Source: an uncultured Phycicoccus sp.
GTDB lineage: Bacteria > Actinomycetota > Actinomycetes > Actinomycetales > Dermatophilaceae
NCBI RefSeq assembly: GCF_947495705.1
Contig: NZ_CANLZR010000001.1
Coordinates: 310,001-374,000, forward strand
Length of the DNA: 64,000 nt
Reading direction: 5' to 3'
Part shown: in pieces, positions 1-64,000 of the stretch
How positions within the stretch are numbered: position 1 is the first letter of the stretch
How the letters are laid out: each line of letters opens with the position of its first letter
The notes under the pieces: model-generated
The model's database searches: none
What the model was told of the DNA's origin: nothing
Seen by the model: only the letters and a program-made list of their open reading frames with translations
Translations under genes and position numbers: made by a program

Positions 1-1
1 C

Positions 2-574
2 CTCCCGAGCGAGGCGAGCAGCAACCTCGCGAAGTTCGACGCGATGCGCTACGGCCTGCGGGTCGCCCCGGACGGGGTGGACGCCCCCTCGGCCGAGCAG
101 GTCATGGCCGCCACCCGCGACGCCGGCTTCGGCGACGAGGTCAAGCGGCGCATCATCCTCGGGACCTACGCCCTGTCCTCCGGGTACTACGACGCGTACT
201 ACGGCTCGGCCCAGAAGGTGCGGCGCCTCATCGCCGACGACTTCGCGAAGGCCTTCGAGTCCGCCGACGTGCTCGTCAGCCCGACCGCGCCGACCACGGC
301 GTTCCGGCTCGGCGACAAGCTGGACGACCCGATGGCGATGTACCTCAACGACATCGCGACCATCCCGGCCAACCTGGCCGGCATCCCCGGCCTGTCGGTG
401 CCCAGCGGCCTCGCCGACGAGGACGGGCTCCCGGCCGGTTTCCAGGTCCTCGCCCCGGCGATGGCCGACGACCGGCTGTACTCGGTCGGCGCGGCCCTCG
501 AGGCCCGGCTGACCGCCGTCTGGGGTGGTCCCATCCTGGGCCGAGCGCCCGAGCTGACGGAGGTGTCCCGATGA
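2..574 (+). CDS. gatA: Glutamyl/aspartyl-tRNA amidotransferase subunit A, C-terminal part
   Basis: GatA is the glutaminase/amidase subunit of GatCAB, which converts mischarged Glu-tRNA(Gln) and Asp-tRNA(Asn) to the amide form. The frame is open at the left edge, so only about the last 190 residues are present and the Lys-Ser-Ser triad lies outside the window. Visible amidase-family segments are [13 protein letters not shown] at the start and a Pro/Gly-rich stretch, [14 protein letters not shown], near residue 125 of the fragment. Its stop overlaps the gatB start by four bases (ATGA), which implies a gatAB operon with translational coupling. Identification is strong because of the gatB neighbour. 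Confidence 0.95.
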
Positions 575-2097
575 CCACGACGACCGCAGAGCCGACGCTC
601 TCCTTCGACGACGCGCTCGCGGCCTACGACCCCGCGATGGGGCTCGAGGTGCACGTCGAGCTCGGCACGAACACCAAGATGTTCTGCGGCTGCCCGACGG
701 AGTTCGGGGCCGAGCCCAACACCCAGGTGTGCCCGGTGTGCCTCGGGCTGCCGGGCGCGCTGCCCGTCGTCAACGAGGTCGCGGTCGAGTCGGCGATCCG
801 GATCGGCCTGGCGCTCAACTGCTCCATCGCGCCGTGGTGCCGGTTCGCCCGCAAGAACTACTTCTACCCGGACATGCCGAAGAACTTCCAGACCTCGCAG
901 TACGACGAGCCGATCGCCGTCGACGGGTACCTCGACGTCGAGCTCGAGGACGGGTCGACCTACCGGGTCGAGATCGAGCGAGCCCACATGGAGGAGGACA
1001 CCGGCAAGTCCCTCCACGTCGGCGGCTCCACCGGTCGCATCCACGGCGCCACCCACAGCCTCGTCGACTACAACCGCGCCGGGATCCCGCTCATCGAGAT
1101 CGTCACCAAGCCGATCCTCGGAACCCGCGAGCGGGCGCCCGAGGTCGCGAAGGCCTACGTCGCGACGCTGCGCGACCTGCTCAAGGCGCTCGAGGTCTCG
1201 GACGTGAAGATGGAGCAGGGCTCGATGCGCTGCGACGTCAACCTGTCGCTGAGCCCCGCCGGTGCCGGGACGCTGGGGACCCGCACCGAGACCAAGAACG
1301 TCAACTCGCTGCGCTCGGTCGAGCGGGCCGTGCGCTACGAGGTCGGCCGACACGCGGCGATCCTCGCGGGGGGCGGGTCGATCACCCAGGAGACCCGGCA
1401 CTGGCACGAGGACACCGGCATCACGACGTCCGGGCGGGTCAAGTCCGACGCCGAGGACTACCGGTACTTCCCCGAGCCCGACCTCGTGCCGGTCGCCCCC
1501 TCGGAGGAGGCCATCGAGGCCCTGCGGGCGACGCTGCCCGAGCCGCCCGCCGAGCGGCGCAAGCGGCTCCAGGCGGAGTGGGGCTACGGCGACCTCGAGA
1601 TGCGCGACGTCATGAACGCGGGCCTCGTCGACCTCATCGGCGCGACCGTCGCCGCCGGGGCGTCGCCGACCGCCGCGCGCAAGTGGTGGTCGGGTGAGAT
1701 CGCCCGCCGCGCCAACGGCGAGGGAGTGGACGTCCCGACCTACGCGTCCCGCCTCGGGGTCACCCCGGCACACGTCGTCGAGCTCGAGGGCCTCGTCACC
1801 GCCGGCCGGCTCAACGACTCGATGGCCCGCCAGGCCTGGGAGGGCGTCCTCGACGGCGAGGGCACGCCCACCGAGGTCGCCGACGCCCGCGGGCTCGAGC
1901 TCGTCCAGGACACCGGCGCCCTCGAGGCGGCGGTCGACGCGGTCATCGCGGGCAACCCGGACGTCGCCGACAAGATCCGCGACGGCAAGGTCCAGGCCGT
2001 CGGCGCGCTCATCGGCCAGGTGATGCGCGAGATGAAGGGCCAGGCCGACGCCGCCGCCGCCCGGCAGCTGATCCTGGCGCGCCTCGGCCAGTCCTGA
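571..2097 (+). CDS. gatB: Aspartyl/glutamyl-tRNA(Asn/Gln) amidotransferase subunit B
   Basis: GatB is the ATP-dependent kinase/transamidase subunit of GatCAB; it activates the mischarged glutamyl or aspartyl group and accepts ammonia channelled from GatA. At 508 residues it has the usual full length. The N-terminal cradle signature G-L-E-V-H-V-E-L begins near residue 24. A four-cysteine zinc-type cluster follows (C39, C41, C54, C57), and the C-terminal helical/YqeY-like tail ends in a Q-L-I-L-A-R-L pattern. The ATG overlaps gatA by four bases. gltX and a tRNA-Gln gene occur 40 kb downstream in this window, which fits the indirect Gln-tRNA route. Confidence 0.97.
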
Positions 2098-2137
2098 CCC
2101 GCCCCGCGGGGGAGCCGATCGGGTGCATGATCGGGGT

Positions 2138-2668
2138 ATGACCGTCGCCGCCCGTGACCGCACCCTCATCCTGCTCCGCCACGCGAAGGCCGAGGCGGAC
2201 AACCCCGACGGCGACCACGAGCGTGAGCTGACGGCGCGGGGCCGGCGCGACGCCACGGAGGCGGGCCGCTGGCTGCACGAGCACGGCATCGGCATCGACG
2301 AGGTCCTGTGCTCCAGCTCGGAGCGGACACTGCAGACCTGCGAGGCCGTGTGGGAGTCGGGCTGTCCCGAGGCCGAGGTCCGGCACGACCGGCGCATCTA
2401 CAACGCGAGCCCCGAGGCGATCCTCGACGCGATCCACGACGCGGACGACGACGCCGACATCCTCATGGTCGTCGGCCACGCCCCGGGCCTGCCCGCCCTC
2501 ACCGAGCTGCTCGCCGACGGCGAGGGGAGCGTCGAGGGGCACCGGGCGCTGGCCGAGGGCTTCGCGACCTGCGGGATCGCGGTCCTGCACTACTCGGGGC
2601 GGTGGGCCGACCTCGCGTTCGGCGATGCCCGGCTCGAGCGCTTCCACGTCGCCCGGTCCGAGGACTGA
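2138..2668 (+). CDS. SixA-type histidine phosphatase
   Basis: A 176-residue protein of the histidine phosphatase (phosphoglycerate-mutase-like) superfamily, small enough to match SixA phosphohistidine phosphatases. The catalytic R-H motif is at residues 14-15 (L-L-R-H-A-K), followed by the SixA-like E-L-T-A-R-G-R-R-D-A segment. A second histidine lies in V-V-G-H-A-P-G. I chose the ATG at 2138 over a GTG at 2123 because a CATGAT -10-like element ends six bases before it, as in other leaderless starts here, and because the extra residues would carry no domain. It follows gatB by 40 bases and may be partly co-transcribed. Its substrate is not evident from sequence. Confidence 0.85.
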   Translation: MTVAARDRTLILLRHAKAEADNPDGDHERELTARGRRDATEAGRWLHEHGIGIDEVLCSSSERTLQTCEAVWESGCPEAEVRHDRRIYNASPEAILDAIHDADDDADILMVVGHAPGLPALTELLADGEGSVEGHRALAEGFATCGIAVLHYSGRWADLAFGDARLERFHVARSED

Positions 2669-2672
2669 CTGG

Positions 2673-3593
2673 GTGAGCGAGGCCCCGGCGCCACGTCTGC
2701 ACGGGCATCGGGAGCCCGACCCTGCCCTGCGCCGCGACGCGGTGGAGATCACCGACCTCCTGTGGCGCATCGACGAGGCCGGGCGCAGGCTCCCGGTGCG
2801 CCGGTCCGAGGTGGTCGAGCGACTGCTCGCGAGCGGCCAGCGGAAGGCCGCCCGGACCGTCGCGCGGATGCCCGCCCGCGATGACGTGCTCGACGACGAG
2901 TGGGTCGACGCGCTCGGGATCCGTGTGCACTGCGAGCTGCAGCGGCTCGTCGAGGAGCTGCAGTTCCCCCGTCGGGTCGCAGCGCTGCTGGCCCCTCTTC
3001 TCGACGACCTCAGGGCGGGCGGCGGCGGCCCGGTCCGGGTCGTCGACCTCGGCTGCGGCCTCGGCTACGTCGTGCGGTCCCTCGCCCACCGGGGGCTGCT
3101 CGGCCCGGGCGTCGAGCTCGTCGGCGTCGACCTCAACCCCGTCCTCGTCGCGGAGGCCGACCGGCTCGCCCGCGCGGAGGAGCTCGACTGCCGTTTCGTG
3201 CACGGGGACGCGTTGCGGCCGGGCGTCGCCGTGGACGACCCCGCCCGCACGGTCGTCATCTCGAGCGGCGTGCTCCACCATCTGAGTCCGGAGTCGCTGA
3301 CCGCGCTCGCCAGGGCGGAGGCGGCGTTGGGCCTGGCGGCCTGGGCCCACTGGGACATCGCGCCGTGCGGGTGGTCGACCCTCGGCGCGTGGATCTTCCA
3401 CCAGGCCCGGATGCGCGAGCCGGTGTCGCGCCACGACGGCGTGCTGTCCGCCCGCCGGGCGCACCCCGCCGAGGTGCTCCTGGCGACGGCGCGCTCCGGG
3501 GCACCCGAGTACGACCATGCCGTCCACGAGGGGCCGCGCTGGCATCCGGCAGCCATCGACGTGGTGCGCCCCCTGGTGGGCATCCGCCGATGA
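2673..3593 (+). CDS. Class I SAM-dependent methyltransferase
   Basis: A 306-residue protein with a Rossmann methyltransferase core. The SAM-binding motif I is V-V-D-L-G-C-G-L-G-Y around residue 125, and a motif II aspartate follows in L-V-G-V-D-L-N-P. A post-core V-I-S-S-G-V-L-H-H-L segment is typical of methyltransferase motif IV/VI. About 110 residues of mostly helical sequence precede the core. The GTG at 2673, five bases after the upstream stop, is preferred because upstream codons look non-coding. It overlaps the next membrane-protein gene by ATGA. Substrate is unknown; nothing in the context fixes it. Confidence 0.75.
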   Translation: MSEAPAPRLHGHREPDPALRRDAVEITDLLWRIDEAGRRLPVRRSEVVERLLASGQRKAARTVARMPARDDVLDDEWVDALGIRVHCELQRLVEELQFPRRVAALLAPLLDDLRAGGGGPVRVVDLGCGLGYVVRSLAHRGLLGPGVELVGVDLNPVLVAEADRLARAEELDCRFVHGDALRPGVAVDDPARTVVISSGVLHHLSPESLTALARAEAALGLAAWAHWDIAPCGWSTLGAWIFHQARMREPVSRHDGVLSARRAHPAEVLLATARSGAPEYDHAVHEGPRWHPAAIDVVRPLVGIRR

Positions 3594-4141
3594 GGGTCGT
3601 CGCGGTCGCCTCGGCCCTTGCCGTGCTCGGCCTGCTCGACGGCGCGCTCGCCGGGTTCCGCTCGTCCCTGGGGCGCCGGGGCGCGGTCGAGCACCGGGTC
3701 CGCGACCGGGTGGCGGCCCGCCGCGGGCTGCTCCTCATGGGCGGCCTGCTGCTCCCCGTCGCAGTCGCCACCGGTCTGCACGCGCTCGCTCCGGGTCCGT
3801 GGCCGGCCGAGGCGTACGTGCGCGCGGGCACGGCCATGCTCGCCGTGTACCTCCCGTATGCGGTGGTGACGCTGCTCGCCCTGCTCGGGTACCTGGCCCT
3901 CGGCTGGCGGTGGGGGTACCTCGCCTCCGCTGTCATCCTCGGGCCGTTCACCCTGGTGCGGCCCCTCGTGGCAACGGCCGGAGTCGTCGCCGGCGCGGTC
4001 CGCGGCGACGACGGTGGCGTCACGGTGGGGTGCCTGCTCGCGCTCGGAGCCGTGCTCGCCGTCGAACCCCTGTCGGGGCGCCTGTGGTGGAGCGCCGGTC
4101 AGGGCGTGAGGTCGGTGGCGTCAGCCACCCAGCGCCAGTAG
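3590..4141 (+). CDS. Small multi-spanning membrane protein
   Basis: A 183-residue hydrophobic protein coupled to the upstream methyltransferase by an ATGA overlap. Three to five likely membrane segments are visible: residues about 2-22, 48-68, 78-108, 110-135 and 145-165, separated by Arg-rich loops. I do not recognise a family, and no catalytic motif is apparent. The 3' end overlaps the convergent SDR gene by 43 bases. That overlap could mean the true stop region is shared or that antisense interference occurs. Real coding is supported by the hydrophobic periodicity and the operon-type start. Confidence 0.65.
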   Translation: MRVVAVASALAVLGLLDGALAGFRSSLGRRGAVEHRVRDRVAARRGLLLMGGLLLPVAVATGLHALAPGPWPAEAYVRAGTAMLAVYLPYAVVTLLALLGYLALGWRWGYLASAVILGPFTLVRPLVATAGVVAGAVRGDDGGVTVGCLLALGAVLAVEPLSGRLWWSAGQGVRSVASATQRQ

Positions 4142-5124
4142 CGCGCCCGGTCGGTGTGGGTGGGTCGCGTGCCGGGGAGCACGGCCGTGGGCCGGGGGCG
4201 ACGGTCGTGCCAGAGGCGCCCGGAGGGCGGAGCGGATTCGGTGGCGAGGACCCAGGTCGTCGTGTCGGCGCCCCCCGCGTCCGAGCGCAGCACCGGCCGG
4301 AGCGCCCGGGAGAACGCCGGCAACGAGGCGTCGAGCCCGGGCGTGCCGGCCCAGCCCGGGTGCGTCGCATGGACGGACACCCCCCGGTCGGCCCAGCGGG
4401 AGGCGAGCACCGGCAGGAGCTCGACCTGACCGCGCTTGCTCCGGGCGTAGGCCACGGATCCGCTGTAGGACCCCTGGGTGTACTCGGGGTCGTCCACCGG
4501 CAGCCGCTGGGTGTACATCCCTCCCGAGGTCACGAGGACGACCCGACCCTCGTCGGCCTCGAGGGCCGGGAGGAGCCGTTCGGTCATCCGGACCGGGCCG
4601 AGCACGTGGAGGGCCTGGGTCAGCTCGTGACCCTGCGGCGACTCGGTGCGGCTCGGCGGCAGGGCGCCGGCGTTGTGGACGAGGCCGCGCAGCGGGCGTC
4701 CGTCGGCGAGGAAGGCCTCGACGAAGGCGTCGACGAAGGCGTCGACGGAGTCGAGGTCGGCGACATCGCACCGCCACACCCGCGCCGAGGCCGGGCTCCC
4801 GGTGGCGGCGCGTACCTCGTCGGCCACCCGCTCGCCCTTGCCGGTGTCCCGGACCACGAGGTGCACGGTGGCGCCGAGCGCCGCGAGGTCGAGCGCGGTC
4901 CGCCGGCCGAGGCCCGAGGAGGCCCCGGTGACCGCGACGTCGTGACCGGTCAGGCCACCCGGCGCGGGGTCCGCGGGCCACCCGGGCAGCCGTCGTCGGA
5001 CCGCGAGGCCGAGATGGGTGAATCCGGGGGCGACGGTGCGGTCCAGGAGGGTGTCGACGGCGCGGGCGAGGCCGAGGGCCACGGAGCGCGAAGGCGGTGC
5101 CGAACGGTCTCTCATCGTGTTCAC
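4099..5124 (-). CDS. Short-chain dehydrogenase/reductase (DHRS12-like)
   Basis: A 341-residue NAD(P)-dependent SDR. The dinucleotide-binding T-G-A-S-S-G-L-G sits at residues 66-73, N-A-G follows in L-V-H-N-A-G-A-L, and the catalytic pair is in Y-A-R-S-K. The roughly 60-residue N-terminal extension before the Rossmann fold and the H-P-G-W-A-x-T-P-G segment resemble the DHRS12-type subgroup rather than classical 250-residue SDRs (inference from family knowledge). A 12-base tandem repeat inside the gene produces a V-D-A-F-V-D-A-F-V-E-A-F stretch. An alternative ATG lies three codons downstream at 5115. The substrate is unknown. It is transcribed divergently from the fasciclin/SigK locus. Confidence 0.8.
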   Translation of the reverse strand: MNTMRDRSAPPSRSVALGLARAVDTLLDRTVAPGFTHLGLAVRRRLPGWPADPAPGGLTGHDVAVTGASSGLGRRTALDLAALGATVHLVVRDTGKGERVADEVRAATGSPASARVWRCDVADLDSVDAFVDAFVEAFLADGRPLRGLVHNAGALPPSRTESPQGHELTQALHVLGPVRMTERLLPALEADEGRVVLVTSGGMYTQRLPVDDPEYTQGSYSGSVAYARSKRGQVELLPVLASRWADRGVSVHATHPGWAGTPGLDASLPAFSRALRPVLRSDAGGADTTTWVLATESAPPSGRLWHDRRPRPTAVLPGTRPTHTDRARYWRWVADATDLTP

Positions 5125-5223
5125 TCACTGACGCTCTCGGTGGCCTGGTCACGACGAACCTACCCACGCGGTCCGGCGACGGGGACGGCGGTGCACGGCG
5201 CGGCGAACCGGGGCGTCGCGAGT

Positions 5224-5251
5224 GCATCCGCCCGGAGCCGCCGGGCGGAAG
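5224..5251 (+). promoter_or_regulatory. SigK-type promoter for fasciclin gene 1
   Basis: GCATCC at 5224-5229, sixteen bases, then CGGAAG at 5246-5251. The same GCATCC-N16-C(C/G)GAA pattern occurs before sigK and before the second fasciclin gene. It resembles the mycobacterial SigK consensus as I recall it (CCATCC, about 16-17 bases, CCGAAT). A start site near 5258 would give a 5' leader of about 45 bases. Confidence 0.7.
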
Positions 5252-5302
5252 CAGGGGTAGGTCGCAGCGCCGCGACCCCCACCTGTGAGAGAGGACCCTC
5301 TG

Positions 5303-5941
5303 ATGTCGCTTCGTCGCTTCGGTCTCGCCACGGCCGCCCTCGGGCTCGCCACCGCCCTCATCGCCCCGTCCGCGATGGCCGGCACGACGCCGGGGGAGCG
5401 CAGCCTGGCCGCCGTGCTCACCTCCGACGGCAACACCTTCGACCGCAACTGGTACGACTACGACCTCGTCACCGAGGCCGTGCTCGCCGTCCTCGAGGAG
5501 AACCCGGACAGCGCGGTCGGCGTGCTGACGGACGGCAGCGTGCCCCTGACCGCCTTCATCCCGAACGACCGCGCGTTCCAGGTGCTCGTGCGTGACCTCA
5601 CGAAGCGCTGGTACACCTCGGAGTCGCGGGTCTTCAGTGCCCTCGTCGACGCCGTCGGGGTCGACGGTGTCGAGCAGGTGCTGCTCTACCACGTGGTCCC
5701 GGGCGCCACGCTCACGAAGAAGGACGCCGTGGCCGCCAACGGTGCGGTGCTGCCGACCGCCCAGGGCGGCACCATCACGGTGAAGGTCTACGACCGGTCC
5801 GTCCCGATCGTCGTGCTCCGCGACAAGGACACCGACGACGTCAACCCCTTCCTCAACCCGCGGGCCCTGGACATCAACGCGGGGAACAAGCAGATCGCGC
5901 ACGGCATCGTCTTCGTCCTGCGCCCGTTCAACCTCCCCTGA
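5303..5941 (+). CDS. Secreted fasciclin (FAS1) domain protein 1
   Basis: A 212-residue exported protein with one FAS1 fold, a domain used in adhesion and matrix interactions. The N-terminus is a classical Sec signal: M-S-L-R-R, then a hydrophobic core to about residue 22, with A-M-A as the likely cleavage site at residue 26. FAS1 hallmarks are the T-A-F-I-P-N-D-R-A-F segment near residue 80, the L-L-Y-H-V-V-P-G segment, and a C-terminal I-A-H-G-I-V-F-V-L. The ATG at 5303 is preferred over the GTG at 5285 because a GAGAGAGGA ribosome site precedes it. The SigK-type promoter and the adjacent sigK-rskA pair recall the mycobacterial MPT70/MPT83 regulon, whose products are also FAS1 proteins. Confidence 0.88.
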   Translation: MSLRRFGLATAALGLATALIAPSAMAGTTPGERSLAAVLTSDGNTFDRNWYDYDLVTEAVLAVLEENPDSAVGVLTDGSVPLTAFIPNDRAFQVLVRDLTKRWYTSESRVFSALVDAVGVDGVEQVLLYHVVPGATLTKKDAVAANGAVLPTAQGGTITVKVYDRSVPIVVLRDKDTDDVNPFLNPRALDINAGNKQIAHGIVFVLRPFNLP

Positions 5942-5968
5942 GCGCGTCCGACCGCTGAGCCCGCCGCT

Positions 5969-6010
5969 GCTGCCGGGCTCCCCACCCGCCGGGTCGGGGA
6001 GCCCGGCAGC
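5969..6010 (+). terminator. Hairpin terminator after fasciclin gene 1
   Basis: Perfect 15-bp stem: GCTGCCGGGCTCCCC at 5969-5983 pairs with 5996-6010, and the 12-base loop holds a further ACCC/GGGT pairing. There is no U-run, as is common for actinobacterial terminators. It separates the fasciclin gene from the sigK promoter. Confidence 0.75.
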
Positions 6011-6038
6011 CGAGCCTTCGACAGGATCCGGGCCGGCT

Positions 6039-6066
6039 GCATCCAGCAGCGGGGTCCGCACCGAAC
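6039..6066 (+). promoter_or_regulatory. SigK-type autoregulatory promoter of sigK-rskA
   Basis: GCATCC at 6039-6044, sixteen bases, then CCGAAC at 6061-6066. This is the closest of the three sites to the mycobacterial SigK consensus. It implies that the sigma factor drives its own operon. A start near 6073 gives a leader of about 45 bases before the GTG at 6119. Confidence 0.72.
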
Positions 6067-6118
6067 CCCAGATGGAGAACATCCGACCGAAGCCCGGACA
6101 TCGACAGGAGGGGCCACC

Positions 6119-6793
6119 GTGCACCACGCCACAGCCGTCACGCTGCTGCGCCCTCCCGCCCCGGCGCCGGGGGCCTACCGCATGTCCCTGCGGCTCGGCC
6201 CTATCGTGAGACACGTGCACGCAGAGCAGGAGACCGAGGCGGCCGCGATGGCCGACCTCGCGGAGCGGCTGCGCGACGGCTCCCGGGAGGCCCTGGAAGA
6301 GGCCTACGCCCGGTGGTCCTCACTCGTGCACACCCTGGCGGTGCGGTCGCTCGGCAACCACCACGACGCCGAGGACGTGACGCAGCAGGTGTTCGTCGCC
6401 GCATGGCGCGGGCGCCACACGCTGCGCCCCGACCGGGGCACCGTCCCCGGCTGGCTCGTCGGCATCACGCGGCACAAGATCGCCGACCTGCACGCCGCCC
6501 GGGCCCGTCAGGTGCGCGATCTCGGCGCTGCGGCGACCCGCGCGCTGCCCGACCAGCAGGCCCCACCCCCGGACGAACAGCTGGCGGCGCGGCTCCTCGT
6601 GGCCGACGCGCTCGACCAGCTCGGGGAGCCCCGGCGGACCGTCGTGCGGCTGGCCTTCATCGAGGACCTCACCCACGAGGAGATCTCGCGCCGCCTCGAG
6701 CTGCCGCTCGGCACCGTCAAGAGCCACGTCCGCCGAGGACTCATCCACCTACGACACCGAATGGAGGACGTGCACCGTGAACCATCCCGATGA
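6119..6793 (+). CDS. sigK: ECF RNA polymerase sigma factor, SigK-like
   Basis: A 224-residue extracytoplasmic-function sigma factor that directs RNA polymerase to a small regulon. Region 2 is visible in D-A-E-D-V-T-Q-Q-V-F-V-A-A-W around residues 84-97. Region 4 follows as R-T-V-V-R-L-A-F-I-E-D-L-T-H-E-E-I-S-R-R-L with the L-G-T-V-K-S-H helix. The GTG at 6119 follows a strong AGGAGGGG site at good spacing; later ATGs at 6182 or 6248 would shorten it. The assignment to the SigK type rests on the overlapping RskA-like anti-sigma gene, the FAS1 neighbours and the promoter motif. It is held inactive by the product of the next gene (family knowledge). Confidence 0.85.
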   Translation: MHHATAVTLLRPPAPAPGAYRMSLRLGPIVRHVHAEQETEAAAMADLAERLRDGSREALEEAYARWSSLVHTLAVRSLGNHHDAEDVTQQVFVAAWRGRHTLRPDRGTVPGWLVGITRHKIADLHAARARQVRDLGAAATRALPDQQAPPPDEQLAARLLVADALDQLGEPRRTVVRLAFIEDLTHEEISRRLELPLGTVKSHVRRGLIHLRHRMEDVHREPSR

Positions 6794-7526
6794 CGACACC
6801 CTGGCCGCCCTCGCGCTCGGTGAGACGGCCGACGGCCGCACCGCGACCCACGTCGCCGCCTGCCCCGTGTGCTCGGCCGAGGTCGAGGCACTGCGCTCGA
6901 CGCTGCAGCTCGCCCGCAGCGGGGCACCGGAGCTGATCGCGCCCCCGCCGTCGGTCCATGCCGCGGTCCTCGCGGCGCTCGACGACGAGAGCGGGAACGG
7001 CCCGGCGGACGGGGTGCCCGAGGCCGGCCCTGCCGCCGGCGCCGCGGTCGGCGACGAGCTCGCCCACCGTCGGGCCCGCCGCGAGCGGCGGCTGCCGCTC
7101 GGCTGGATCGCCGGCGCGGCTGCTGCCGGCCTCGTGTTCGGTGCCGTCGGCACCCGTGTCCTCGACCAGGACCCGGCTCCCACCCCGACGACCGTCCTCG
7201 CCAGCGCCTCCCTCGACACCCTCGACACCGGGGCCCGGCTCGGCTCCGCCGAGGCCGTCCGCATCGGCCCCGAGCTCGACCTCGACGTCCGGACCGCCGG
7301 CCTCGACCCCGGGGACGGCTACCTGGAGGTCTGGCTCATCAACCGCGACCTCACCCGCATGGTGTCGATCGGCGTGCTCCGCCCGGGCGAGGGCACCCAG
7401 CGGTTCGCCGTCGACGAGTCCCTCATCGAGGAGGGCTACGTCATCGTCGACATCTCCCGTGAGGGGTTCGACGACAAGCCGGAGCACTCCGGCGACAGCG
7501 TGGTCCGCGGGACCCTGGCGCTCTGA
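6777..7526 (+). CDS. rskA: Membrane anti-sigma factor, RskA-like
   Basis: A 249-residue single-pass anti-sigma factor. The N-terminal cytoplasmic domain carries a zinc-type H25-x3-C29-x2-C32 motif. A membrane segment follows at about residues 107-127 after an Arg-rich stop-transfer stretch. The extracytoplasmic C-terminal domain has the RskA pattern G-Y-L-E-V-W-L-I and ends in G-D-S-V-V-R-G-T-L-A-L. The GTG lies inside sigK (17-base overlap), so the two are translationally coupled and made in balance. In the family, regulated proteolysis of RskA releases SigK; the signal sensed here cannot be read from sequence. Confidence 0.85.
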   Translation: MNHPDDDTLAALALGETADGRTATHVAACPVCSAEVEALRSTLQLARSGAPELIAPPPSVHAAVLAALDDESGNGPADGVPEAGPAAGAAVGDELAHRRARRERRLPLGWIAGAAAAGLVFGAVGTRVLDQDPAPTPTTVLASASLDTLDTGARLGSAEAVRIGPELDLDVRTAGLDPGDGYLEVWLINRDLTRMVSIGVLRPGEGTQRFAVDESLIEEGYVIVDISREGFDDKPEHSGDSVVRGTLAL

Positions 7527-7583
7527 GCGCTCCGCGGCGGCCGCATGACACGGCCGCTTCCCCCCGGAACCACCCGCTGAGCA

Positions 7584-7631
7584 GGGGAACGCTTCCCGGG
7601 TGAACCGTGGCCTTCTCGGGTCACCCGAGAA
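7584..7631. repeat. Intergenic palindromic repeat, copy A
   Basis: Contains GGGGAACGCTTCCCGGGTGA, about 11 bases, and the 19-base palindrome TTCTCGGGTCACCCGAGAA at 7613-7631. The same arrangement recurs at 24398-24477 and 52762-52823. It lies between rskA and the convergent lipoprotein gene. Confidence 0.7.
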
Positions 7632-7660
7632 AGCGGACCCAGGGTGGGAGGGCAGACGCA

Positions 7661-7690
7661 GGAGCCCCCGACCGCATGGTCGGGGGCTCC
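7661..7690 (-). terminator. Hairpin terminator after fasciclin lipoprotein
   Basis: A 13-bp perfect stem, GGAGCCCCCGACC at 7661-7673 with 7678-7690, and a GCAT loop. It lies just past the stop of the minus-strand fasciclin gene and may also stop read-through from rskA. Confidence 0.75.
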
Positions 7691-7703
7691 GGTGCGTGGT
7701 CGG

Positions 7704-8279
7704 TCAGCCGGTGGGCATGAGCACACCGTCGATGACGTGGATGACGCCGTTGCTCGCCTCGATGTCGGTCTGGGTGACCGTGACGGTGCCACCCGCGGCG
7801 TCGGTGAGGGTGACGGTGTCGCCCTCGACGCCGACCGTGAGCTCGCCGCCCTGGACGGTCTTGACGGCCTGTCCGTCCAGGCCCACGACGTCGGCGGCGA
7901 GGACCTTGCCGGGGACGACGTGGTAGGTCAGGACGTCGGTGAGAGCGCCGTCGGGGTCGGCGAGGAGGTCGTCGACCGCGCCCTCGGGCAGGGCCGCGAA
8001 GGCGTCGTCGGTCGGCGCGAAGACCGTGAACGGCCCGTCGCCCTTGAGGGTGTCGACGAGGCCTGCGGCCTCGAGCGCCGTCGCGAGCGTGGTGAAGCTG
8101 CCGGCCGCGACCGCGGTGTCGACGATGTCGGCGGCGGCTGCGGTCTCGGTGGGGGTGGGCGCCTCGGTCGTCGCGGCGGCCGCAGACGTCGTCGTGGCGG
8201 GTTCGGGGTCGTCCGTGCCACAGGCCGCAACGGTGAGGGCCAGGGTGAGGGCGGCGGTGACAGCGAGGGTGCGTCGCAT
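7704..8279 (-). CDS. Fasciclin (FAS1) domain lipoprotein 2
   Basis: A 191-residue lipoprotein with one FAS1 domain, anchored outside the membrane. The signal sequence ends in a lipobox, T-V-A-A-C, with the lipidated Cys at residue 20. It is followed by a Thr/Ala/Pro-rich linker of about 30 residues. FAS1 signatures are [22 protein letters not shown] and a C-terminal [13 protein letters not shown]. This layout matches MPT83-type lipoproteins, while gene 1 on the other side of sigK matches the freely secreted MPT70 type. The frame stays open far upstream, but the signal peptide, an AAAGGA ribosome site and the promoter fix the start at 8279. Confidence 0.9.
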
Positions 8280-8318
8280 GACGTGTCCTTTTGCTCGGGG
8301 GAGGTACTGACACCCTTG

Positions 8319-8346
8319 ATTCCGCCGCCGTGGGCCCAGCGGATGC
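8319..8346 (-). promoter_or_regulatory. SigK-type promoter for fasciclin gene 2
   Basis: Read on the minus strand: GCATCC (8346-8341), sixteen bases, then CGGAAT (8324-8319). This is the third copy of the motif. A start near 8312 would leave a leader of roughly 33 bases. Confidence 0.7.
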
Positions 8347-8398
8347 ACCAGATTCGACAAAGTTTCTACACGAGGCGCCCGGAGGGGCGCCGACGGCC

Positions 8399-10507
8399 CT
8401 ACCGCTCGCGCCTCGCCCCGTCGACGGCCGCGTCCAGAGCCGCCTCGAGGGGCGCCTCCAGCGTCGCGGCGAACGTCGCCGTGATGTGCGAGCCCTGCCG
8501 GTACGTGAGGACGTTGCGGTACTGGCCGCGGCACAGCCCGCCCGGGCAGACCCACGGGTCGAGGTCGGCGTACGTCGCGCCGGCGGTGGCCTCCGTGGCG
8601 GCGCGGAGAACGCGCGAGCCCGGGCTCGTCCGGGCCGGCCACGTGCACGCGTCGGGGTCCGCCTCGTGCTGCGCGACGCACTCGTACACCGGCAGGACGT
8701 CGCGGTCGGGCGAGGGGGTGTCGGACACCGCGACGACGACCGCGCCGGCGGCGACGACGCGCTCCCACGTCCGGGTCAGCGCCGCGGTGTACTCCGCCCG
8801 GGAGGTCCTCCCGTCCGGCGCGAAGGCCGTGCTCTGCGCGGAGGTCGTCACGACGACGTCGGGGGCCGTCGCTCCGGTGAGGCGGTCGAGCACGCGCTCG
8901 CCCCAGACCTGACACGTCCGGTACGGCTCACCGTCGATCGGCACCGTCGCCTCGACGGCGGGGCAGCCGCTCTTGGTGTACACCGCGACCCGCCACCCCC
9001 GTCGTTCGCCGATCCGTCCGACGATGGACGCCCACTGGCCCATCTTCGAGTCGCCGACGACCGCCACCTCGAGCATCCCGCCGGGGTCGCCGACGACGCA
9101 CTCGACCACCTCGTCCGACGTCGTCTCGGTCTGGCACCCCCGGGCGTAGACCGGGTCGAGGTCGCGGGTGGCCCCGAGCGGGGTGGGGGTCAGCCGGTCG
9201 TAGAGCACCGGGGGGTGCGCCGCGGTCAGGGCCGCGGGCACCTCGAGCGTCTGCCCGGGCAGCGCGGCCACCGTGCGGTGGCCGCGGCGGGCCGCGTCGG
9301 CCTCGGACGCCACGTACATGAGCACGCCGATCGAGGCGGCGAGGACCGAGATGACCGCGCCCATGACGAGCGAGCCACGGACCCGCGAACGCAGCGCCTC
9401 GCTCGTGCGGATCGGGTGCTCGACGAACCGGTAGGACAGCCACGCGAGGACGACGGAGACCCCGATGGCCGCGCTCCCGGCGACGAGGCTGCCGCCGCCG
9501 ATGTCGGTCTCCACGCCCGACCAGTCGGCCACGCGCAGGACGGGCCAGTGCCAGAGGTACAACGAGTACGACAGCCCGCCGACCCAGACCATGGTGGGGC
9601 GGCCGAGGAGGCGCTCGGGCCCGTGGCGGCCGGCGGCGAAACCCGCGACGATCACCGCCGCTGTCGCGAGCGTCGGGGCCAGCGCGGCCGACCCCGGCCA
9701 GGGGGTCGAGGCGTCGACGAGGAGCGCCGAGGCGGCGAGGGCGAGCAGGCCGAGCCAGCCGAGGGCGACCGCCGCGCTCGGGGCCAGCCGGGCCCAGCGG
9801 CGGGCCCCGAGCGCGACGAGCGCGCCGATGCCCATCTCCCACAGGCGGGTGGGGGTCACGAAGAAGGCGCGCCCCGGCTCGACGGCGGTGTAGAGGATCG
9901 AGAACGCCAGCGACGGCACGATGATGCCCGCCGTGAGGCCGACGCCGAGGGCCCGGCGCGACACCGGGCGGCGGCTGCGCGTCAGCAGCCAGATGAGGAC
10001 GACGACGGCGGTCGGCCAGACGAGGTAGAACTGCTCCTCGACCGACAGGGACCAGAAGTGCAGCACCGGCGACGGCTCGAGGTCCTCCGCGAGGTAGTCG
10101 ACCGACCGCTTCGCGAAGAGCCAGTTGACGACGTAGCCGGCGGCGGCGGCGATGTCGCTGCCGAAGACGCCACGCTGGGTGAGCGGGGCGAGCCACCAGG
10201 TGGCCCCTGCGGTCGCCGCCAGCACGAGGCCTGCCGCGGGCAGGAGCCGGCGGGCCCGCCGTGCGTAGAAGGCCGCGATGCGCAGGCGGCCGGTCTGTTC
10301 CACCTCCCGGACGATCTGGGTGGTGATGACGAAGCCGGAGACGACGAAGAAGACGTCGACCCCGACGAAGCCCCCGGGCGGGCCGAGACCCGCGTGGTAG
10401 GCGAGCACGAGGCCGACGGCCAGGGCCCGCAGACCCTCGACGTCCCGGCGCCACCGCGCGCCCCGGGTGCCCTGCCGCGGCGTGCGCTCCGCCGTCGTGG
10501 CGGTCAT
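8399..10507 (-). CDS. OafA/YrhL-type acyltransferase with SGNH domain
   Basis: A 702-residue membrane O-acyltransferase. The N-terminal ~380 residues form the multi-spanning acyltransferase-3 domain, with R[11 protein letters not shown], a conserved [10 protein letters not shown] block and a [10 protein letters not shown] block. The C-terminal part is an extracellular SGNH-like domain starting at V-V-G-D-S-K-M. Such proteins acetylate or acylate cell-surface glycans. In the last block the usual D-x-x-H is replaced by Q-G-S-H (Y-R-Q-G-S-H-I-T), so the SGNH dyad may be altered. It starts at an ATG divergent from ilvD, 116 bases away. The substrate polymer is not evident. Confidence 0.88.
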
Positions 10508-10610
10508 CGGGAGGGCCTCACCGGGCCAGGGTACGGACGGGCCCGCCCGGACGCGGGACGCCGGACCGGTCGCCTCGCGGGATGCTCCGGCGGGAGCGAC
10601 CCGGCGAACC

Positions 10611-10616
10611 TAGGAT
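10611..10616 (+). promoter_or_regulatory. -10 element of leaderless ilvD promoter
   Basis: TAGGAT ends seven bases before the ATG at 10624, so transcription should begin at or next to the start codon. No convincing -35 is seen. Confidence 0.55.
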
Positions 10617-10623
10617 GGCGCGC

Positions 10624-12324
10624 ATGAGCACGTCTCCCGACATCAAGCCCCGCAGCCGCGACGTCACCGACGGCCTCGAGAAGACCGCCGCCCGGGGGAT
10701 GCTGCGTGCCGTCGGCATGGGGGACGACGACTTCGCCAAGCCGCAGATCGGGGTGGCCAGCTCGTGGAACGAGATCACCCCGTGCAACCTCTCGCTCGAC
10801 CGGCTCGCCAAGGCCGTCAAGGACGGGGTCCACGCGGGGGGCGGCTACCCGCTGGAGTTCGGGACCATCTCGGTCAGCGACGGCATCTCGATGGGCCACG
10901 AGGGCATGCACTTCTCGCTCGTGAGCCGCGAGATCATCGCCGACTCCGTCGAGACGGTCATGAACGCCGAGCGCCTCGACGGCTCGGTCCTGCTCGCCGG
11001 CTGCGACAAGTCCCTGCCCGGCATGCTCATGGCCGCCGCCCGGCTCGACCTGGCGTCGGTGTTCCTCTATGCCGGCTCGATCCTGCCCGGCATCGCCAAG
11101 CTGTCCGACGGCACCGAGAAGACCGTGACGATCATCGACGCCTTCGAGGCCGTCGGTGCCTGTGCCGCCGGTCTGATGAGCCGCGCCGACGTCGACGCCA
11201 TCGAGCGGGCCATCTGCCCCGGCGAGGGCGCCTGCGGGGGCATGTACACCGCCAACACGATGGCCTCGGTCGCCGAGGCGATCGGGATGTCGCTGCCCGG
11301 GTCGGCGGCGCCGCCCGCCACCGACCGGCGCCGCGACGGCTTCGCCCGCAAGTCCGGTGAGGCAGTCGTCGAGCTGCTGCGCCGCGGCATCACGGCGCGC
11401 GACATCATGACCAAGGAGGCCTTCGAGAACGCCATCGCCGTCGTCATGGCGTTCGGCGGCTCCACGAACGCCGTGCTCCACCTGCTCGCGATCGCCCACG
11501 AGGCCGACGTCGACCTCACCCTCGACGACTTCGTCCGGGTCGGCAGGAAGGTCCCGCACCTCGCCGACGTCAAGCCGTTCGGACAGTACGTCATGACCGA
11601 CGTCGACCGGGTCGGCGGCGTGCCGGTCGTCATGCGCGCCCTGCTCGACGCCGGTCTCCTGCACGGGGACTGCCTCACCGTCACCGGGCGCACGATGGCC
11701 GAGAACCTCGCCGACATCGCTCCTCCCGACGCCGACGGCAAGGTCGTGCGCGCGATGAGCGAGCCGATCCACCGCTCCGGCGGGATCACCATCCTCAAGG
11801 GGTCGCTGGCCCCCGAGGGCGCCGTCGTCAAGTCGGCGGGCTTCGACTCCGACGTGTTCGAGGGCACCGCGCGGGTCTTCGACGGTGAGCGCCTCGCCAT
11901 GGACGCCGTCGAGGACGGGTCGCTCGCGGCCGGTGACGTCGTCGTCATCCGCTACGAGGGGCCCAAGGGCGGGCCCGGGATGCGCGAGATGCTCGCCGTC
12001 ACCGGCGCCATCAAGGGCGCCGGGCTCGGCAAGGACGTCCTGCTGCTCACCGACGGCCGCTTCTCCGGCGGCACCACCGGCCTGTGCGTCGGCCACGTCG
12101 CCCCCGAGGCCGTCGACGAGGGGCCCATCGCGTTCGTGCGCGACGGCGACCCGATCCGGCTCGACGTCGCCCAGGGCACCCTCGACCTGCTCGTCGACGC
12201 CGACGAGATGGACCGCCGCCGGGCCGAGGGCGTCACCCACCCGGAGCCGAAGTACACCCGCGGGGTCCTCGCCAAGTACCGCCGGCTCGTCGGCAGCGCG
12301 AGCACGGGCGCCGTGTGTGACTGA
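10624..12324 (+). CDS. ilvD: Dihydroxy-acid dehydratase
   Basis: An iron-sulfur enzyme that dehydrates dihydroxy-isovalerate and dihydroxy-methylvalerate in Val/Leu/Ile synthesis. It is 566 residues, the normal length. Family blocks are P-R-S-R-D-V-T-D-G at the N-terminus, cluster-ligand cysteines in [15 protein letters not shown] and [12 protein letters not shown], and a C-terminal [13 protein letters not shown]. The ATG at 10624 is chosen over upstream ATGs because it matches the family N-terminus and sits seven bases after TAGGAT. The downstream ABC ATPase overlaps its end by eight bases. Confidence 0.97.
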
Positions 12325-13102
12325 GACCGGCCAGGGGGGACCGGCGCTCGAGCTCGTCGGCCTCGTCAAGGAGTTCCGTGGCCGCCGGGTCGTCCACGAC
12401 CTCTCGCTCACCGTGCCCCGGGGCTCCCTGTTCGGGCTCGTCGGGCCCAACGGCGCCGGCAAGACAACGACCCTGTCGATGGCGACCGGGCTGCTGCGCC
12501 CCACCTCCGGGACCGCGCGGGTCCTCGGCATCGACGTGTGGGCGGACCCGGCGGCCGCGAAGGCGGTCATGGGGGTCGCGCCCGACGGCATGCGCCTGTT
12601 CGAGCAGCTCTCCGGCCGCGAGCTGCTGCGCTACGTGGGCGCCCTGCGCCGGATGCCCCGCGACGTCATCGCCGAGCGGGCCGACGAGCTGCTCGGCATC
12701 CTCGACCTCGCCGCCGACGCGAGTACGGTCGTCGCCGACTACAGCGCCGGCATGACGAAGAAGATCGGGCTGGCCGCGGCCCTCATCCACGCGCCCCGGC
12801 TCCTCGTGCTCGACGAGCCGTTCGAAGCCGTCGACCCGGTGTCCGGGCAGGCCATCCGGACCATCCTGCGGCGGTACGTCGCTACCGGCGGCACCGTCGT
12901 GATGTCGAGCCACGTCATGGAGCTCGTCGAAGGGCTGTGCGACCGGGTGGCGGTGTTCGCCGCGGGGCGGGTCCTGGCCACCGACACGGTGCCCGCGCTC
13001 ACGATGGGCGGCACCCTGCACGACCGGTTCCTCGACCTCGTCGGCGCCCGCGAGGTCGCGGGCGACGGGCTCGACTGGCTCGGCGCCTCCCCGGAGGCCT
13101 GA
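12317..13102 (+). CDS. ABC transporter ATP-binding protein
   Basis: A 261-residue ATPase of the DrrA/CcmA-like exporter class. Walker A is [10 protein letters not shown], the signature is a degenerate D-Y-S-A-G-M-T-K-K, and Walker B is [12 protein letters not shown]. The H-loop is in V-M-S-S-H-V-M-E. The GTG at 12317 lies inside the end of ilvD in another frame, so the transporter is probably co-transcribed with ilvD. The next gene encodes the matching membrane partner. The signature Y-S-A-G-M in place of L-S-G-G-Q is typical of ABC-2 export ATPases. Cargo is unknown. Confidence 0.88.
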
Positions 13103-14674
13103 ATGACCGCGCTCGTCGTCCGCCTGCGGTTCCGGATGTGGTGGACGGCGATGTCGCGCAGCTCGCTGCACCTCGCGTCGTCCGTCCTGGGCGCCCTCGG
13201 TGCGCTCGGCACCGTGCTCATCCTCGGCCCGGGCATCGCGCTCCTCGCCGCCCGGCCGGTCGAGCTCACCTCGCTGACCGTCCCCCTCTTCGCGTTCGCG
13301 ACCCTCATGTGGGTCGTGCTGAGCCTCGTCGCGGCCGGCGTCGACAACGTCCTCGACCCCGCGCGGTTCGCCGTCCTGCCGCTGCCGGCCCCCCGGCTGG
13401 CCCGTGGCCTCCTGGCGGCGGCGTGCACCGGCATCCCCGCCGTCATGCTCGCGCTGCTCGCCCTCGCGCAGGTCGTCGCGTGGGCAGGGCACCCGGTCGC
13501 CGTCCCGGCCGCCGCGGTGGCCGCCGTCCTCGGAACGCTGACCGCGGTGCTCGGGTCGCGTGCGGTGACGAGCGGCCTCGCCCGGGTCATGACCTCGCGG
13601 GGCGGCCGCGTCGTCGGCGCCGCGGTCGTCTCGCTCGCGACGCTCCTGCCGCTCGTGCTCAACCTCGTCCTCACCACCGGATCGGTGGGACTGGACCCCG
13701 CCACGTTCGACGCCCGCGGCTCCGCGCGGATCGCGTCGTGGACCCCGGTCGGGTGGGCGTGGGCGCTGCCGTTCGACGTGGCGACCGGCGACTGGGGCGC
13801 TGCGGTGGCCCACCTGCTGCTCGCCGTCGGCCTGCTCGCCGTCCTGTGGCGGGGGTGGGTCGCCCAGCTCGAGAAGGTCCTCACCTCGCCGATGACCAGC
13901 GGCGGGGGGCAGCGCATCGGCGCCGGGCGCCTCCTGCCCGCGGTCCTCGGCCACTCGCCGGTCGCGAGCGTGGCGGCCCGCCGCATCCGGGCGTGGTACC
14001 GCGACAGCCGGCTCGTCGCCATCGCCCTGCGCACCGCCGTGCTGCCGGTGTTCTTCGTCGCGCAGGCGATGTTCACGGGCACCTCCGAGCTCGCGGGCGT
14101 CGGGGTCGTCACGCTCGGGATCTTCGCGGGGCTCACCCTGATGAACGACCTCGCGTTCGACGGCCCCGCCTGGTGGCTGCACGTCGCCACCGGGCTGCGG
14201 GGCTGGGAGGACCGGGCCGGACGGGCCCTGGCGTCGACCGTCGTCTTCGGCCCCGTCGTGCTGCTGACGTTCGTCGTCGCGGTCGCGCTCGGGGTCATCA
14301 CCGCGCCCGTGCCGTGGCTGGCCGTGGTCCTCGCCGCCTTCTTCGCGAGCCTCGGGCTGGCCGTGGGCGTCGGGGCCTACCTGCCCGGCACGGCCCCGCG
14401 CACCGGGGGCAACCCGTTCGCGGCGACGAGCGGGGGAGCGGCGCAGGGGTGCCTCACGGCGCTCGTCTCGTTCGTCGGGCCCGTCGTGCTCGTCCTGCCC
14501 GTCGTCGTCGGCGTCGCGGTCACCTCAGGCCGCCCGGTCGGCCAGCTCGTCGTGCTCGCCCTCGGCACCGGCTACGGGCTCACGCTGCTCCTGGCCGGCA
14601 TCGTCGTCGGCGGGCGGCGGCTCGACCGCCGGGCCCCCGAGATGCTCGGCCAGCTCGCCCAGGCCCAGATGTGA
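13103..14674 (+). CDS. ABC exporter membrane protein
   Basis: A 523-residue highly hydrophobic protein with roughly ten to twelve membrane segments, many Val/Leu/Ala-rich. It begins directly after the stop of the ATPase gene, so the pair forms one exporter. Architecture suits an ABC-2-type permease of the larger actinobacterial kind, with a central charged cytosolic stretch (residues ~250-310) containing S-V-A-A-R-R-I-R-A-W-Y-R-D-S-R. No substrate-specific motif is evident. Placement behind ilvD suggests amino-acid or metabolite efflux, but that is speculation. Confidence 0.75.
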   Translation: MTALVVRLRFRMWWTAMSRSSLHLASSVLGALGALGTVLILGPGIALLAARPVELTSLTVPLFAFATLMWVVLSLVAAGVDNVLDPARFAVLPLPAPRLARGLLAAACTGIPAVMLALLALAQVVAWAGHPVAVPAAAVAAVLGTLTAVLGSRAVTSGLARVMTSRGGRVVGAAVVSLATLLPLVLNLVLTTGSVGLDPATFDARGSARIASWTPVGWAWALPFDVATGDWGAAVAHLLLAVGLLAVLWRGWVAQLEKVLTSPMTSGGGQRIGAGRLLPAVLGHSPVASVAARRIRAWYRDSRLVAIALRTAVLPVFFVAQAMFTGTSELAGVGVVTLGIFAGLTLMNDLAFDGPAWWLHVATGLRGWEDRAGRALASTVVFGPVVLLTFVVAVALGVITAPVPWLAVVLAAFFASLGLAVGVGAYLPGTAPRTGGNPFAATSGGAAQGCLTALVSFVGPVVLVLPVVVGVAVTSGRPVGQLVVLALGTGYGLTLLLAGIVVGGRRLDRRAPEMLGQLAQAQM

Positions 14675-14824
14675 GCCGGCCGGCCCGCGCCTCGGTCCAC
14701 GACCACCCGGCGCGGACTGCTTGCCCGGAGCGCGGCCGCCCCCGATGATGGCGACCTGTGCCTCGTCGGAGGTCGCCCCGCGACGCCGACGCGGCGGACC
14801 CGACCGTCACCCGAGGAGCACCCC

Positions 14825-15529
14825 GTGAGCCGCTGGCACCCGCAGGCCTGGAGCATCGTCACGGAGGTCCCGCGCCCCGACCCGGCCCTCGTGGCCGAGC
14901 TGGCCCGGTTCCCGACGACCCAGATCGCCGACGGTGGTGGGCCCATCGGGGTGGTCGGCCCGGGGATCGTGCCGATGGTCTCGGCGACCGAGATGTGCGG
15001 CCCCGCGGTCACCCTGTGGACCTCGCCCGGGGACATCCTCTACATCCTGAAGTCGCCGGACCTCGTCCGGCCCGGGGACGTCCTCGTGGTCGACGGCGGA
15101 GGCCGGCTCGACGCCGCGATCTTCGGGGACATCATCGGCGGGCTGCTCCACCGCGGCGGCTGCGCTGGGGTCGTCCTCGACGCGGCCGTGCGCGACGTCG
15201 ACGGGATCGAGGCGCTCGGCCTGCCCGTGCACGCCCGGGGCGCCCATCCCGCCACCGGATCGGTCGTGGGGCCCGGGGCGCTCAACGTCGGACTCCAGTG
15301 CGGCGGGGTCGTCGTGCACCCCGGCGACGTGGTCCGCGCGGACCGCAGCGGCGTCGTCGTCGTGCCGGTGGGTGCCCTGGAGGAGGTGCTCGAGCGCACC
15401 AGCGCGGTCGCGCGCCGCGAGGAGGAGTGGCGGGCCGGCTTCTGGACCGGCGCGGGCGTCGACGAGGTGCTGGGCGTCGACGCCCTCATCGCACGGCAGT
15501 CCGGTGCCCTTCCGGTGGAAGCGCCATGA
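14825..15529 (+). CDS. RraA-like aldolase/decarboxylase
   Basis: A 234-residue member of the RraA / 4-hydroxy-4-methyl-2-oxoglutarate aldolase family, which cleaves or decarboxylates 2-oxo-dicarboxylates such as oxaloacetate using a divalent metal. Key family features are G-D-I-I-G-G-L-L near residue 99 and the catalytic Arg-Asp in D-A-A-V-R-D-V-D-G-I. A V-V-V-H-P-G-D-V-V-R-A-D block follows. The GTG is preceded by GAGGAGCACCCC, an acceptable ribosome site. The stop overlaps the start of the downstream aminotransferase (ATGA), so the two probably act on linked 2-oxo-acid substrates. Some family members are RNase E inhibitors, but the intact Arg-Asp favours an enzyme. Confidence 0.82.
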   Translation: MSRWHPQAWSIVTEVPRPDPALVAELARFPTTQIADGGGPIGVVGPGIVPMVSATEMCGPAVTLWTSPGDILYILKSPDLVRPGDVLVVDGGGRLDAAIFGDIIGGLLHRGGCAGVVLDAAVRDVDGIEALGLPVHARGAHPATGSVVGPGALNVGLQCGGVVVHPGDVVRADRSGVVVVPVGALEEVLERTSAVARREEEWRAGFWTGAGVDEVLGVDALIARQSGALPVEAP

Positions 15530-16668
15530 CCGTCCCGGCCGCGGACGCCCGTTCCCGGGTCGGGGACCTGCCCATCGAGGTCGTCCCCACCACGGCGCCA
15601 CTGGCCGATGCCGAGCGGGCCCGGCGGATGCGGGAGCCCGGGTTCGGCCGGGTGTTCTCCGAGCACATGGTGACCATCCGGTGGACCCGGGCCGACGGGT
15701 GGCAGGACGCCCGGCTGGGCCCGTACGGCCCGCTCGTCCTGGACCCGGCGACGGTGGCCCTGCACTACGGGCAGTCCGTCTTCGAGGGGTTCAAGGTCTA
15801 CCGGGGCGCCGACGGCTCGGTCGCGGCGTTCCGTCCGGAAGCCAACGCCGAGCGCTTCCGGGCGTCCGCGCGACGGCTGTGCCTACCGGAGCTGCCGGTC
15901 GCGGTGTTCGTGGAGGCGGTCGACCTGCTCGTCGCGCACGACCACGCGTGGGTCCCCACGACGCCGGGCCACACCCTCTACATCCGTCCGCTGCTCTTCG
16001 CCAGCGAGCCCGAGCTCGTCGTGCGGCCGTCGGAGGAGTGCCTGTTCGTGCTCACCGCCTTCGTGGCGGCCGACTACTTCCCCCGCGGGCTCACCCCCGT
16101 GTCGGTCTGGGTGGCCGACGAGTTCGTGCGGGCGGCTCCCGGCGGCACCGGCGCGGCCAAGTGCGCCGCCAACTACGCCGCCGGCCTCGCCGCCCAGGCT
16201 GCGGCAGCCGAGCAGGGCTGCGACCAGGTCGTCTTCCTCGACGCCGTGGAACGCCGGTGGGTCGAGGAGCTCGGCGGCATGAACCTCGTGTTCGTCCGCG
16301 GGGGTGAGCACCCCACCCTCGTCACGCCCGAGCTCACGGGCACCCTGCTGCCCGGCATCACCCGAGACTCCCTCATCACCCTCGCGCGCGACCTGGGCCT
16401 GGAGGTCGAGGAGCGTCGGATCTCGATGGAGGAGTGGGAGGCCGACGCGCGCTCCGGGGCCATCACCGAGGTCTTCGCCTGCGGGACGGCGGCGGTGCTG
16501 ACCCCCGTGGGGCGGGTGCGTCGCGGAGGCGCCGAGTGGACGATCGGCGACGGCGGCACCGGGCCGGTCACAACGGCGCTGCGCGAGCGGCTCATCGCGG
16601 TGCAGACCGGGTCCGCGCCGGACCCGCACGGCTGGCGACGCGAGATCGCCCCCATCGCGACCGGCTGA
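15526..16668 (+). CDS. Branched-chain aminotransferase paralogue (class IV PLP)
   Basis: A 380-residue fold-type IV aminotransferase related to IlvE. The PLP-binding lysine is in G-G-T-G-A-A-K-C-A-A-N-Y-A. Other BCAT blocks are H-Y-G-Q-S-V-F-E-G-F-K, E-E-L-G-G-M-N, and A-C-G-T-A-A-V-L-T-P-V-G. Just after the lysine it reads C-A-A where the second copy in this window (24542-25636) reads T-G-G, and the two N-termini differ. It is coupled to the RraA-like gene by ATGA. I infer either a backup BCAT or an enzyme with shifted specificity; the 24542 copy next to leuB is the likelier main IlvE. Confidence 0.85.
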   Translation: MTVPAADARSRVGDLPIEVVPTTAPLADAERARRMREPGFGRVFSEHMVTIRWTRADGWQDARLGPYGPLVLDPATVALHYGQSVFEGFKVYRGADGSVAAFRPEANAERFRASARRLCLPELPVAVFVEAVDLLVAHDHAWVPTTPGHTLYIRPLLFASEPELVVRPSEECLFVLTAFVAADYFPRGLTPVSVWVADEFVRAAPGGTGAAKCAANYAAGLAAQAAAAEQGCDQVVFLDAVERRWVEELGGMNLVFVRGGEHPTLVTPELTGTLLPGITRDSLITLARDLGLEVEERRISMEEWEADARSGAITEVFACGTAAVLTPVGRVRRGGAEWTIGDGGTGPVTTALRERLIAVQTGSAPDPHGWRREIAPIATG

Positions 16669-16730
16669 CCCGCGCCGGCGGACGTGTCCGACGTCACCGT
16701 CCCGGATACTGGGACCGGCTGTCTCGCCGG

Positions 16731-16760
16731 TTGACACGGCCGCGGGCGGCGGTGGACAGT
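16731..16760 (+). promoter_or_regulatory. Promoter of the ilvBNC leader transcript
   Basis: TTGACA at 16731-16736, eighteen bases, then GACAGT at 16755-16760. The -10 ends six bases before the leader ATG at 16767, so the leader peptide should be translated from a leaderless transcript. Confidence 0.6.
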
Positions 16761-16766
16761 GAGCGC

Positions 16767-16802
16767 ATGGCCCGAGTCCTCGTACTTCGCCGGCGCGCCT
16801 GA
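16767..16802 (+). CDS. ilvB leader peptide (attenuator)
   Basis: An 11-residue reading frame, MARVLVLRRRA, directly after the promoter and about 110 bases before ilvB. The core Val-Leu-Val-Leu uses GTC CTC GTA CTT, of which GTA and CTT are rare in this genome. Ribosome stalling there would report low charged tRNA-Val/Leu. The stop codon lies inside a 9-bp hairpin (16793-16801 with 16813-16821), and a U-tailed terminator follows. This is the standard layout of ribosome-mediated attenuation known for actinobacterial ilvBNC operons. The peptide itself probably has no other function. Confidence 0.8.
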   Translation: MARVLVLRRRA

Positions 16803-16860
16803 CCTGCACCACCAGGCGCGCTCCCTCCGTCGTCCCACTCCGGGACTGGAGGGTTTTTTT
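16793..16860 (+). terminator. ilvB attenuator: pause hairpin and U-tailed terminator
   Basis: First hairpin: GCGCGCCTG at 16793-16801 pairs with CAGGCGCGC at 16813-16821. Second: CCCTCC (16823-16828) plus GTCCC (16832-16836) pair with GGGAC (16842-16846) and GGAGGG (16848-16853), followed by seven T at 16854-16860. It sits between the leader peptide and ilvB, so it should end transcription unless the ribosome stalls on the Val/Leu codons. Confidence 0.82.
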
Positions 16861-16913
16861 GTGCGTGGACCACGGACCAGCCCCCACGGCGACCAGAGAG
16901 CGGTGACCCCCTC

Positions 16914-18800
16914 GTGAGCGACACCCGACCGGCGACCCCGGCACCCCTCCACCCGGCCCCGGCCCCCTCGCCGGCCCAGGTGGCCCAGCAGGCACGGGCC
17001 AAGACCCCCGTCGAGGTGACCGGGGCGCAGAGCCTCGTCCTCTCGCTCGAGGCGATGGAGGTCGACACCGTCTTCGGCATCCCGGGCGGCGCGATCCTGC
17101 CGGCGTACGACCCGCTGCTCGACTCGGTCAAGGTGCGGCACATCCTCGTGCGGCACGAGCAGGGTGCCGGCCACGCCGCCGAGGGCTACGCGGCCGCCAC
17201 CGGCCGGGTCGGGGTGTGCATGGCCACCTCCGGCCCCGGTGCCACGAACCTCGTCACCCCGCTCGCGGACGCCTACATGGACTCGGTCCCGATCGTCGCG
17301 ATCACCGGGCAGGTCAGCTCGGCCGCCATCGGCACCGACGCCTTCCAGGAGGCCGACATCCGGGGCATCACGATGCCCGTGACCAAGCACAACTACCTCG
17401 TCACCGACCCCGCCGAGATCCCGCGGGTCATCGCCGAGGCCTTCCACATCGCGGCCACCGGACGGCCGGGGCCCGTGCTCGTCGACATCGCCAAGGACGC
17501 CCTCCAGGCCCGCACCACCTTCTCGTGGCCGCCGAAGATCGCCCTGCCCGGGTACCACCCCGTGACCCGCCCGCACGGCAAGCAGATCCGGGAGGCCTCC
17601 CGGCTCATCGCCGAGGCCGAGCGCCCGATCCTCTACGTCGGCGGAGGCGTCATCCGGGCCCGCGCGAGCGCCGAGCTCCGCCGCTTCGTCGAGCTGACCC
17701 AGATCCCGGTGGTGACGACCCTGATGGCCCGCGGCGCCCTGCCCGACAGCCACCCGCTGCACCTCGGGATGCCCGGCATGCACGGGTCGGTGGCCGCTGT
17801 GACCGGCCTGCAGAAGTCCGACCTCATCATCGCCCTCGGGGCGCGCTTCGACGACCGGGTCACCGGCCAGCTCTCGACGTTCGCGCCGGACGCCAGGATC
17901 ATCCACGCCGACATCGACCCGGCCGAGATCAGCAAGAACCGCAAGGCCGACGTGCCGATCGTCGGCGACTGCAAGGCCGTGCTCGTCGACCTCGCCGAGG
18001 CCGTCGACGCCGACCTCGAGGCGGGCACCGGCGGTGACTACGCGGCCTGGCGCGAGCGGACCGCGGGGTGGAAGCGGACCTTCCCGCTCGGGTACACCGC
18101 ACCCGAGGACGGCACCCTCTCGCCCCAGCTCGTCATCGAGCGGCTCGGCGCGATCGCCGGCCCCGAGGCCGTGTACGCCGCAGGGGTCGGCCAGCACCAG
18201 ATGTGGGCGGCCCAGTTCGTCCAGTACGAGCGGCCCAACTCCTGGCTCAACTCCGGCGGCCTCGGCACGATGGGGTACTCGGTGCCCGCGGCGATGGGCG
18301 CGCAGGTGGGTGAGCCGGACCGCACGGTGTGGGCGATCGACGGCGACGGCTGCTTCCAGATGACCAACCAGGAGCTCGCGACCTGCGTCATCAACAACAT
18401 CCCGATCAAGGTCGCGATCATCAACAACAGCAGCCTCGGGATGGTCCGCCAGTGGCAGACCCTCTTCTACAACGAGCGGTACTCCAACACCGACCTGCAC
18501 ACCTCGGTCGGCTCGCGGGTGCCGGACTTCGTCAAGCTCGCCGACGCCTACGGCTGCGCCGGGTTCCGCTGCGAGCGGCCCGAGGACCTCGACGACACGA
18601 TCCGCGCGGCGATGGCCGTCACCGACCGCCCGGTCGTCGTCGACTTCGTCGTGCACCGCGACGCCATGGTGTGGCCGATGGTCCCCGCCGGGGTCAGTAA
18701 CGACGCCATCCAGGTGGCCCGGGACACCGCGCCCCAGTGGGACCGCGAAGAGTCCGAGGCCATCGAACAGTCCACCGACGCCGACCACGACGGACGCTGA
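16914..18800 (+). CDS. ilvB: Acetolactate synthase large subunit
   Basis: A TPP-dependent acetohydroxyacid synthase catalytic subunit that makes acetolactate or acetohydroxybutyrate, the first common step of Val/Leu/Ile synthesis. It is 628 residues. After a ~35-residue Pro/Ala-rich N-terminal tail come [12 protein letters not shown], the catalytic Glu in [14 protein letters not shown], and the FAD-region block. The TPP motif is G-D-G-C-F-Q-M-T-N through N-N-S-S-L-G-M. The GTG at 16914 is chosen because an in-frame stop lies just upstream. It is controlled by the leader attenuator and leads into ilvN and ilvC. Confidence 0.97.
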
Positions 18801-18810
18801 GGAGACCGCC

Positions 18811-19323
18811 ATGTCGAAGCACACCCTGTCCGTCCTCGTCGAGAACAAGCCCGGCGTCCTGGCCCGGATCGCGGCGCTGTTCTCGCGGCGCGGCTTCAAC
18901 ATCGACAGCCTCGCCGTCGGTGAGACCGAGCACCCCGAGGTGTCCCGGATGACCGTCGTCGTCGACGTCGAGGACCTGCCGCTCGAGCAGGTCACCAAGC
19001 AGCTCAACAAGCTCGTCGAGGTGCTCAAGGTCGTCGAGCTCGAGGCCTCCTCGGCCGTCCAGCGCCAGGTGATGCTCATCAAGGTGCGGGCCGACGCCGC
19101 CACCCGCAGCCAGGTGCTCGAGTTCGTCCAGATGTTCCGCGCCAAGATCGTCGACGTCGCCACGGACTCCCTGACCATCGAGGCCACCGGGACCACCGAC
19201 AAGCTGGCCGCACTGCTCGAGGTGCTCGAGCCGTTCGGCGTCCGCGAGCTCGTCCAGTCCGGGATGGTCGCCATCGGCCGCGGGCCGCGCTCGATCACGG
19301 ACCGGGCACTCCGCAGCGCCTGA
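18811..19323 (+). CDS. ilvN: Acetolactate synthase small regulatory subunit
   Basis: The regulatory partner of IlvB, which confers valine feedback inhibition and full activity. It is 170 residues, the usual length. The N-terminal ACT domain starts at T-L-S-V-L-V-E-N-K-P-G-V-L-A-R-I, with F-N-I-D-S-L-A-V-G next. The C-terminal domain has L-I-K-V-R-A-D and ends in R-S-I-T-D-R. It follows ilvB after ten bases, with a GGAGA ribosome site in the gap. In the family, valine binds at the ACT dimer interface. Confidence 0.96.
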   Translation: MSKHTLSVLVENKPGVLARIAALFSRRGFNIDSLAVGETEHPEVSRMTVVVDVEDLPLEQVTKQLNKLVEVLKVVELEASSAVQRQVMLIKVRADAATRSQVLEFVQMFRAKIVDVATDSLTIEATGTTDKLAALLEVLEPFGVRELVQSGMVAIGRGPRSITDRALRSA

Positions 19324-19338
19324 GGCGTCAGCGCCTAG

Positions 19339-20424
<1,086 letters not shown>

Positions 20425-20437
20425 CTTCCCGACTTCT

Positions 20438-20495
20438 CATGCTGCGGTCCGCGCGCCACGCCGTCCAGACGGCGTGGCGCGCGGCCGTCAGCATG
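20438..20495 (+). terminator. Extended hairpin terminator after ilvC
   Basis: A 16-bp perfect stem, CCGCGCGCCACGCCGT (20449-20464) with 20469-20484, and a CCAG tetraloop. It is extended by a 7-bp CATGCTG/CAGCATG helix across a 4-by-4 internal loop. There is no U-tail. It is the strongest hairpin in the region and isolates ilvBNC from the next gene. Confidence 0.8.
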
Positions 20496-20545
20496 AAGAG
20501 TGGGGAGGCCGGGGTGGGGGAGCTCCGCCGCTCTAGGCTGGCGGG

Positions 20546-21034
20546 GTGCAGGAGCTCGTCGCCGGCTGGCCGTTCTGGGTCGTCCTCGTCGCGTTCTGGG
20601 TGGGGGCGTTCGTCCGCGGGACCGCCACCTACTGGGTCGGCCGCGGGGTGCGGGCCGGGGGAGCGCGGTCCCGGTGGGCGCACCATCTCGACCGCCCGTC
20701 CGTCGCCATGGCCGAGCGGCTGGTGCGGCGGGTCGGCCCGCCCGCCGTCACGCTCGGCTTCCTGACCGTCGGCCTGCAGAGCGCGATCAACATCTCCTCC
20801 GGGATGCTCCGGATGCCGCTGCGCCTCTTCCTGCCCGCCGTGACCCTCGGCGCCCTGGCGTGGGCGGTGCTCTACACGACGGTGGGGCTCGCCGTCGTCG
20901 ACGCCTGGCTCGGCGGGCTCTCGTGGTGGTGGGTCGTCGTGGGGCTCGTCGGCCTGGTGGCGGTCGTGGCGGGGGCGAGGACGCTCGCCCGGTCCGAGAG
21001 CCGCCCGCCCCCGCCGTCGGGGCCCCGCGCTTGA
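20546..21034 (+). CDS. DedA/VTT-like small membrane protein
   Basis: A 162-residue membrane protein with about four hydrophobic segments (residues ~5-28, 68-90, 95-120 and 125-145). The central part, R-R-V-G-P-P-A-V-T-L-G-F-L-T-V-G followed by R-M-P-L-R-L-F-L-P-A-V-T-L-G-A-L-A-W-A, resembles the DedA/VTT core linked to lipid scrambling and membrane homeostasis (family knowledge). It is shorter than typical 200-residue DedA proteins and lacks the usual N-terminal half. TAGGCT at 20534-20539 ends six bases before the GTG, suggesting a leaderless start. No functional link to the BCAA genes is evident. Confidence 0.7.
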   Translation: MQELVAGWPFWVVLVAFWVGAFVRGTATYWVGRGVRAGGARSRWAHHLDRPSVAMAERLVRRVGPPAVTLGFLTVGLQSAINISSGMLRMPLRLFLPAVTLGALAWAVLYTTVGLAVVDAWLGGLSWWWVVVGLVGLVAVVAGARTLARSESRPPPPSGPRA

Positions 21035-21161
21035 CCGCATCGTGGGCATCGGCGTCCACATGGTGACCGGGATCTACGATGGGAACCCCGGCACAGCGGC
21101 GTGCCGGGCGGAACCCACCGTCCCGGTGGGCCCCCAGCCCCGCATCGAAAGAGGACCTTTC

Positions 21162-22748
21162 GTGACCAAGCCCGTCGTGCTCATCGCCGAGGAGCTCTCG
21201 CCCGCGACCATCGACGCCCTCGGACCCGACTTCGAGGTCCGCACCACCGATGGCGCCGACCGCTCCCAGCTGCTCCCGGCACTCGCAGGCGTCGACGCCG
21301 TCCTCATCCGCTCGGCGACGAAGATGGACGCCGAGGCGATCGCGGCCGCGAAGAGCCTCAAGGTCATCGCCCGCGCCGGGGTCGGGCTCGACAACGTCGA
21401 CGTCGACGCCGCCACGAAGGCCGGCGTCATGGTCGTCAACGCGCCCACCTCGAACATCACCTCCGCCGCCGAGCTGGCCATCGGCCTGCTGCTCGCGTGC
21501 GCCCGCAACATCGCCCCGGCCAACGAGGCCCTCAAGGGCGGCACCTGGGCCCGCAGCCGGTACGGCGGCGCCGAGCTGCTCGAGAAGAAGGTCGGCATCG
21601 TCGGCTTCGGTCGCATCGGCCAGCTCGTCGCCGAGCGGCTCAAGGGCTTCGGCGTCGAGATCCTCGCGTACGACCCGTACGTCTCGGTCCAGCGCGCCGG
21701 CCAGCTCGGGGCCCGCCTCGTCACCCTCGACGAGCTCCTCGCCGAGTCCGACTTCATCACGATCCACCTGCCGAAGACGCACGAGACGCTGGGCCTCATC
21801 GGCAAGGAGGCGCTCGCCAAGGTCAAGCCCACCGTGCGGATCGTCAACGCCGCGCGCGGCGGGGTCCTCGACGAGGAGGCGCTCGCCGAGGCCATCGCCG
21901 ACGGCCGTGTGGCCGGCGCCGGGCTCGACGTGTACGCGAAGGAGCCCTGCACCGACAGCCCGCTGTTCGCGTTCGAGTCCGTCGTCGTCACCCCGCACCT
22001 CGGTGCCTCCACCGACGAGGCGCAGGAGAAGGCCGGCGTCGCCGTCGCGAGGTCGGTGCGCCTGGCGCTCGGGGGCGACCTCGTCCCGGACGCGGTCAAC
22101 GTCTCCGGTGGCACCGTCGCCGAGGAGGTGCGCCCCGGCATCGACCTCGTCGAGAGGCTCGGCCGGGTCTTCACCGCCCTCGCCGGCGCGGTGCCCGTCC
22201 AGCTCGACGTCGAGGTGTGCGGCGAGATCACCGCGCACGACGTCTCGATCTGGGAGCTCTCGGCCCTCAAGGGCGTGTTCACCGGGGTCACCGAGGACCC
22301 GGTCACCTACGTCAACGCGCCGCTGATCGCCAAGGAGCGGGGCTGCGCGTCGCGGCTCGTCACCGACGCGAACAGCGAGGAGTACCGCAACGTCACGACG
22401 CTGCACGGCACCCTGGCCGACGGCACCGTCGTCTCGGTCGCGGGCACGCTGACCGGGCCGAAGCTCGTCCAGAAGATCATCGGCGTCAACGGCTACGACC
22501 TCGAGGTCCCGTTCAGCCGGCACATGGCGTTCTTCTCCTACGTCGACCGCCCCGGCGTCATCGGCGCGATCGGCCGCCTGCTCGGCGACGGCGACATCAA
22601 CATCGCCGCCATGCAGGTCTCGCCCGACGAGGCCTCCGGGACCGCGCTCGTCGCCCTTACCGTCGACAGCGCGATCCCCGACGACATCGTCGCCGCGATC
22701 GGCTCCGAGATCGGCTCCGACAGCGTGCGGGTCGTCGACCTCGGCTGA
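21162..22748 (+). CDS. serA: D-3-phosphoglycerate dehydrogenase
   Basis: First enzyme of serine synthesis, oxidising 3-phosphoglycerate with NAD. It is 528 residues, the long type I form found in actinobacteria. The NAD site is V-G-I-V-G-F-G-R-I-G-Q-L, with catalytic residues in N-A-A-R-G-G-V-L-D and the His of T-P-H-L-G-A-S-T. An intervening ASB domain is followed by a C-terminal ACT domain (V-D-R-P-G-V-I-G-A-I-G-R-L-L) for serine feedback. The GTG at 21162 is chosen because GAAAGAGGACC precedes it and the upstream frame has no domain. A 7-bp hairpin (21087-21108) and TACGAT (21075-21080) lie in the leader. Confidence 0.96.
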   Translation: MTKPVVLIAEELSPATIDALGPDFEVRTTDGADRSQLLPALAGVDAVLIRSATKMDAEAIAAAKSLKVIARAGVGLDNVDVDAATKAGVMVVNAPTSNITSAAELAIGLLLACARNIAPANEALKGGTWARSRYGGAELLEKKVGIVGFGRIGQLVAERLKGFGVEILAYDPYVSVQRAGQLGARLVTLDELLAESDFITIHLPKTHETLGLIGKEALAKVKPTVRIVNAARGGVLDEEALAEAIADGRVAGAGLDVYAKEPCTDSPLFAFESVVVTPHLGASTDEAQEKAGVAVARSVRLALGGDLVPDAVNVSGGTVAEEVRPGIDLVERLGRVFTALAGAVPVQLDVEVCGEITAHDVSIWELSALKGVFTGVTEDPVTYVNAPLIAKERGCASRLVTDANSEEYRNVTTLHGTLADGTVVSVAGTLTGPKLVQKIIGVNGYDLEVPFSRHMAFFSYVDRPGVIGAIGRLLGDGDINIAAMQVSPDEASGTALVALTVDSAIPDDIVAAIGSEIGSDSVRVVDLG

Positions 22749-22767
22749 GCGACCCTGGTTTCGCGCC

Positions 22768-22800
22768 GCGGCGGGCCGCTCCCTCGGGGTGGCCCGCCGC
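22768..22800 (+). terminator. Hairpin terminator after serA
   Basis: A 10-bp perfect stem, GCGGCGGGCC (22768-22777) with GGCCCGCCGC (22791-22800), and a 13-base loop. No U-tail. It begins 20 bases after the serA stop. Confidence 0.7.
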
Positions 22801-22955
22801 TGCCGTGTCCGCGCCACGGAACCGCGCTCACAGCCCGCCTGCACGCTGCGGATCCAGTGGCTCGACCGGTGATGTGACTCGGATCGCCTCGTCGGCGGGT
22901 CCACATCGTGGAAGTGGGGTGCCGGATGGTTGGACGTCCTTCTATCGTCGAGGGC

Positions 22956-23006
22956 ATGACGCGGCTCGTGGTACTCCTCATTCCCGGCCGCGGCGAGGCT
23001 CGGTAG
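22956..23006 (+). CDS. leuB-region leader peptide (BCAA-rich)
   Basis: A 16-residue frame, MTRLVVLLIPGRGEAR, with six consecutive branched-chain codons (CTC GTG GTA CTC CTC ATT), including GTA and ATT, which are rare here. TATCGT at 22943-22948 ends seven bases before the ATG, so the transcript is probably leaderless. Its last codons form the 5' arm of an 11-bp hairpin. This matches the ilvB and cimA leaders in layout and suggests Leu/Val/Ile-responsive attenuation of what follows: the 31-aa ORF at 23126 and possibly leuB at 23303. No U-tailed terminator follows directly, so the mechanism is less certain than for ilvB. Confidence 0.68.
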   Translation: MTRLVVLLIPGRGEAR

Positions 23007-23024
23007 TCAGCACCCTCGCCGCGG
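22988..23024 (+). promoter_or_regulatory. Hairpin over leader stop codon (leuB leader)
   Basis: CCGCGGCGAGG (22988-22998) pairs perfectly over 11 bp with CCTCGCCGCGG (23014-23024). The stop codon of the leader peptide lies in the loop. A ribosome reaching the stop would block it; one stalled on the Leu/Val run would leave it free. Confidence 0.65.
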
Positions 23025-23125
23025 AGACCCCGCGACGCCCGCTGACCGCTCGCCGGCGCACCACCGGTTCGAGCACCGATCCACCCCCATGACGTGCGGC
23101 CAGGCCGCGGATTGCGAGAAGCACG

Positions 23126-23221
23126 ATGAACGAGACCACCACCATGGACGCGGCGACGATGGCGCGCCAGGCGCTGCAGGAGTCGATGGACCTGCGCGAC
23201 CAGGGCCACACCGACGACTGA
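23126..23221 (+). CDS. Hypothetical 31-residue protein
   Basis: A short frame between the BCAA leader peptide and leuB. The product is polar and slightly acidic: it starts M-N-E-T-T-T, carries an amphipathic A-R-Q-A-L-Q-E-S-M stretch, and ends D-Q-G-H-T-D-D. It has no branched-chain run, so it is not itself an attenuation peptide. The ribosome site is weak (GAGAAGC, about five bases before the ATG). A 15-bp hairpin follows its stop after eleven bases, and leuB has its own apparent -10, so this ORF with its leader could be a separate unit. I do not recognise a family. Coding status is unproven, though position between two regulatory elements is suggestive. Confidence 0.45.
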   Translation: MNETTTMDAATMARQALQESMDLRDQGHTDD

Positions 23222-23232
23222 GCCCGCACGGC

Positions 23233-23268
23233 CGGCCGTCCCGACGCTTCCACGCGTTGGGACGGCCG
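23233..23268 (+). terminator. Hairpin between 31-aa ORF and leuB
   Basis: CGGCCGTCCC (23233-23242) pairs with GGGACGGCCG (23259-23268). GACGC/GCGTT extends it to 15 bp with one G-T pair and a 6-base loop. There is no U-run. It is either the terminator of the small ORF or the attenuator terminator of leuB. Confidence 0.65.
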
Positions 23269-23290
23269 TCCGCATCCCGGACGAAACCCC

Positions 23291-23296
23291 TACGGT
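23291..23296 (+). promoter_or_regulatory. -10 element of leaderless leuB promoter
   Basis: TACGGT ends six bases before the leuB ATG at 23303. It suggests that leuB can be transcribed independently of the upstream leader. Confidence 0.5.
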
Positions 23297-23302
23297 GACA
23301 CC

Positions 23303-24385
23303 ATGACCGACGCCGCGCAGACCGCCGACGCCCCCACCCCGACCACCCTCGACCTCGCGGTCATCGCAGGGGACGGGATCGGCCCCGAGGTCGTCGCCGA
23401 GGGCCTCAAGGTGCTCGAGGCGGCCGTCGGGTCCGCGGGCCCCAAGGTCACGACGACGGAGTACGACCTCGGTGCCCGGCGCTGGCACGCGACGGGGGAG
23501 ACCCTGCCGGCCTCCGTGCTCGCCGAGGTCGCCGAGCACGACGCGATCCTCCTCGGGGCGATCGGCGACCCGGCGGTCCCCAGCGGCGTGCTGGAACGGG
23601 GCGTGCTGCTGCCGCTGCGGTTCGCGCTCGAGCACTACGTCAACCTCCGCCCGGCCAAGCTGTACCCGGGGGTGCAGAGCCCCCTCGCGGTGGAGCGCGT
23701 CGCGCCCGACGGCATCGACTTCGTCGTCGTCCGCGAGGGCACCGAGGGCCCGTACGTCGGCAACGGCGGCGCGCTGCGCACCGGGACCCCGCACGAGATC
23801 GCGACGGAGGTCAGCGTCAACACGCGCTTCGGGGTCGAACGGGTCGTGCGCGACGCGTTCGCCCGGGCCCAAGCCCGCCCCCGCCGGCACCTCACCCTCG
23901 TCCACAAGCACAACGTGCTCACCCACGCGGGCCACCTGTGGCGGCGCACGGTCGAGGAGGTCGGGGCCGAGTTCCCCGACGTCGAGACCGCCTACCAGCA
24001 CGTGGACGCGGCGACGATCTTCCTCGCCACCGACCCGGGGCGCTTCGACGTCATCGTCACCGACAACCTGTTCGGCGACATCATCACCGACATCGCGGCC
24101 GCCATCGCCGGTGGCATCGGGCTCGCTGCGAGCGGCAACATCAACCCCGAGCGCCGCTACCCGAGCATGTTCGAGCCGGTCCACGGGTCCGCCCCCGACA
24201 TCGCCGGGCAGGGGGTGGCCGACCCGACAGCCACCGTGCTCTCGGTGGCGATGCTGCTCGCCCACGTCGGGCTCGGCGACGCCGCCGGCCGCGTGGAGCA
24301 GGCGGTCGCGGCCGACCTCGCCGAGCGCGGGACCGCCCCGCGGCCCACGAGCGCCGTCGGCGACGCCATCGCCGCCCGCCTCTGA
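23303..24385 (+). CDS. leuB: 3-isopropylmalate dehydrogenase
   Basis: NAD- and metal-dependent oxidative decarboxylase that makes 2-oxo-isocaproate in leucine synthesis. It is 360 residues. Diagnostic blocks are [11 protein letters not shown], the substrate-binding [17 protein letters not shown], and the cofactor block [10 protein letters not shown] with [14 protein letters not shown]. These separate it from isocitrate dehydrogenase. It lies between serA and ilvE, a common actinobacterial order. Regulation may involve both the upstream BCAA leader and its own leaderless promoter. Confidence 0.96.
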
Positions 24386-24397
24386 CCCCGGGGACGT

Positions 24398-24477
24398 ATC
24401 GGGTCACCCGAGAAACCCGCACCTCACCCAGGAAGCGTTCCCGGGTGAGGTGACGATGTCTCGGGTCACCCGGGAAA
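24398..24477. repeat. Intergenic palindromic repeat, copy B (with hairpin)
   Basis: Two partial copies of TCGGGTCACCCGAGAA flank a hairpin. CACCTCACCC (24420-24429) pairs with GGGTGAGGTG (24443-24452), with a nested GGAA/TTCC pairing. The hairpin half, then a spacer, then a TCTCGGGTCACCCGGGAA palindrome aligns with copies A and C. It lies between leuB and ilvE and may double as a terminator. Confidence 0.72.
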
Positions 24478-24541
24478 GCTGCCGGGTAGCCTCTGCGGCA
24501 GAAGCACCGTCGCTCCCCGAGGAAAGGACTGACCCGTCCCC

Positions 24542-25636
24542 ATGAGCCTGACCTTCGACCTCCACCGCCGCTCCGACCCCGCGAGCGACGAGCGACGAGC
24601 CGAGATCCTCGCCAACCCCGGCTTCGGGGTCCACTTCACCGACCACATGGCGTCGGCGACCTGGAGCAAGGACGGTGACTGGCACAGCGCGCGCGTGCAC
24701 CCGTACGGGCCGATCACCCTCATGCCGAGCGCGGCCGTCCTGCACTACGCGCAGGAGGTCTTCGAGGGGCTGAAGGCCTACCGCCACGAGGACGGCTCGA
24801 TCTGGTCCTTCCGCCCCGAGGCGAACGCCGAGCGGATGCAGCGCAGCGCCCGGCGCCTCGCCCTGCCCGAGCTGCCGACAGAGGACTTCCTCGCCTCGCT
24901 CCGGGCGCTCGTGGACGCAGACCGGGCGTGGGTCCCGGCAGCCGGCACCGGCGAGACGAGCCTGTACCTGCGGCCGTTCATGTACGCCTCCGAGGCCTTC
25001 CTCGGGGTCCGGCCGGCGAACGAGGTGACCTACTCGGTCATCGCGTCCCCGGCGGGTGCGTACTTCCCGCGGGGGCTGAAGCCGGTGACGCTGTGGATCT
25101 CCGAGCACTACGCCCGCGCCGGCGCCGGCGGCACCGGCGCGGCCAAGACCGGCGGCAACTACGCCTCGTCGCTGGCCGGGCAGCTCGAGGGGACCGAGCA
25201 CGGCTGCGACCAGGCGGTGTTCCTCGACTCGGCGACGCAGACCACCATCGAGGAGCTCGGCGGGATGAACCTGTTCTTCGTCACCGACGACGGGCGGCTC
25301 GTCACCCCCGAGCTGACCGGGACCATCCTCGAGGGGGTCACCCGCAGCTCCATCCTCGAGCTCGCCAAGGACCTCGGCCTGGAGCCCGAGGAGCGTCGCA
25401 TCCGGATCGAGGAGTGGAAGCAGGGGGTCGCCGACGGCACGATCCGCGAGATCTTCGCCTGTGGCACGGCCGCGGTCGTCACCCCGGTGGGCGAGCTGCG
25501 CTGGGACGGCGGCGCCGCTCCGTCGACCGCCGGTGAGGAGGGCGGCGAGGTGACCCGGTCGATCCGCCGGGCGCTGCTCGACATCCAGTACGGCCGCGCC
25601 GAGGACACCCGCGGCTGGCTCACCCGGCTCGCCTGA
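24542..25636 (+). CDS. ilvE: Branched-chain amino acid aminotransferase
   Basis: Final transaminase of Val/Leu/Ile synthesis, PLP-dependent, using glutamate. It is 364 residues, fold type IV. PLP lysine in G-G-T-G-A-A-K-T-G-G-N-Y-A; other BCAT blocks are H-Y-A-Q-E-V-F-E-G-L-K, E-E-L-G-G-M-N-L-F-F and A-C-G-T-A-A-V-V-T-P-V-G. It sits downstream of leuB, separated by repeat copy B. TAGCCT at 24487-24492 is a candidate -10, giving a leader of about 45 bases with a GAGGAAAGGA ribosome site. The genome region carries a second, divergent paralogue at 15526-16668; neighbourhood favours this one as the main IlvE. Confidence 0.95.
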   Translation: MSLTFDLHRRSDPASDERRAEILANPGFGVHFTDHMASATWSKDGDWHSARVHPYGPITLMPSAAVLHYAQEVFEGLKAYRHEDGSIWSFRPEANAERMQRSARRLALPELPTEDFLASLRALVDADRAWVPAAGTGETSLYLRPFMYASEAFLGVRPANEVTYSVIASPAGAYFPRGLKPVTLWISEHYARAGAGGTGAAKTGGNYASSLAGQLEGTEHGCDQAVFLDSATQTTIEELGGMNLFFVTDDGRLVTPELTGTILEGVTRSSILELAKDLGLEPEERRIRIEEWKQGVADGTIREIFACGTAAVVTPVGELRWDGGAAPSTAGEEGGEVTRSIRRALLDIQYGRAEDTRGWLTRLA

Positions 25637-25729
25637 CAGCGACGTTCTCGCAGGTCACCACGGCTCCGCGCGGGTCCTTGCCGCGCTAGTTTCGGCGGAC
25701 AGACCTGTCCCCGTCCGTCAGGAGCACCC

Positions 25730-26158
25730 ATGTCCACCGCGCAAGTCATCCTCGTCGTCCTCGTGGTCGTCGTTCTCGGCGGCGCCCTCGCCTACTTCTC
25801 GATGAACCGTGGGTCCCGCCACGAGGCTGCCGAGCGCGCCAAGGCCGAGGAGCTGCGCGAGCAGGCCGCCGAGCACGACCGCGAGCTGCGCGAGCGGGAG
25901 GCAGCCGCGGCCGAGGCCCAGGCGAAGTCGGACCTCGCCCGCGCCGAGGCCGAGAAGCAGCAGCTCGAGGCCGAGCGGCTCGCGCGTGAGGCGGCTGACC
26001 GATCCGCGGCGGCCGGTGAGGTGCGCGACGAGCGCGAGGAGCAGCTGCGGCTCGCCGACCGGCACGACCCGGACGTCCCGACCGACGACGAGGGCCACCG
26101 TCGCGACGGACACCACGACGCGGCCGACCCGGCCGCACGCCGCGACCCCACGGCCTGA
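25730..26158 (+). CDS. Single-pass membrane protein with charged coiled coil
   Basis: A 142-residue hypothetical protein. Residues about 5-24 form one hydrophobic helix (V-I-L-V-V-L-V-V-V-V-L-G-G), followed by a long Ala/Glu/Arg-rich region (residues ~30-110) with heptad character, probably a coiled coil facing the cytoplasm. The tail is His/Asp-rich. A CAGGAGCACC ribosome site precedes the ATG, and TAGTTT at 25688-25693 may be its -10. Low sequence complexity makes family assignment unsafe, and no function can be inferred from the neighbours. Coding is supported by the ribosome site, the membrane segment and a following bidirectional terminator. Confidence 0.65.
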   Translation: MSTAQVILVVLVVVVLGGALAYFSMNRGSRHEAAERAKAEELREQAAEHDRELREREAAAAEAQAKSDLARAEAEKQQLEAERLAREAADRSAAAGEVRDEREEQLRLADRHDPDVPTDDEGHRRDGHHDAADPAARRDPTA

Positions 26159-26175
26159 CCCGCGCCGGCACACAG

Positions 26176-26217
26176 ACGGGCGCCCCGACCGCCGTCCCGG
26201 CAGGTCGGGGCGCCCGT
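26176..26217. terminator. Bidirectional hairpin terminator
   Basis: A 15-bp perfect stem, ACGGGCGCCCCGACC (26176-26190) with 26203-26217, and a 12-base loop. It separates the convergent coiled-coil protein gene and the permease gene and can serve both. Confidence 0.8.
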
Positions 26218-26231
26218 GCCCGGGGCCGCCC

Positions 26232-27809
26232 CTACGGGCGGCCGACCTCGTCCTCGCGACGGGCGTCGGCCTCCCGGTCGGTGACGTCGTAGCCCTCGGT
26301 CTCGGGGTGCGCGCCGTGCATGCCGCGGGACAGCGCGTACTCCTCCTCGGGGGAGAACACGAGGTGGTGCCGGCCGCGGATCGCGAAGTAGGCGAGGCCG
26401 ATCGCGAAGAAGACCGCGACGCCGACGATGACCGAGCGATAGTCCGGGTTGAACGGCAGGATGATGAGCGTCCCGAACGAGATGACCCCCGCGGCGACGG
26501 CCCCGCCGACCCCGACCGGGCTGCGGTACGGCCGCTCGGCGGTCGGGAAGTTCCGGCGCAGCAGCACGAAGGCGACCATCTGCAGCACGTAGGAGATGAC
26601 CGCGCCGAAGACCGCGATGTTGAGCAGCTGCCCGGCCACCACGACCGTCGCGTCGTAGGCGCTCTCGCCCGGCTCGTTGCGCAGCAGCGTCAGGAGCACG
26701 ACGAGGAAGACGCCGATGGTGGCCCCGGCGAGCAGCGCCACGTAGGGGACCTTGCGGCTGCCGGTGAGGGACAGGGCCTTGGGGTAGTAGCCGGCCCGCG
26801 ACAGCGAGTACAGGTTGCGCCCGGCCGCGAACATGATCCCCTGGAAGGACGCGACGAGACCGGCGAGCGCGAACAGGGCGAGCAGCGAGGCGATGCTGCT
26901 GTTGGGGAAGATGGCCCGGAAGCCGTCCAGGATCGGCTCGCCGCTGCCCGAGATCTTCTCGGCGCCGACGACGCCGGGGTTGAGGACGAGGACGAGGAAG
27001 GCCGTCGTGAGCAGGGTGAACATGCCCATGAGCGAGCCGCGCGGGATGTCCTTCTGCGGCGTGTGCGTCTCCTCGGCCGCCAGGGGGAGCTCCTCGATGC
27101 CGAGGAAGAACCAGATGGCGAAGGGCAGGGCGGCGAGCACGCCGCCGGTGCCGAACGGCAGGAAGCTGCCGTCGCCGACGTCGAAGAGGTTGTCGAACGA
27201 GAACTTCCCCGAGGTCACCGCCAGCACGGAGAAGAGCGCCAGGACCGCCAGGGAGATGACCGCGATGACGACCGCGAACTTGAACGACGCCGCGGCGCCG
27301 GCGGAGTTCAGGCCGACGAAGATGACGTAGAAGACGATGACCCACAGCCACAACGGCATCGAGAAGCCGATGAGGTCCTGGGTGATGGCATCGGCGTAGG
27401 TGCCGGCGAACACGCCCACCACCGCCGTCGTGATGACGTACTCGATGGACTCGGCCAGCCCCGTGACGAAGCCGCCCCACGGGCCCATCGCCGACCGGGC
27501 GAAGGAGTAGGCGCCCCCGGTGTGCGGCATGGCCGCCGACATCTCGGCGATGGAGTAGACCATGAGCAGGTACATGAGGCCGATGACGACCGTGGCGATG
27601 AGCATGCCGCCCCACCCGGCCTCGCCGATGCCGAGGTTCCAGCCGGAGAAGTCGCCGGAGATGACCGCGGCCACCCCGAGCGCCCAGAGCGACCACGCGC
27701 CCGCATGGCGGGTGAGCCCACGCTGCTCGAAGTAGCTCGCGTCGGCGTGGGCGTAGGTGACGCCCGAGGTGGTGCGGGCGGGCCGACCGCCCGAGGGGTT
27801 CTGCGACAC
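26232..27809 (-). CDS. APC-family permease, ethanolamine-permease-like
   Basis: A 525-residue amino-acid/polyamine/organocation permease with about twelve membrane helices. The N-terminal region (G-V-A-A-V-I-S-G-D-F-S-G-W-N, then Y-S-I-A-E-M-S-A-A-M-P-H-T-G-G-A-Y-S-F) is close to the ethanolamine permease subgroup, as I recall it. The W-F-F-L-G-I-E-E-L-P-L-A-A-E-E block is another subgroup feature. The GTG at 27809 follows GAGAGGA on the minus strand and gives a family-like N-terminus; the frame stays open far upstream but lacks domain content there. It is divergent from the GntR-led cluster, implying import of the amine that cluster degrades. Confidence 0.82.
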   Translation of the reverse strand: MSQNPSGGRPARTTSGVTYAHADASYFEQRGLTRHAGAWSLWALGVAAVISGDFSGWNLGIGEAGWGGMLIATVVIGLMYLLMVYSIAEMSAAMPHTGGAYSFARSAMGPWGGFVTGLAESIEYVITTAVVGVFAGTYADAITQDLIGFSMPLWLWVIVFYVIFVGLNSAGAAASFKFAVVIAVISLAVLALFSVLAVTSGKFSFDNLFDVGDGSFLPFGTGGVLAALPFAIWFFLGIEELPLAAEETHTPQKDIPRGSLMGMFTLLTTAFLVLVLNPGVVGAEKISGSGEPILDGFRAIFPNSSIASLLALFALAGLVASFQGIMFAAGRNLYSLSRAGYYPKALSLTGSRKVPYVALLAGATIGVFLVVLLTLLRNEPGESAYDATVVVAGQLLNIAVFGAVISYVLQMVAFVLLRRNFPTAERPYRSPVGVGGAVAAGVISFGTLIILPFNPDYRSVIVGVAVFFAIGLAYFAIRGRHHLVFSPEEEYALSRGMHGAHPETEGYDVTDREADARREDEVGRP

Positions 27810-28013
27810 GCTGACCGTCCTCTCGTCAGGGCCACGGCCCGCCGGGCCGGGGTGCGGCCGTGGGGCGCCGATCACCGTCGGACGGTGCACGACTGGGCCG
27901 AACTTTTCGGAGGTTAGACCCGCCAGGCGGCTCTCGTCCATAGGTTGAGCGCGACAAAGGTGTGGACTCGCACCATTTGACAGCGGTACCGGCCGCGCCG
28001 GAGACTCACGCCC

Positions 28014-28742
28014 ATGACCGCGCAGCCGCACCTGCAGCTCGTCGAGACGGTGCTGCGTCCGGCGCGCGGGACCAACGTCTTCGAGTCCACGGTGGAGCAG
28101 CTCGCGACGGCGATCCGGCTCGGGGTGCTCGTCGACGGCGACCACCTGCCGCCCGAGCGCGAGCTCGCGGACCGGCTCGGGGTCGCCCGCAACACCCTGC
28201 GCGACGCCATCGCCGCGCTCCGTGACGCGGGGTTGGTCCAGACCCGCCGCGGCCGCGGCGGGGGCACCGTCGTCACCTACGCCGGGCCGTCGGTCGCCCC
28301 GGCCGAGGGGCCGCGCCCCCGGGTGGGGATCGCCCTCGCCGACGCCCTCGACTTCCGACGGGTCGTCGAGCCGGGGGCCGCCCGCCTCGCCGCGCTCCAG
28401 CCGATCAGCGGGGAGCAGCGGGCCGGGCTCGTGGCGGCCGTCCAGGACGTCCGCGCCGCGGACGGCGACAGCGCCCATCGGCTGGCCGACAGCCGGCTGC
28501 ACCTGGCGATCGCGACCGCCTCGGGGTCGCCGATGCTCGTCGAGGCGGTGACCCGGGCCCAGTCCGCGCTCGGCGAGCTGCTCGCGGCGATCCCCGTCCT
28601 GCGCACGAACATCCAGCACTCCCACGACCAGCACGACGCCATCGTCGATGCCATCCTGTGCGGGGCGGCCGACGCGGCCCGCTCGGCCATGGAGGAGCAC
28701 TGCGACGCGACGTCGGCGCTGCTGCGTGGCTTCATCGGATGA
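28014..28742 (+). CDS. FadR-type GntR transcriptional regulator
   Basis: A 242-residue regulator with an N-terminal winged helix-turn-helix and a C-terminal FCD ligand domain. The DNA-binding part shows L-P-P-E-R-E-L-A-D-R-L-G-V-A-R-N-T-L-R-D-A-I-A-A-L at residues ~43-67, the GntR signature. The FCD part has E-P-G-A-A-R-L-A and metal-type histidines in H-R-L-A-D-S-R-L-H, H-S-H-D-Q-H and E-E-H-C. TTGACA (27977-27982) and GAGACT (28001-28006), with 18-base spacing, end seven bases before the ATG, suggesting a leaderless start. It lies between the permease and the ligase gene and is the likely local regulator, with the amine or a gamma-glutamyl product as inducer (inference). Confidence 0.88.
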   Translation: MTAQPHLQLVETVLRPARGTNVFESTVEQLATAIRLGVLVDGDHLPPERELADRLGVARNTLRDAIAALRDAGLVQTRRGRGGGTVVTYAGPSVAPAEGPRPRVGIALADALDFRRVVEPGAARLAALQPISGEQRAGLVAAVQDVRAADGDSAHRLADSRLHLAIATASGSPMLVEAVTRAQSALGELLAAIPVLRTNIQHSHDQHDAIVDAILCGAADAARSAMEEHCDATSALLRGFIG

Positions 28743-28756
28743 CCGGGAGGACGACC

Positions 28757-30142
28757 ATGCCGAGCTCCATCCACCGCGGCGGACCGCCACAGCTGACCCT
28801 CGAGCAGCTGCGCGCCGACATCGCCGACGGCACGGTCGACACCGTCATCGTCGCGTTCACCGACATGCAGGGCCGGCTCCAGGGCAAGCGGCTCCACGGC
28901 GCGTACTTCCTCGACCACGTCCTCGAGGCGGGCACCGAGGGGTGCAACTACCTGCTCGCCGTCGACGTCGACATGAACACCGTCGGCGGGTACGCGATCT
29001 CGTCCTGGGAACGCGGCTACGGCGACATGTTCTTCGACATCGACCTCGACACCCTGCGCCGCACCCCGGGGCACCCGGCCTCGGTGACGATCCAGAGCGA
29101 TCTCTCGTGGCTCGACGGCACCGGCGAGGTGCTCCAGTCACCCCGCAGCATCCTCAAGCGGCAGGTCGCCGCCGCCGCCGACGGGGGCTGGGCCGCCTAC
29201 GCCGGCACCGAGCTCGAGTTCATCCTCTTCGAGGACTCCTACGAGCAGGCCTGGGACCGCCGCTACCAGGGGCTCACCGGCGCCAACCGCTACAACGTCG
29301 ACTACTCCATCCTCGGCGGCAGCAAGGTCGAGCCCGTGCTGCGCGAGGTGCGCAACGAGATGTACCGCGCGGGGATGACCGTCGAGTCGGCCAAGGGCGA
29401 GTGCAACTTCGGGCAGCACGAGATCGGGTTCCTCTTCGACGACGTGCTCCGCACCTGCGACAACCACACCGTCTACAAGACGGGGGCCAAGGAGATCGCG
29501 GCCCGGCACGGCCAGTCCCTGACGTTCATGGCGAAGTTCGACGAGCGCGAGGGCAACTCGTGCCACATCCACCTGTCGCTGCGGGGCACCGACGGCGCCG
29601 TGGTCTTCGCCGACGACGAGCGCGAGGGGGGCCGGTCCGCGCTGTTCGACCACTTCATGGCCGGGATCCTCGCCACGATGCGCGAGCTCACGTACTTCTA
29701 CGCGCCGAACATCAACTCCTACAAGCGGTTCGCCGCCGGGTCCTTCGCGCCCACCGCGGTGGCCTGGGGCACCGACAACCGGACCTGCGCGCTGCGCGTC
29801 GTCGGGCACGGCGCGGGGCTGCGGGTCGAGAACCGGGTCCCCGGCGGCGACGTCAACCCCTACCTCGCGGTGGCGGCCATGATGGCCGGCGGGCTCCACG
29901 GCATCCGGGAGCAGCTGGCCCTGCCGCCGAGATGCGACGGCAACGCCTACGTCGGTGACTACGACCACGTCCCGACGACGCTCGCGCAGGCCCGCGACCT
30001 GCTCGCCACGAGCGAGGTCGCGCGGGCCGCGTTCGGCGACGAGGTCGTCGACCACTACGTCAACGCCGCCGACGTCGAGATCGCCGCGTTCGACGCCGCG
30101 GTCACCGACTGGGAGCGGGTCCGAGGATTCGAGAGGTTGTGA
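28757..30142 (+). CDS. Glutamine-synthetase-like gamma-glutamyl-amine ligase
   Basis: A 461-residue ATP-dependent ligase of the glutamine synthetase superfamily (PuuA / GlnA3-GlnA4 group), expected to join glutamate to an amine such as ethanolamine or a polyamine. Visible blocks: F-T-D-M-Q-G-R-L-Q-G-K-R near residue 34, Y-A-G-T-E-L-E-F-I-L-F (metal glutamates), G-N-S-C-H-I-H-L-S-L in place of the ammonia-type N-G-S-G-M-H-x-H, and the R-V-E-N-R-V-P-G-G-D-V-N-P-Y end block. GGGAGG precedes the ATG at 28757; another ATG at 28739 overlaps the regulator stop. Genes for permease, ALDH, SDR and gamma-glutamyl hydrolase nearby argue strongly against housekeeping glutamine synthesis. Confidence 0.85.
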   Translation: MPSSIHRGGPPQLTLEQLRADIADGTVDTVIVAFTDMQGRLQGKRLHGAYFLDHVLEAGTEGCNYLLAVDVDMNTVGGYAISSWERGYGDMFFDIDLDTLRRTPGHPASVTIQSDLSWLDGTGEVLQSPRSILKRQVAAAADGGWAAYAGTELEFILFEDSYEQAWDRRYQGLTGANRYNVDYSILGGSKVEPVLREVRNEMYRAGMTVESAKGECNFGQHEIGFLFDDVLRTCDNHTVYKTGAKEIAARHGQSLTFMAKFDEREGNSCHIHLSLRGTDGAVVFADDEREGGRSALFDHFMAGILATMRELTYFYAPNINSYKRFAAGSFAPTAVAWGTDNRTCALRVVGHGAGLRVENRVPGGDVNPYLAVAAMMAGGLHGIREQLALPPRCDGNAYVGDYDHVPTTLAQARDLLATSEVARAAFGDEVVDHYVNAADVEIAAFDAAVTDWERVRGFERL

Positions 30143-30152
30143 GCACCCCACG

Positions 30153-31538
30153 ATGAGCACCACCACGCACGACGTCATCGACCCCGCCACCGAGGAGGTC
30201 GTCACGACGATCGACCTCGCGGGGGTCGAGCAGACCGACGCCGCCGTCGCCCGCGCCGTCGAGGTCGGTCCCGCCTGGCGCGCCGTGAGCCCGGCGGACC
30301 GCGGCATGCTCCTGCGCCGGTTCGCCGACGCCGTCGAGGAGCACCGCGAGGAGCTGGCGCGGCTCGAGGTCCGCAACGCCGGGCACACCATCGGCAACGC
30401 CCGCTGGGAGGCGGGCAACGTCGTCGATGTCCTGCGCTACTACGCGGCCGCCCCGGAACGTCTGTTCGGGCGGCAGATCCCCGTGGCCGGCGGGCTCGAC
30501 GTGACGTTCAAGGAGCCGCTCGGCGTCGTCGGGATCATCGTGCCGTGGAACTTCCCGATGCCGATCATGGGCTGGGGGATGGCCCCCGCGCTGGCCGCCG
30601 GCAACACCGTCGTCCTCAAGCCGGCCGAGCTCACCCCCCTCACCGCCATGCGGATCGGCGAGCTGGCCCTCGAGGCCGGGATCCCCGAGGGCGTCCTCAC
30701 CGTGCTGCCCGGCGCGGGCCGGGTCGTGGGCGGGCGCTTCGTCACCCACCCCGACGTCCGCAAGGTCTGCTTCACCGGCTCGACCGCCGTGGGCCAGGGG
30801 ATCATGCGCGGGGCCGCCGAGCACCTCAAGCGGGTGACGCTCGAGCTCGGCGGGAAGTCGGCCAACATCGTCTTCGCCGACGCCGACCTCGACAAGGCCG
30901 CCGCCGCCGCCCCGATGGGCTTCCTCGACAACGCCGGCCAGGACTGCTGCGCCCGGACCCGGATCCTCGTCCAGCGCTCGGTGTACGACGCGTTCATGGA
31001 GCGGTTCGAGACCGCGCTCCAGGACGTCGTGGTCGGCGACCCCGGCGACGAGGCCACCCAGATGGGCCCGCTCGTCAGCGCCCGCCAGCGCGAGACGGTG
31101 CGCGGCTACGTCGACGGCACCGGCGGGCACGACGCCGTCGACGTCGCCTTCCGCGGCACGGCCCCCGAAGGGGCCGGCTGGTGGTACCCGCCGACCGTCG
31201 TCCTCCCGGGCGGCACCCAGGACCGGATCTGGCACGAAGAGGTGTTCGGGCCGGTCGTGGCGGTGCTGCCGTTCGAGGACGAGGCGGACGCCGTCGCCAA
31301 GGCGAACGACACGGCGTACGGCCTCGCCGGCTCCATCTGGACCCGGGACGTCGGGCGGGCGCTGCGCGTCGCGCGCGGCGTCGAGGCCGGCAACCTCTCG
31401 GTCAACAGCAACAGCGCGGTGCGCTACGCCACCCCGTTCGGCGGGTTCAAGGCGAGCGGGCTCGGCCGCGAGCTCGGGCCGGACGCCCTGGACGCGTTCA
31501 CCGAGGTGAAGAACGTCTTCATCTCCACCGACGACTGA
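30153..31538 (+). CDS. NAD(P)-dependent aldehyde dehydrogenase
   Basis: A 461-residue ALDH superfamily enzyme. The cofactor region contains I-V-P-W-N-F-P-M and K-P-A-E-L-T-P-L-T-A. The catalytic Glu is in T-L-E-L-G-G-K-S-A-N, and the nucleophilic Cys is in N-A-G-Q-D-C-C-A-R-T-R, where two adjacent cysteines occur. In the Puu and ethanolamine routes an ALDH oxidises the gamma-glutamylated aldehyde, which is the role I infer. The ATG at 30153 lies ten bases after the ligase stop, so the genes are co-transcribed. The length is slightly short for the family (usually ~480-500) because the N-terminus is trimmed. Confidence 0.88.
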   Translation: MSTTTHDVIDPATEEVVTTIDLAGVEQTDAAVARAVEVGPAWRAVSPADRGMLLRRFADAVEEHREELARLEVRNAGHTIGNARWEAGNVVDVLRYYAAAPERLFGRQIPVAGGLDVTFKEPLGVVGIIVPWNFPMPIMGWGMAPALAAGNTVVLKPAELTPLTAMRIGELALEAGIPEGVLTVLPGAGRVVGGRFVTHPDVRKVCFTGSTAVGQGIMRGAAEHLKRVTLELGGKSANIVFADADLDKAAAAAPMGFLDNAGQDCCARTRILVQRSVYDAFMERFETALQDVVVGDPGDEATQMGPLVSARQRETVRGYVDGTGGHDAVDVAFRGTAPEGAGWWYPPTVVLPGGTQDRIWHEEVFGPVVAVLPFEDEADAVAKANDTAYGLAGSIWTRDVGRALRVARGVEAGNLSVNSNSAVRYATPFGGFKASGLGRELGPDALDAFTEVKNVFISTDD

Positions 31539-31594
31539 CCGTCGCGGACCACTCACCCCACCCACCCCACCAACCCACCAACCAAGGAGTCACC

Positions 31595-32362
31595 GTGGCA
31601 GGCAGGATCGCGGGCAAGGTCGCCGTCGTCACCGGCGGATGCTCGGGCATCGGGCTGGCGACCGTCCGCCGGTTCGCGCAGGAGGGGGCGAGCGTCGTCG
31701 TCGCCGACCTCGCCGACGACACCGGCGAGGCGCTCGCGGCCGAGATCGGCGGCACCTACGTCCACTGCGACGTCGCCGACAAGGCGGACGTCGACCGGCT
31801 CTTCGCGACGGCGCTCGAGCGGTACGGCCGGGTCGACATCGCCTTCAACAACGCGGGGATCAGCCCGCCCGAGGACGACTCGATCCTCGACACCGACCTC
31901 GAGGCCTGGCGCCGGGTGCAGGAGATCAACCTCACCTCGGTCTACCTCTGCTGCAAGGCCGTGCTGCCGATCATGATCGAGCAGGGCTCCGGCTCGATCA
32001 TCAACACCGCCAGCTTCGTCGCGGTCATGGGGGCCGCCACCTCCCAGATCAGCTACTCGGCGTCCAAGGGCGGCGTGCTGTCGATGACCCGCGAGCTCGG
32101 GGTGCAGTTCGCCCGGCAGGGGGTGCGCGTCAACGCCCTGTGCCCGGGGCCGGTCAACACCCCGCTGCTCCAGGAGCTCTTCGCCTCCGACCCGGAGCGG
32201 GCGGACCGGCGGCTCGTCCACGTCCCGATGGGGCGCTTCGGCGAGCCGGAGGAGATGGCCAACGCCGTGCTGTTCCTCGCCTCCGACGAGTCGAGCTTCA
32301 TGACGGCGTCGACGTTCCTCGTCGACGGCGGCATCTCGGGCGCCTACGTCACGCCCCTGTGA
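31595..32362 (+). CDS. SDR oxidoreductase (putative alcohol dehydrogenase step)
   Basis: A 255-residue classical SDR. Cofactor motif V-V-T-G-G-C-S-G-I-G-L-A near residue 10, F-N-N-A-G-I-S in the middle, catalytic Ser in the N-T-A-S-F-V-A block, and Y-S-A-S-K-G-G for Tyr/Lys. The C-terminal segment L-V-D-G-G-I-S-G-A-Y is typical. The GTG at 31595 follows an AAGGAG ribosome site; an AC-rich stretch fills the gap after the ALDH gene. In E. coli Puu the corresponding position is a flavin amine oxidase (PuuB). A dehydrogenase instead fits oxidation of an alcohol such as gamma-glutamyl-ethanolamide (inference). Confidence 0.86.
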   Translation: MAGRIAGKVAVVTGGCSGIGLATVRRFAQEGASVVVADLADDTGEALAAEIGGTYVHCDVADKADVDRLFATALERYGRVDIAFNNAGISPPEDDSILDTDLEAWRRVQEINLTSVYLCCKAVLPIMIEQGSGSIINTASFVAVMGAATSQISYSASKGGVLSMTRELGVQFARQGVRVNALCPGPVNTPLLQELFASDPERADRRLVHVPMGRFGEPEEMANAVLFLASDESSFMTASTFLVDGGISGAYVTPL

Positions 32363-32369
32363 GGCGTCG

Positions 32370-33125
32370 ATGAGCGCCCGGCCCGTCGTCGGCATCACGT
32401 CCTACGTCGAGGACATCGACCGCGCGCCGTGGGTCGGCCAGCGCAGCGCCGTGCTGCCGCACCGGTACGTCGCGCAGGTCGAGGCCGCCGGCGGCATCGC
32501 GGTGGTGCTGCCGCCGCGGCCGGACGTCGACGACGACCTGGCCCGAGCGGTGCTCGCCCGGGTCGACGCCCTCGTCATCGCCGGCGGTGCGGACCTGCAG
32601 GCGGGCCTGTACGGCGAGCCGGCCCACCCGTCCTCGCAGGCGCCCCGTCCGGACCGGGACGCGTGGGAGACCGCCCTCGTCCGGGCGGCCGAGGCCCAGG
32701 ACGTGCCGGCGCTCGGCATCTGTCGTGGGATGCAGGTGATGGCCGTCGCGACCGGCGGGCGTCTCGTGCAGCACCTGCCCGACGAGGTCGGGCACGACGC
32801 GCACAGCCCACGCCTCGGGGTCTACACCTCACACCACGTGACCCCGGTGGCCGGGACGAGCCTCGCGCGGATCGTCGGCGACGGGCCGCTCGACGTCCCG
32901 ACGTACCACCACCAGGCGGTCGTGCCCGAGAGCATCGCCGGCAGTGGCTGGGTGCCCGCGGCGTGGCACGAGGACGGCACGCTCGAGGCGATGGAGTGGC
33001 CCGCGGCGCGCTTCCGGCTCGCCGTCCAGTGGCATGCCGAGGAGGCCGAGGGCGCGGAGCTCTTCGCGGCTCTCGTCAGCGCCGCTGCCGACGCTGCTGC
33101 CGACGGGGCGCGCGGACGGCCCTGA
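32370..33125 (+). CDS. Class I glutamine amidotransferase-like gamma-glutamyl hydrolase (PuuD family)
   Basis: A 251-residue peptidase C26 enzyme expected to remove the gamma-glutamyl group from the oxidised product. The nucleophile is Cys118 in A-L-G-I-C-R-G-M-Q. The catalytic His-Glu pair is in A-V-Q-W-H-A-E-E, where families usually have Q-W-H-P-E. The N-terminal V-V-G-I-T-S-Y and A-G-G-A-D block match PuuD-type enzymes. It begins seven bases after the SDR stop and is the last gene of the cluster. Its 3' end overlaps the convergent hypothetical gene by 50 bases. The exact substrate depends on the amine used by the pathway. Confidence 0.85.
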   Translation: MSARPVVGITSYVEDIDRAPWVGQRSAVLPHRYVAQVEAAGGIAVVLPPRPDVDDDLARAVLARVDALVIAGGADLQAGLYGEPAHPSSQAPRPDRDAWETALVRAAEAQDVPALGICRGMQVMAVATGGRLVQHLPDEVGHDAHSPRLGVYTSHHVTPVAGTSLARIVGDGPLDVPTYHHQAVVPESIAGSGWVPAAWHEDGTLEAMEWPAARFRLAVQWHAEEAEGAELFAALVSAAADAAADGARGRP

Positions 33126-33951
33126 CGGTCTCGGGCCAGCGGAGCCGGCCGGCGGGCGTCGAGGTGAGCCCGGACCCCCGGGTCAGGCCGCGCGCGGCCA
33201 GCCCCTCGCGCACGTCGTCCCGGTGGGCGGCCGAGCCGGCGAGGCGCTCGGCGATAGCCGACGGGTCCTCGTGGTCGGTGTGCGGGAGGCCCTCGTCACG
33301 GAGCGCCCCGAGGACCTCGGGCTGGGGGAGGAGCCGGCGGCCGTGGACGGGCAGGCTCAGGACCCCGCCGCTCGCCTCGTACACGTGGTACCGCGCGGGA
33401 CGCAGCCCCCCGGCCAGCACGAGCGGGTAGCGCGTCCCGGTGAGCTCGACCCGGTCGTAGTGGGGCTCGGTGGCGTCGATGGCGGCGAGCTGGTGGTCGT
33501 CGAGCAGCTGGAGGACGACCGGAGTGCGGGCGCGGGACCGGTGCACGGGCGCGGCCGGCACGTAGCCGCCGCGGGAGACGTAGGCGGTGTGCCCGACCGC
33601 CAGGTGGCGCACCACCCCGGTCAGGAGCGGCACGACAACGCCGATGCCGCGGCGGGTCAGCTTGTGGCGGACGACCGATGCGACGGCGTTGGACCCCACG
33701 GCGAGGACCGGCGTCCGCTCCGCGAGCGGGGTGGCGCCCAGCCGGCCCAGGAGCCGGTCCAGGGAGTCGGGCCCGGCGCCGGGCGGCAGGTCGCACCGGG
33801 CGCAGCCGTCGGAGCGGGCGGAGCCGAGGGAACGGGACGGCCGCGGGCGGACGGTGTGCGCGCAGTCCCCGACGACCAGGCGTGGCCCGGGAACGGGCAC
33901 GCCGGGGTAGGCGAGGGGGGTGCGGGTCAGGTCGCCGCCGTGGTCGCTCAT
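33076..33951 (-). CDS. Hypothetical protein with CxxC pair
   Basis: A 291-residue protein I cannot place confidently. Seen: a C-A-R-C pair near residue 45, a P-V-L-A-V-G-S-N-A-V-A-S segment at about residue 80, V-V-L-Q-L-L-D-D-H-Q-L-A-A-I-D-A-T-E-P-H-Y, and a Y-P-L-V-L-A-G-G block. The G-S-N start and later arrangement faintly recall gamma-glutamylcyclotransferase-like folds, but this is a weak resemblance. The tail is Arg-rich and overlaps the end of the gamma-glutamyl hydrolase gene by 50 bases. The ATG at 33951 is chosen; ATGs at 33963 and 33987 are alternatives. It may be unrelated to the amine cluster. Confidence 0.6.
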   Translation of the reverse strand: MSDHGGDLTRTPLAYPGVPVPGPRLVVGDCAHTVRPRPSRSLGSARSDGCARCDLPPGAGPDSLDRLLGRLGATPLAERTPVLAVGSNAVASVVRHKLTRRGIGVVVPLLTGVVRHLAVGHTAYVSRGGYVPAAPVHRSRARTPVVLQLLDDHQLAAIDATEPHYDRVELTGTRYPLVLAGGLRPARYHVYEASGGVLSLPVHGRRLLPQPEVLGALRDEGLPHTDHEDPSAIAERLAGSAAHRDDVREGLAARGLTRGSGLTSTPAGRLRWPETVRAVRAPRRQQRRQRR

Positions 33952-34036
33952 CGACCGCTCCATGCGTTGGGGGGGGTGTCGTCCCACTCATCAGGATACG
34001 CGCTGGCGCTCGATCGCCCTGGGGGAGAATGCGTGC

Positions 34037-35161
34037 ATGAGCAGGATCAACAGGCTGGCCGTGGCCGCCGGGGCCGCGAGCGCCCTCGGCGCGCTCGCCG
34101 CGGCCGGGCGCGGGATCGGCGCCGCGATGGGGGCCCGGCCGGACGGGGCCCGCCTCGAGCGGATGCGCAGGTCGCCGCAGTACCGCGCGGGGGCCTTCCA
34201 CAACAGGCGCCGCGGCGTCGCCACGCTTCCCGCGACCCAGCGCGAGATCCTGGAGCGGTACCGGGCCAACACCGAGACGCGCCGCCCACCCGGGCCCATC
34301 CCCGTCGTCAGCGCGCACCGCGAGCCGGCCGCCAGCGGCCTGCACGTCACCTGGTTCGGCCACGCGAGCTGCCTCGTCGAGATCGACGGGGTCCGGCTGC
34401 TGCTGGACCCGGTGTGGAGCGAGCGGTGCTCCCCGAGCCAGCACGTCGGCCCGCGCCGCCTCCACGCGACGCCGGTGTCCCTCGAGCGGCTCGGCCGCGT
34501 CGATGCGGTCGTCATCTCGCACGACCACTACGACCACCTCGACATGGCGACCATCCAGACCCTCGCCGACACCACGGACGCGGTCTTCGTCGTGCCGCTC
34601 GGCGTCGGCGCCCACCTCGACGTGTGGGGCGTGCCGAGCCGCCGGGTGGTCGAGCGCGACTGGGGGGAGTCCCACGACGTCGGCCCGGTCCGGGTCACGG
34701 CGGTCGAGGCCCAGCACTTCTCGGGCCGGGGCCTGCGCCGCGACGGCACGCTGTGGGCGTCCTGGGTCCTCGCGTCGCCGGGCGGCACGGTCTTCTTCAG
34801 CGGCGACACCGGCTACTTCGACGGGTACGCGCAGATCGCGGCCGACCACGGGCCGTTCGACGTCTCGCTCATGGCGGTCGGCGCGTACGACCAGGCCTGG
34901 CGCGACATCCACCTCGACCCGGAGGAGGCCGTCCGGGCCACGGCCGAGCTCGACGGCGGGCTGCTCGTCCCGATCCACTGGTGCACCTTCGTCCTCGCCC
35001 CGCACCCGTGGGCGGAGCCGGTCCAGCGTCTGCTCACGGCGGCGACCGCGGCCGGGGTCCCGGTCGTCGTGCCCCGGGTCGGCGACCGGCTCGACGTGGC
35101 CGCACCGCCGCCGCTCGAGCCGTGGTGGGAGGCCGTCGCGGCGCCGGTGCCGGTGCGCTGA
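34037..35161 (+). CDS. Metallo-beta-lactamase-fold hydrolase (NAPE-PLD/UlaG-like)
   Basis: A 374-residue MBL-fold protein. The metal motif is S-H-D-H-Y-D-H-L-D at residues 161-169, preceded by W-F-G-H-A-S and L-L-L-D-P-V-W. Later ligands are in Q-H-F-S-G-R-G, F-S-G-D-T-G-Y-F and P-I-H-W-C-T-F. This order matches NAPE-phospholipase-D-like or UlaG-like hydrolases. The first ~35 residues are Ala/Gly-rich and could be a signal or membrane anchor. GAGAAT at 34025-34030 ends six bases before the ATG, suggesting a leaderless start. Family members cleave phosphodiester or lactone substrates; the specific one here is unknown. Confidence 0.82.
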   Translation: MSRINRLAVAAGAASALGALAAAGRGIGAAMGARPDGARLERMRRSPQYRAGAFHNRRRGVATLPATQREILERYRANTETRRPPGPIPVVSAHREPAASGLHVTWFGHASCLVEIDGVRLLLDPVWSERCSPSQHVGPRRLHATPVSLERLGRVDAVVISHDHYDHLDMATIQTLADTTDAVFVVPLGVGAHLDVWGVPSRRVVERDWGESHDVGPVRVTAVEAQHFSGRGLRRDGTLWASWVLASPGGTVFFSGDTGYFDGYAQIAADHGPFDVSLMAVGAYDQAWRDIHLDPEEAVRATAELDGGLLVPIHWCTFVLAPHPWAEPVQRLLTAATAAGVPVVVPRVGDRLDVAAPPPLEPWWEAVAAPVPVR

Positions 35162-35220
35162 CCCGGCCACGATGTGGACACGTCGTGCTCGCACACCCCG
35201 GCGCGTGCGACCCTGGGCGG

Positions 35221-35265
35221 GTGACGTTCCGTGACGCGGCCACCACCGCGATCATTATCGGCTAG
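35221..35265 (+). CDS. cimA leader peptide (isoleucine attenuator)
   Basis: A 14-residue frame, MTFRDAATTAIIIG, starting with GTG and carrying three consecutive isoleucine codons (ATC ATT ATC) just before the final Gly and stop. It precedes cimA, whose pathway product is isoleucine, so the codon choice fits end-product attenuation. GACCCT at 35209-35214 ends six bases before the GTG, again consistent with a leaderless transcript. A hairpin starts at the stop codon and a U-tailed terminator follows within 50 bases. Role and mechanism are inferred from layout; such a peptide is too short to be judged by homology. Confidence 0.75.
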   Translation: MTFRDAATTAIIIG

Positions 35266-35317
35266 CGCGACGAGACCTCCTCGTCGCGCAGACCTCCCAC
35301 ACCCGGGGGGTCTTTTT
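35265..35317 (+). terminator. cimA attenuator: stop-codon hairpin plus terminator
   Basis: First hairpin: GCGCGACGAG (35265-35274) pairs perfectly with CTCGTCGCGC (35280-35289). Second: AGACCTCC (35290-35297) pairs with GGGGGTCT (35306-35313, one G-T pair), followed by a T run to 35317. The two stems abut, so they can form consecutively. The remaining bases to cimA (35318-35490) hold nothing I can support. Confidence 0.78.
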
Positions 35318-35490
35318 GTTGGTACGGGCGTCACACCCCCCGGTGGAGGCCCGTCCGGCAGACCGGGCCACCCACCCACCCCGTGGGCGGCCCGGGCGGC
35401 GCCGGCCGAGAATGGACACGAGACGGCACGCGTCGACGCCCCGGCCCGCACGGGCCGGGGCCCGGACGCCGGGAGACCGGCCCGAGCACG

Positions 35491-37092
35491 GTGAGTGACA
35501 TGACCGACCTGCACGTGTACGACACGACGCTGCGCGACGGCGCCCAGCAGGAGGGGCTCAACCTCTCCGTTGCCGACAAGCTGGCCATCGCCACGCACCT
35601 CGACGAGCTGGGGGTCGGCTACATCGAGGGCGGCTGGCCGGGCGCCAACCCCAAGGACACCGAGTTCTTCGCGCGCGCCGCCCGCGACCTCACCCTGCGC
35701 AACGCCACCCTGGCGGCGTTCGGGGCCACCCGGCGCGCCGGCGGCCGGGCCGACACCGACCCGCTCGTGCGGGCGCTGCTCGACAGCCAGGCCGAGGTCG
35801 TCACCCTCGTCGCGAAGTCGCACACCGGCCACGTCGAGCGCGCCCTGCGGACCACGCTCGCCGAGAACCTCGCGATGATCCGCGACACCGTCTCGTTCCT
35901 GCGCGGCGAGGGCCGGCGGGTGTTCCTCGACGCCGAGCACTTCTTCGACGGCTACCGCACCGACCGCGCCTACGCCCTCGAGGCGGTCCGGGCGGCGGTC
36001 GAGGCCGGGGCCGAGGTCGTCGCCCTCTGCGACACCAACGGCGGGCTCCTGCCCGGCGACGTCGCCGAGATCGTCGACGACGTCGTCCGCACGACCGAGG
36101 CCCGGGTCGGCATCCACTGCCACAACGACACCGGCTGCGCGGTCGCCAACTCGATGGCGGCGGTCGAGGCGGGGGCCACCCACGTCCAGGGGACGATCAA
36201 CGGGTACGGCGAGCGCACCGGCAACGCCGACCTGCTGACGGTCGTCGCCAACCTCCAGCTCAAGCAGGGCCGGGAGCTTCTCGACCCGCACCGGCTCCAG
36301 GACGCGACCCGCATCGCGCACGCCATCGCCGAGGTGACGAACGTCCCGCCGTACTCGCGTCAGCCGTACGTCGGGTCCAGCGCGTTCGCGCACAAGGCCG
36401 GCCTGCACGCCAGCGCCATCAAGGTCGACCCGGACCTGTACCAGCACCTCGACCCCAAGCACGTGGGCAACGACATGCGGATGCTCGTGTCCGACATGGC
36501 CGGGCGGGCCTCGATCGAGCTGAAGTCCCGCGAGCTGGGCTTCCACCTCGACGCCACCGACGAGGCCGACGCCGCCACGCTGCGCCGGGTCCTGGCGACG
36601 GTCAAGCAGAAGGAGCTGCGCGGCTACACCTTCGACGCGGCCGACGCCAGCTTCGAGCTGCTGCTGCGTCGCGAGGTCGACGGGGCGCTGCCGGGGTTCT
36701 TCGAGGTCGAGTCGTGGCGGGTCATCACCGACGCCCGCGGCGAGGACGACGCGCTCTCGGAGGCGACCGTCAAGGTCCGGGCCGCGGGGGAGCGGCACGT
36801 CGAGACCGGCGAGGGCAACGGCCCGGTCAACGCGCTCGACCACGCGCTGCGGATGGCGCTGGCCGCGACCTACCCCGAGATCGGGCACCTCGAGCTCATC
36901 GACTACCGGGTCCGCATCCTCGACGCGGCGCACGGCACCGACGCCGTGACCCGGGTGCTCATCGAGACCTCCGACGGCACGACGTCCTGGACGACGATCG
37001 GGGTCGCGGCGAACATCCTCGAGGCCAGCTGGGACGCCCTCGTCGAGTCGGTCACCTACGGCCTCGTCCGGGCCGGCGTCGCCCCCCGCTGA
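35491..37092 (+). CDS. cimA: Citramalate synthase
   Basis: Condenses acetyl-CoA with pyruvate to (R)-citramalate, a threonine-independent entry to isoleucine synthesis. It is 533 residues. The HMGL-like TIM barrel begins [13 protein letters not shown] and has the metal-binding H-C-H-N-D-T-G-C. The C-terminal LeuA-type allosteric domain includes T-V-K-V-R-A-A-G-E. The [11 protein letters not shown] variant is typical of CimA rather than 2-isopropylmalate synthase (family knowledge). The start is GTG 35491 or ATG 35500; neither has a strong ribosome site. The Ile-rich leader upstream supports the isoleucine assignment. Confidence 0.93.
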
Positions 37093-37110
37093 GCTGCCCG
37101 CCGTACACAC

Positions 37111-37223
37111 ATCGACCAATAGGTCACCCGGGGTACGGGTCGGTCTGTCCGCGCATCGACCGATAGGTCACGCGGGGTACGGGTCGGGGCGTACCTGACG
37201 TGACCTATTGGTCGAAGTCAGGT
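37111..37223. repeat. Direct/inverted repeat cluster after cimA
   Basis: Two 33-base direct repeats at 37111-37143 and 37155-37187 differ at two positions. Each begins ATCGACC(A/G)ATAGGTCAC. An inverted copy of the first 16 bases, GTGACCTATTGGTCGA, follows at 37200-37215, flanked by ACCTGAC/GTCAGGT arms (37193-37199 and 37217-37223). The set can fold into alternative hairpins and lies between convergent cimA and the HIT gene, so it may act as a terminator. Confidence 0.72.
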
Positions 37224-37732
37224 CAGGCGGGGTACGGGGGCTGGAAAGCGTGGGCTGGGCGGCTGGGGGGCTGGGAGCCGGCGATGCCGGGGCGCAGCGC
37301 GGCCGCGAGGCGCAGGGCGATGCGGTCCCGCTCGTCCTCGGTCACGAGGGTCCCGACGGCTCCCGGGCCGAGGTGGCGGAAGATCGCCGGGCCCCGTGAC
37401 TCCTCCGGCTGGTCCGGCATGCGGGGGACGAGGTGGACGTGCAGGTGCCCGAAGCCCTGCGCCTCGGAGAACTGCATGACGTAGGTCTTCGCGCACCCGA
37501 GCTCCGAGCGCAGGGCCGCGGTGAGCCGCCCGAGCAGGTCACCGAGCTCGGCGTGGGCCGCTGCGGGCAGCTCGTCGAGCGCGCTCACGTGCGCCCTGGC
37601 GTCGAGGACGAGCCACCCGGGCAGGGACGTGTCGAAGGCGTGGGCGACCCGCCAGTGGTCGGTGACGGCGACGCGCTCGCGGGGCGGCAGGTCGGTGCGG
37701 GCGTTCTCGGAGCAGACGAAGCAGTCGGGCAC
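37223..37732 (-). CDS. HIT-family nucleotide hydrolase
   Basis: A 169-residue histidine-triad protein. The catalytic motif H-L-H-V-H-L-V is at residues 96-102, with histidines 96, 98 and 100. An N-terminal C4-x2-C7 pair may bind zinc, as in several bacterial HIT proteins. The helical region L-G-D-L-L-G-R-L-T-A-A-L precedes the active site. Family members hydrolyse nucleoside phosphoramidates or dinucleoside polyphosphates; the substrate is not determinable here. The C-terminal ~20 residues are Pro-rich and run up to the repeat cluster. It ends nine bases from the next minus-strand gene stop order, so both may share a transcript from 38.66 kb. Confidence 0.85.
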   Translation of the reverse strand: MPDCFVCSENARTDLPPRERVAVTDHWRVAHAFDTSLPGWLVLDARAHVSALDELPAAAHAELGDLLGRLTAALRSELGCAKTYVMQFSEAQGFGHLHVHLVPRMPDQPEESRGPAIFRHLGPGAVGTLVTEDERDRIALRLAAALRPGIAGSQPPSRPAHAFQPPYPA

Positions 37733-37741
37733 CGGGGGAGG

Positions 37742-38659
37742 CTACGGGACGGCTCGGGTGCCCGCGCGCTGGGCCGCGGCCCGGCCGGCCGCCGGTGGTG
37801 ACACCGCGTCGAGGACGTCGAGCAGCCGCCGGCGCAGGGCGTTGGAGCGGCCGGTGAACGCGCGCTGGCGCTCGAGGTACTCGGCCTTCCCCTCCGCCGT
37901 CTCGATCGGGACCGGGGTGTACCCGAGCTCGCTCAGGTCGTAGGGGGAGGCCTGCATGTCGAGGATGCGGATCTCGCGCGCGAGGTCGAACGCATCGGCG
38001 GTGAGGGCGCTGGGGACCAGGGGCGCGAGCTTGTACACCCACTTGTAGACGTCCATCCCGGCGTGGAGGCAGCCGGGCTGCTCGTAGGCGACCTGGTCCG
38101 CACGCGTCGGGCGCAGCTGGTTGCGGGGCGCCGCCGAGTCGGTGAAGAACCGGTAGGCGTCGAAGTGCGAGCACCGCACGGTGTGCCGCTCGAGCACCTC
38201 GTCGGTGCCGGCCGCTCCCAGGCGCAGCGGCCAGCGTGCGTGCCGCACGTCGTCGGCGGGGAGGCGGTGCACCATCGCCCACTCGTGGAGGCCGAAGCAG
38301 CCGAGGTGCGCCGGGCGGGAGAGGGTGGCGGCGAGCAGGTCCCGGACGAACCCCACGGTGGACCCGCGGGCGTCCAGGAAGGAGCCGACGTCGAGCACGA
38401 CGTCGTCGCCGACCACGAGGTGGTGCCGCCAGCCGGCCCGCTCGGTGTCGGCCGCTCCCTCGAGGACGACGCCCGCCCCGGGGTGCCACCGTCGGAGCTT
38501 GGCGGGGGAGTGGCTGTAGTAGCGGAACAGGAAGTCCTCGACGGGGTGGGCGCGCCCGTCCGTGCGGCGCTCCCGATGGCCGGCGGTGGCGGCGTCGACG
38601 CGCGCCGCGTGGGCGTCGACGCGGGCCGCCCAGTCGGCGCGGGACAGGACGATGGGCAC
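37742..38659 (-). CDS. Conserved actinobacterial protein often labelled 3-methyladenine DNA glycosylase
   Basis: A 305-residue protein lacking any fold I can prove by motif. Landmarks are D-F-L-F-R-Y-Y-S-H-S-P-A-K-L-R-R-W-H-P-G near residue 45, H-E-W-A-M-V-H, C-S-H-F-D-A-Y-R-F-F, and D-V-Y-K-W-V-Y-K-L. From memory, proteins of this type are annotated as 3-methyladenine DNA glycosylase in actinobacterial genomes, but I see no helix-hairpin-helix or Tag-type motif, so that label is doubtful. The GTG at 38659 is chosen because the sequence before it is Arg/Pro-rich and non-conserved in look. It lies just upstream of the HIT gene on the same strand. Confidence 0.65.
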   Translation of the reverse strand: MPIVLSRADWAARVDAHAARVDAATAGHRERRTDGRAHPVEDFLFRYYSHSPAKLRRWHPGAGVVLEGAADTERAGWRHHLVVGDDVVLDVGSFLDARGSTVGFVRDLLAATLSRPAHLGCFGLHEWAMVHRLPADDVRHARWPLRLGAAGTDEVLERHTVRCSHFDAYRFFTDSAAPRNQLRPTRADQVAYEQPGCLHAGMDVYKWVYKLAPLVPSALTADAFDLAREIRILDMQASPYDLSELGYTPVPIETAEGKAEYLERQRAFTGRSNALRRRLLDVLDAVSPPAAGRAAAQRAGTRAVP

Positions 38660-38748
38660 GCCGCCACGGTAGCCCGCGCGGGGACACCGTGCGGGCCTCG
38701 GTCGTTGGGCGGGGCAGGATGGTGTCCCTGACCCCGGAGGTGCTCTCG

Positions 38749-39666
38749 GTGCGACGTCCGCTCCTGCTGTCCGTGCTCGCCGCGGCGCTCGTCCTCGCCG
38801 GCTGCGGTGGCGCGGACGAGGCCGCGGCGCCGGCGGCCCCTGCCGCATCCGCCCCCGCGCCCTCGGCGAGCCCGACGGAGGCGCCCTCCGACCCTGCCGA
38901 GGACCCGCTGGGGCGGACGTACCTCGCCCTCGGCGACTCCCTGGCCGCGGGCTACCAGCCCGGCGGCACCGAGCTGCGCGACAGCGCCTACCCCGCCCTG
39001 GCGCTGTCGCGCCTCGACCGGGCCGGGGCCGAGCTCACCCTCGAGAACCTCGCGTGCTCGGGTGAGACCACCGACTCCTTCCTCGACGGCGGCAAGTGCG
39101 ACTACGCCGCCGGCAGCCAGATGGCGCAGGCCGAGGCGGTCCTCGCCGAACGCGCGGGCGACGTCGCGCTGGTCTCGATCGACCTCGGCGGCAACGACCT
39201 GCTCCGCTGCGTGCGCGAGACGGCCGTCGACACCGCGTGCACGAAGCAGGGGCTCGCCGGGGTCGCCGAGAACCTCCCCGAGATCCTCGACCGGCTGCGC
39301 GCTGCCGCAGGCCAGGACGTCCCCGTGCTCGTCCTCGGCTACTACAACCCGTGGCTGGCCGCCTCCTACCTCGGTGAGGGCGAGGGCCAGCTCGACGCCG
39401 CGACGTCCGCGTACACCGCCCTCGACCGGGCGATCACGAAGGCCGCGACGGAGGCCGGCGCGACGCCGGTACCCCTGACGTCGGCGTTCAAGCTCGACGA
39501 CGCCACGCCGACGACCTTCGGCGGGCGCGAGGTCCCGACCAACGTCGCCCAGGTGTGCACGCTCACCTACATCTGCACCGCGTTCGACATCCACCTCACC
39601 GACGAGGGCGCCGCCGTCGTCGGCCGGGTGCTCGCCGCGGCCGCCACGAAGGCCGGCGTGACCTGA
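38749..39666 (+). CDS. SGNH/GDSL-family lipoprotein hydrolase
   Basis: A 305-residue exported esterase or lipase of the SGNH family. The lipobox V-L-A-G-C puts the lipidated Cys at about residue 20, followed by a Pro/Ala/Ser-rich linker to residue 50. Block I is Y-L-A-L-G-D-S-L-A-A-G (Ser nucleophile), block III is D-L-G-G-N-D-L, and the C-terminal D-I-H-L-T-D-E-G supplies Asp/His. Four or more cysteines outside the lipobox could form disulfides, suiting an extracellular location. The GTG at 38749 follows GGAGG at eight bases; an ATG at 38719 is less likely. Confidence 0.88.
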   Translation: MRRPLLLSVLAAALVLAGCGGADEAAAPAAPAASAPAPSASPTEAPSDPAEDPLGRTYLALGDSLAAGYQPGGTELRDSAYPALALSRLDRAGAELTLENLACSGETTDSFLDGGKCDYAAGSQMAQAEAVLAERAGDVALVSIDLGGNDLLRCVRETAVDTACTKQGLAGVAENLPEILDRLRAAAGQDVPVLVLGYYNPWLAASYLGEGEGQLDAATSAYTALDRAITKAATEAGATPVPLTSAFKLDDATPTTFGGREVPTNVAQVCTLTYICTAFDIHLTDEGAAVVGRVLAAAATKAGVT

Positions 39667-39712
39667 CCCCTCCGCCACCCAGGTGGCGTGACCGCGGACG
39701 AGCGGCGGGTCG

Positions 39713-39718
39713 TAGGCT
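39713..39718 (+). promoter_or_regulatory. -10 element of leaderless FAH-family gene
   Basis: TAGGCT ends six bases before the ATG at 39725. The same hexamer precedes the DedA-like gene and gltX. Confidence 0.5.
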
Positions 39719-39724
39719 CGGCGC

Positions 39725-40495
39725 ATGCGTATCGCGAGGTTCACGATCGGGGACGACCCCGTCTACGGGTTGGTCGACGGAGCGGGCGAGAAGATCGCCG
39801 AGGTCACCGGGGACCCCCTCTACCAGCGGATCGAGCTGACGGGCGCCACGCACCTCGTCGAGGACGTGCGGCTGCTCGCGCCGGTCATCCCGCGGAGCAA
39901 GGTCATCGGGTTCGGCCGGAACTACGCCGAGCACGCGGCCGAGATGGGCGGGGAGCCGGCCGAGGAGCCGCTGATGTTCCTCATCCCGAACACCGCGGTC
40001 GTCGGGCCGGGCGACCCGGTGGTGCTGCCCCCGCAGACCTCGGAGGTGTCGTACGAGGGCGAGCTGGCCGTCGTCGTCGGCCGGCTGTGCAAGGACGTCG
40101 AGCCGGACGACGCGCTCGGCGTCATCTTCGGCTACACCTGCGCCAACGACGTGACCGCCCGTGACCTCCAGCGCTCGGACGGGCAGTGGGGGCGGGCCAA
40201 GGGCTTCGACACGTTCTGCCCGCTCGGGCCGTGGGTCGAGACCGACCTCGACCCGTCGGCGCTCGGGCTCGTGACCCGGCTCGAGGGCGAGGTCGTCCAG
40301 GACGGCTCGACCGCGGACATGGTGCACGGGGTCGCGGCCCTGGTGTCGTACGCCTCGAAGGCGTTCACCCTGCTGCCGGGCGACGTGATCCTCACCGGGA
40401 CCCCCGCCGGCGTCGGCGCGATGGTCGCGGGCCAGCGCGTCGAGGTGGAGGTCGAGGGCATCGGCACGCTCTCGAACCCCGTCGTCCGTCACTGA
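39725..40495 (+). CDS. Fumarylacetoacetate hydrolase-family protein
   Basis: A 256-residue FAH-family enzyme; members hydrolyse, isomerise or decarboxylate 2-oxo/2-hydroxy dicarboxylic acids with Mg or Ca. Family blocks: V-I-G-F-G-R-N-Y-A-E-H-A, the metal ligands in Y-E-G-E-L-A-V-V-V-G-R, G-Y-T-C-A-N-D-V-T-A-R-D, and G-D-V-I-L-T-G-T-P-A-G-V-G. The position upstream of gltX is shared with mycobacteria, where the same family precedes gltS (from memory), so it may be an ancient neighbour rather than a degradation gene. Oxaloacetate decarboxylase or 2-hydroxyhepta-2,4-dienedioate isomerase activity are both possible. Confidence 0.85.
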   Translation: MRIARFTIGDDPVYGLVDGAGEKIAEVTGDPLYQRIELTGATHLVEDVRLLAPVIPRSKVIGFGRNYAEHAAEMGGEPAEEPLMFLIPNTAVVGPGDPVVLPPQTSEVSYEGELAVVVGRLCKDVEPDDALGVIFGYTCANDVTARDLQRSDGQWGRAKGFDTFCPLGPWVETDLDPSALGLVTRLEGEVVQDGSTADMVHGVAALVSYASKAFTLLPGDVILTGTPAGVGAMVAGQRVEVEVEGIGTLSNPVVRH

Positions 40496-40587
40496 GCGCG
40501 CGCCGGCGGGGAGAGACCCGACAACCCACGAGGGCGTACTGTCGAGGGTGCGGAGCCGTCCAGGCTTCCTCTCAGAGAGATACCCCC

Positions 40588-40719
40588 ATGAGCGACAAGT
40601 CGCCGCGGCACACGATGTCGAAGAAGTCCGGGAAGTCCATCAAGGAGAAGCGCGCCGAGAAGCGCAGCAAAGGGGCTGAGACCACCTTCTCCGACGTGAT
40701 CCACCCGAAGAAGAAGTGA
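40588..40719 (+). CDS. Small basic protein, 43 residues
   Basis: A very Lys/Ser/Arg-rich peptide beginning M-S-D-K-S-P-R-H-T and containing K-K-S-G-K-S-I-K-E-K-R-A-E-K-R, ending H-P-K-K-K. About 45% of residues are charged. It overlaps the next gene by four bases (GTGA), so it is translated in a coupled operon. I do not recall a named family with certainty; similar tiny basic proteins are widespread in actinobacteria and are usually hypothetical. DNA, RNA or ribosome binding is plausible from composition alone. An AGAGAGA ribosome site lies about seven bases upstream of the ATG. Confidence 0.7.
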   Translation: MSDKSPRHTMSKKSGKSIKEKRAEKRSKGAETTFSDVIHPKKK

Positions 40720-41858
40720 CGCTCCTCGGGCTCGGGGTCATCGGCTCGTCGGCCAAGGAGAACGAGCACCGGCTGCCGCTCCATCCCGACCACATCCCCG
40801 GGCTGGACGCCGACCTGCGGGCCCGGATCACCCTGGAGCACGGGTACGGCGCCCGGTTCGGCGCGAGTGACGCCGCGCTGGCCGACCACGTCGGCGGGTT
40901 CGCCTCCCGCGCCGAGATCCTGGCCGGCTCCGACGTGGTGCTGCTGCCCAAGCCGCAGCACGCCGACGTCGCCGCGCTCGGGCCCGGACAGGTGCTGTGG
41001 GGCTGGCCGCACTGCGTCCAGGACCCCGAGCTCACCCAGCTCGCGATCGACCGGCGACTGACCCTCATCGCCTTCGAAGCGATGAACCACTGGACCCGCG
41101 ACGGCGCGGTCGGCCTGCACGTCTTCCACAAGAACAACGAGCTCGCCGGGTACTGCTCGGTGCTGCAGGCGCTCGAGCTCGCCGGGCTCACGGGCGACTA
41201 CGGGCGCCGCCTCAGCGCCGTCGTCATCGGGTTCGGGGCGACGGCCAGGGGGGCGGTCACCGCCCTGAACGCCCACGGCGTGCACGAGGTCGCCGTGCTG
41301 ACCCACCGGCAGGTCGCCGCCGTGGGGTCGCCGATCCACTCGGTGCGGATCCGCCAGTTCGACCCCGACCCCGACGGCGAGCACCTGAGCCACGTCATCA
41401 CCGAGCGCGGCCGCGAACCGCTGCCGGCCTACCTCGCCGAGAACGACATCGTCGTCAACTGCACGCTGCAGGACACCGCGCACCCGGTCGTGTACCTGCG
41501 CACCGCGGACCTGGACGCGTTCCGCCCCGGGAGCGTCATCGTCGACGTCTCGTGCGACCTCGCGATGGGCTTCGAGTGGGCGCGTCCGACGACCTTCGAG
41601 GAGCCGACCTTCGTCGTGGGCGACAACGTCCTGTACTACGCGGTCGACCACAGCCCGTCGTACCTGTGGAACTCCGCGACCTGGGAGAACAGCGCGGCGG
41701 TGATGCCGTTCCTGCGCACCGTGCTCGAGGGTGGCGCCGCCTGGGACGCCGACGAGACGGTGAGCCGGGCCATCGAGATCCGCGACGGCCTCGTGGTCAA
41801 CCCCGCCATCCTGTCCTTCCAGGGGCGGGCCGCCGAGCCGCCCTACGCCGTGGTCTGA
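40716..41858 (+). CDS. Alanine-dehydrogenase/opine-type dehydrogenase (N5-carboxyethyl-ornithine synthase-like)
   Basis: A 380-residue NAD(P)-binding protein of the alanine dehydrogenase / saccharopine dehydrogenase fold. The N-terminal S-S-A-K-E-N-E-H-R-L-P-L-H-P motif is the conserved Lys-Glu-Arg start. The central Rossmann motif is V-V-I-G-F-G-A-T-A-R-G-A. Then come I-V-V-N-C-T-L-Q-D-T and V-D-V-S-C-D. The closest type I can name is N5-(carboxyethyl)ornithine synthase, which reductively joins pyruvate to ornithine, but lysine-pathway dehydrogenases share the fold. The GTG overlaps the small basic protein gene. A biosynthetic function for an amino-acid derivative is inferred. Confidence 0.72.
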   Translation: MTLLGLGVIGSSAKENEHRLPLHPDHIPGLDADLRARITLEHGYGARFGASDAALADHVGGFASRAEILAGSDVVLLPKPQHADVAALGPGQVLWGWPHCVQDPELTQLAIDRRLTLIAFEAMNHWTRDGAVGLHVFHKNNELAGYCSVLQALELAGLTGDYGRRLSAVVIGFGATARGAVTALNAHGVHEVAVLTHRQVAAVGSPIHSVRIRQFDPDPDGEHLSHVITERGREPLPAYLAENDIVVNCTLQDTAHPVVYLRTADLDAFRPGSVIVDVSCDLAMGFEWARPTTFEEPTFVVGDNVLYYAVDHSPSYLWNSATWENSAAVMPFLRTVLEGGAAWDADETVSRAIEIRDGLVVNPAILSFQGRAAEPPYAVV

Positions 41859-41911
41859 GCGCACCACCGGGTGCGACCGGCGGGCCGGTTCCCTCATAGG
41901 CTGTCGCCATC

Positions 41912-43458
<1,547 letters not shown>

Positions 43459-43462
<4 letters not shown>

Positions 43463-44220
43463 CCCGGCCGGTCGTCGCCGTCCTGCTCGACGCGGACGAC
43501 ACGCTCTACGACACCCGGGCCGCGATGCACGCGGCCGGGGCGGTGGCGGCGGCCGCGGCGTGGCCCGGCGCGGACCCGCGCCGACTCGCCCTGGCCGGGG
43601 TGCGCTTCCGGGACGACCCCGCCGACCACTTCGGCGCCTACACCCGTGGCGAGATCGAGTTCGAGGAGATGCGCCGCCGCCGGGTGGCGGACCTTGCGGC
43701 CTGGCTGGGGGAGGAGACCGCGGGCCGGTCGGGCGCGTTCGACGAGCGGTACGAGCCGGCGTTCATCAGTGCGCTGCGCGCCTTCCCCGACGTGCGCCCC
43801 GAGGTCGAGCGGCTCCGGTCCGCCGGCGTCGTCGTGGGCGTGCTCACCAACTCCTCGACCCGGTACACCGACGCGAAGATGCGGGCCGCCGGCCTCGTCG
43901 GGCTCTTCGACGTCGTCTGCACCCGGGACACCCTCGGGGTGGGCAAGCCCGACGCCCGCGCCTTCCACGAGGCCTGCCGCCGGCTCGGCGCGGACCCGGG
44001 GGCGACGCTGCACGTCGGCGACGAGGTGGTCAACGACCCCCTGGGCGCGCGGGACGCCGGGCTGGCCGCGGCGTGGCTCGTGCGCGACGGCCGCCCCGAC
44101 GACGGCGGGCTCCGGCTGCTCGCCGGCCGGGACGTGCCCGTCGTCACCTCGCTGGCCGACCTCGCCACGCTCGTGCCGGGCGGGCCGCCGCGATTTGGGG
44201 TGGACGAGGTGGGCCGGTAG
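43459..44220 (+). CDS. HAD-family phosphatase
   Basis: A 253-residue haloacid-dehalogenase-like hydrolase. Motif I is L-L-D-A-D-D-T-L-Y at residues ~9-17 (nucleophile and acid Asp). Motif II is V-L-T-N-S-S, motif III a Lys in V-G-K-P-D-A-R-A-F, and motif IV L-H-V-G-D-E-V-V-N-D. A helical cap sits between motifs I and II, so it belongs to the C1-cap group that acts on small phosphorylated metabolites. It is coupled to gltX by a GTGA overlap. Substrate unknown. Confidence 0.85.
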
Positions 44221-44280
44221 TATCGCCACTCGGTTCGCCGGGTGATCGCCCGTCCAGGGACGATCGACCGGCATACCCCA

Positions 44281-44352
44281 TGGGGTATGGTGTAATTGGC
44301 AACACTGGTGATTCTGGTTCATCCGTTCTAGGTTCGAGTCCTGGTACCCCAG
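44281..44352 (+). tRNA. tRNA-Gln (anticodon CTG)
   Basis: A 72-base cloverleaf. Acceptor TGGGGTA pairs with TACCCCA, the D-arm holds AATTGG, the anticodon loop is TTCTGGT giving CTG, and the T-arm loop is TTCGAGT. The discriminator is G and CCA is not encoded. The 5' end begins inside an 18-base palindrome, CATACCCCATGGGGTATG (44272-44289). With GatAB and gltX in this window it is probably charged by the indirect route. Confidence 0.92.
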
Positions 44353-44457
44353 CTCTCGCCCCGGCTCCGGCCGAGGGCGATTCGGAGAAATCCTCGCCGT
44401 TCGGTAAGGTTCTCTCTCGTTGCCCGGCCGCTTCGCGAGCGGTCCGGACAGCACCAA

Positions 44458-44530
44458 GGCCCCGTTGTGTAGTGGCCTAGCACGCCGCCCTCTCAAGGCG
44501 GTAGCGCGGGTTCGAATCCCGTCGGGGCTA
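44458..44530 (+). tRNA. tRNA-Glu (anticodon CTC)
   Basis: A 73-base cloverleaf. GGCCCCG pairs with CGGGGCT, the anticodon stem is CCGCC/GGCGG with loop CTCTCAA giving CTC, and the T loop is TTCGAAT. The discriminator is A and CCA is not encoded. It lies 105 bases after tRNA-Gln and closely resembles other actinobacterial tRNA-Glu genes. A strong terminator follows. Confidence 0.95.
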
Positions 44531-44535
44531 CACCG

Positions 44536-44565
44536 CCAAACCCCCTGGTCCGCCAGGGGGTTTGG
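44536..44565 (+). terminator. Hairpin terminator after tRNA-Glu
   Basis: A 13-bp perfect stem, CCAAACCCCCTGG (44536-44548) with 44553-44565, and a TCCG loop. It also lies eleven bases past the end of the minus-strand MerR gene and could serve both directions. Confidence 0.85.
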
Positions 44566-44575
44566 CATATCCCGG

Positions 44576-45178
44576 TCAGCCGCGCTCGGCGCTGACGCCC
44601 TCCTGGGCGATGCGCCGCAGGGCGAGGAGCACGGGGTCGACCATGACGGTGCCGAGCACGACGGTCCGCAGCGCGTCGGCCGCGCTCGTCGCCCGCAGGG
44701 CCACCTCGACATCCACCTCGGCGGCCGCCCGCATCGCCTCGGCGTACCGGCGCAGCTCCGCCGGCGCGAGCTCGACCCCGGCCGCCCGGGCCGCGGCGAC
44801 GGCGGCGGTCAGCCCGGCCGCGAGGGGGCCGTCGGTGCAGGTCGTCCACCCGAGGCTCTCGAGCAGGTCTGCGACCTCGGCGGACACCTCGGCCCCGGCG
44901 GTGACACCCGGCAGGGCGCGATGCGCCACCCCAAGCAGCTCGTGGCGGGACGGGGGAGGGGAGTCCAGCGCCTCGACGATGCTGCGGATGTCACCGATCG
45001 AGACCCCGCCGTGCTCGACGAGGGCACGCACGAGGCGCACCCGCTCCACATGGGCCTCGCCGTAGTCGGCCCGGGTCCGGCTCGTCGCCGCCCCCGGGGG
45101 GAGTACGCCCTCGCGCAGGTAGAACTTCAGCGTGTGCACCGGCACCCCGGTGACCTCGGCGAGCTCGGAGATCCGCAT
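44576..45178 (-). CDS. MerR-family transcriptional regulator
   Basis: A 200-residue regulator with an N-terminal MerR winged helix: R-I-S-E-L-A-E-V-T-G-V-P-V-H-T-L-K-F-Y-L-R-E-G-V-L-P from residue 2. A dimerising helix and a helical effector domain of ~110 residues without obvious metal cysteines follow, so an organic ligand is likelier than a metal. The ATG at 45178 gives the canonical MerR N-terminus. It is divergent from the DUF4188 gene, and two copies of a 17-base near-palindrome lie between them, which are the probable operators. Autoregulation plus control of the divergent gene is the usual arrangement. Confidence 0.85.
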   Translation of the reverse strand: MRISELAEVTGVPVHTLKFYLREGVLPPGAATSRTRADYGEAHVERVRLVRALVEHGGVSIGDIRSIVEALDSPPPSRHELLGVAHRALPGVTAGAEVSAEVADLLESLGWTTCTDGPLAAGLTAAVAAARAAGVELAPAELRRYAEAMRAAAEVDVEVALRATSAADALRTVVLGTVMVDPVLLALRRIAQEGVSAERG

Positions 45179-45195
45179 CGTCCCTCCTCGACCTC

Positions 45196-45253
45196 TTGAC
45201 AATGGATAGTGGCACTGTCCAAACTGGTGACCTATCGGACAGTAGCACTATCC
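45196..45253. promoter_or_regulatory. Divergent promoter with paired MerR operators
   Basis: Operator 1: GGATAGTGGCACTGTCC (45204-45220). Operator 2: GGACAGTAGCACTATCC (45237-45253). Both fit GGAYAGTRGCACTRTCC, and their centres are 33 bases apart, about three helical turns. TTGACA at 45196-45201 overlaps the left edge. They lie between the divergent merR and DUF4188 genes. Confidence 0.78.
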
Positions 45254-45268
45254 AACGAGGAGCCCGCC

Positions 45269-45766
45269 ATGGACCGCGTCACCCACGCCTACGACGGGCC
45301 GCTGGCCGTCTTCCTCATCGGCCTGCGGGTCCACAAGCCCTGGAAGCGGCGGATCGTCCAGCAGGCCGGGGCCGCGATGCCGCGGATGATCGCCGAGCTC
45401 GAGGCGAACAAGGCCGCCGCCGAGCGCGGGGAGGCCGAGTCGCTGGGCTACCTCGGCAGCCGGTCCACGGTGCACCTCATGGCCACGACGATGATCCAGT
45501 GGTGGCGCAGCGTGGACGACATCTACGCCTACGCGAATGCCGCCGGGCACGAGCACCGGCCGGCCTGGCTCGAGTTCTACCAGCTCGCCAAGGCCGACCC
45601 GACGGCCGTCACGATCTGGCACGAGACCTACGCGGTGCAGCCCCACGGCGCCGAGAGCATCTACTCCGGCCCGCGGCCGCTGGGCCTGGCCGATGTCGCC
45701 GGGACCGTCCCGGTGGGCCGTCGGGGCGAGAGCGCGCGCGAGCGGATCCGGTCCCGGCTCGGCTGA
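45269..45766 (+). CDS. DUF4188-family protein
   Basis: A 165-residue protein of the type annotated DUF4188, sometimes described as monooxygenase-like or related to phenylacetaldoxime dehydratase (from memory). Landmarks: L-A-V-F-L-I-G-L-R-V-H-K-P-W-K, Q-W-W-R-S-V-D-D-I-Y-A-Y-A, and I-W-H-E-T-Y-A-V. A histidine in the last block could be a heme ligand, but this is inference. An ACGAGGAGCCC ribosome site supports the ATG at 45269 over an upstream in-frame ATG at 45209, which would lie inside the operator region. It is the evident target of the divergent MerR regulator. Confidence 0.78.
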   Translation: MDRVTHAYDGPLAVFLIGLRVHKPWKRRIVQQAGAAMPRMIAELEANKAAAERGEAESLGYLGSRSTVHLMATTMIQWWRSVDDIYAYANAAGHEHRPAWLEFYQLAKADPTAVTIWHETYAVQPHGAESIYSGPRPLGLADVAGTVPVGRRGESARERIRSRLG

Positions 45767-45784
45767 GGCCGGCTGGGGCGGCGC

Positions 45785-46123
45785 TCAGCTCGCGCGGGCC
45801 TGCCAGGCCGCCGCCAGGGCGCAGACCCGGGCATCCACCTGGGCATCACCGCTCGCGGCGTGCACGAGCCAGGCGTCCCGGAGGTCGGCGAGGTCCGGCC
45901 AACGGTCCTCCCAGGTCACGAGCCGCTCGGCGAGGAGGTCGAACACGTCGTCGCACAGGTGCGGCGCGAAGACCGTGACCGGCGTGCGCGCCCGGGTGAG
46001 GGCCGCGGCCCGTCGCGCCGCCAGAAGGCCACCGCCCACGACGACGGCTCGCCGGTCCGGGCGGGGAAAAGCGAGGAGCCGGGTGCGGTCACGGGCGATG
46101 CGCTGGCCAGGTGTCGGCGGCAC
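45785..46123 (-). CDS. Stand-alone siroheme-synthase N-domain (precorrin-2 dehydrogenase-like), short
   Basis: A 112-residue Rossmann protein resembling the NAD-binding half of CysG/Met8. It shows R-A-V-V-V-G-G-G-L-L-A-A-R-R-A-A-A-L near residue 30, P-V-T-V-F-A-P-H-L, then W-E-D-R-W-P-D-L-A-D-L-R-D-A-W-L-V-H-A-A-S-G-D. Full precorrin-2 dehydrogenases are ~200 residues and carry a dimerisation/ferrochelatase part after this fold, which is absent. It may be a partial enzyme, a partner of another gene, or a reduced relic. The GTG at 46123 follows GAAGGAGG at good spacing, which argues for real translation. No siroheme or sulfite genes are adjacent. Confidence 0.65.
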   Translation of the reverse strand: MPPTPGQRIARDRTRLLAFPRPDRRAVVVGGGLLAARRAAALTRARTPVTVFAPHLCDDVFDLLAERLVTWEDRWPDLADLRDAWLVHAASGDAQVDARVCALAAAWQARAS

Positions 46124-46242
46124 GGAGGCCTCCTTCGGGCGTCCTCGAGAGCTGCGCCGAGCGTGCCGCACCGATGTTGCCACGGGTGGCTCGCGATGTG
46201 TCGGTTGCGTTTCGGGTCCGCGCGGCGCCGTCGAGGCCCGGC

Positions 46243-46986
46243 TCAGGCGTTGTTCTGCGCGTCCTGCTGGGCGGCGTGCCGGCTCAGGACCTCGGTGAGC
46301 TTGGCGGCGCCGGCCATCACCGTCGCGGCGTGCAGCCGGCCCGGCTGCCGCGACAGCCGCTCGATCGGCCCCGAGATCGACACCGCGGCGATGACCCGGC
46401 CGCTGGGGGAGCGGACCGGCGCCGAGACCGATGCGACCCCGGGCTCGCGCTCGCCGACGCTCTGCGCCCAGCCCCGGCGACGGACCCCGGACAGCGCGGT
46501 GGCCGTGAAAGCGGCCCCCTGGAGGCCGCGGTGCAGCCGGTCGGGCTCCTCCCAGGCGAGCAGCACCTGGGCCGCCGAGCCCGCGCGCATCGAGAGTGTC
46601 GCGCCGATCGGGATCGAGTCGCGCAGGCCGACCGGGCGCTCCGCGGCGGAGACGCAGACGCGGTACTCGCCCTGGCGGCGGAACAGCTGGGCCGACTCGT
46701 TCGTGTGGTCACGCAGGGCGCCCAGCACCGGGCCCGACGCGGCGAGCAGGCGGTCCTCACCCGCGGCCGCGGCGAGCTCGCCGAGGCGCGGGCCGAGGAC
46801 GAACCGGCCCTGGACGTCGCGGGTCACGAGGCGGTGATGCTCCAGTGCCACCGCGAGCCGGTGCGCCGTGGGGCGGGCCAGGCCGGTGGCCGTGACGAGC
46901 TGGGCGAGCGTCGACGGACCGGCTTCGAGTGCGGACAGCACGACCGCCGCCTTGTCGAGAACTCCGACCCCACTGGTGTTGTCCAT
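46243..46986 (-). CDS. IclR-family regulator, NdgR/LtbR-like
   Basis: A 247-residue IclR regulator. The N-terminal winged helix shows V-L-D-K-A-A-V-V-L-S-A-L, then L-A-R-P-T-A-H-R-L-A-V-A-L-E-H-H; the C-terminal effector domain begins near residue 75. Divergent placement next to leuCD is the conserved context of NdgR (Streptomyces) and LtbR (corynebacteria), which control leuCD and other amino-acid genes. I infer the same role. The ATG at 46986 fits the family start; an earlier ATG at 47007 would run through the operator-like inverted repeat. Confidence 0.88.
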   Translation of the reverse strand: MDNTSGVGVLDKAAVVLSALEAGPSTLAQLVTATGLARPTAHRLAVALEHHRLVTRDVQGRFVLGPRLGELAAAAGEDRLLAASGPVLGALRDHTNESAQLFRRQGEYRVCVSAAERPVGLRDSIPIGATLSMRAGSAAQVLLAWEEPDRLHRGLQGAAFTATALSGVRRRGWAQSVGEREPGVASVSAPVRSPSGRVIAAVSISGPIERLSRQPGRLHAATVMAGAAKLTEVLSRHAAQQDAQNNA

Positions 46987-47000
46987 GCCTTGATATTGAC

Positions 47001-47017
47001 GTCTCATTGCCTGAGAC
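47001..47017. promoter_or_regulatory. Inverted repeat between iclR and leuC (operator candidate)
   Basis: GTCTCA-TTGCC-TGAGAC, a perfect 6-5-6 inverted repeat, lies 15 bases upstream of the regulator ATG. TTGACG (46996-47001) is a weak -35 for leuC. The size and position suit an IclR dimer site controlling both genes. Confidence 0.6.
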
Positions 47018-47140
47018 GCAAGTCCATGCACCCAAACCGCGTGCGAATCTCAGGAGAAGGGCGGCGTCGCGCAGGCGCGCTGCCCGTGCCCGAACGTCCC
47101 GGGCCGCGGTCCCGCGGCCCACTCCTGGAGGTGTCGATCC

Positions 47141-48555
<1,415 letters not shown>

Positions 48556-48556
<1 letters not shown>

Positions 48557-49146
48557 TGCAGGCCTTCACCACCCACACCGGCATCGGGGTCCCGCTGCGC
48601 CGCAGCAACGTCGACACCGACCAGATCATCCCGGCCGTCTACCTCAAGCGGGTCACCCGGACCGGCTTCGAGGACGGGCTGTTCGCCGCGTGGCGGGGGG
48701 ACGAGACCTTCGTCCTCAACGACCCGAACTACGCCGCCGGCTCGGTCCTCGTCGCGGGTCCGGACTTCGGCACCGGTTCCTCCCGCGAGCACGCCGTCTG
48801 GGCCCTGATGAACTACGGCTTCCGGGTCGTCATCTCCTCCCGCTTCGCCGACATCTTCCGCGGCAACAGTGGCAAGCAGGGACTCCTCACGGCGCAGTGC
48901 AGCCAGGACGACGTCGAGCTGCTCTGGAAGCTGCTCGAGAACGAGCCGGGCACCTCGGTCACGGTCGACCTCGTGTCGCGGACGGTCACCGCGGGCGACC
49001 TCACGGCGTCCTTCGAGGTCGACGACTACACCCGGTGGCGCCTGCTCGAGGGCCTCGACGACATCAGCCTGTCGCTGCGCCACGAGAGCGACATCACGGC
49101 CTACGAGGCCACCCGGCCGACGTGGAAGCCCACCGTCTCGGCCTGA
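48556..49146 (+). CDS. leuD: 3-isopropylmalate dehydratase small subunit
   Basis: The swivelling small subunit that completes the LeuCD isomerase. It is 196 residues. It shows the N-terminal [12 protein letters not shown], then [17 protein letters not shown] and the C-terminal [10 protein letters not shown]. The ATG overlaps the leuC stop by one base, so the two are translated stepwise from one message. A 7-bp hairpin 24 bases after the stop ends the operon. Confidence 0.96.
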
Positions 49147-49169
49147 CCTCCTCCGGCCCCGAGCCGAAA

Positions 49170-49190
49170 CCACCCCACCTCAGGGGGTGG
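49170..49190 (+). terminator. Hairpin after leuD
   Basis: CCACCCC (49170-49176) pairs with GGGGTGG (49184-49190) around a 7-base loop. It is weaker than the other terminators in the window. The rest of the gap to hupB holds TAGCGT (49212-49217) and a 7-bp GGTCGGT/ACCGACC hairpin (49228-49244). Confidence 0.5.
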
Positions 49191-49295
49191 ACTCGCCTGT
49201 GCCACAGGGAATAGCGTCAGGTGTCACGGTCGGTCCGACCGACCGCGTACGACACCGCCGTCGGCTGCGCCCGGCGCCCAACGAGGAGGACGCAC

Positions 49296-49997
49296 GTGAA
49301 CAAGGCAGACCTCGTCAGAGAGCTCGAGAAGACCCTCGGCAGCCGTAAGGCGGCGAACGAGGCCCTCGACACGGTCTTCGACACGATCGTGCGGGAGGTC
49401 GTGCGCGGCGGGAAGGTCGCGATCACCGGCTTCGGCACCTTCGACCGGGTCGAACGGGCGGCCCGCACCGGCCGCAACCCGCACACCGGCGACTCCGTGC
49501 GCATCCCGAAGAACCGGGCGCCGCGCTTCCGGCCCGGCACCGCGTTCAAGGACTACGTGCGCAAGCCGAGCAGCCTGCCGAAGTCCGCCCCTGCCACCGG
49601 CCGGGCGGCTGCCGGGACCGCCGGCGCCGCCGCGGCCACGACGGCGAAGAAGGCGACCAAGACCGCGAAGAAGGCGACCAAGAGCGCGGCGTCCACGGCG
49701 TCGAGCGCCGCGACCGCGACGAAGGCCGCGGCCAAGAGCACCGCGAAGAAGACCGCGGCGAAGACCACCGCTACGGGCAGCGCCGCGAAGAAGACGACGA
49801 AGGCCACGGCCAAGAGCGCCGCGTCCACCGCCAAGACGGCCGCCACGGGCAGTGCGGCCAAGAAGGCACCGGCGAAGAAGGCCCCCGCGAAGAAGGCCGC
49901 CAAGAGCGCCCCCGCCAAGAGCGCCGCGAAGAAGGCGCCGGCGAAGAAGGCGCCGGCGAAGAAGACCGCCGCGAAGAAGGCGGGCGCGAAGCGCTGA
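49296..49997 (+). CDS. hupB: HU-type histone-like protein with Lys/Ala-rich tail
   Basis: A 233-residue nucleoid protein. Residues 1-90 are a normal HU fold: N-K-A-D-L-V-R-E-L, then G-G-K-V-A-I-T-G-F-G-T-F and R-N-P-H-T-G-D-S-V-R-I-P. The remaining ~140 residues form a very basic, low-complexity tail of A-K-K, P-A-K-K and A-T-K repeats, as in mycobacterial HupB and Streptomyces HupS. The tail binds DNA non-specifically and is a known site of lysine modification in mycobacteria (family knowledge). The GTG at 49296 follows GAGGAGG. The repetitive DNA in the tail makes its length likely to vary between strains. Confidence 0.95.
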   Translation: MNKADLVRELEKTLGSRKAANEALDTVFDTIVREVVRGGKVAITGFGTFDRVERAARTGRNPHTGDSVRIPKNRAPRFRPGTAFKDYVRKPSSLPKSAPATGRAAAGTAGAAAATTAKKATKTAKKATKSAASTASSAATATKAAAKSTAKKTAAKTTATGSAAKKTTKATAKSAASTAKTAATGSAAKKAPAKKAPAKKAAKSAPAKSAAKKAPAKKAPAKKTAAKKAGAKR

Positions 49998-50006
49998 GGC
50001 GCCGCC

Positions 50007-50858
50007 TCAGCGGATCGTCTCGCCCGGCCCGATCCCCACGATCCACACCCGGGTCGCGACGAGGCCGGACTCGTCGAGCTCGACACTGACCCGTTGCCCG
50101 GCACGCAGGTGCAGCAGGCCGCTGAGCACGACGGAGTCGAGCGGCACCTGCACCTCGACCCCGTCGTCGAGCAGTGCGCTGCCGGGGCTCTCGCCGGGCT
50201 CACGATGGATGGTTGCCTGCACGCCCGGCAGGGTAGCGCGGCCCAGGGCGCGCCGGGTGTGCGCGCCGAGCCCGACCGCGATCGCCGCCGCCAGCGAGGA
50301 TGCGTCGTCGACGTCGATCCGCACGCCGGGGGCGTCGGGCTCCACCCACGCGTACCCGAGAGCGCGGTGTGCGCCGGCGCTGCCCGCACCGAACCGCGTG
50401 GGCACGGCCGCGCCCGGGCCGAGCGGCGCCACGAGCATCGCCGTCCCGGTGCCGTCGGCGTCCGGCACCATCGCCGGGGCGGCGGCACGCAGCGCCGGCA
50501 CGACCTCGGCCAGCTCGGCGGGCCGCAGGGCCGGGTGGTCCCCGAGGAGGACGCAGACGAAGCGGGCTCCCGCCCGGGCCGCGACCCCCACCCCGGCCGC
50601 GACCGCGGCGTCGAGGCCCGCACCCTCGTCGGTGACGGTCGTGCAGCCCGCGGCCTCCGCCCAGGCGCGGACCGCGGGGTCGGCGCTGACGACGACGACG
50701 AGCGCGTCCGGCAGGCCCGCGCGCGCCGCGGCGACCGTGTCGCGGGCGAAGGCGTCGGCGAGGTCGCGGCGAAGGGCACGCCCGGCCCCGAGCCGGGACT
50801 TGGCCAGCGGCCCGCCCTTGACGGGGACGACGACCGCGAGGTCGGGGGCGGCGGGCAC
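50007..50858 (-). CDS. cofC: F420 phosphoenolpyruvate/phospholactate guanylyltransferase with C-terminal extension
   Basis: A nucleotidyltransferase of the CofC/FbiD family, which activates phosphoenolpyruvate or 2-phospholactate with GTP for coenzyme F420. Seen: V-V-P-V-K-G-G-P-L-A-K-S-R-L-G at residues 9-23, V-S-A-D-P-A-V, L-L-G-D-H-P-A-L-R-P and T-R-F-G-A-G-S. It is 283 residues, about 65-70 longer than the enzyme core I would expect. The extra C-terminal part (from about I-H-R-E-P-G-E-S) has alternating hydrophobics, such as V-S-V-E-L-D-E-S-G-L-V-A-T-R-V-W-I, like a small beta-barrel of unknown role. The GTG at 50858 gives the family N-terminus. Confidence 0.85.
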   Translation of the reverse strand: MPAAPDLAVVVPVKGGPLAKSRLGAGRALRRDLADAFARDTVAAARAGLPDALVVVVSADPAVRAWAEAAGCTTVTDEGAGLDAAVAAGVGVAARAGARFVCVLLGDHPALRPAELAEVVPALRAAAPAMVPDADGTGTAMLVAPLGPGAAVPTRFGAGSAGAHRALGYAWVEPDAPGVRIDVDDASSLAAAIAVGLGAHTRRALGRATLPGVQATIHREPGESPGSALLDDGVEVQVPLDSVVLSGLLHLRAGQRVSVELDESGLVATRVWIVGIGPGETIR

Positions 50859-50946
50859 GCCTCGATCCTGCCAACCCGCCGTGCCGCGCTCGACATCGAC
50901 CCCGGCGCGGACCACAATGCGGTGACCCGACCCACGGAAGGCCACA

Positions 50947-51705
50947 GTGAGCACCCCCCAGGACAACTCGCGTCCCTTCGGATACCGCCTGGCCATCCGG
51001 ATCCTGCGTCCGCTCCTCATGCTGCTGACGCGCCGGGACTGGTCCGGAGCCGAGCATCTGCCGACCGAGGGCGGCTGGGTCGTGTGCACCAACCACACCT
51101 CGCACGTCGACCCGCTGCCGTTCGCGCACTTCCTCGTCGACCATGGGTACGCCCCCCGGTTCCTCGGCAAGAGCCAGGTGTTCGCGGTCCCGTTCGTCGG
51201 AGCGGTGCTGCGTTCGGCCGACCAGATCCCGGTGTACCGCGAGTCCGGCCGGGCGGCCGACGCCTACCGCGCTGCGGTCGAGGCGGTCCGGGCCGGCAAG
51301 TGCGTCGCCATCTACCCCGACGGCACCCTGACCCGTGACCCCGGCCTGTGGCCCATGCGCGGCAAGACCGGAGCCGCCCGGGTCGCGCTCGAGACCCGGT
51401 GCCCCGTCGTCCCCGTCGCCACGTGGGGGCCGCACGAGATCCTCGCGCCCTACTCGAAGCGGCTGCGGCTCTTCCCGCGCCGGACGATGCACGTGCGCGC
51501 CGGGGCCCCCGTCGACCTGTCCGACCTGCACGACCGGCCGGTCACCCACGAGGTCCTGCTCGAGGCGACCGGGCGCATCACCGCCGCGATCACCCGCGAG
51601 CTCGAGGAGCTGCGGGGGGAGCGGGCGCCCGACCGGCGCTTCGACCCCCGCGAGGCCGGTGTGACGACCACCGGCCGTCCGCGCCCGACGGCGGGCGCCG
51701 CATGA
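50947..51705 (+). CDS. plsC: 1-acyl-sn-glycerol-3-phosphate acyltransferase
   Basis: A 252-residue membrane-associated acyltransferase that adds the second acyl chain in phosphatidic-acid synthesis. The catalytic H-x4-D is in C-T-N-H-T-S-H-V-D near residue 55. The phosphate-binding motif appears as Y-P-D-G-T-L-T-R instead of the usual F-P-E-G-T-R. A central V-P-V-A-T-W-G and a Lys/Arg-rich segment follow. It overlaps gpsA by four bases (ATGA), so the operon links production of glycerol-3-phosphate to its acylation. Confidence 0.88.
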   Translation: MSTPQDNSRPFGYRLAIRILRPLLMLLTRRDWSGAEHLPTEGGWVVCTNHTSHVDPLPFAHFLVDHGYAPRFLGKSQVFAVPFVGAVLRSADQIPVYRESGRAADAYRAAVEAVRAGKCVAIYPDGTLTRDPGLWPMRGKTGAARVALETRCPVVPVATWGPHEILAPYSKRLRLFPRRTMHVRAGAPVDLSDLHDRPVTHEVLLEATGRITAAITRELEELRGERAPDRRFDPREAGVTTTGRPRPTAGAA

Positions 51706-52700
51706 GCCGCGCGGCCGTGTACGGCACCGGGAGCTGGGGCACCGCCTTCGCCGCGGTGCTCGCCGACGCGGGGACGCCCGTCACGATGTGGGGTCGCCGC
51801 GCGGAGGTCGTCGACGCGATCAACGCCGGCGTCAACGAGGAGTACCTCCCCGAGCTGCGGCTGCCCGACACCGTGCGGGCGACCACCGACCCCGCCGAGG
51901 CGGCCGCCGGTGCCGACGTCGTCGTGCTGGCGGTGCCGTCGCAGACGCTGCGCGACAACCTCACCGCCTGGGGCTCGGTGCTGCCGGGCGACGCGGCGGT
52001 CGTCTCCCTCATGAAGGGGGTCGAGCTCGGCACGACCAAGCGGATGTCCGAGGTCATCGCCGAGGTCGGTGGGGTCGAGGAGGGACGCGTCGTCGTCGTC
52101 TCCGGGCCCAACCTGGCGCGCGAGATCGCCGCCAAGCAGCCCGCCGCCTCGGTCATCGCCTGCCGGGACGCCGCGATGGCCGAGCGGGTCGCCGCGGCCT
52201 GTGCCGCACCGTACTTCCGCCCGTACACCGGCACCGACGTCATCGGCACCGAGATCGCGGGCGCGGTCAAGAACGTCATCGCGCTCGCCGTGGGGATGGC
52301 CGAGGGCCTCGGCATGGGCGACAACTCGAAGGCCTCGATCATCACCCGGGGCCTGGCCGAGACCACCCGGCTGGGCACGGCCGTCGGCGGGGACACCGTG
52401 ACGTTCGCCGGCCTCGCCGGGGTCGGCGACCTCATCGCGACGTGCATGTCGCCGCTGTCACGCAACCACTCGTTCGGGGTCCGCCTCGGGCAGGGGATGG
52501 CCGTCGACGAGGTGGTCGCGGTGACGAAGCAGACCGCCGAGGGCGTGAAGTCCTGCACCTCGATCCTCGCGCTCGCCCAGGCCCACGGCGTCGACGTGCC
52601 GATCATCGAGCAGGTCGACGCGATGATCCGGCACGGCCGTACCGCGCAGCAGGTGGTGGCCGCCCTGCTCTCGCGGCCCCGCAAGGCCGAGACCGGCTGA
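51702..52700 (+). CDS. gpsA: Glycerol-3-phosphate dehydrogenase (NAD(P)+)
   Basis: Reduces dihydroxyacetone phosphate to sn-glycerol 3-phosphate for phospholipids. It is 332 residues. The N-terminal nucleotide motif is V-Y-G-T-G-S-W-G-T-A-F-A. The catalytic lysine region is G-A-V-K-N-V-I-A-L-A-V-G, and N-S-K-A-S-I-I-T-R-G-L-A plus G-L-A-G-V-G-D-L-I-A-T-C follow. It begins inside the end of plsC (ATGA). A repeat element (copy C) follows before the convergent trans-sulfuration gene. Confidence 0.96.
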   Translation: MSRAAVYGTGSWGTAFAAVLADAGTPVTMWGRRAEVVDAINAGVNEEYLPELRLPDTVRATTDPAEAAAGADVVVLAVPSQTLRDNLTAWGSVLPGDAAVVSLMKGVELGTTKRMSEVIAEVGGVEEGRVVVVSGPNLAREIAAKQPAASVIACRDAAMAERVAAACAAPYFRPYTGTDVIGTEIAGAVKNVIALAVGMAEGLGMGDNSKASIITRGLAETTRLGTAVGGDTVTFAGLAGVGDLIATCMSPLSRNHSFGVRLGQGMAVDEVVAVTKQTAEGVKSCTSILALAQAHGVDVPIIEQVDAMIRHGRTAQQVVAALLSRPRKAETG

Positions 52701-52761
52701 CCGCCCGCGCTCCCTGAGTGCCCACGGCACCCGAGCCGCGAGCACCGACTACACCCGCGAA

Positions 52762-52823
52762 CCCCTCACTTCGCGGGGGATCCCTTCCGGGGTGAGGTGA
52801 GGGTTTCCCGGGTCACCCGAGAA
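52762..52823. repeat. Intergenic palindromic repeat, copy C
   Basis: CCTCAC (52764-52769) can pair with GTGAGG (52792-52797). The near-palindrome TTCCCGGGTCACCCGAGAA at 52805-52823 ends against the stop codon of the minus-strand gene. Spacer and order match copies A and B. It probably also serves as a terminator between gpsA and the convergent gene. Confidence 0.7.
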
Positions 52824-53933
52824 TCAGGGGCGGGCGCGGGCGAGGGCGGCGGAGAGGTCACGCCACAGGTCCTCGACGTCCTCGATGCCGACCGACAGCC
52901 GGATGAGCTCCTCCGGGACCTTCTCGGGCTCGTTGGGCTGGCGCCGGCGCCGCTCGAGGAGGGACTCGACCCCGCCGAGGCTCGTCGCGTGCACCCAGAC
53001 GGCGGTGGCCGCCGCGACGCGCTCGGCGCCCTCGGCCCCGCCGACGACCTCGATGCTGACGATCGCCCCGAACCCGGGGTAGCGGACCCGGGTCACGGCG
53101 GGGTGCCCGGCGAGCCGCTGGGCGAGGTCGGCGGCACCGGCGCACGCCCGCTCCAGGCGCAGGTGCAGGGTCCGCAGCCCCCGCAGCGCGAGCCAGGTCT
53201 CCATCGGGCCGGCGATGCCGCCGCCGAGCTGCCGGTGCCGTCGGAGCCGCTCGTGCAGCGCCCGCCCCGAGTCGGTGGGCGCCGTCACGACCGCCCCGAG
53301 CAGGACGTCGCTGTGGCCCGAGAGGTACTTCGTCGCCGAGTGGACGACGACGTCGGCACCGTCGGCGAGCGGACGCTGGAGGAGCGGGGTGGCGAAGGTG
53401 TTGTCGACGACGGTGAGGACGCCGTGCTCACGGGCCGCCGCCGTGAGGGCGGGCAGGTCGGCCACCTCGAGCAGCGGGTTGGTCGGGGACTCCAGCCACA
53501 GCAGGTCGGCACCCGGCAGCGCGGCCACCACCGCTGCGGTGTCCGTGACGTCGACCCGGCGGACGACGGCGGCACCGGACGCCTCGAGGTCCCCGACGGT
53601 GGCCATGACCCCGTTGTACGCGGCGTCCGGGACGACGACCGTGCCGCCGTGGGGGAGCAGCGCGAAGGCCGCCGACACCGCGGCCATCCCGGAGGCCAGG
53701 ACGAGCGCGTCGCCGCCCTCGAGGGACCCCAGCGCCACCTCGAAGGCCGACCACGTGGGGTTGCCCGAGCGGGCGTAGGAGACCGGCCCGTCGGCGTGGT
53801 ACGTGGAGGTGAGCACGAGCGGGGCGCCCACCTGGGCGCCCGGCGCGGCCGGCTCGCGCCCGAGCGCGACGAGACGGGTCGCCGGGGCGAGGTCGGGCAG
53901 GTCGGCGGCGGCGGGGGTCGGCTCGTCGGTCAC
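52824..53933 (-). CDS. Cystathionine gamma-synthase/lyase-family PLP enzyme
   Basis: A 369-residue Cys/Met-metabolism enzyme of PLP fold type I. The PLP lysine is in H-S-A-T-K-Y-L-S-G-H-S-D. Other blocks are Y-A-R-S-G-N-P-T-W, A-L-V-L-A-S-G-M-A-A-V-S-A, and S-P-T-N-P-L-L-E-V-A-D-L. The C-terminal R-L-S-V-G-I-E-D-V-E-D-L is diagnostic of the family. The product could be cystathionine gamma-synthase, gamma-lyase or a methionine-lyase relative; sequence alone does not decide. The GTG at 53933 is divergent from ddl with 36 bases between. Confidence 0.88.
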   Translation of the reverse strand: MTDEPTPAAADLPDLAPATRLVALGREPAAPGAQVGAPLVLTSTYHADGPVSYARSGNPTWSAFEVALGSLEGGDALVLASGMAAVSAAFALLPHGGTVVVPDAAYNGVMATVGDLEASGAAVVRRVDVTDTAAVVAALPGADLLWLESPTNPLLEVADLPALTAAAREHGVLTVVDNTFATPLLQRPLADGADVVVHSATKYLSGHSDVLLGAVVTAPTDSGRALHERLRRHRQLGGGIAGPMETWLALRGLRTLHLRLERACAGAADLAQRLAGHPAVTRVRYPGFGAIVSIEVVGGAEGAERVAAATAVWVHATSLGGVESLLERRRRQPNEPEKVPEELIRLSVGIEDVEDLWRDLSAALARARP

Positions 53934-53969
53934 GAGGACCCACCCTAGGGGCGGCTAGAGTCGCGTGCG

Positions 53970-55094
53970 ATGAGCGACCGCACCAGCACCCCCAAGACCC
54001 GCGTGGCCCTCGTGTTCGGGGGCCGCTCGTCCGAGCACGCGGTGTCGTGCGCGACCGCCGCGAGCGTCCTGGAGGCACTCGACCGCACCCGCTACGAGGT
54101 GATCCCCGTGGGCATCGCCAAGGACGGGCACTGGGTGCTCGCCGCCGACGACCCCGAGCCGCTCCGGCTCGGCCGCGGCCACGAGCCCGAGGTCGACGGC
54201 GGGTCCGCGAGCGTCGTCGTCCCCACCAGCGCCACCGACCGCACCCTCGTCGTCCACGAGGCGGGGGAGCCGCCGCGCACCCTCGGCGAGGTCGACGTCG
54301 TCTTCCCGCTCCTGCACGGACCCTTCGGTGAGGACGGCACGATCCAGGGGCTGCTCGACCTCGCCGACGTCCGGTACGTCGGCTCCGGCGTCACCGCGTC
54401 GGCGGTGATGATGGACAAGGCGATGATGAAGACGGTCCTCGCCGCGGCCGGGCTGCCGGTCGGGCCGTACGTCGTCATCACCGACCGCGACTGGCGGCGC
54501 GACCCCGAGGCCGCGATGGCGTCCGTCGGCGGCCTCCGGCTGCCCGTCTTCGTCAAGCCCGCCCGGGCCGGCTCGAGCATCGGCATCTCGCGGGTGTCGT
54601 CGATGGCCGACCTCGAGGCGGCGGTCGAGGCGGCACGCGTGCACGATCCCAAGGTCGTCGTCGAGCAGGGCATCAGCGGCCGCGAGATCGAGTGCGGGGT
54701 GCTCGAGGGCCACGGCACCGACGCGGCGCGCACGAGCGAGCTGGGGGAGTGCGTCGTCGTCGCGAACCACGACTTCTACGACTTCGACGCCAAGTACCTC
54801 GCGGACGACGACGTGCGGCTCATGACGCCGGCGGACGTGCCGGCGGCCACCGCCGCCCGGATCCGCGAGATGGCGGCGACCGCCTTCGAGGCGGCGGGCT
54901 GCGAGGGCCTGGCCCGGGTCGACTTCTTCCTCACAGACGACGGCGAGGTCGTCGTCAACGAGGTCAACACGATGCCGGGGTTCACCCCGAGCTCGATGTT
55001 CCCGCGGATGTGGGCGGCCACGGGGGTCAGCTACCCCGAGCTCATCGACGAGCTCATCGCGCTGGCGCTGGAGCGCCGCACCGGCCTGCGCTGA
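53970..55094 (+). CDS. ddl: D-alanine--D-alanine ligase
   Basis: An ATP-grasp ligase that makes the D-Ala-D-Ala end of peptidoglycan precursors. It is 374 residues. Blocks: V-F-G-G-R-S-S-E-H-A-V-S, L-H-G-P-F-G-E-D-G-T-I-Q-G, S-S-I-G-I-S-R-V, and the C-terminal N-E-V-N-T-M-P-G-F-T-P-S-S-M-F-P. A tyrosine in the omega-loop block (H-D-F-Y-D-F-D-A-K-Y) favours D-Ala over D-lactate as acceptor (family rule). TAGAGT at 53956-53961 lies eight bases before the ATG, suggesting almost no leader. The usual neighbours DUF3515 and thiL follow 1.2 kb later, interrupted by a glycosyltransferase. Confidence 0.96.
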   Translation: MSDRTSTPKTRVALVFGGRSSEHAVSCATAASVLEALDRTRYEVIPVGIAKDGHWVLAADDPEPLRLGRGHEPEVDGGSASVVVPTSATDRTLVVHEAGEPPRTLGEVDVVFPLLHGPFGEDGTIQGLLDLADVRYVGSGVTASAVMMDKAMMKTVLAAAGLPVGPYVVITDRDWRRDPEAAMASVGGLRLPVFVKPARAGSSIGISRVSSMADLEAAVEAARVHDPKVVVEQGISGREIECGVLEGHGTDAARTSELGECVVVANHDFYDFDAKYLADDDVRLMTPADVPAATAARIREMAATAFEAAGCEGLARVDFFLTDDGEVVVNEVNTMPGFTPSSMFPRMWAATGVSYPELIDELIALALERRTGLR

Positions 55095-55134
55095 CGGTCT
55101 CGACACCGGGGGCGACGGCTGCCACGCTGCGAGG

Positions 55135-56265
55135 ATGCGACGCCGACGCATCCTCGTGACGACGAGCCCGGCGTACGGCCACGCCCTGCCGATGCTGCCG
55201 CTGCTCCGGGCCGCCCGGGCCGCCGGCCACGAGGTCCTCGTCGCCACCGGCCCCGACTTCGTGCCCGCGCTGCGCGAGCGCGGCCTCGACGCCGCCGCGG
55301 CCGGCCCGGTGTGGTCGGACATGTGGCGGCGCCACGTCGAGGCCTCCGAGCGCGCCCCGGCCGACGTGCAGCACCTCGTCGGGGTCGCGACGCTGTTCGG
55401 GGACTCCGCCGCCGAGCGACTCACCGACCTGGAGCCGCTCGCGCGCCGGTGGAAACCGGATGTCGTCGTCCACGAGATGCTCGAGCTGGCCGGGCCCGTG
55501 CTGGCGGACCGGCTCGGGGTGCCCGCGGTCGTGCACGGCTTCGGCCCGCTGTTCCCCTTCTACGAGATGATCGCCGGCGCCGTGGCCGAGCGGCCGGGGC
55601 TCGAGGACGTGTGGGGTCTTCTGTCGGCCGAGGAGTGCGTCGACGTCACGCCGCCCTCGCTGCACCCCGACGGACCCACCCCCTGGCCCGGCGCGCGGCC
55701 CTTGCGCCCGTCGGCCGGCGAACCGGGCGGGCAGGACCTCCCCGACGAGGTCCGCAGCCTGCTGGCGGACGGTGACGCCGTCTACTTCACCCTCGGCACG
55801 GTGCTCAACACGGCCGGCAACGAGCTGGCGGCCGGGATCGAGGCGCTGGCCGGGCTGGGACGCCCCGTCCTCGTGACGACCGGCCCGGACGTCGACCCCG
55901 ACGCGCTGGCCCCGGTGCCCGACCACGTCCTCGCGGTCCGGTTCCTGCCACAGGCGCGGGTGCTGCCCGAGGTCGACCTCGTCGTCTCGCAGTGCGGCGC
56001 CGGGATCATGCTCGGCGCCCTGGCGAACGGCACGGCGCAGGTCGCGCTCCCACGGGGCGCGGACCAGCCGATGCATGCCCAGCTCGTGGAGCGCGCCGGC
56101 GCCGGGGTCGCGGTCCCACCGCCGCTGTTCGGCGTCGACGCGATCCGGGACGCGGCGCAGCGGGTGCTCGGCGACCCGTCCTTCGCCACTGCCGCGGCCG
56201 CGGTCCGGGCCGAGATCGAGGCCATGCCGGCCCCGGCCGAGGTCGCGGCCGAGCTCTGGGGCTGA
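55135..56265 (+). CDS. GT1-family glycosyltransferase (MGT/EryC-like)
   Basis: A 376-residue GT-B fold glycosyltransferase. The N-terminal acceptor domain begins R-R-I-L-V-T-T-S-P-A-Y-G-H-A-L-P-M-L-P-L. The C-terminal donor domain shows Y-F-T-L-G-T-V-L, R-F-L-P-Q-A-R-V-L-P-E-V-D-L-V-V-S-Q-C-G-A-G-I-M and L-P-R-G-A-D-Q-P-M. In these the usual H-x-G-x-G is C-G-A-G, a possible loss of one donor contact. Family members glycosylate macrolides, steroids or small phenolics. It starts 40 bases after ddl and interrupts the common ddl-DUF3515-thiL order, so it looks inserted, though base composition matches the surroundings. Confidence 0.82.
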   Translation: MRRRRILVTTSPAYGHALPMLPLLRAARAAGHEVLVATGPDFVPALRERGLDAAAAGPVWSDMWRRHVEASERAPADVQHLVGVATLFGDSAAERLTDLEPLARRWKPDVVVHEMLELAGPVLADRLGVPAVVHGFGPLFPFYEMIAGAVAERPGLEDVWGLLSAEECVDVTPPSLHPDGPTPWPGARPLRPSAGEPGGQDLPDEVRSLLADGDAVYFTLGTVLNTAGNELAAGIEALAGLGRPVLVTTGPDVDPDALAPVPDHVLAVRFLPQARVLPEVDLVVSQCGAGIMLGALANGTAQVALPRGADQPMHAQLVERAGAGVAVPPPLFGVDAIRDAAQRVLGDPSFATAAAAVRAEIEAMPAPAEVAAELWG

Positions 56266-56305
56266 ACCGGCGCGGGTGTCGCCGGCAGGGGCGGCGCGGA
56301 GCCGC

Positions 56306-56770
56306 TCAGCGGCACTCCAGGCCGTTCCCGGGCAGCGCCTGCGCGATGGTCGTCAAGGCCGGGAGCAGCAGCGGGGCGGGGTCGTAGCGCGACGGGACGA
56401 GGACCTCCACCGCGGGGTCGGTGCCGAACGACACGAAGCGGGTGCCGTCGCTCAGCGGCTCGGCGACCCACCCCTGGCCGTCGACCTCGATGCACTCCGA
56501 GGGCGTCGGGCCGAGGGCGGCCACGCCGCACCGGGCCACGACCGCCGGGTCCCCCCACGCCGCGACCGCCGGGTCGGCCGGGCTCGTGTCGCGCCGGGGG
56601 AGGTCGCTCAGGGTCGCCGGCCAGGCCGGGTCGGCGCACCCGGGGGCACCCGCGCCCCCGGGCACGGACACCTCGACCGCCGACGAGCACCCGGACAGCA
56701 CGACGGCGGCAGCGAACGTCGCTGCCGCCGTGCGTGGGAGCCGGGAGGTCAGACGTGGACCACCGTGCAC
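56306..56770 (-). CDS. DUF3515-family putative lipoprotein
   Basis: A 154-residue protein with a signal peptide and lipobox (V-V-L-S-G-C-S-S), followed by cysteines in G-A-P-G-C-A-D and V-V-A-R-C-G-V-A and a terminal L-E-C-R. The W-P-A-T-L, R-C-G-V and I-E-V-D-G-Q-G-W-V blocks are what I associate with DUF3515, commonly found between ddl and thiL in actinobacteria. The function is unknown. The start is uncertain: I use the GTG at 56770, which overlaps the end of the upstream Lrp-like gene by 22 bases; there is no better ATG. Confidence 0.72.
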   Translation of the reverse strand: MHGGPRLTSRLPRTAAATFAAAVVLSGCSSAVEVSVPGGAGAPGCADPAWPATLSDLPRRDTSPADPAVAAWGDPAVVARCGVAALGPTPSECIEVDGQGWVAEPLSDGTRFVSFGTDPAVEVLVPSRYDPAPLLLPALTTIAQALPGNGLECR

Positions 56771-56991
56771 GTGAGGGTCCGGGTGATGCCGTCGGTGTCC
56801 TGGATCTTGGAGATGACGAGCCGGCCGAGGTCGTCGACGGTCTCGGACTCGACGCGCGCGATGACGTCGTAGGGGCCGGTGACGTCCTCGGCGAGGACGA
56901 CGCCCTCGATCCGGGCGATCGCCTCGGCCACGGAGGCGGCCTTGCCGACGTCGGTCTGCACCAGGATGTAGGCCTGAACCACTGCGTCCAC
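56749..56991 (-). CDS. Stand-alone Lrp/AsnC ligand-binding (RAM) domain protein
   Basis: An 80-residue protein consisting only of the RAM effector domain: V-V-Q-A-Y-I-L-V-Q-T-D-V-G-K, I-A-R-I-E-G-V-V-L-A-E-D-V-T-G-P-Y-D-V-I-A-R-V and I-T-R-T-L-T-C-T-V-V. No helix-turn-helix is present, so it cannot bind DNA alone. Such proteins assemble into rings and bind amino acids, and may modulate full Lrp proteins (family knowledge). It is divergent from thiL with 124 bases between. The GTG at 56991 gives the expected ~80-residue length. Given the BCAA genes in this window a Leu-type ligand is tempting but not shown. Confidence 0.8.
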   Translation of the reverse strand: MDAVVQAYILVQTDVGKAASVAEAIARIEGVVLAEDVTGPYDVIARVESETVDDLGRLVISKIQDTDGITRTLTCTVVHV

Positions 56992-57115
56992 CTTGTCGTC
57001 GTCGTGTCGTCGGGGCCTGGGCGGCCCCATCGTGCTCGCCCCCGCGCAACGAGCGGGGACGTCGCAGACGCTACCGTGCCGGTGGTCCGGACGACACCGC
57101 AGGGAGGAGCGAACG

Positions 57116-58141
57116 ATGGAGCGGCTGCGTGACCTCGACGAGCCCGCGCTGCTCGCCCGGATCTTCCCGGTGTACGCCGGCGCCACCCCTCGGCCCTGGG
57201 GCTCGGTCCCCGTCGGCCCCGGGGACGACGCCGCGGTCGTCGGCGCCCCCAGCGGCGCGGTCGTCGCGACGACCGACGGGATGGTCCGCGGACGCGACTG
57301 GCGCGACGACTGGTCCAGCGGGCACGACGTCGGCGTCAAGGTCGCGGTGCAGAACCTCGCCGACATCGGCGCGATGGGTGCCGAGCCCACCGCCCTGCTC
57401 GTCTCGCTCGTCGCAGACCCCGACACGGCCGCCGCCTGGGTGCTCGACCTCGCCCGGGGCATCGCCTCGGTGGCGGAGGAGGCCGGTGCGCCGGTCGTCG
57501 GGGGCGACCTGTCATCGGGTCCGCCCGGGGTCCTCGTCGTCTCCGTGACCGCGCTCGGCGACCTCCGGGGCCGCCGCCCGGTGCTCCGGTCCGGGGCGAG
57601 GCCCGGCGACGTCGTCGCCGTCTGCGGGTCGCTCGGGCGCTCGGGTGGGGGCCTGGCGCTGCACCTCGCGGACGGGCCGGCGCCGCGCGCCAGCGACCCC
57701 GAACGGCAGCAGGCGGCGGCCGGGCTGCTGGCCGCGCACCGCGCACCGCGCGCACCCTGGCGGGCGGGCCCGGTCGCTGCCGATGCCGGAGCCACCGCCC
57801 TCATCGACGTCAGCGACGGGCTCGTCACCGACCTCGGGCGGGTCGCCCGGGCCAGCGCGGTGGCCGTGGACCTCGACGGAGCCGTCCTGCGCGAGCGGTT
57901 CGCCGCCGGGCCGCTCACGCAGTGCCTCGGGGCCGACGAGGCACTGCACCAGGTGCTCGCCGGGGGAGAGGAGCACTCGCTCGTCGGGTGCTTCCCGGCC
58001 GGGACGGACCTCCCGGCCCTGCCCGGGGCGCCGTGGACCGTCATCGGCGTCGTCCACGAGCCGGGGCCCGCCGGCGCACGCGTCACCGTCGACGGCGACC
58101 TGCCCGACGCCCGGGGCTGGGACCACTTCGCGACGCCGTGA
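57116..58141 (+). CDS. thiL: Thiamine-monophosphate kinase
   Basis: Phosphorylates thiamine monophosphate to thiamine pyrophosphate, the cofactor used by IlvB. It is 341 residues, PurM/ThiL fold. Blocks: G-P-G-D-D-A-A-V-V, T-D-G-M-V-R-G-R-D-W near residue 50, N-L-A-D-I-G-A-M-G-A-E-P-T, G-G-D-L-S-S-G and D-V-S-D-G-L-V-T-D-L. The ATG at 57116 follows GGGAGGAGC. The standard T-D-M-L-x-E-x-x-H-F active-site stretch reads T-D-G-M-V-R-G-R-D-W here, an actinobacterial-style variant. A strong terminator follows. Confidence 0.93.
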   Translation: MERLRDLDEPALLARIFPVYAGATPRPWGSVPVGPGDDAAVVGAPSGAVVATTDGMVRGRDWRDDWSSGHDVGVKVAVQNLADIGAMGAEPTALLVSLVADPDTAAAWVLDLARGIASVAEEAGAPVVGGDLSSGPPGVLVVSVTALGDLRGRRPVLRSGARPGDVVAVCGSLGRSGGGLALHLADGPAPRASDPERQQAAAGLLAAHRAPRAPWRAGPVAADAGATALIDVSDGLVTDLGRVARASAVAVDLDGAVLRERFAAGPLTQCLGADEALHQVLAGGEEHSLVGCFPAGTDLPALPGAPWTVIGVVHEPGPAGARVTVDGDLPDARGWDHFATP

Positions 58142-58171
58142 CCCGCCGGCCTGACGGGACGGCCGGGGACG

Positions 58172-58210
58172 CGGAACGGGCGGCCTCCACGAGGGAGGCC
58201 GCCCGTTCCG
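58172..58210. terminator. Bidirectional terminator between thiL and rpmB
   Basis: A 17-bp perfect stem, CGGAACGGGCGGCCTCC (58172-58188) with 58194-58210, and a 5-base loop. It separates the convergent thiL and rpmB genes. Confidence 0.85.
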
Positions 58211-58227
58211 GGTGCGTCAGTGCGAGG

Positions 58228-58422
58228 TCAGCGCTTGACCTTGCCCGCCTTGAGGCACGAGGTGCAGACGTTGAGCCGCTTCGGGGTGACGCCGGCGTCG
58301 CCGACGAGCGCCTTGACGCGCTGGATGTTCGGGTTCCAACGGCGCTTGGTGCGGCGGTGGGAGTGCGAGATGCTGTGCCCGAAACCCGGGCCCTTGCCGC
58401 AGACGTCGCAGTTGGCAGCCAC
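58228..58422 (-). CDS. rpmB: 50S ribosomal protein L28, zinc-ribbon (C+) form
   Basis: A 64-residue ribosomal protein. The C-D-V-C pair near residue 5 and the C-T-S-C pair near residue 53 form a four-cysteine zinc ribbon, marking the C+ paralogue. [16 protein letters not shown] is the L28 signature. Many actinobacteria also have a zinc-independent copy under Zur control elsewhere; this one is probably the zinc-replete form. It is divergent from the FakA-like gene. Confidence 0.96.
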
Positions 58423-58547
58423 AGGTATCTCCTACGAAGTTAACGTGTTGGTGGTCGTGGGGCGCAGCGCCGTCGGCGCATGCGCAACCGGACAAGAGTA
58501 GCCGAGCGACGCGCGGCGGACCAAAACGGCTCCACGGCCCCGACCGT

Positions 58548-58553
58548 TACCCT
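58548..58553 (+). promoter_or_regulatory. -10 element of leaderless FakA-like gene
   Basis: TACCCT ends six bases before the GTG at 58560, between the divergent rpmB and this gene. Confidence 0.5.
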
Positions 58554-58559
58554 GAGGCC

Positions 58560-60248
58560 GTGCCCGACGTGTTCACCGCTGACGACGCCCGGCACTGGGC
58601 CCTTCTCACCCGCGCGGCCCTGGCCGCCCGCCGTGCCGAGATCGACGAGCTCAACGTCTTCCCCGTCCCCGACGGCGACACCGGCACCAACCTCTACCTC
58701 ACCCTCGACGGGGCGATCGAGGACGCCACCGCGGCCCTGGAGGCCGACGGGGTCCGCGGCACCGCCGACCTCGTCCGGGAGTGCACGACCCTGCGCCGCG
58801 CCATCCTCATGTCGGCCCGGGGCAACTCGGGGGTCATCCTCAGCCAGGTCGTCGGCGGGCTCTGCGACGTCGTCATCGAGCGCGACGCCGAGGCCGTCGA
58901 CGTCGCCCTGCTCGCCGAGTGCCTCGAGCGCGGCGCGGCCAAGGCCCGCAGCAGCGTCGCCCACCCCCAGGAGGGCACAATCCTCACGGTGGCCGACGCC
59001 GCGGCAGCGGGCGGACGCCGGGCGGCGGACGCGGGCGGCCGGCTGGCCGACGTCTCGGCCGCCGCCGTCACCGCCGCCCGGGAGGCCCTCGCCCGCACCC
59101 CCGAGCTGCTGCCGGTGCTCGCCCGCGCCGGGGTGGTCGACGCCGGCGGGGCGGGCTGCGTGCTCCTCCTGGAGTCGCTGCACCGCGTCGTCACCGGCGC
59201 CTGGAGCGGCACCGACGACGGGCTCCTGGCGGCCGCGCCGCCCCGCCACCGGAGCGAGTGGCACCGGGAGCGAGCCGACGACGTGGCGGACGGTCCCGGC
59301 CCGTCCGGGGCCGCGGCCGGCCCGGACGACGACGGCGCGGACGGCCCGGCCTTCGAGGTGATGTACCTGCTCACCGAGACGGACGCCGCCGCCGTCGACA
59401 CGCTGCGGGACACCCTCGACGGGCTCGGGGACTCGCTGCTCGTCGTCGGCGGCCCCGACCTGTGGAACGTCCACGTGCACGTCGACGACGCCGGCGCGGC
59501 GGTCGAGGCGGGCATCGCCGCCGGGCGTCCCGAACGGGTCCGCATCACCCACCTCGCGAGCCAGGTCGCGGCCCGCGAGCACGTCGTCCCCATCGGGGTC
59601 GTCGCCGGCGCGGCGGGCCCCGGCGTCGCCACGGTCCTCGAGACCGCCGGCGCGGTCCCCGTCCACTTCGGCCCGGGGCGCCGCCCCTCCGCCAACCAGC
59701 TCGTCGACGCCGCGCGCCGCACCGGTGCACCCTCGGTCGTCCTGCTCCCCGCGGACCCCGACGGCCTCATGACCGCCGAGATCGCGGCGCGCGCGGCCGC
59801 GGGCGAGGGGATCGAGGTCCACGTCGTCCCCGCGCGCACGACGGTCCAGGCGCTGGCGGCGCTCGCGGTGCTCGACCCCGACCGCAGCATCCACGCCAAC
59901 ATCGTCGCGATGACCGGGGCGGCCGTCTCGACCCGGCACGGCGCCGTGACCGTCGCGACGAAGGAGGCCCTGACCTGGGCCGGGGTCTGCCGCCCCGGCG
60001 ACGTGCTCGGCATCGTCGACGGCGACGTCGCGTTCCTCGGCACCGACCTCGTCGCCTCCGCCCGGGACGTCCTCGAGCGGCTCCTGTCGGCCGGTGGCGA
60101 GCTCGTGACGCTCGTCATCGGGGCCGACGCCGACGACGACCTCGCCCGGCAGGTCGCCGCGGCGCTCGGCCGGGACCGGCCCGAGGTCGAGGTCGTCGTC
60201 ATCGAGGGCGGGCAGCCCGTGTACCCGCTGCTCCTGGGGGTGGAGTGA
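58560..60248 (+). CDS. DAK2-domain protein, FakA/YloV-like fatty-acid kinase
   Basis: A 562-residue protein with an N-terminal DhaL/DAK2-type nucleotide domain and a C-terminal FakA-like domain. The ATP/Mg motif is N-V-F-P-V-P-D-G-D-T-G-T-N-L at residues ~34-47, with S-A-R-G-N-S-G-V-I-L-S-Q later. The C-terminal region carries G-V-V-A-G-A-A-G-P-G and a D-G-D-V-A-F block. In Firmicutes FakA phosphorylates fatty acids bound by FakB; DegV-like partners are not visible here. It directly precedes recG, the usual order in Gram-positives (yloV-recG). A Gly/Asp-rich insertion sits at residues ~235-265. Two bases separate it from recG. Confidence 0.88.
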   Translation: MPDVFTADDARHWALLTRAALAARRAEIDELNVFPVPDGDTGTNLYLTLDGAIEDATAALEADGVRGTADLVRECTTLRRAILMSARGNSGVILSQVVGGLCDVVIERDAEAVDVALLAECLERGAAKARSSVAHPQEGTILTVADAAAAGGRRAADAGGRLADVSAAAVTAAREALARTPELLPVLARAGVVDAGGAGCVLLLESLHRVVTGAWSGTDDGLLAAAPPRHRSEWHRERADDVADGPGPSGAAAGPDDDGADGPAFEVMYLLTETDAAAVDTLRDTLDGLGDSLLVVGGPDLWNVHVHVDDAGAAVEAGIAAGRPERVRITHLASQVAAREHVVPIGVVAGAAGPGVATVLETAGAVPVHFGPGRRPSANQLVDAARRTGAPSVVLLPADPDGLMTAEIAARAAAGEGIEVHVVPARTTVQALAALAVLDPDRSIHANIVAMTGAAVSTRHGAVTVATKEALTWAGVCRPGDVLGIVDGDVAFLGTDLVASARDVLERLLSAGGELVTLVIGADADDDLARQVAAALGRDRPEVEVVVIEGGQPVYPLLLGVE

Positions 60249-60249
60249 G

Positions 60250-62415
60250 GTGGCCTCCGAGTCCAGCCCGCTGCGGCCGATCATCGCCCAGGCGGCCGCC
60301 GAGTTCGCCAAGCACCGCGACATCCACACCGTCGGCGACCTGCTCGCCTTCTGGCCGCGCCGCTACCGCACCCGCGAGTCCGACCTCGGAGCGGTGACCC
60401 CGGGGGAGTTCCTCGTCGGCGTCGCCGAGGTCAAGAGCGCGCGGACCCGCCCGATGCAGCGCCGCAAGGGGACGATGCTCGAGGTTGTCATCACCGACGG
60501 GCGCAACGACCTCGACGTCACCTTCTTCAAGGCCTGGGGACACGAGAAGGCCCTCGTGCCCGGCGCCCGCGGCATCTTCGCCGGCACGGTCGGCCGGTAC
60601 GGCTCGCGGAACCAGCTGACCCATCCCGGCTACTCGATGCTCGACGAGTTCGACGCCGGCGAGCGCAAGAACCTCATCCCGTTCTACCTGCGGGTCGGCA
60701 AGCTGCACACCTGGACGGTCACCGAGAGCGTGCGCCGCGTCCTCGACGTCCTCGACGACGTCCCCGACGCCCTCCCGGAGCCGGTGCGCTCCCGCCGCGG
60801 CCTCATCGGGCGCACCGAGGCCCTGCGGGGCATCCACACCCCGGACACCCTCGAGGAGGTCGAGGAGGCCCGCCGCCGGCTCCGCTACGAGGAGGCCTTC
60901 GTCCTCCAGACCACCCTCGCCCAGCGGCGGCGCGCCTCGGCGGGGCAGGCCACCCGGCCCCGGGCCGGCCGCCCCGACGGCCTGCTCGCCGCCTTCGACG
61001 AGCGGCTCCCCTTCACCCTCACGCAGGGCCAGCGCGAGGTGGGCGAGACCGTCGCCGCCGAGCTGGGCCGCGACGTGCCGATGCACCGGCTGCTCCAGGG
61101 CGAGGTCGGGTCGGGCAAGACCGTCGTCGCGCTGCGGGCGATGCTCCAGGCGGTCGACTCCGGGGGGCAGGCCGCGCTGCTCGCCCCCACCGAGGTCCTC
61201 GCAGGCCAGCACCACCGCACGATCACCGGCATGCTCGGCGACCTCGCGATGGGCGGAATGCTCGGCGGCTCCGAGCACGGCACCCGGGTCGTGCTGCTCA
61301 CCGGCAGCATGTCGACCGCGGAGCGGCGCAAGGCCCTGCTCGACGTCGTCAGCGGCGAGGCCGGCATCGTCGTCGGCACCCACGCCCTGCTCCAGGAGCA
61401 CGTGGACTTCCTCGACCTCGCCCTCGTCGTCGTCGACGAGCAGCACCGCTTCGGCGTCGAGCAGCGGGACGCGATGCGCGGCAAGGGCGCCACCCCGCCC
61501 CACGTGCTCGTCATGACCGCCACCCCGATCCCGCGGACCGTCGCGATGACGGTCTTCGGCGACCTCGAGACCTCGACGCTGCGCGAGCTGCCCGCCGGAC
61601 GCGCCCCCATCACCACCCACGTCGTCCCCGAGGACAAGCCCGGCTGGATGGAGCGCACCTGGGCGCGGGTGGCCGAGGAGGTCCGCGCGGGCCGGCAGGC
61701 CTACGTCGTCTGCCCCCGGATCGGCGAGGAGGACGCCCCCGACGAGGGCGCCGTCATCGCGGAGCCGGCCGGCCCCGACGACGAGGCACCGTCACCGCCC
61801 CGGCCGCTCAAGAGCGTCACCGCCGTCCACGCCGCCCTCGCCGACGAGCCGGCGCTCCAGGGGCTGGCGGTCGAGGTGCTGCACGGGCGGATGTCGGCGG
61901 AGGACAAGGACGCGGTCATGGGTCGCTTCCAGCGCGGCGACACCGACGTCCTGGTGTCCACGACCGTCATCGAGGTGGGCGTCGACGTGCCCAACGCCAG
62001 CGTCATGGTCGTCATGGACGCCGACCGGTTCGGGGTGTCCCAGCTCCACCAGCTGCGCGGCCGGATCGGGCGCGGCGGCCACCCGGGGCTGTGCCTCCTC
62101 GTGACCGGGACCGATGCCGAGCCGGCCCTCACCCGGCTCGCCGCCGTCGCCGGGACCACCGACGGCTTCGAGCTCGCCCGCCTCGACCTGTCGCAGCGCC
62201 GCGAGGGCGACATCCTCGGGGCGGCCCAGCACGGCCGGCGCACCCAGCTCGAGTTCCTCCACATCCTCGAGCACGAGGACGTCATCGCCGCCGCCCGCGA
62301 GGACGCGTTCGCCCTCGTCGAGGCCGACCCCGAGCTCACCGACCACCCCCTGCTCGCCGCCGCCGTCCGGGCCCGGGTCGACGCCGAGCAGGCCGCCTAC
62401 CTGGAGCGCGGATGA
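60250..62415 (+). CDS. recG: ATP-dependent DNA helicase RecG
   Basis: Branched-DNA helicase that remodels stalled forks and Holliday junctions. It is 721 residues. An N-terminal wedge/OB domain is followed by helicase motif I G-E-V-G-S-G-K-T, the D-E-Q-H box in V-V-D-E-Q-H-R-F-G, motif III T-A-T-P-I-P-R-T, and motif VI Q-L-R-G-R-I-G-R-G. A ~25-residue acidic/Pro-rich insertion lies around residues 500-520 (D-A-P-D-E-G-A-V-I-A-E-P), seen in some actinobacterial RecG. The GTG start is two bases after the kinase stop. rsmD overlaps its end by four bases. Confidence 0.95.
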   Translation: MASESSPLRPIIAQAAAEFAKHRDIHTVGDLLAFWPRRYRTRESDLGAVTPGEFLVGVAEVKSARTRPMQRRKGTMLEVVITDGRNDLDVTFFKAWGHEKALVPGARGIFAGTVGRYGSRNQLTHPGYSMLDEFDAGERKNLIPFYLRVGKLHTWTVTESVRRVLDVLDDVPDALPEPVRSRRGLIGRTEALRGIHTPDTLEEVEEARRRLRYEEAFVLQTTLAQRRRASAGQATRPRAGRPDGLLAAFDERLPFTLTQGQREVGETVAAELGRDVPMHRLLQGEVGSGKTVVALRAMLQAVDSGGQAALLAPTEVLAGQHHRTITGMLGDLAMGGMLGGSEHGTRVVLLTGSMSTAERRKALLDVVSGEAGIVVGTHALLQEHVDFLDLALVVVDEQHRFGVEQRDAMRGKGATPPHVLVMTATPIPRTVAMTVFGDLETSTLRELPAGRAPITTHVVPEDKPGWMERTWARVAEEVRAGRQAYVVCPRIGEEDAPDEGAVIAEPAGPDDEAPSPPRPLKSVTAVHAALADEPALQGLAVEVLHGRMSAEDKDAVMGRFQRGDTDVLVSTTVIEVGVDVPNASVMVVMDADRFGVSQLHQLRGRIGRGGHPGLCLLVTGTDAEPALTRLAAVAGTTDGFELARLDLSQRREGDILGAAQHGRRTQLEFLHILEHEDVIAAAREDAFALVEADPELTDHPLLAAAVRARVDAEQAAYLERG

Positions 62416-62975
62416 CCCGCATCATCGCCGGCACGGCCGGGGGCCGGACCCTGCGCACCCCGCCCGGCTCGGGCACCCGGCCGACGAGCGACCGGGTACG
62501 CGAGGCGCTGTTCTCGGCGCTCGACGCCCGCGACGCCGTCCGCGGTGCGCGGGTGCTCGACCTCTATGCGGGATCGGGGGCGCTCGGGCTCGAGGCGATG
62601 AGCCGGGGCGCCCGCTCGGCGGTGCTCGTCGAGTCCGACCGGCGGGCCGCCGCGACCGTCGGCGCCAACGTCCGCGCCCTCGGCTTCGAGGAGGCCCGCG
62701 TCCTGGCCACGACCGTCACGGCCGCGCTCGCACCCGACGCCGCCGAGGACGACGCCGCCGACCTCGTCCTCGTCGACCCGCCGTACGACCTGGGGGAGGA
62801 CGCCCTCGCCGCCGTGCTCGGGCGGCTCGTCGAGGGCTGGGCCGCCCCCGGCGCGATGGTCGTCGTCGAGCGCTCCTCGCGCTCCCCGGAGCCCGCCTGG
62901 CCGGTCGGCCTCGAGCGGGTCGGCAAGCCCCGGCGGTACGGCGAGACGACGGTCTGGCTCGCCGGCCGGACCTGA
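62412..62975 (+). CDS. rsmD: 16S rRNA (guanine966-N2)-methyltransferase
   Basis: A 187-residue SAM-dependent methyltransferase of the RsmD family. The N-terminal R-I-I-A-G-T-A-G-G-R-x-L and R-P-T-S-D-R-V-R-E-A-L-F-S-A-L block is diagnostic. SAM motif I is L-D-L-Y-A-G-S-G-A-L-G-L-E, and the catalytic motif IV is L-V-D-P-P-Y (D-P-P-Y). The ATG overlaps recG (ATGA). The recG-rsmD-coaD order is conserved in actinobacteria; here a hemerythrin gene is placed between rsmD and coaD. Confidence 0.95.
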   Translation: MTRIIAGTAGGRTLRTPPGSGTRPTSDRVREALFSALDARDAVRGARVLDLYAGSGALGLEAMSRGARSAVLVESDRRAAATVGANVRALGFEEARVLATTVTAALAPDAAEDDAADLVLVDPPYDLGEDALAAVLGRLVEGWAAPGAMVVVERSSRSPEPAWPVGLERVGKPRRYGETTVWLAGRT

Positions 62976-63040
62976 CCGGCCGGGATCGAAACCGCGGCGC
63001 GACCCCGCAGCGGGGCCGGGCGCTCTGCCAGGATGACGGG

Positions 63041-63670
63041 ATGTCCGACTACGAGATCCCCCGCCCCGTCAGTGGCGACGTCCTCGAGGTCATCCTCGAC
63101 GACCACCGCCTGTTCGAGCACCTGCTGCGCGAGTGCCGGCGCACCGACGCCGACCGTGCGGCCGCCCGCGAGGCCCTCGCCGAGGTCCTCGTCGCGCACG
63201 CGACCGCCGAGGAGGAGAAGGTCTACCCGACGCTGCGCCGGAAGGCCGAGGACATCACCGCGCACGAGGCCGAGCACGGTGAGGAGGAGCACGCCGAGAT
63301 CACCGAGGCCCTCCTGGCGTTCCTGCGCTGCGCGGGCACCGACACCCAGAAGTACGACGACGCGCTCGAGGAGCTCGCGACGGTCGTCAACCACCACTCG
63401 AACGAGGAGGAGCAGACCATCCTCAACCCGGCGCGGGAGGAGGTCGCGCTCGACGCCCGCGAGGACCTCGGGGTCGCCTGGCTCACCCGGCGCAACCAGC
63501 TGCTCGAGGAGGGCTGCGCGTCCGAGGAGCAGGTCGCCGCCCTGCTCGAGGAGGCCGTCGCCGAGGGCACCCTCGCGCCGGAGGAGGCCCGCGAGGAGGC
63601 CGAACGGGTCAAGGCCGAGGCCAAGGAGAAGGCCGAGGAGATCGAGGACGCCGCCAAGCAGGGGGGCTGA
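63041..63670 (+). CDS. Hemerythrin HHE-domain protein with C-terminal helical tail
   Basis: A 209-residue di-iron-type helical protein. Metal-ligand candidates occur in order: D-D-H-R-L-F-E-H, V-A-H-A-T-A-E-E-E, H-E-A-E-H-G-E-E-E-H and V-N-H-H-S-N-E-E-E. This is the HHE pattern repeated through a four-helix bundle (residues ~15-130). The last ~75 residues are Glu/Lys/Ala-rich and probably form a coiled coil. Such proteins bind oxygen, nitric oxide or iron or take part in stress responses; the specific role is unknown. CAGGAT at 63029-63034, six bases before the ATG, suggests a leaderless start. Confidence 0.85.
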   Translation: MSDYEIPRPVSGDVLEVILDDHRLFEHLLRECRRTDADRAAAREALAEVLVAHATAEEEKVYPTLRRKAEDITAHEAEHGEEEHAEITEALLAFLRCAGTDTQKYDDALEELATVVNHHSNEEEQTILNPAREEVALDAREDLGVAWLTRRNQLLEEGCASEEQVAALLEEAVAEGTLAPEEAREEAERVKAEAKEKAEEIEDAAKQGG

Positions 63671-63688
63671 GCGGCGGTGAGGCACTTG

Positions 63689-63694
63689 TAGGGT
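63689..63694 (+). promoter_or_regulatory. -10 element of leaderless coaD
   Basis: TAGGGT ends seven bases before the GTG at 63702. Confidence 0.5.
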
Positions 63695-63701
63695 GCTCGG
63701 C

Positions 63702-64000
63702 GTGAGTGAGCGCGTGCGCCGGGCCGTGTGCCCCGGCTCCTACGACCCGGTGACCCACGGGCACCTCGACGTCGTCGCCCGGGCGGCGGCGCTGTACGAC
63801 GAGGTCGTCGTCGCGGTCCTCCACAACCCCGCCAAGCAGGGCACCTTCACCGTCGAGGAGCGCCTCGCGTTCGTCGAGTCGGCGGTCGCCGACGCCGGGA
63901 TGAGCGACCAGGTACGGGTCCTGTCCTTCGCGGACACGCTCCTGGTCGACGTGTGCCGCGACGTCGGGGCCGACGTCGTCGTCAAGGGCTTCCGCAGCGG
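63702..64000 (+). CDS. coaD: Phosphopantetheine adenylyltransferase, N-terminal part
   Basis: Penultimate enzyme of coenzyme A synthesis, transferring AMP to 4'-phosphopantetheine. Only about the first 99 codons lie in the window; the frame is open at the right edge. The nucleotidyltransferase signature C-P-G-S-Y-D-P-V-T-H-G-H-L-D is at residues ~9-22 (T-x-G-H type), followed by H-N-P-A-K-Q-G-T-F and V-V-V-K-G-F-R-S at the edge. The GTG at 63702 gives a normal family N-terminus and sits seven bases after TAGGGT. Confidence 0.95.
   Translation, partial: MSERVRRAVCPGSYDPVTHGHLDVVARAAALYDEVVVAVLHNPAKQGTFTVEERLAFVESAVADAGMSDQVRVLSFADTLLVDVCRDVGADVVVKGFRS

Follow-up and report, generated by a model that had tools for sequence, protein, structure and literature searches.

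A probable GlnA4-type gamma-glutamyl ethanolamine utilisation locus in an uncultured Phycicoccus

Comparison with actinobacterial relatives indicates that a six-gene cluster of an uncultured Phycicoccus sp. is very likely a locus for ethanolamine utilisation through gamma-glutamylated intermediates, headed by a GlnA4-type ligase; the use of ethanolamine by this organism is what we infer from sequence. The cluster belongs to a genome of 3.54 Mb and was analysed within a stretch of 64,000 nucleotides (hereafter the window) with a GC content of 72-77%. A permease, a GntR regulator, a glutamine synthetase (GS)-like ligase, an aldehyde dehydrogenase (ALDH), an SDR and a PuuD-like hydrolase, as listed in the preliminary description of this DNA, were all found there (Table 1), and the cluster enzymes retain their catalytic residues. 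The ethanolamine route which that description had put forward is backed by gene context and by orthology to an S. coelicolor-like locus, with identities of 62.3% for the ligase (462 columns), 71.8% for the SDR and 65.8% for the ALDH.

The description had also pointed to a related GlnA4 first step in Streptomyces, and the available text of PMC6529630 (Krysenko et al. 2019) indeed shows S. coelicolor GlnA4 to be a gamma-glutamylethanolamide synthetase. Its further suggestion, that one locus would supply the later steps, is correct and already in print: from the same genes the available text proposes the whole route to glycine and glutamate, with alcohol oxidation assigned to SCO1611, aldehyde oxidation to SCO1612 and hydrolysis to SCO1615 as predictions in S. 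coelicolor, and the review PMC9397018, in its available part, repeats this route. Since route and gene set have been proposed for Streptomyces, the cluster adds a new example and does not represent a novel system. The smaller new details are two permease types not seen together at any of the loci compared, kinase and DAO-GcvT neighbours in related loci and a palindromic operator candidate, for none of which did our literature searches, whose terms did not name the permease exchange, return a match.

Table 1. Coordinates of the six-gene cluster and of a candidate operator within the window
Feature	Position	Strand	Basis or arrangement
Six-gene cluster	26232-33125		Divergent permease (-), then gntR, ligase, ALDH, SDR and C26 hydrolase (+)
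APC-type permease, nearest the TIGR00908 (ethanolamine permease) family	26232-27815	-	TIGR00908, 370.9 bits; Pfam AA_permease
Candidate operator GGTGTGGACTCGCACC	27959-27974		Divergent promoter region, ~40 bp upstream of gntR
GntR/FCD transcriptional regulator, EpuRI-like	28014-28742	+	Pfam GntR, FCD
GlnA4-type gamma-glutamylethanolamide synthetase (predicted)	28757-30142	+	Gln-synt_C, 328.7 bits; orthology, residues, tree
ALDH, proposed to convert gamma-glutamyl aldehyde to gamma-glutamylglycine	30153-31538	+	Aldedh, 541.2 bits
SDR, proposed gamma-glutamylethanolamide dehydrogenase	31595-32362	+	PRK06057, 484.3 bits
C26 (class I glutamine-amidotransferase-like, PuuD-like) hydrolase, proposed gamma-glutamylglycine hydrolase	32370-33125	+	Peptidase_C26, 190.5 bits

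Orthology and residues of the ligase

The S. coelicolor reference was located through published primers: one primer of PMC6529630, used as a pattern, matched 12 of 392 Streptomyces-type genomes, and genome G526 contained all six of the cluster primers tested without a mismatch. The GlnA4 of G526 agrees with the residues given in PMC6529630 at 15 of the 17 quoted positions, D81 and D69 being those that disagree. Judging from these primer sites and residue numbers, G526 is apparently S. coelicolor itself or very closely related to it, and its locus L127 was used in place of SCO1613. The labels GlnA1, GlnA2 and GlnA3 in G526 follow what we take to be the S. coelicolor gene order.

The ligase likely starts at the ATG at 28757, with GGGAGG six bases upstream; an alternative ATG at 28739 overlaps the stop of gntR, and all comparisons and window residue numbers are based on 28742-30142. 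Against 62.3% for the S. coelicolor-like GlnA4, identity is 28.9% to GlnA2, 28.2% to GlnA1 and 24.6% to GlnA3 of G526. E. coli PuuA reaches 28.7%, and the two further GS-type proteins of the window genome 26.0 and 29.2%. All 88 family members, the window ligase among them, retain the metal, glutamate and ATP residues given in the literature. Likewise present in 88 of 88 are E269 and F331 of GlnA4 (E270 and F335 in the window numbering), both of which are absent from GlnA1, GlnA2, GlnA3, PuuA and the two further GS-type proteins of this genome. The preliminary description had suggested placing the ligase in a phylogeny with GlnA3 and GlnA4; in a quick-mode tree of 39 of 95 sequences, it shares one clade with GlnA4 (SH-aLRT 99), GlnA3 and PuuA being flagged as long branches of unsure placement.

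Among the matches listed, the nearest relatives are Intrasporangiaceae loci (Nostocoides, Phycicoccus), at up to 91% identity. Among solved sequences the closest is 5dm3, an entry whose title names Csal_0679 of Chromohalobacter salexigens; a structure model (mean pLDDT 79.9), used solely to obtain titled PDB relatives, gave as its top Foldseek match the Brucella glutamine-synthetase entry 11zs, followed by 5dm3.

Conserved neighbours and the proposed route

Of 296 genomes sampled from the class, 145 have a ligase match at E <= 1e-100. The locus set consists of the best 80 of at least 582 confirmed relatives, and its figures therefore describe close relatives: among these 80, the ALDH and the SDR are each found in 77, the hydrolase in 76 and gntR in 71. 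Two short loci (L074 and L085) that end just past the ligase account for two of the three ALDH misses, two of the three SDR misses and two of the four hydrolase misses. Because its neighbours are conserved across the best 80 of these 582 or more loci, the cluster is not a chance assembly.

The ALDH, 39% identical to E. coli PuuC, has aminobutyraldehyde dehydrogenase as its best NCBIfam label, under the cut-off; residues N133, E231 and C265 occur in 78 of 81 loci, the other three not being covered by the match. The SDR, read from a GTG behind AAGGAG and with 4wec as its best solved relative, exceeds the cut-off of 404 on PRK06057, a model labelled '3-oxoacyl-ACP reductase'; D38, N112 and S140 are present in 78 of 81 loci and Y154 and K158 in 77, the rest again lying outside the match. 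In the hydrolase (27% identical to E. coli PuuD, 44.6% to its L127 counterpart, 67.7 on the PuuD-type NCBIfam model with a cut-off of 266), C118 is found in 77 of 81 loci and the pair H222 and E224 in 76, with the remainder not covered by the match. The catalytic roles of these residues are those we take from family knowledge, from which D38 of the SDR presumably points to NAD. The generic SDR and ALDH models, whose best labels point elsewhere, and the low hydrolase identities count against the ethanolamine reading.

In the route that we propose, the permease would import ethanolamine and the ligase would join it to glutamate at the expense of ATP, yielding gamma-glutamylethanolamide, a reaction shown for the S. 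coelicolor enzyme. The SDR, probably using NAD, would then turn the alcohol into an aldehyde, the ALDH would convert this aldehyde into gamma-glutamylglycine, and the C26 hydrolase would split this product into glutamate and glycine. Nitrogen would leave as glycine, with no need for an ammonia-lyase; glutamate would serve as a carrier that is recycled, so neither free aldehyde nor ammonia would have to escape. The GntR/FCD protein is most likely a repressor of the divergent promoters, active as long as neither ethanolamine nor a gamma-glutamyl intermediate is present. It is 45.0% identical to the L127 regulator, and for S. coelicolor EpuRI negative regulation is reported in the text available.

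Permease types and a candidate operator

The TIGR00908 score of the window permease, its best in NCBIfam, falls just under the curated cut-off of 381.75 bits. The permeases of two related clusters, L065 (Serinicoccus) and L076 (Ornithinicoccus), to both of which it is 44% identical, reach 507.9 and 514.5 bits, above the cut-off, which favours the ethanolamine reading; the Streptomyces permeases of clusters L103 and L110 are 38 and 40% identical to it, and loci L037 and L039 carry the window permease at 83 and 86%. At E <= 1e-120 it was found in one of 59 family genomes, its own. When the best 80 of at least 582 loci were typed by tblastn (E <= 1e-15) to this permease or to that of locus L034, 10 carried the window type, 56 the L034 type, 14 neither and none both, an absence of overlap with a chance of about 1.2e-6 if kinship is ignored. 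The 56 L034-type matches from these best 80 comprise 36 at 55% identity or above and 20 at 37-44%. NCBIfam scans covered two of the 10 window-type permeases (L065 and L076) and five of the 56 of L034 type (L034, L042, L057, L092 and L094), and the latter five match TIGR00907 'amino acid permease' under its cut-off, a group that presumably includes choline transporters. No L034-type permease was found in the window genome at E <= 1e-40, in a search run without a positive control. The sub-cut-off score of the window permease and the presence of the other type in 56 of the best 80 loci (of at least 582) also weigh against ethanolamine as the substrate.

The candidate operator derives from a block conserved between the window, L037 and L039, which share the same permease arrangement; a scan with this block returned a similar 16-mer in Nocardioides loci. 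The motif GGTNTGRACNNNNACC occurs 16 times close to the 5' end of gntR, in 16 of 81 sequences, and a single time elsewhere in 1,213,716 bases, an enrichment that is post hoc because the motif was built from that block and the Nocardioides 16-mer, and that concerns sequences which are kin. Of the 72 sequences with a gntR gene, just 16 carry the motif close to that gene, and the nearest relatives, L034-L036, gave no match. Positions 6900-7200 of the S. coelicolor-like region L127 showed no similar palindrome, and a search of the regions upstream of gntR for palindromes and common 8-mers yielded no convincing candidate. In the whole window genome the motif occurs nine times and its reversed control once. 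The terms operator and palindrome do not appear in the available text of PMC6529630.

Alternative readings and known systems

The same chemistry might act on a different small amino alcohol or on a methylated form of ethanolamine, such as N-methylethanolamine, alaninol or 3-aminopropanol, a reading we regard as quite improbable. Relatives of the choline/ethanolamine-kinase-like and DAO-GCV_T proteins of L034, the one locus in which these domains were scanned, occur together in 24 of the best 80 loci (of at least 582; tblastn), all 24 with an L034-type permease; they would fit methylated head groups, and an uptake slot served by two permease types likewise speaks for such substrates. Neither gene is present at the window locus, however (relatives of the DAO-GCV_T protein lie elsewhere in the genome, at 47 and 37% identity), and the available text of PMC6529630 reports S. 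coelicolor GlnA4 to be specific for ethanolamine, with a Km of 0.47 mM for ethanolamine and 85.41 mM for glutamate. No paper combining dimethylglycine dehydrogenase, choline kinase, ethanolamine and Actinobacteria was found by title or abstract. We would only tentatively, and as a rather unlikely extension, see in the cluster the core of a wider actinobacterial phospholipid-head-group module, with an exchangeable uptake slot of TIGR00908 or TIGR00907 type, frequent kinase-like and DAO-GcvT enzymes feeding N-methylated ethanolamines or glycine products into the glutamyl route, and GntR acting at a GGTNTG-N4-CANACC-like operator. In that case the window would represent a version with a replaced uptake slot and with the extra enzymes no longer at the locus, having been lost from it.

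A Puu-type polyamine pathway would likewise glutamylate its substrate, oxidise an aldehyde and end in a hydrolysis, and the resemblance of the ALDH to PuuC (39%) and the PuuD-like hydrolase agree with this; yet the ligase is distant from both PuuA (28.7%) and GlnA3 (24.6%), and Pfam detects neither an FAD amine oxidase nor a DAO domain among the six genes. The preliminary description was right that a dehydrogenase stands in place of the E. coli amine oxidase PuuB, and an SDR suits an alcohol, its expected substrate, rather than an amine. With a distant ligase and an SDR instead of the FAD enzyme, we rejected the polyamine route as extremely improbable. Hardly more credible is a true glutamine synthetase with unrelated neighbours: the best NCBIfam matches of the ligase are indeed glutamate-ammonia ligases, all of them under cut-off, but E replaces N264 of GS, and the E327-flap position is occupied by F, as in GlnA4, and not by the E of GlnA1, GlnA2 and both other GS-type proteins of this genome. 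The existence of those two GS-type genes and the conserved neighbours (ALDH and SDR each adjoin the ligase in 77 of the best 80 loci of at least 582) led, together with the flap residue, to its rejection.

Under the preferred reading, a GlnA4-type ethanolamine locus, the closest known counterpart is SCO1610-SCO1615 of S. coelicolor, for which the same reactions are proposed in the available text of PMC6529630 and whose stand-in holds ligase, SDR and ALDH (62-72% identity) side by side with regulator and hydrolase (45%). The two differ in that regulator, ligase, ALDH, SDR and hydrolase are co-directional in the window, whereas the S. coelicolor-like locus has regulator and hydrolase on the opposite strand; the window also has a divergent permease, whereas in the 15 kb covered at L127 neither permease type is represented. 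According to the available text of PMC6529630, a permease is found in the clusters of other Streptomyces and is absent from that of S. coelicolor. The same four reactions are proposed for a Chromohalobacter salexigens/Phaeobacter operon in the accessible part of PMC10132767, where matching Phaeobacter proteins rise on phosphorylethanolamine and where Csal_0678, adjacent in number to Csal_0679, is a homologue of its ethanolamine-binding protein; transport there is by a TRAP system and regulation by an RpiR protein, in contrast to the APC permease and GntR regulator of the window. The canonical Eut pathway shares only the presumed substrate with the cluster and was rejected, since EutB had no match in the window genome (the control was positive in E. 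coli), which leaves no ammonia-lyase step.

Amino-acid biosynthesis genes flank the cluster on both sides: to its left lie those for phosphoglycerate dehydrogenase, 3-isopropylmalate dehydrogenase and branched-chain aminotransferase, and to its right that for citramalate synthase.

As a probable ethanolamine locus, the cluster extends the GlnA4 route to an Intrasporangiaceae-type genome, and its gene set is retained in related loci across many actinobacterial genera. This conserved set makes the SDR, ALDH and hydrolase steps, which are predictions in the available literature text, easy to test. Behind generic labels such as 3-oxoacyl-ACP reductase would lie a pathway for breaking down a head group that is common in membrane lipids.

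Neighbourhood of the probable ethanolamine cluster

Features in the window and in the related locus L034
Feature	Position	Strand
Candidate GntR operator, GGTGTGGACTCGCACC	window 27959-27974	
SDR	window 31595-32362	
ORF downstream of the ethanolamine cluster	window 33079-33987	-
TIGR00907-type permease, choline/ethanolamine-kinase-like gene and DAO-FAO_M-GCV_T fusion, adjoining the cluster	L034:1105-6196	

Genes similar to the three-gene set of L034 occur in 23 more of the 80 loci kept (L034-L113, the best 80 of at least 582 relatives), whereas in the window that place is occupied only by a TIGR00908-like permease. The downstream ORF matched no Pfam family at E <= 0.001 and no NCBIfam family at E <= 1e-20. 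Relatives of it, at 40-70%, are present in L035, L036, L037 and L039, all four of them Phycicoccus loci. In Nostocoides jenkinsii (L043) and an actinomycete MAG (L045), the cluster lies between leuB and ilvE rather than after ilvE.

Candidate operator and SDR family name

Seven loci from Nocardioides (L081, L101, L102, L104, L107, L108 and L111) share the 16-mer GGTATGAACTCAGACC, which is related to the window's candidate operator and lies upstream of their gntR genes.

The SDR, named '3-oxoacyl-ACP reductase' after NCBIfam PRK06057, is kept with the cluster in 77 of these best 80 loci. This family name is possibly wrong.
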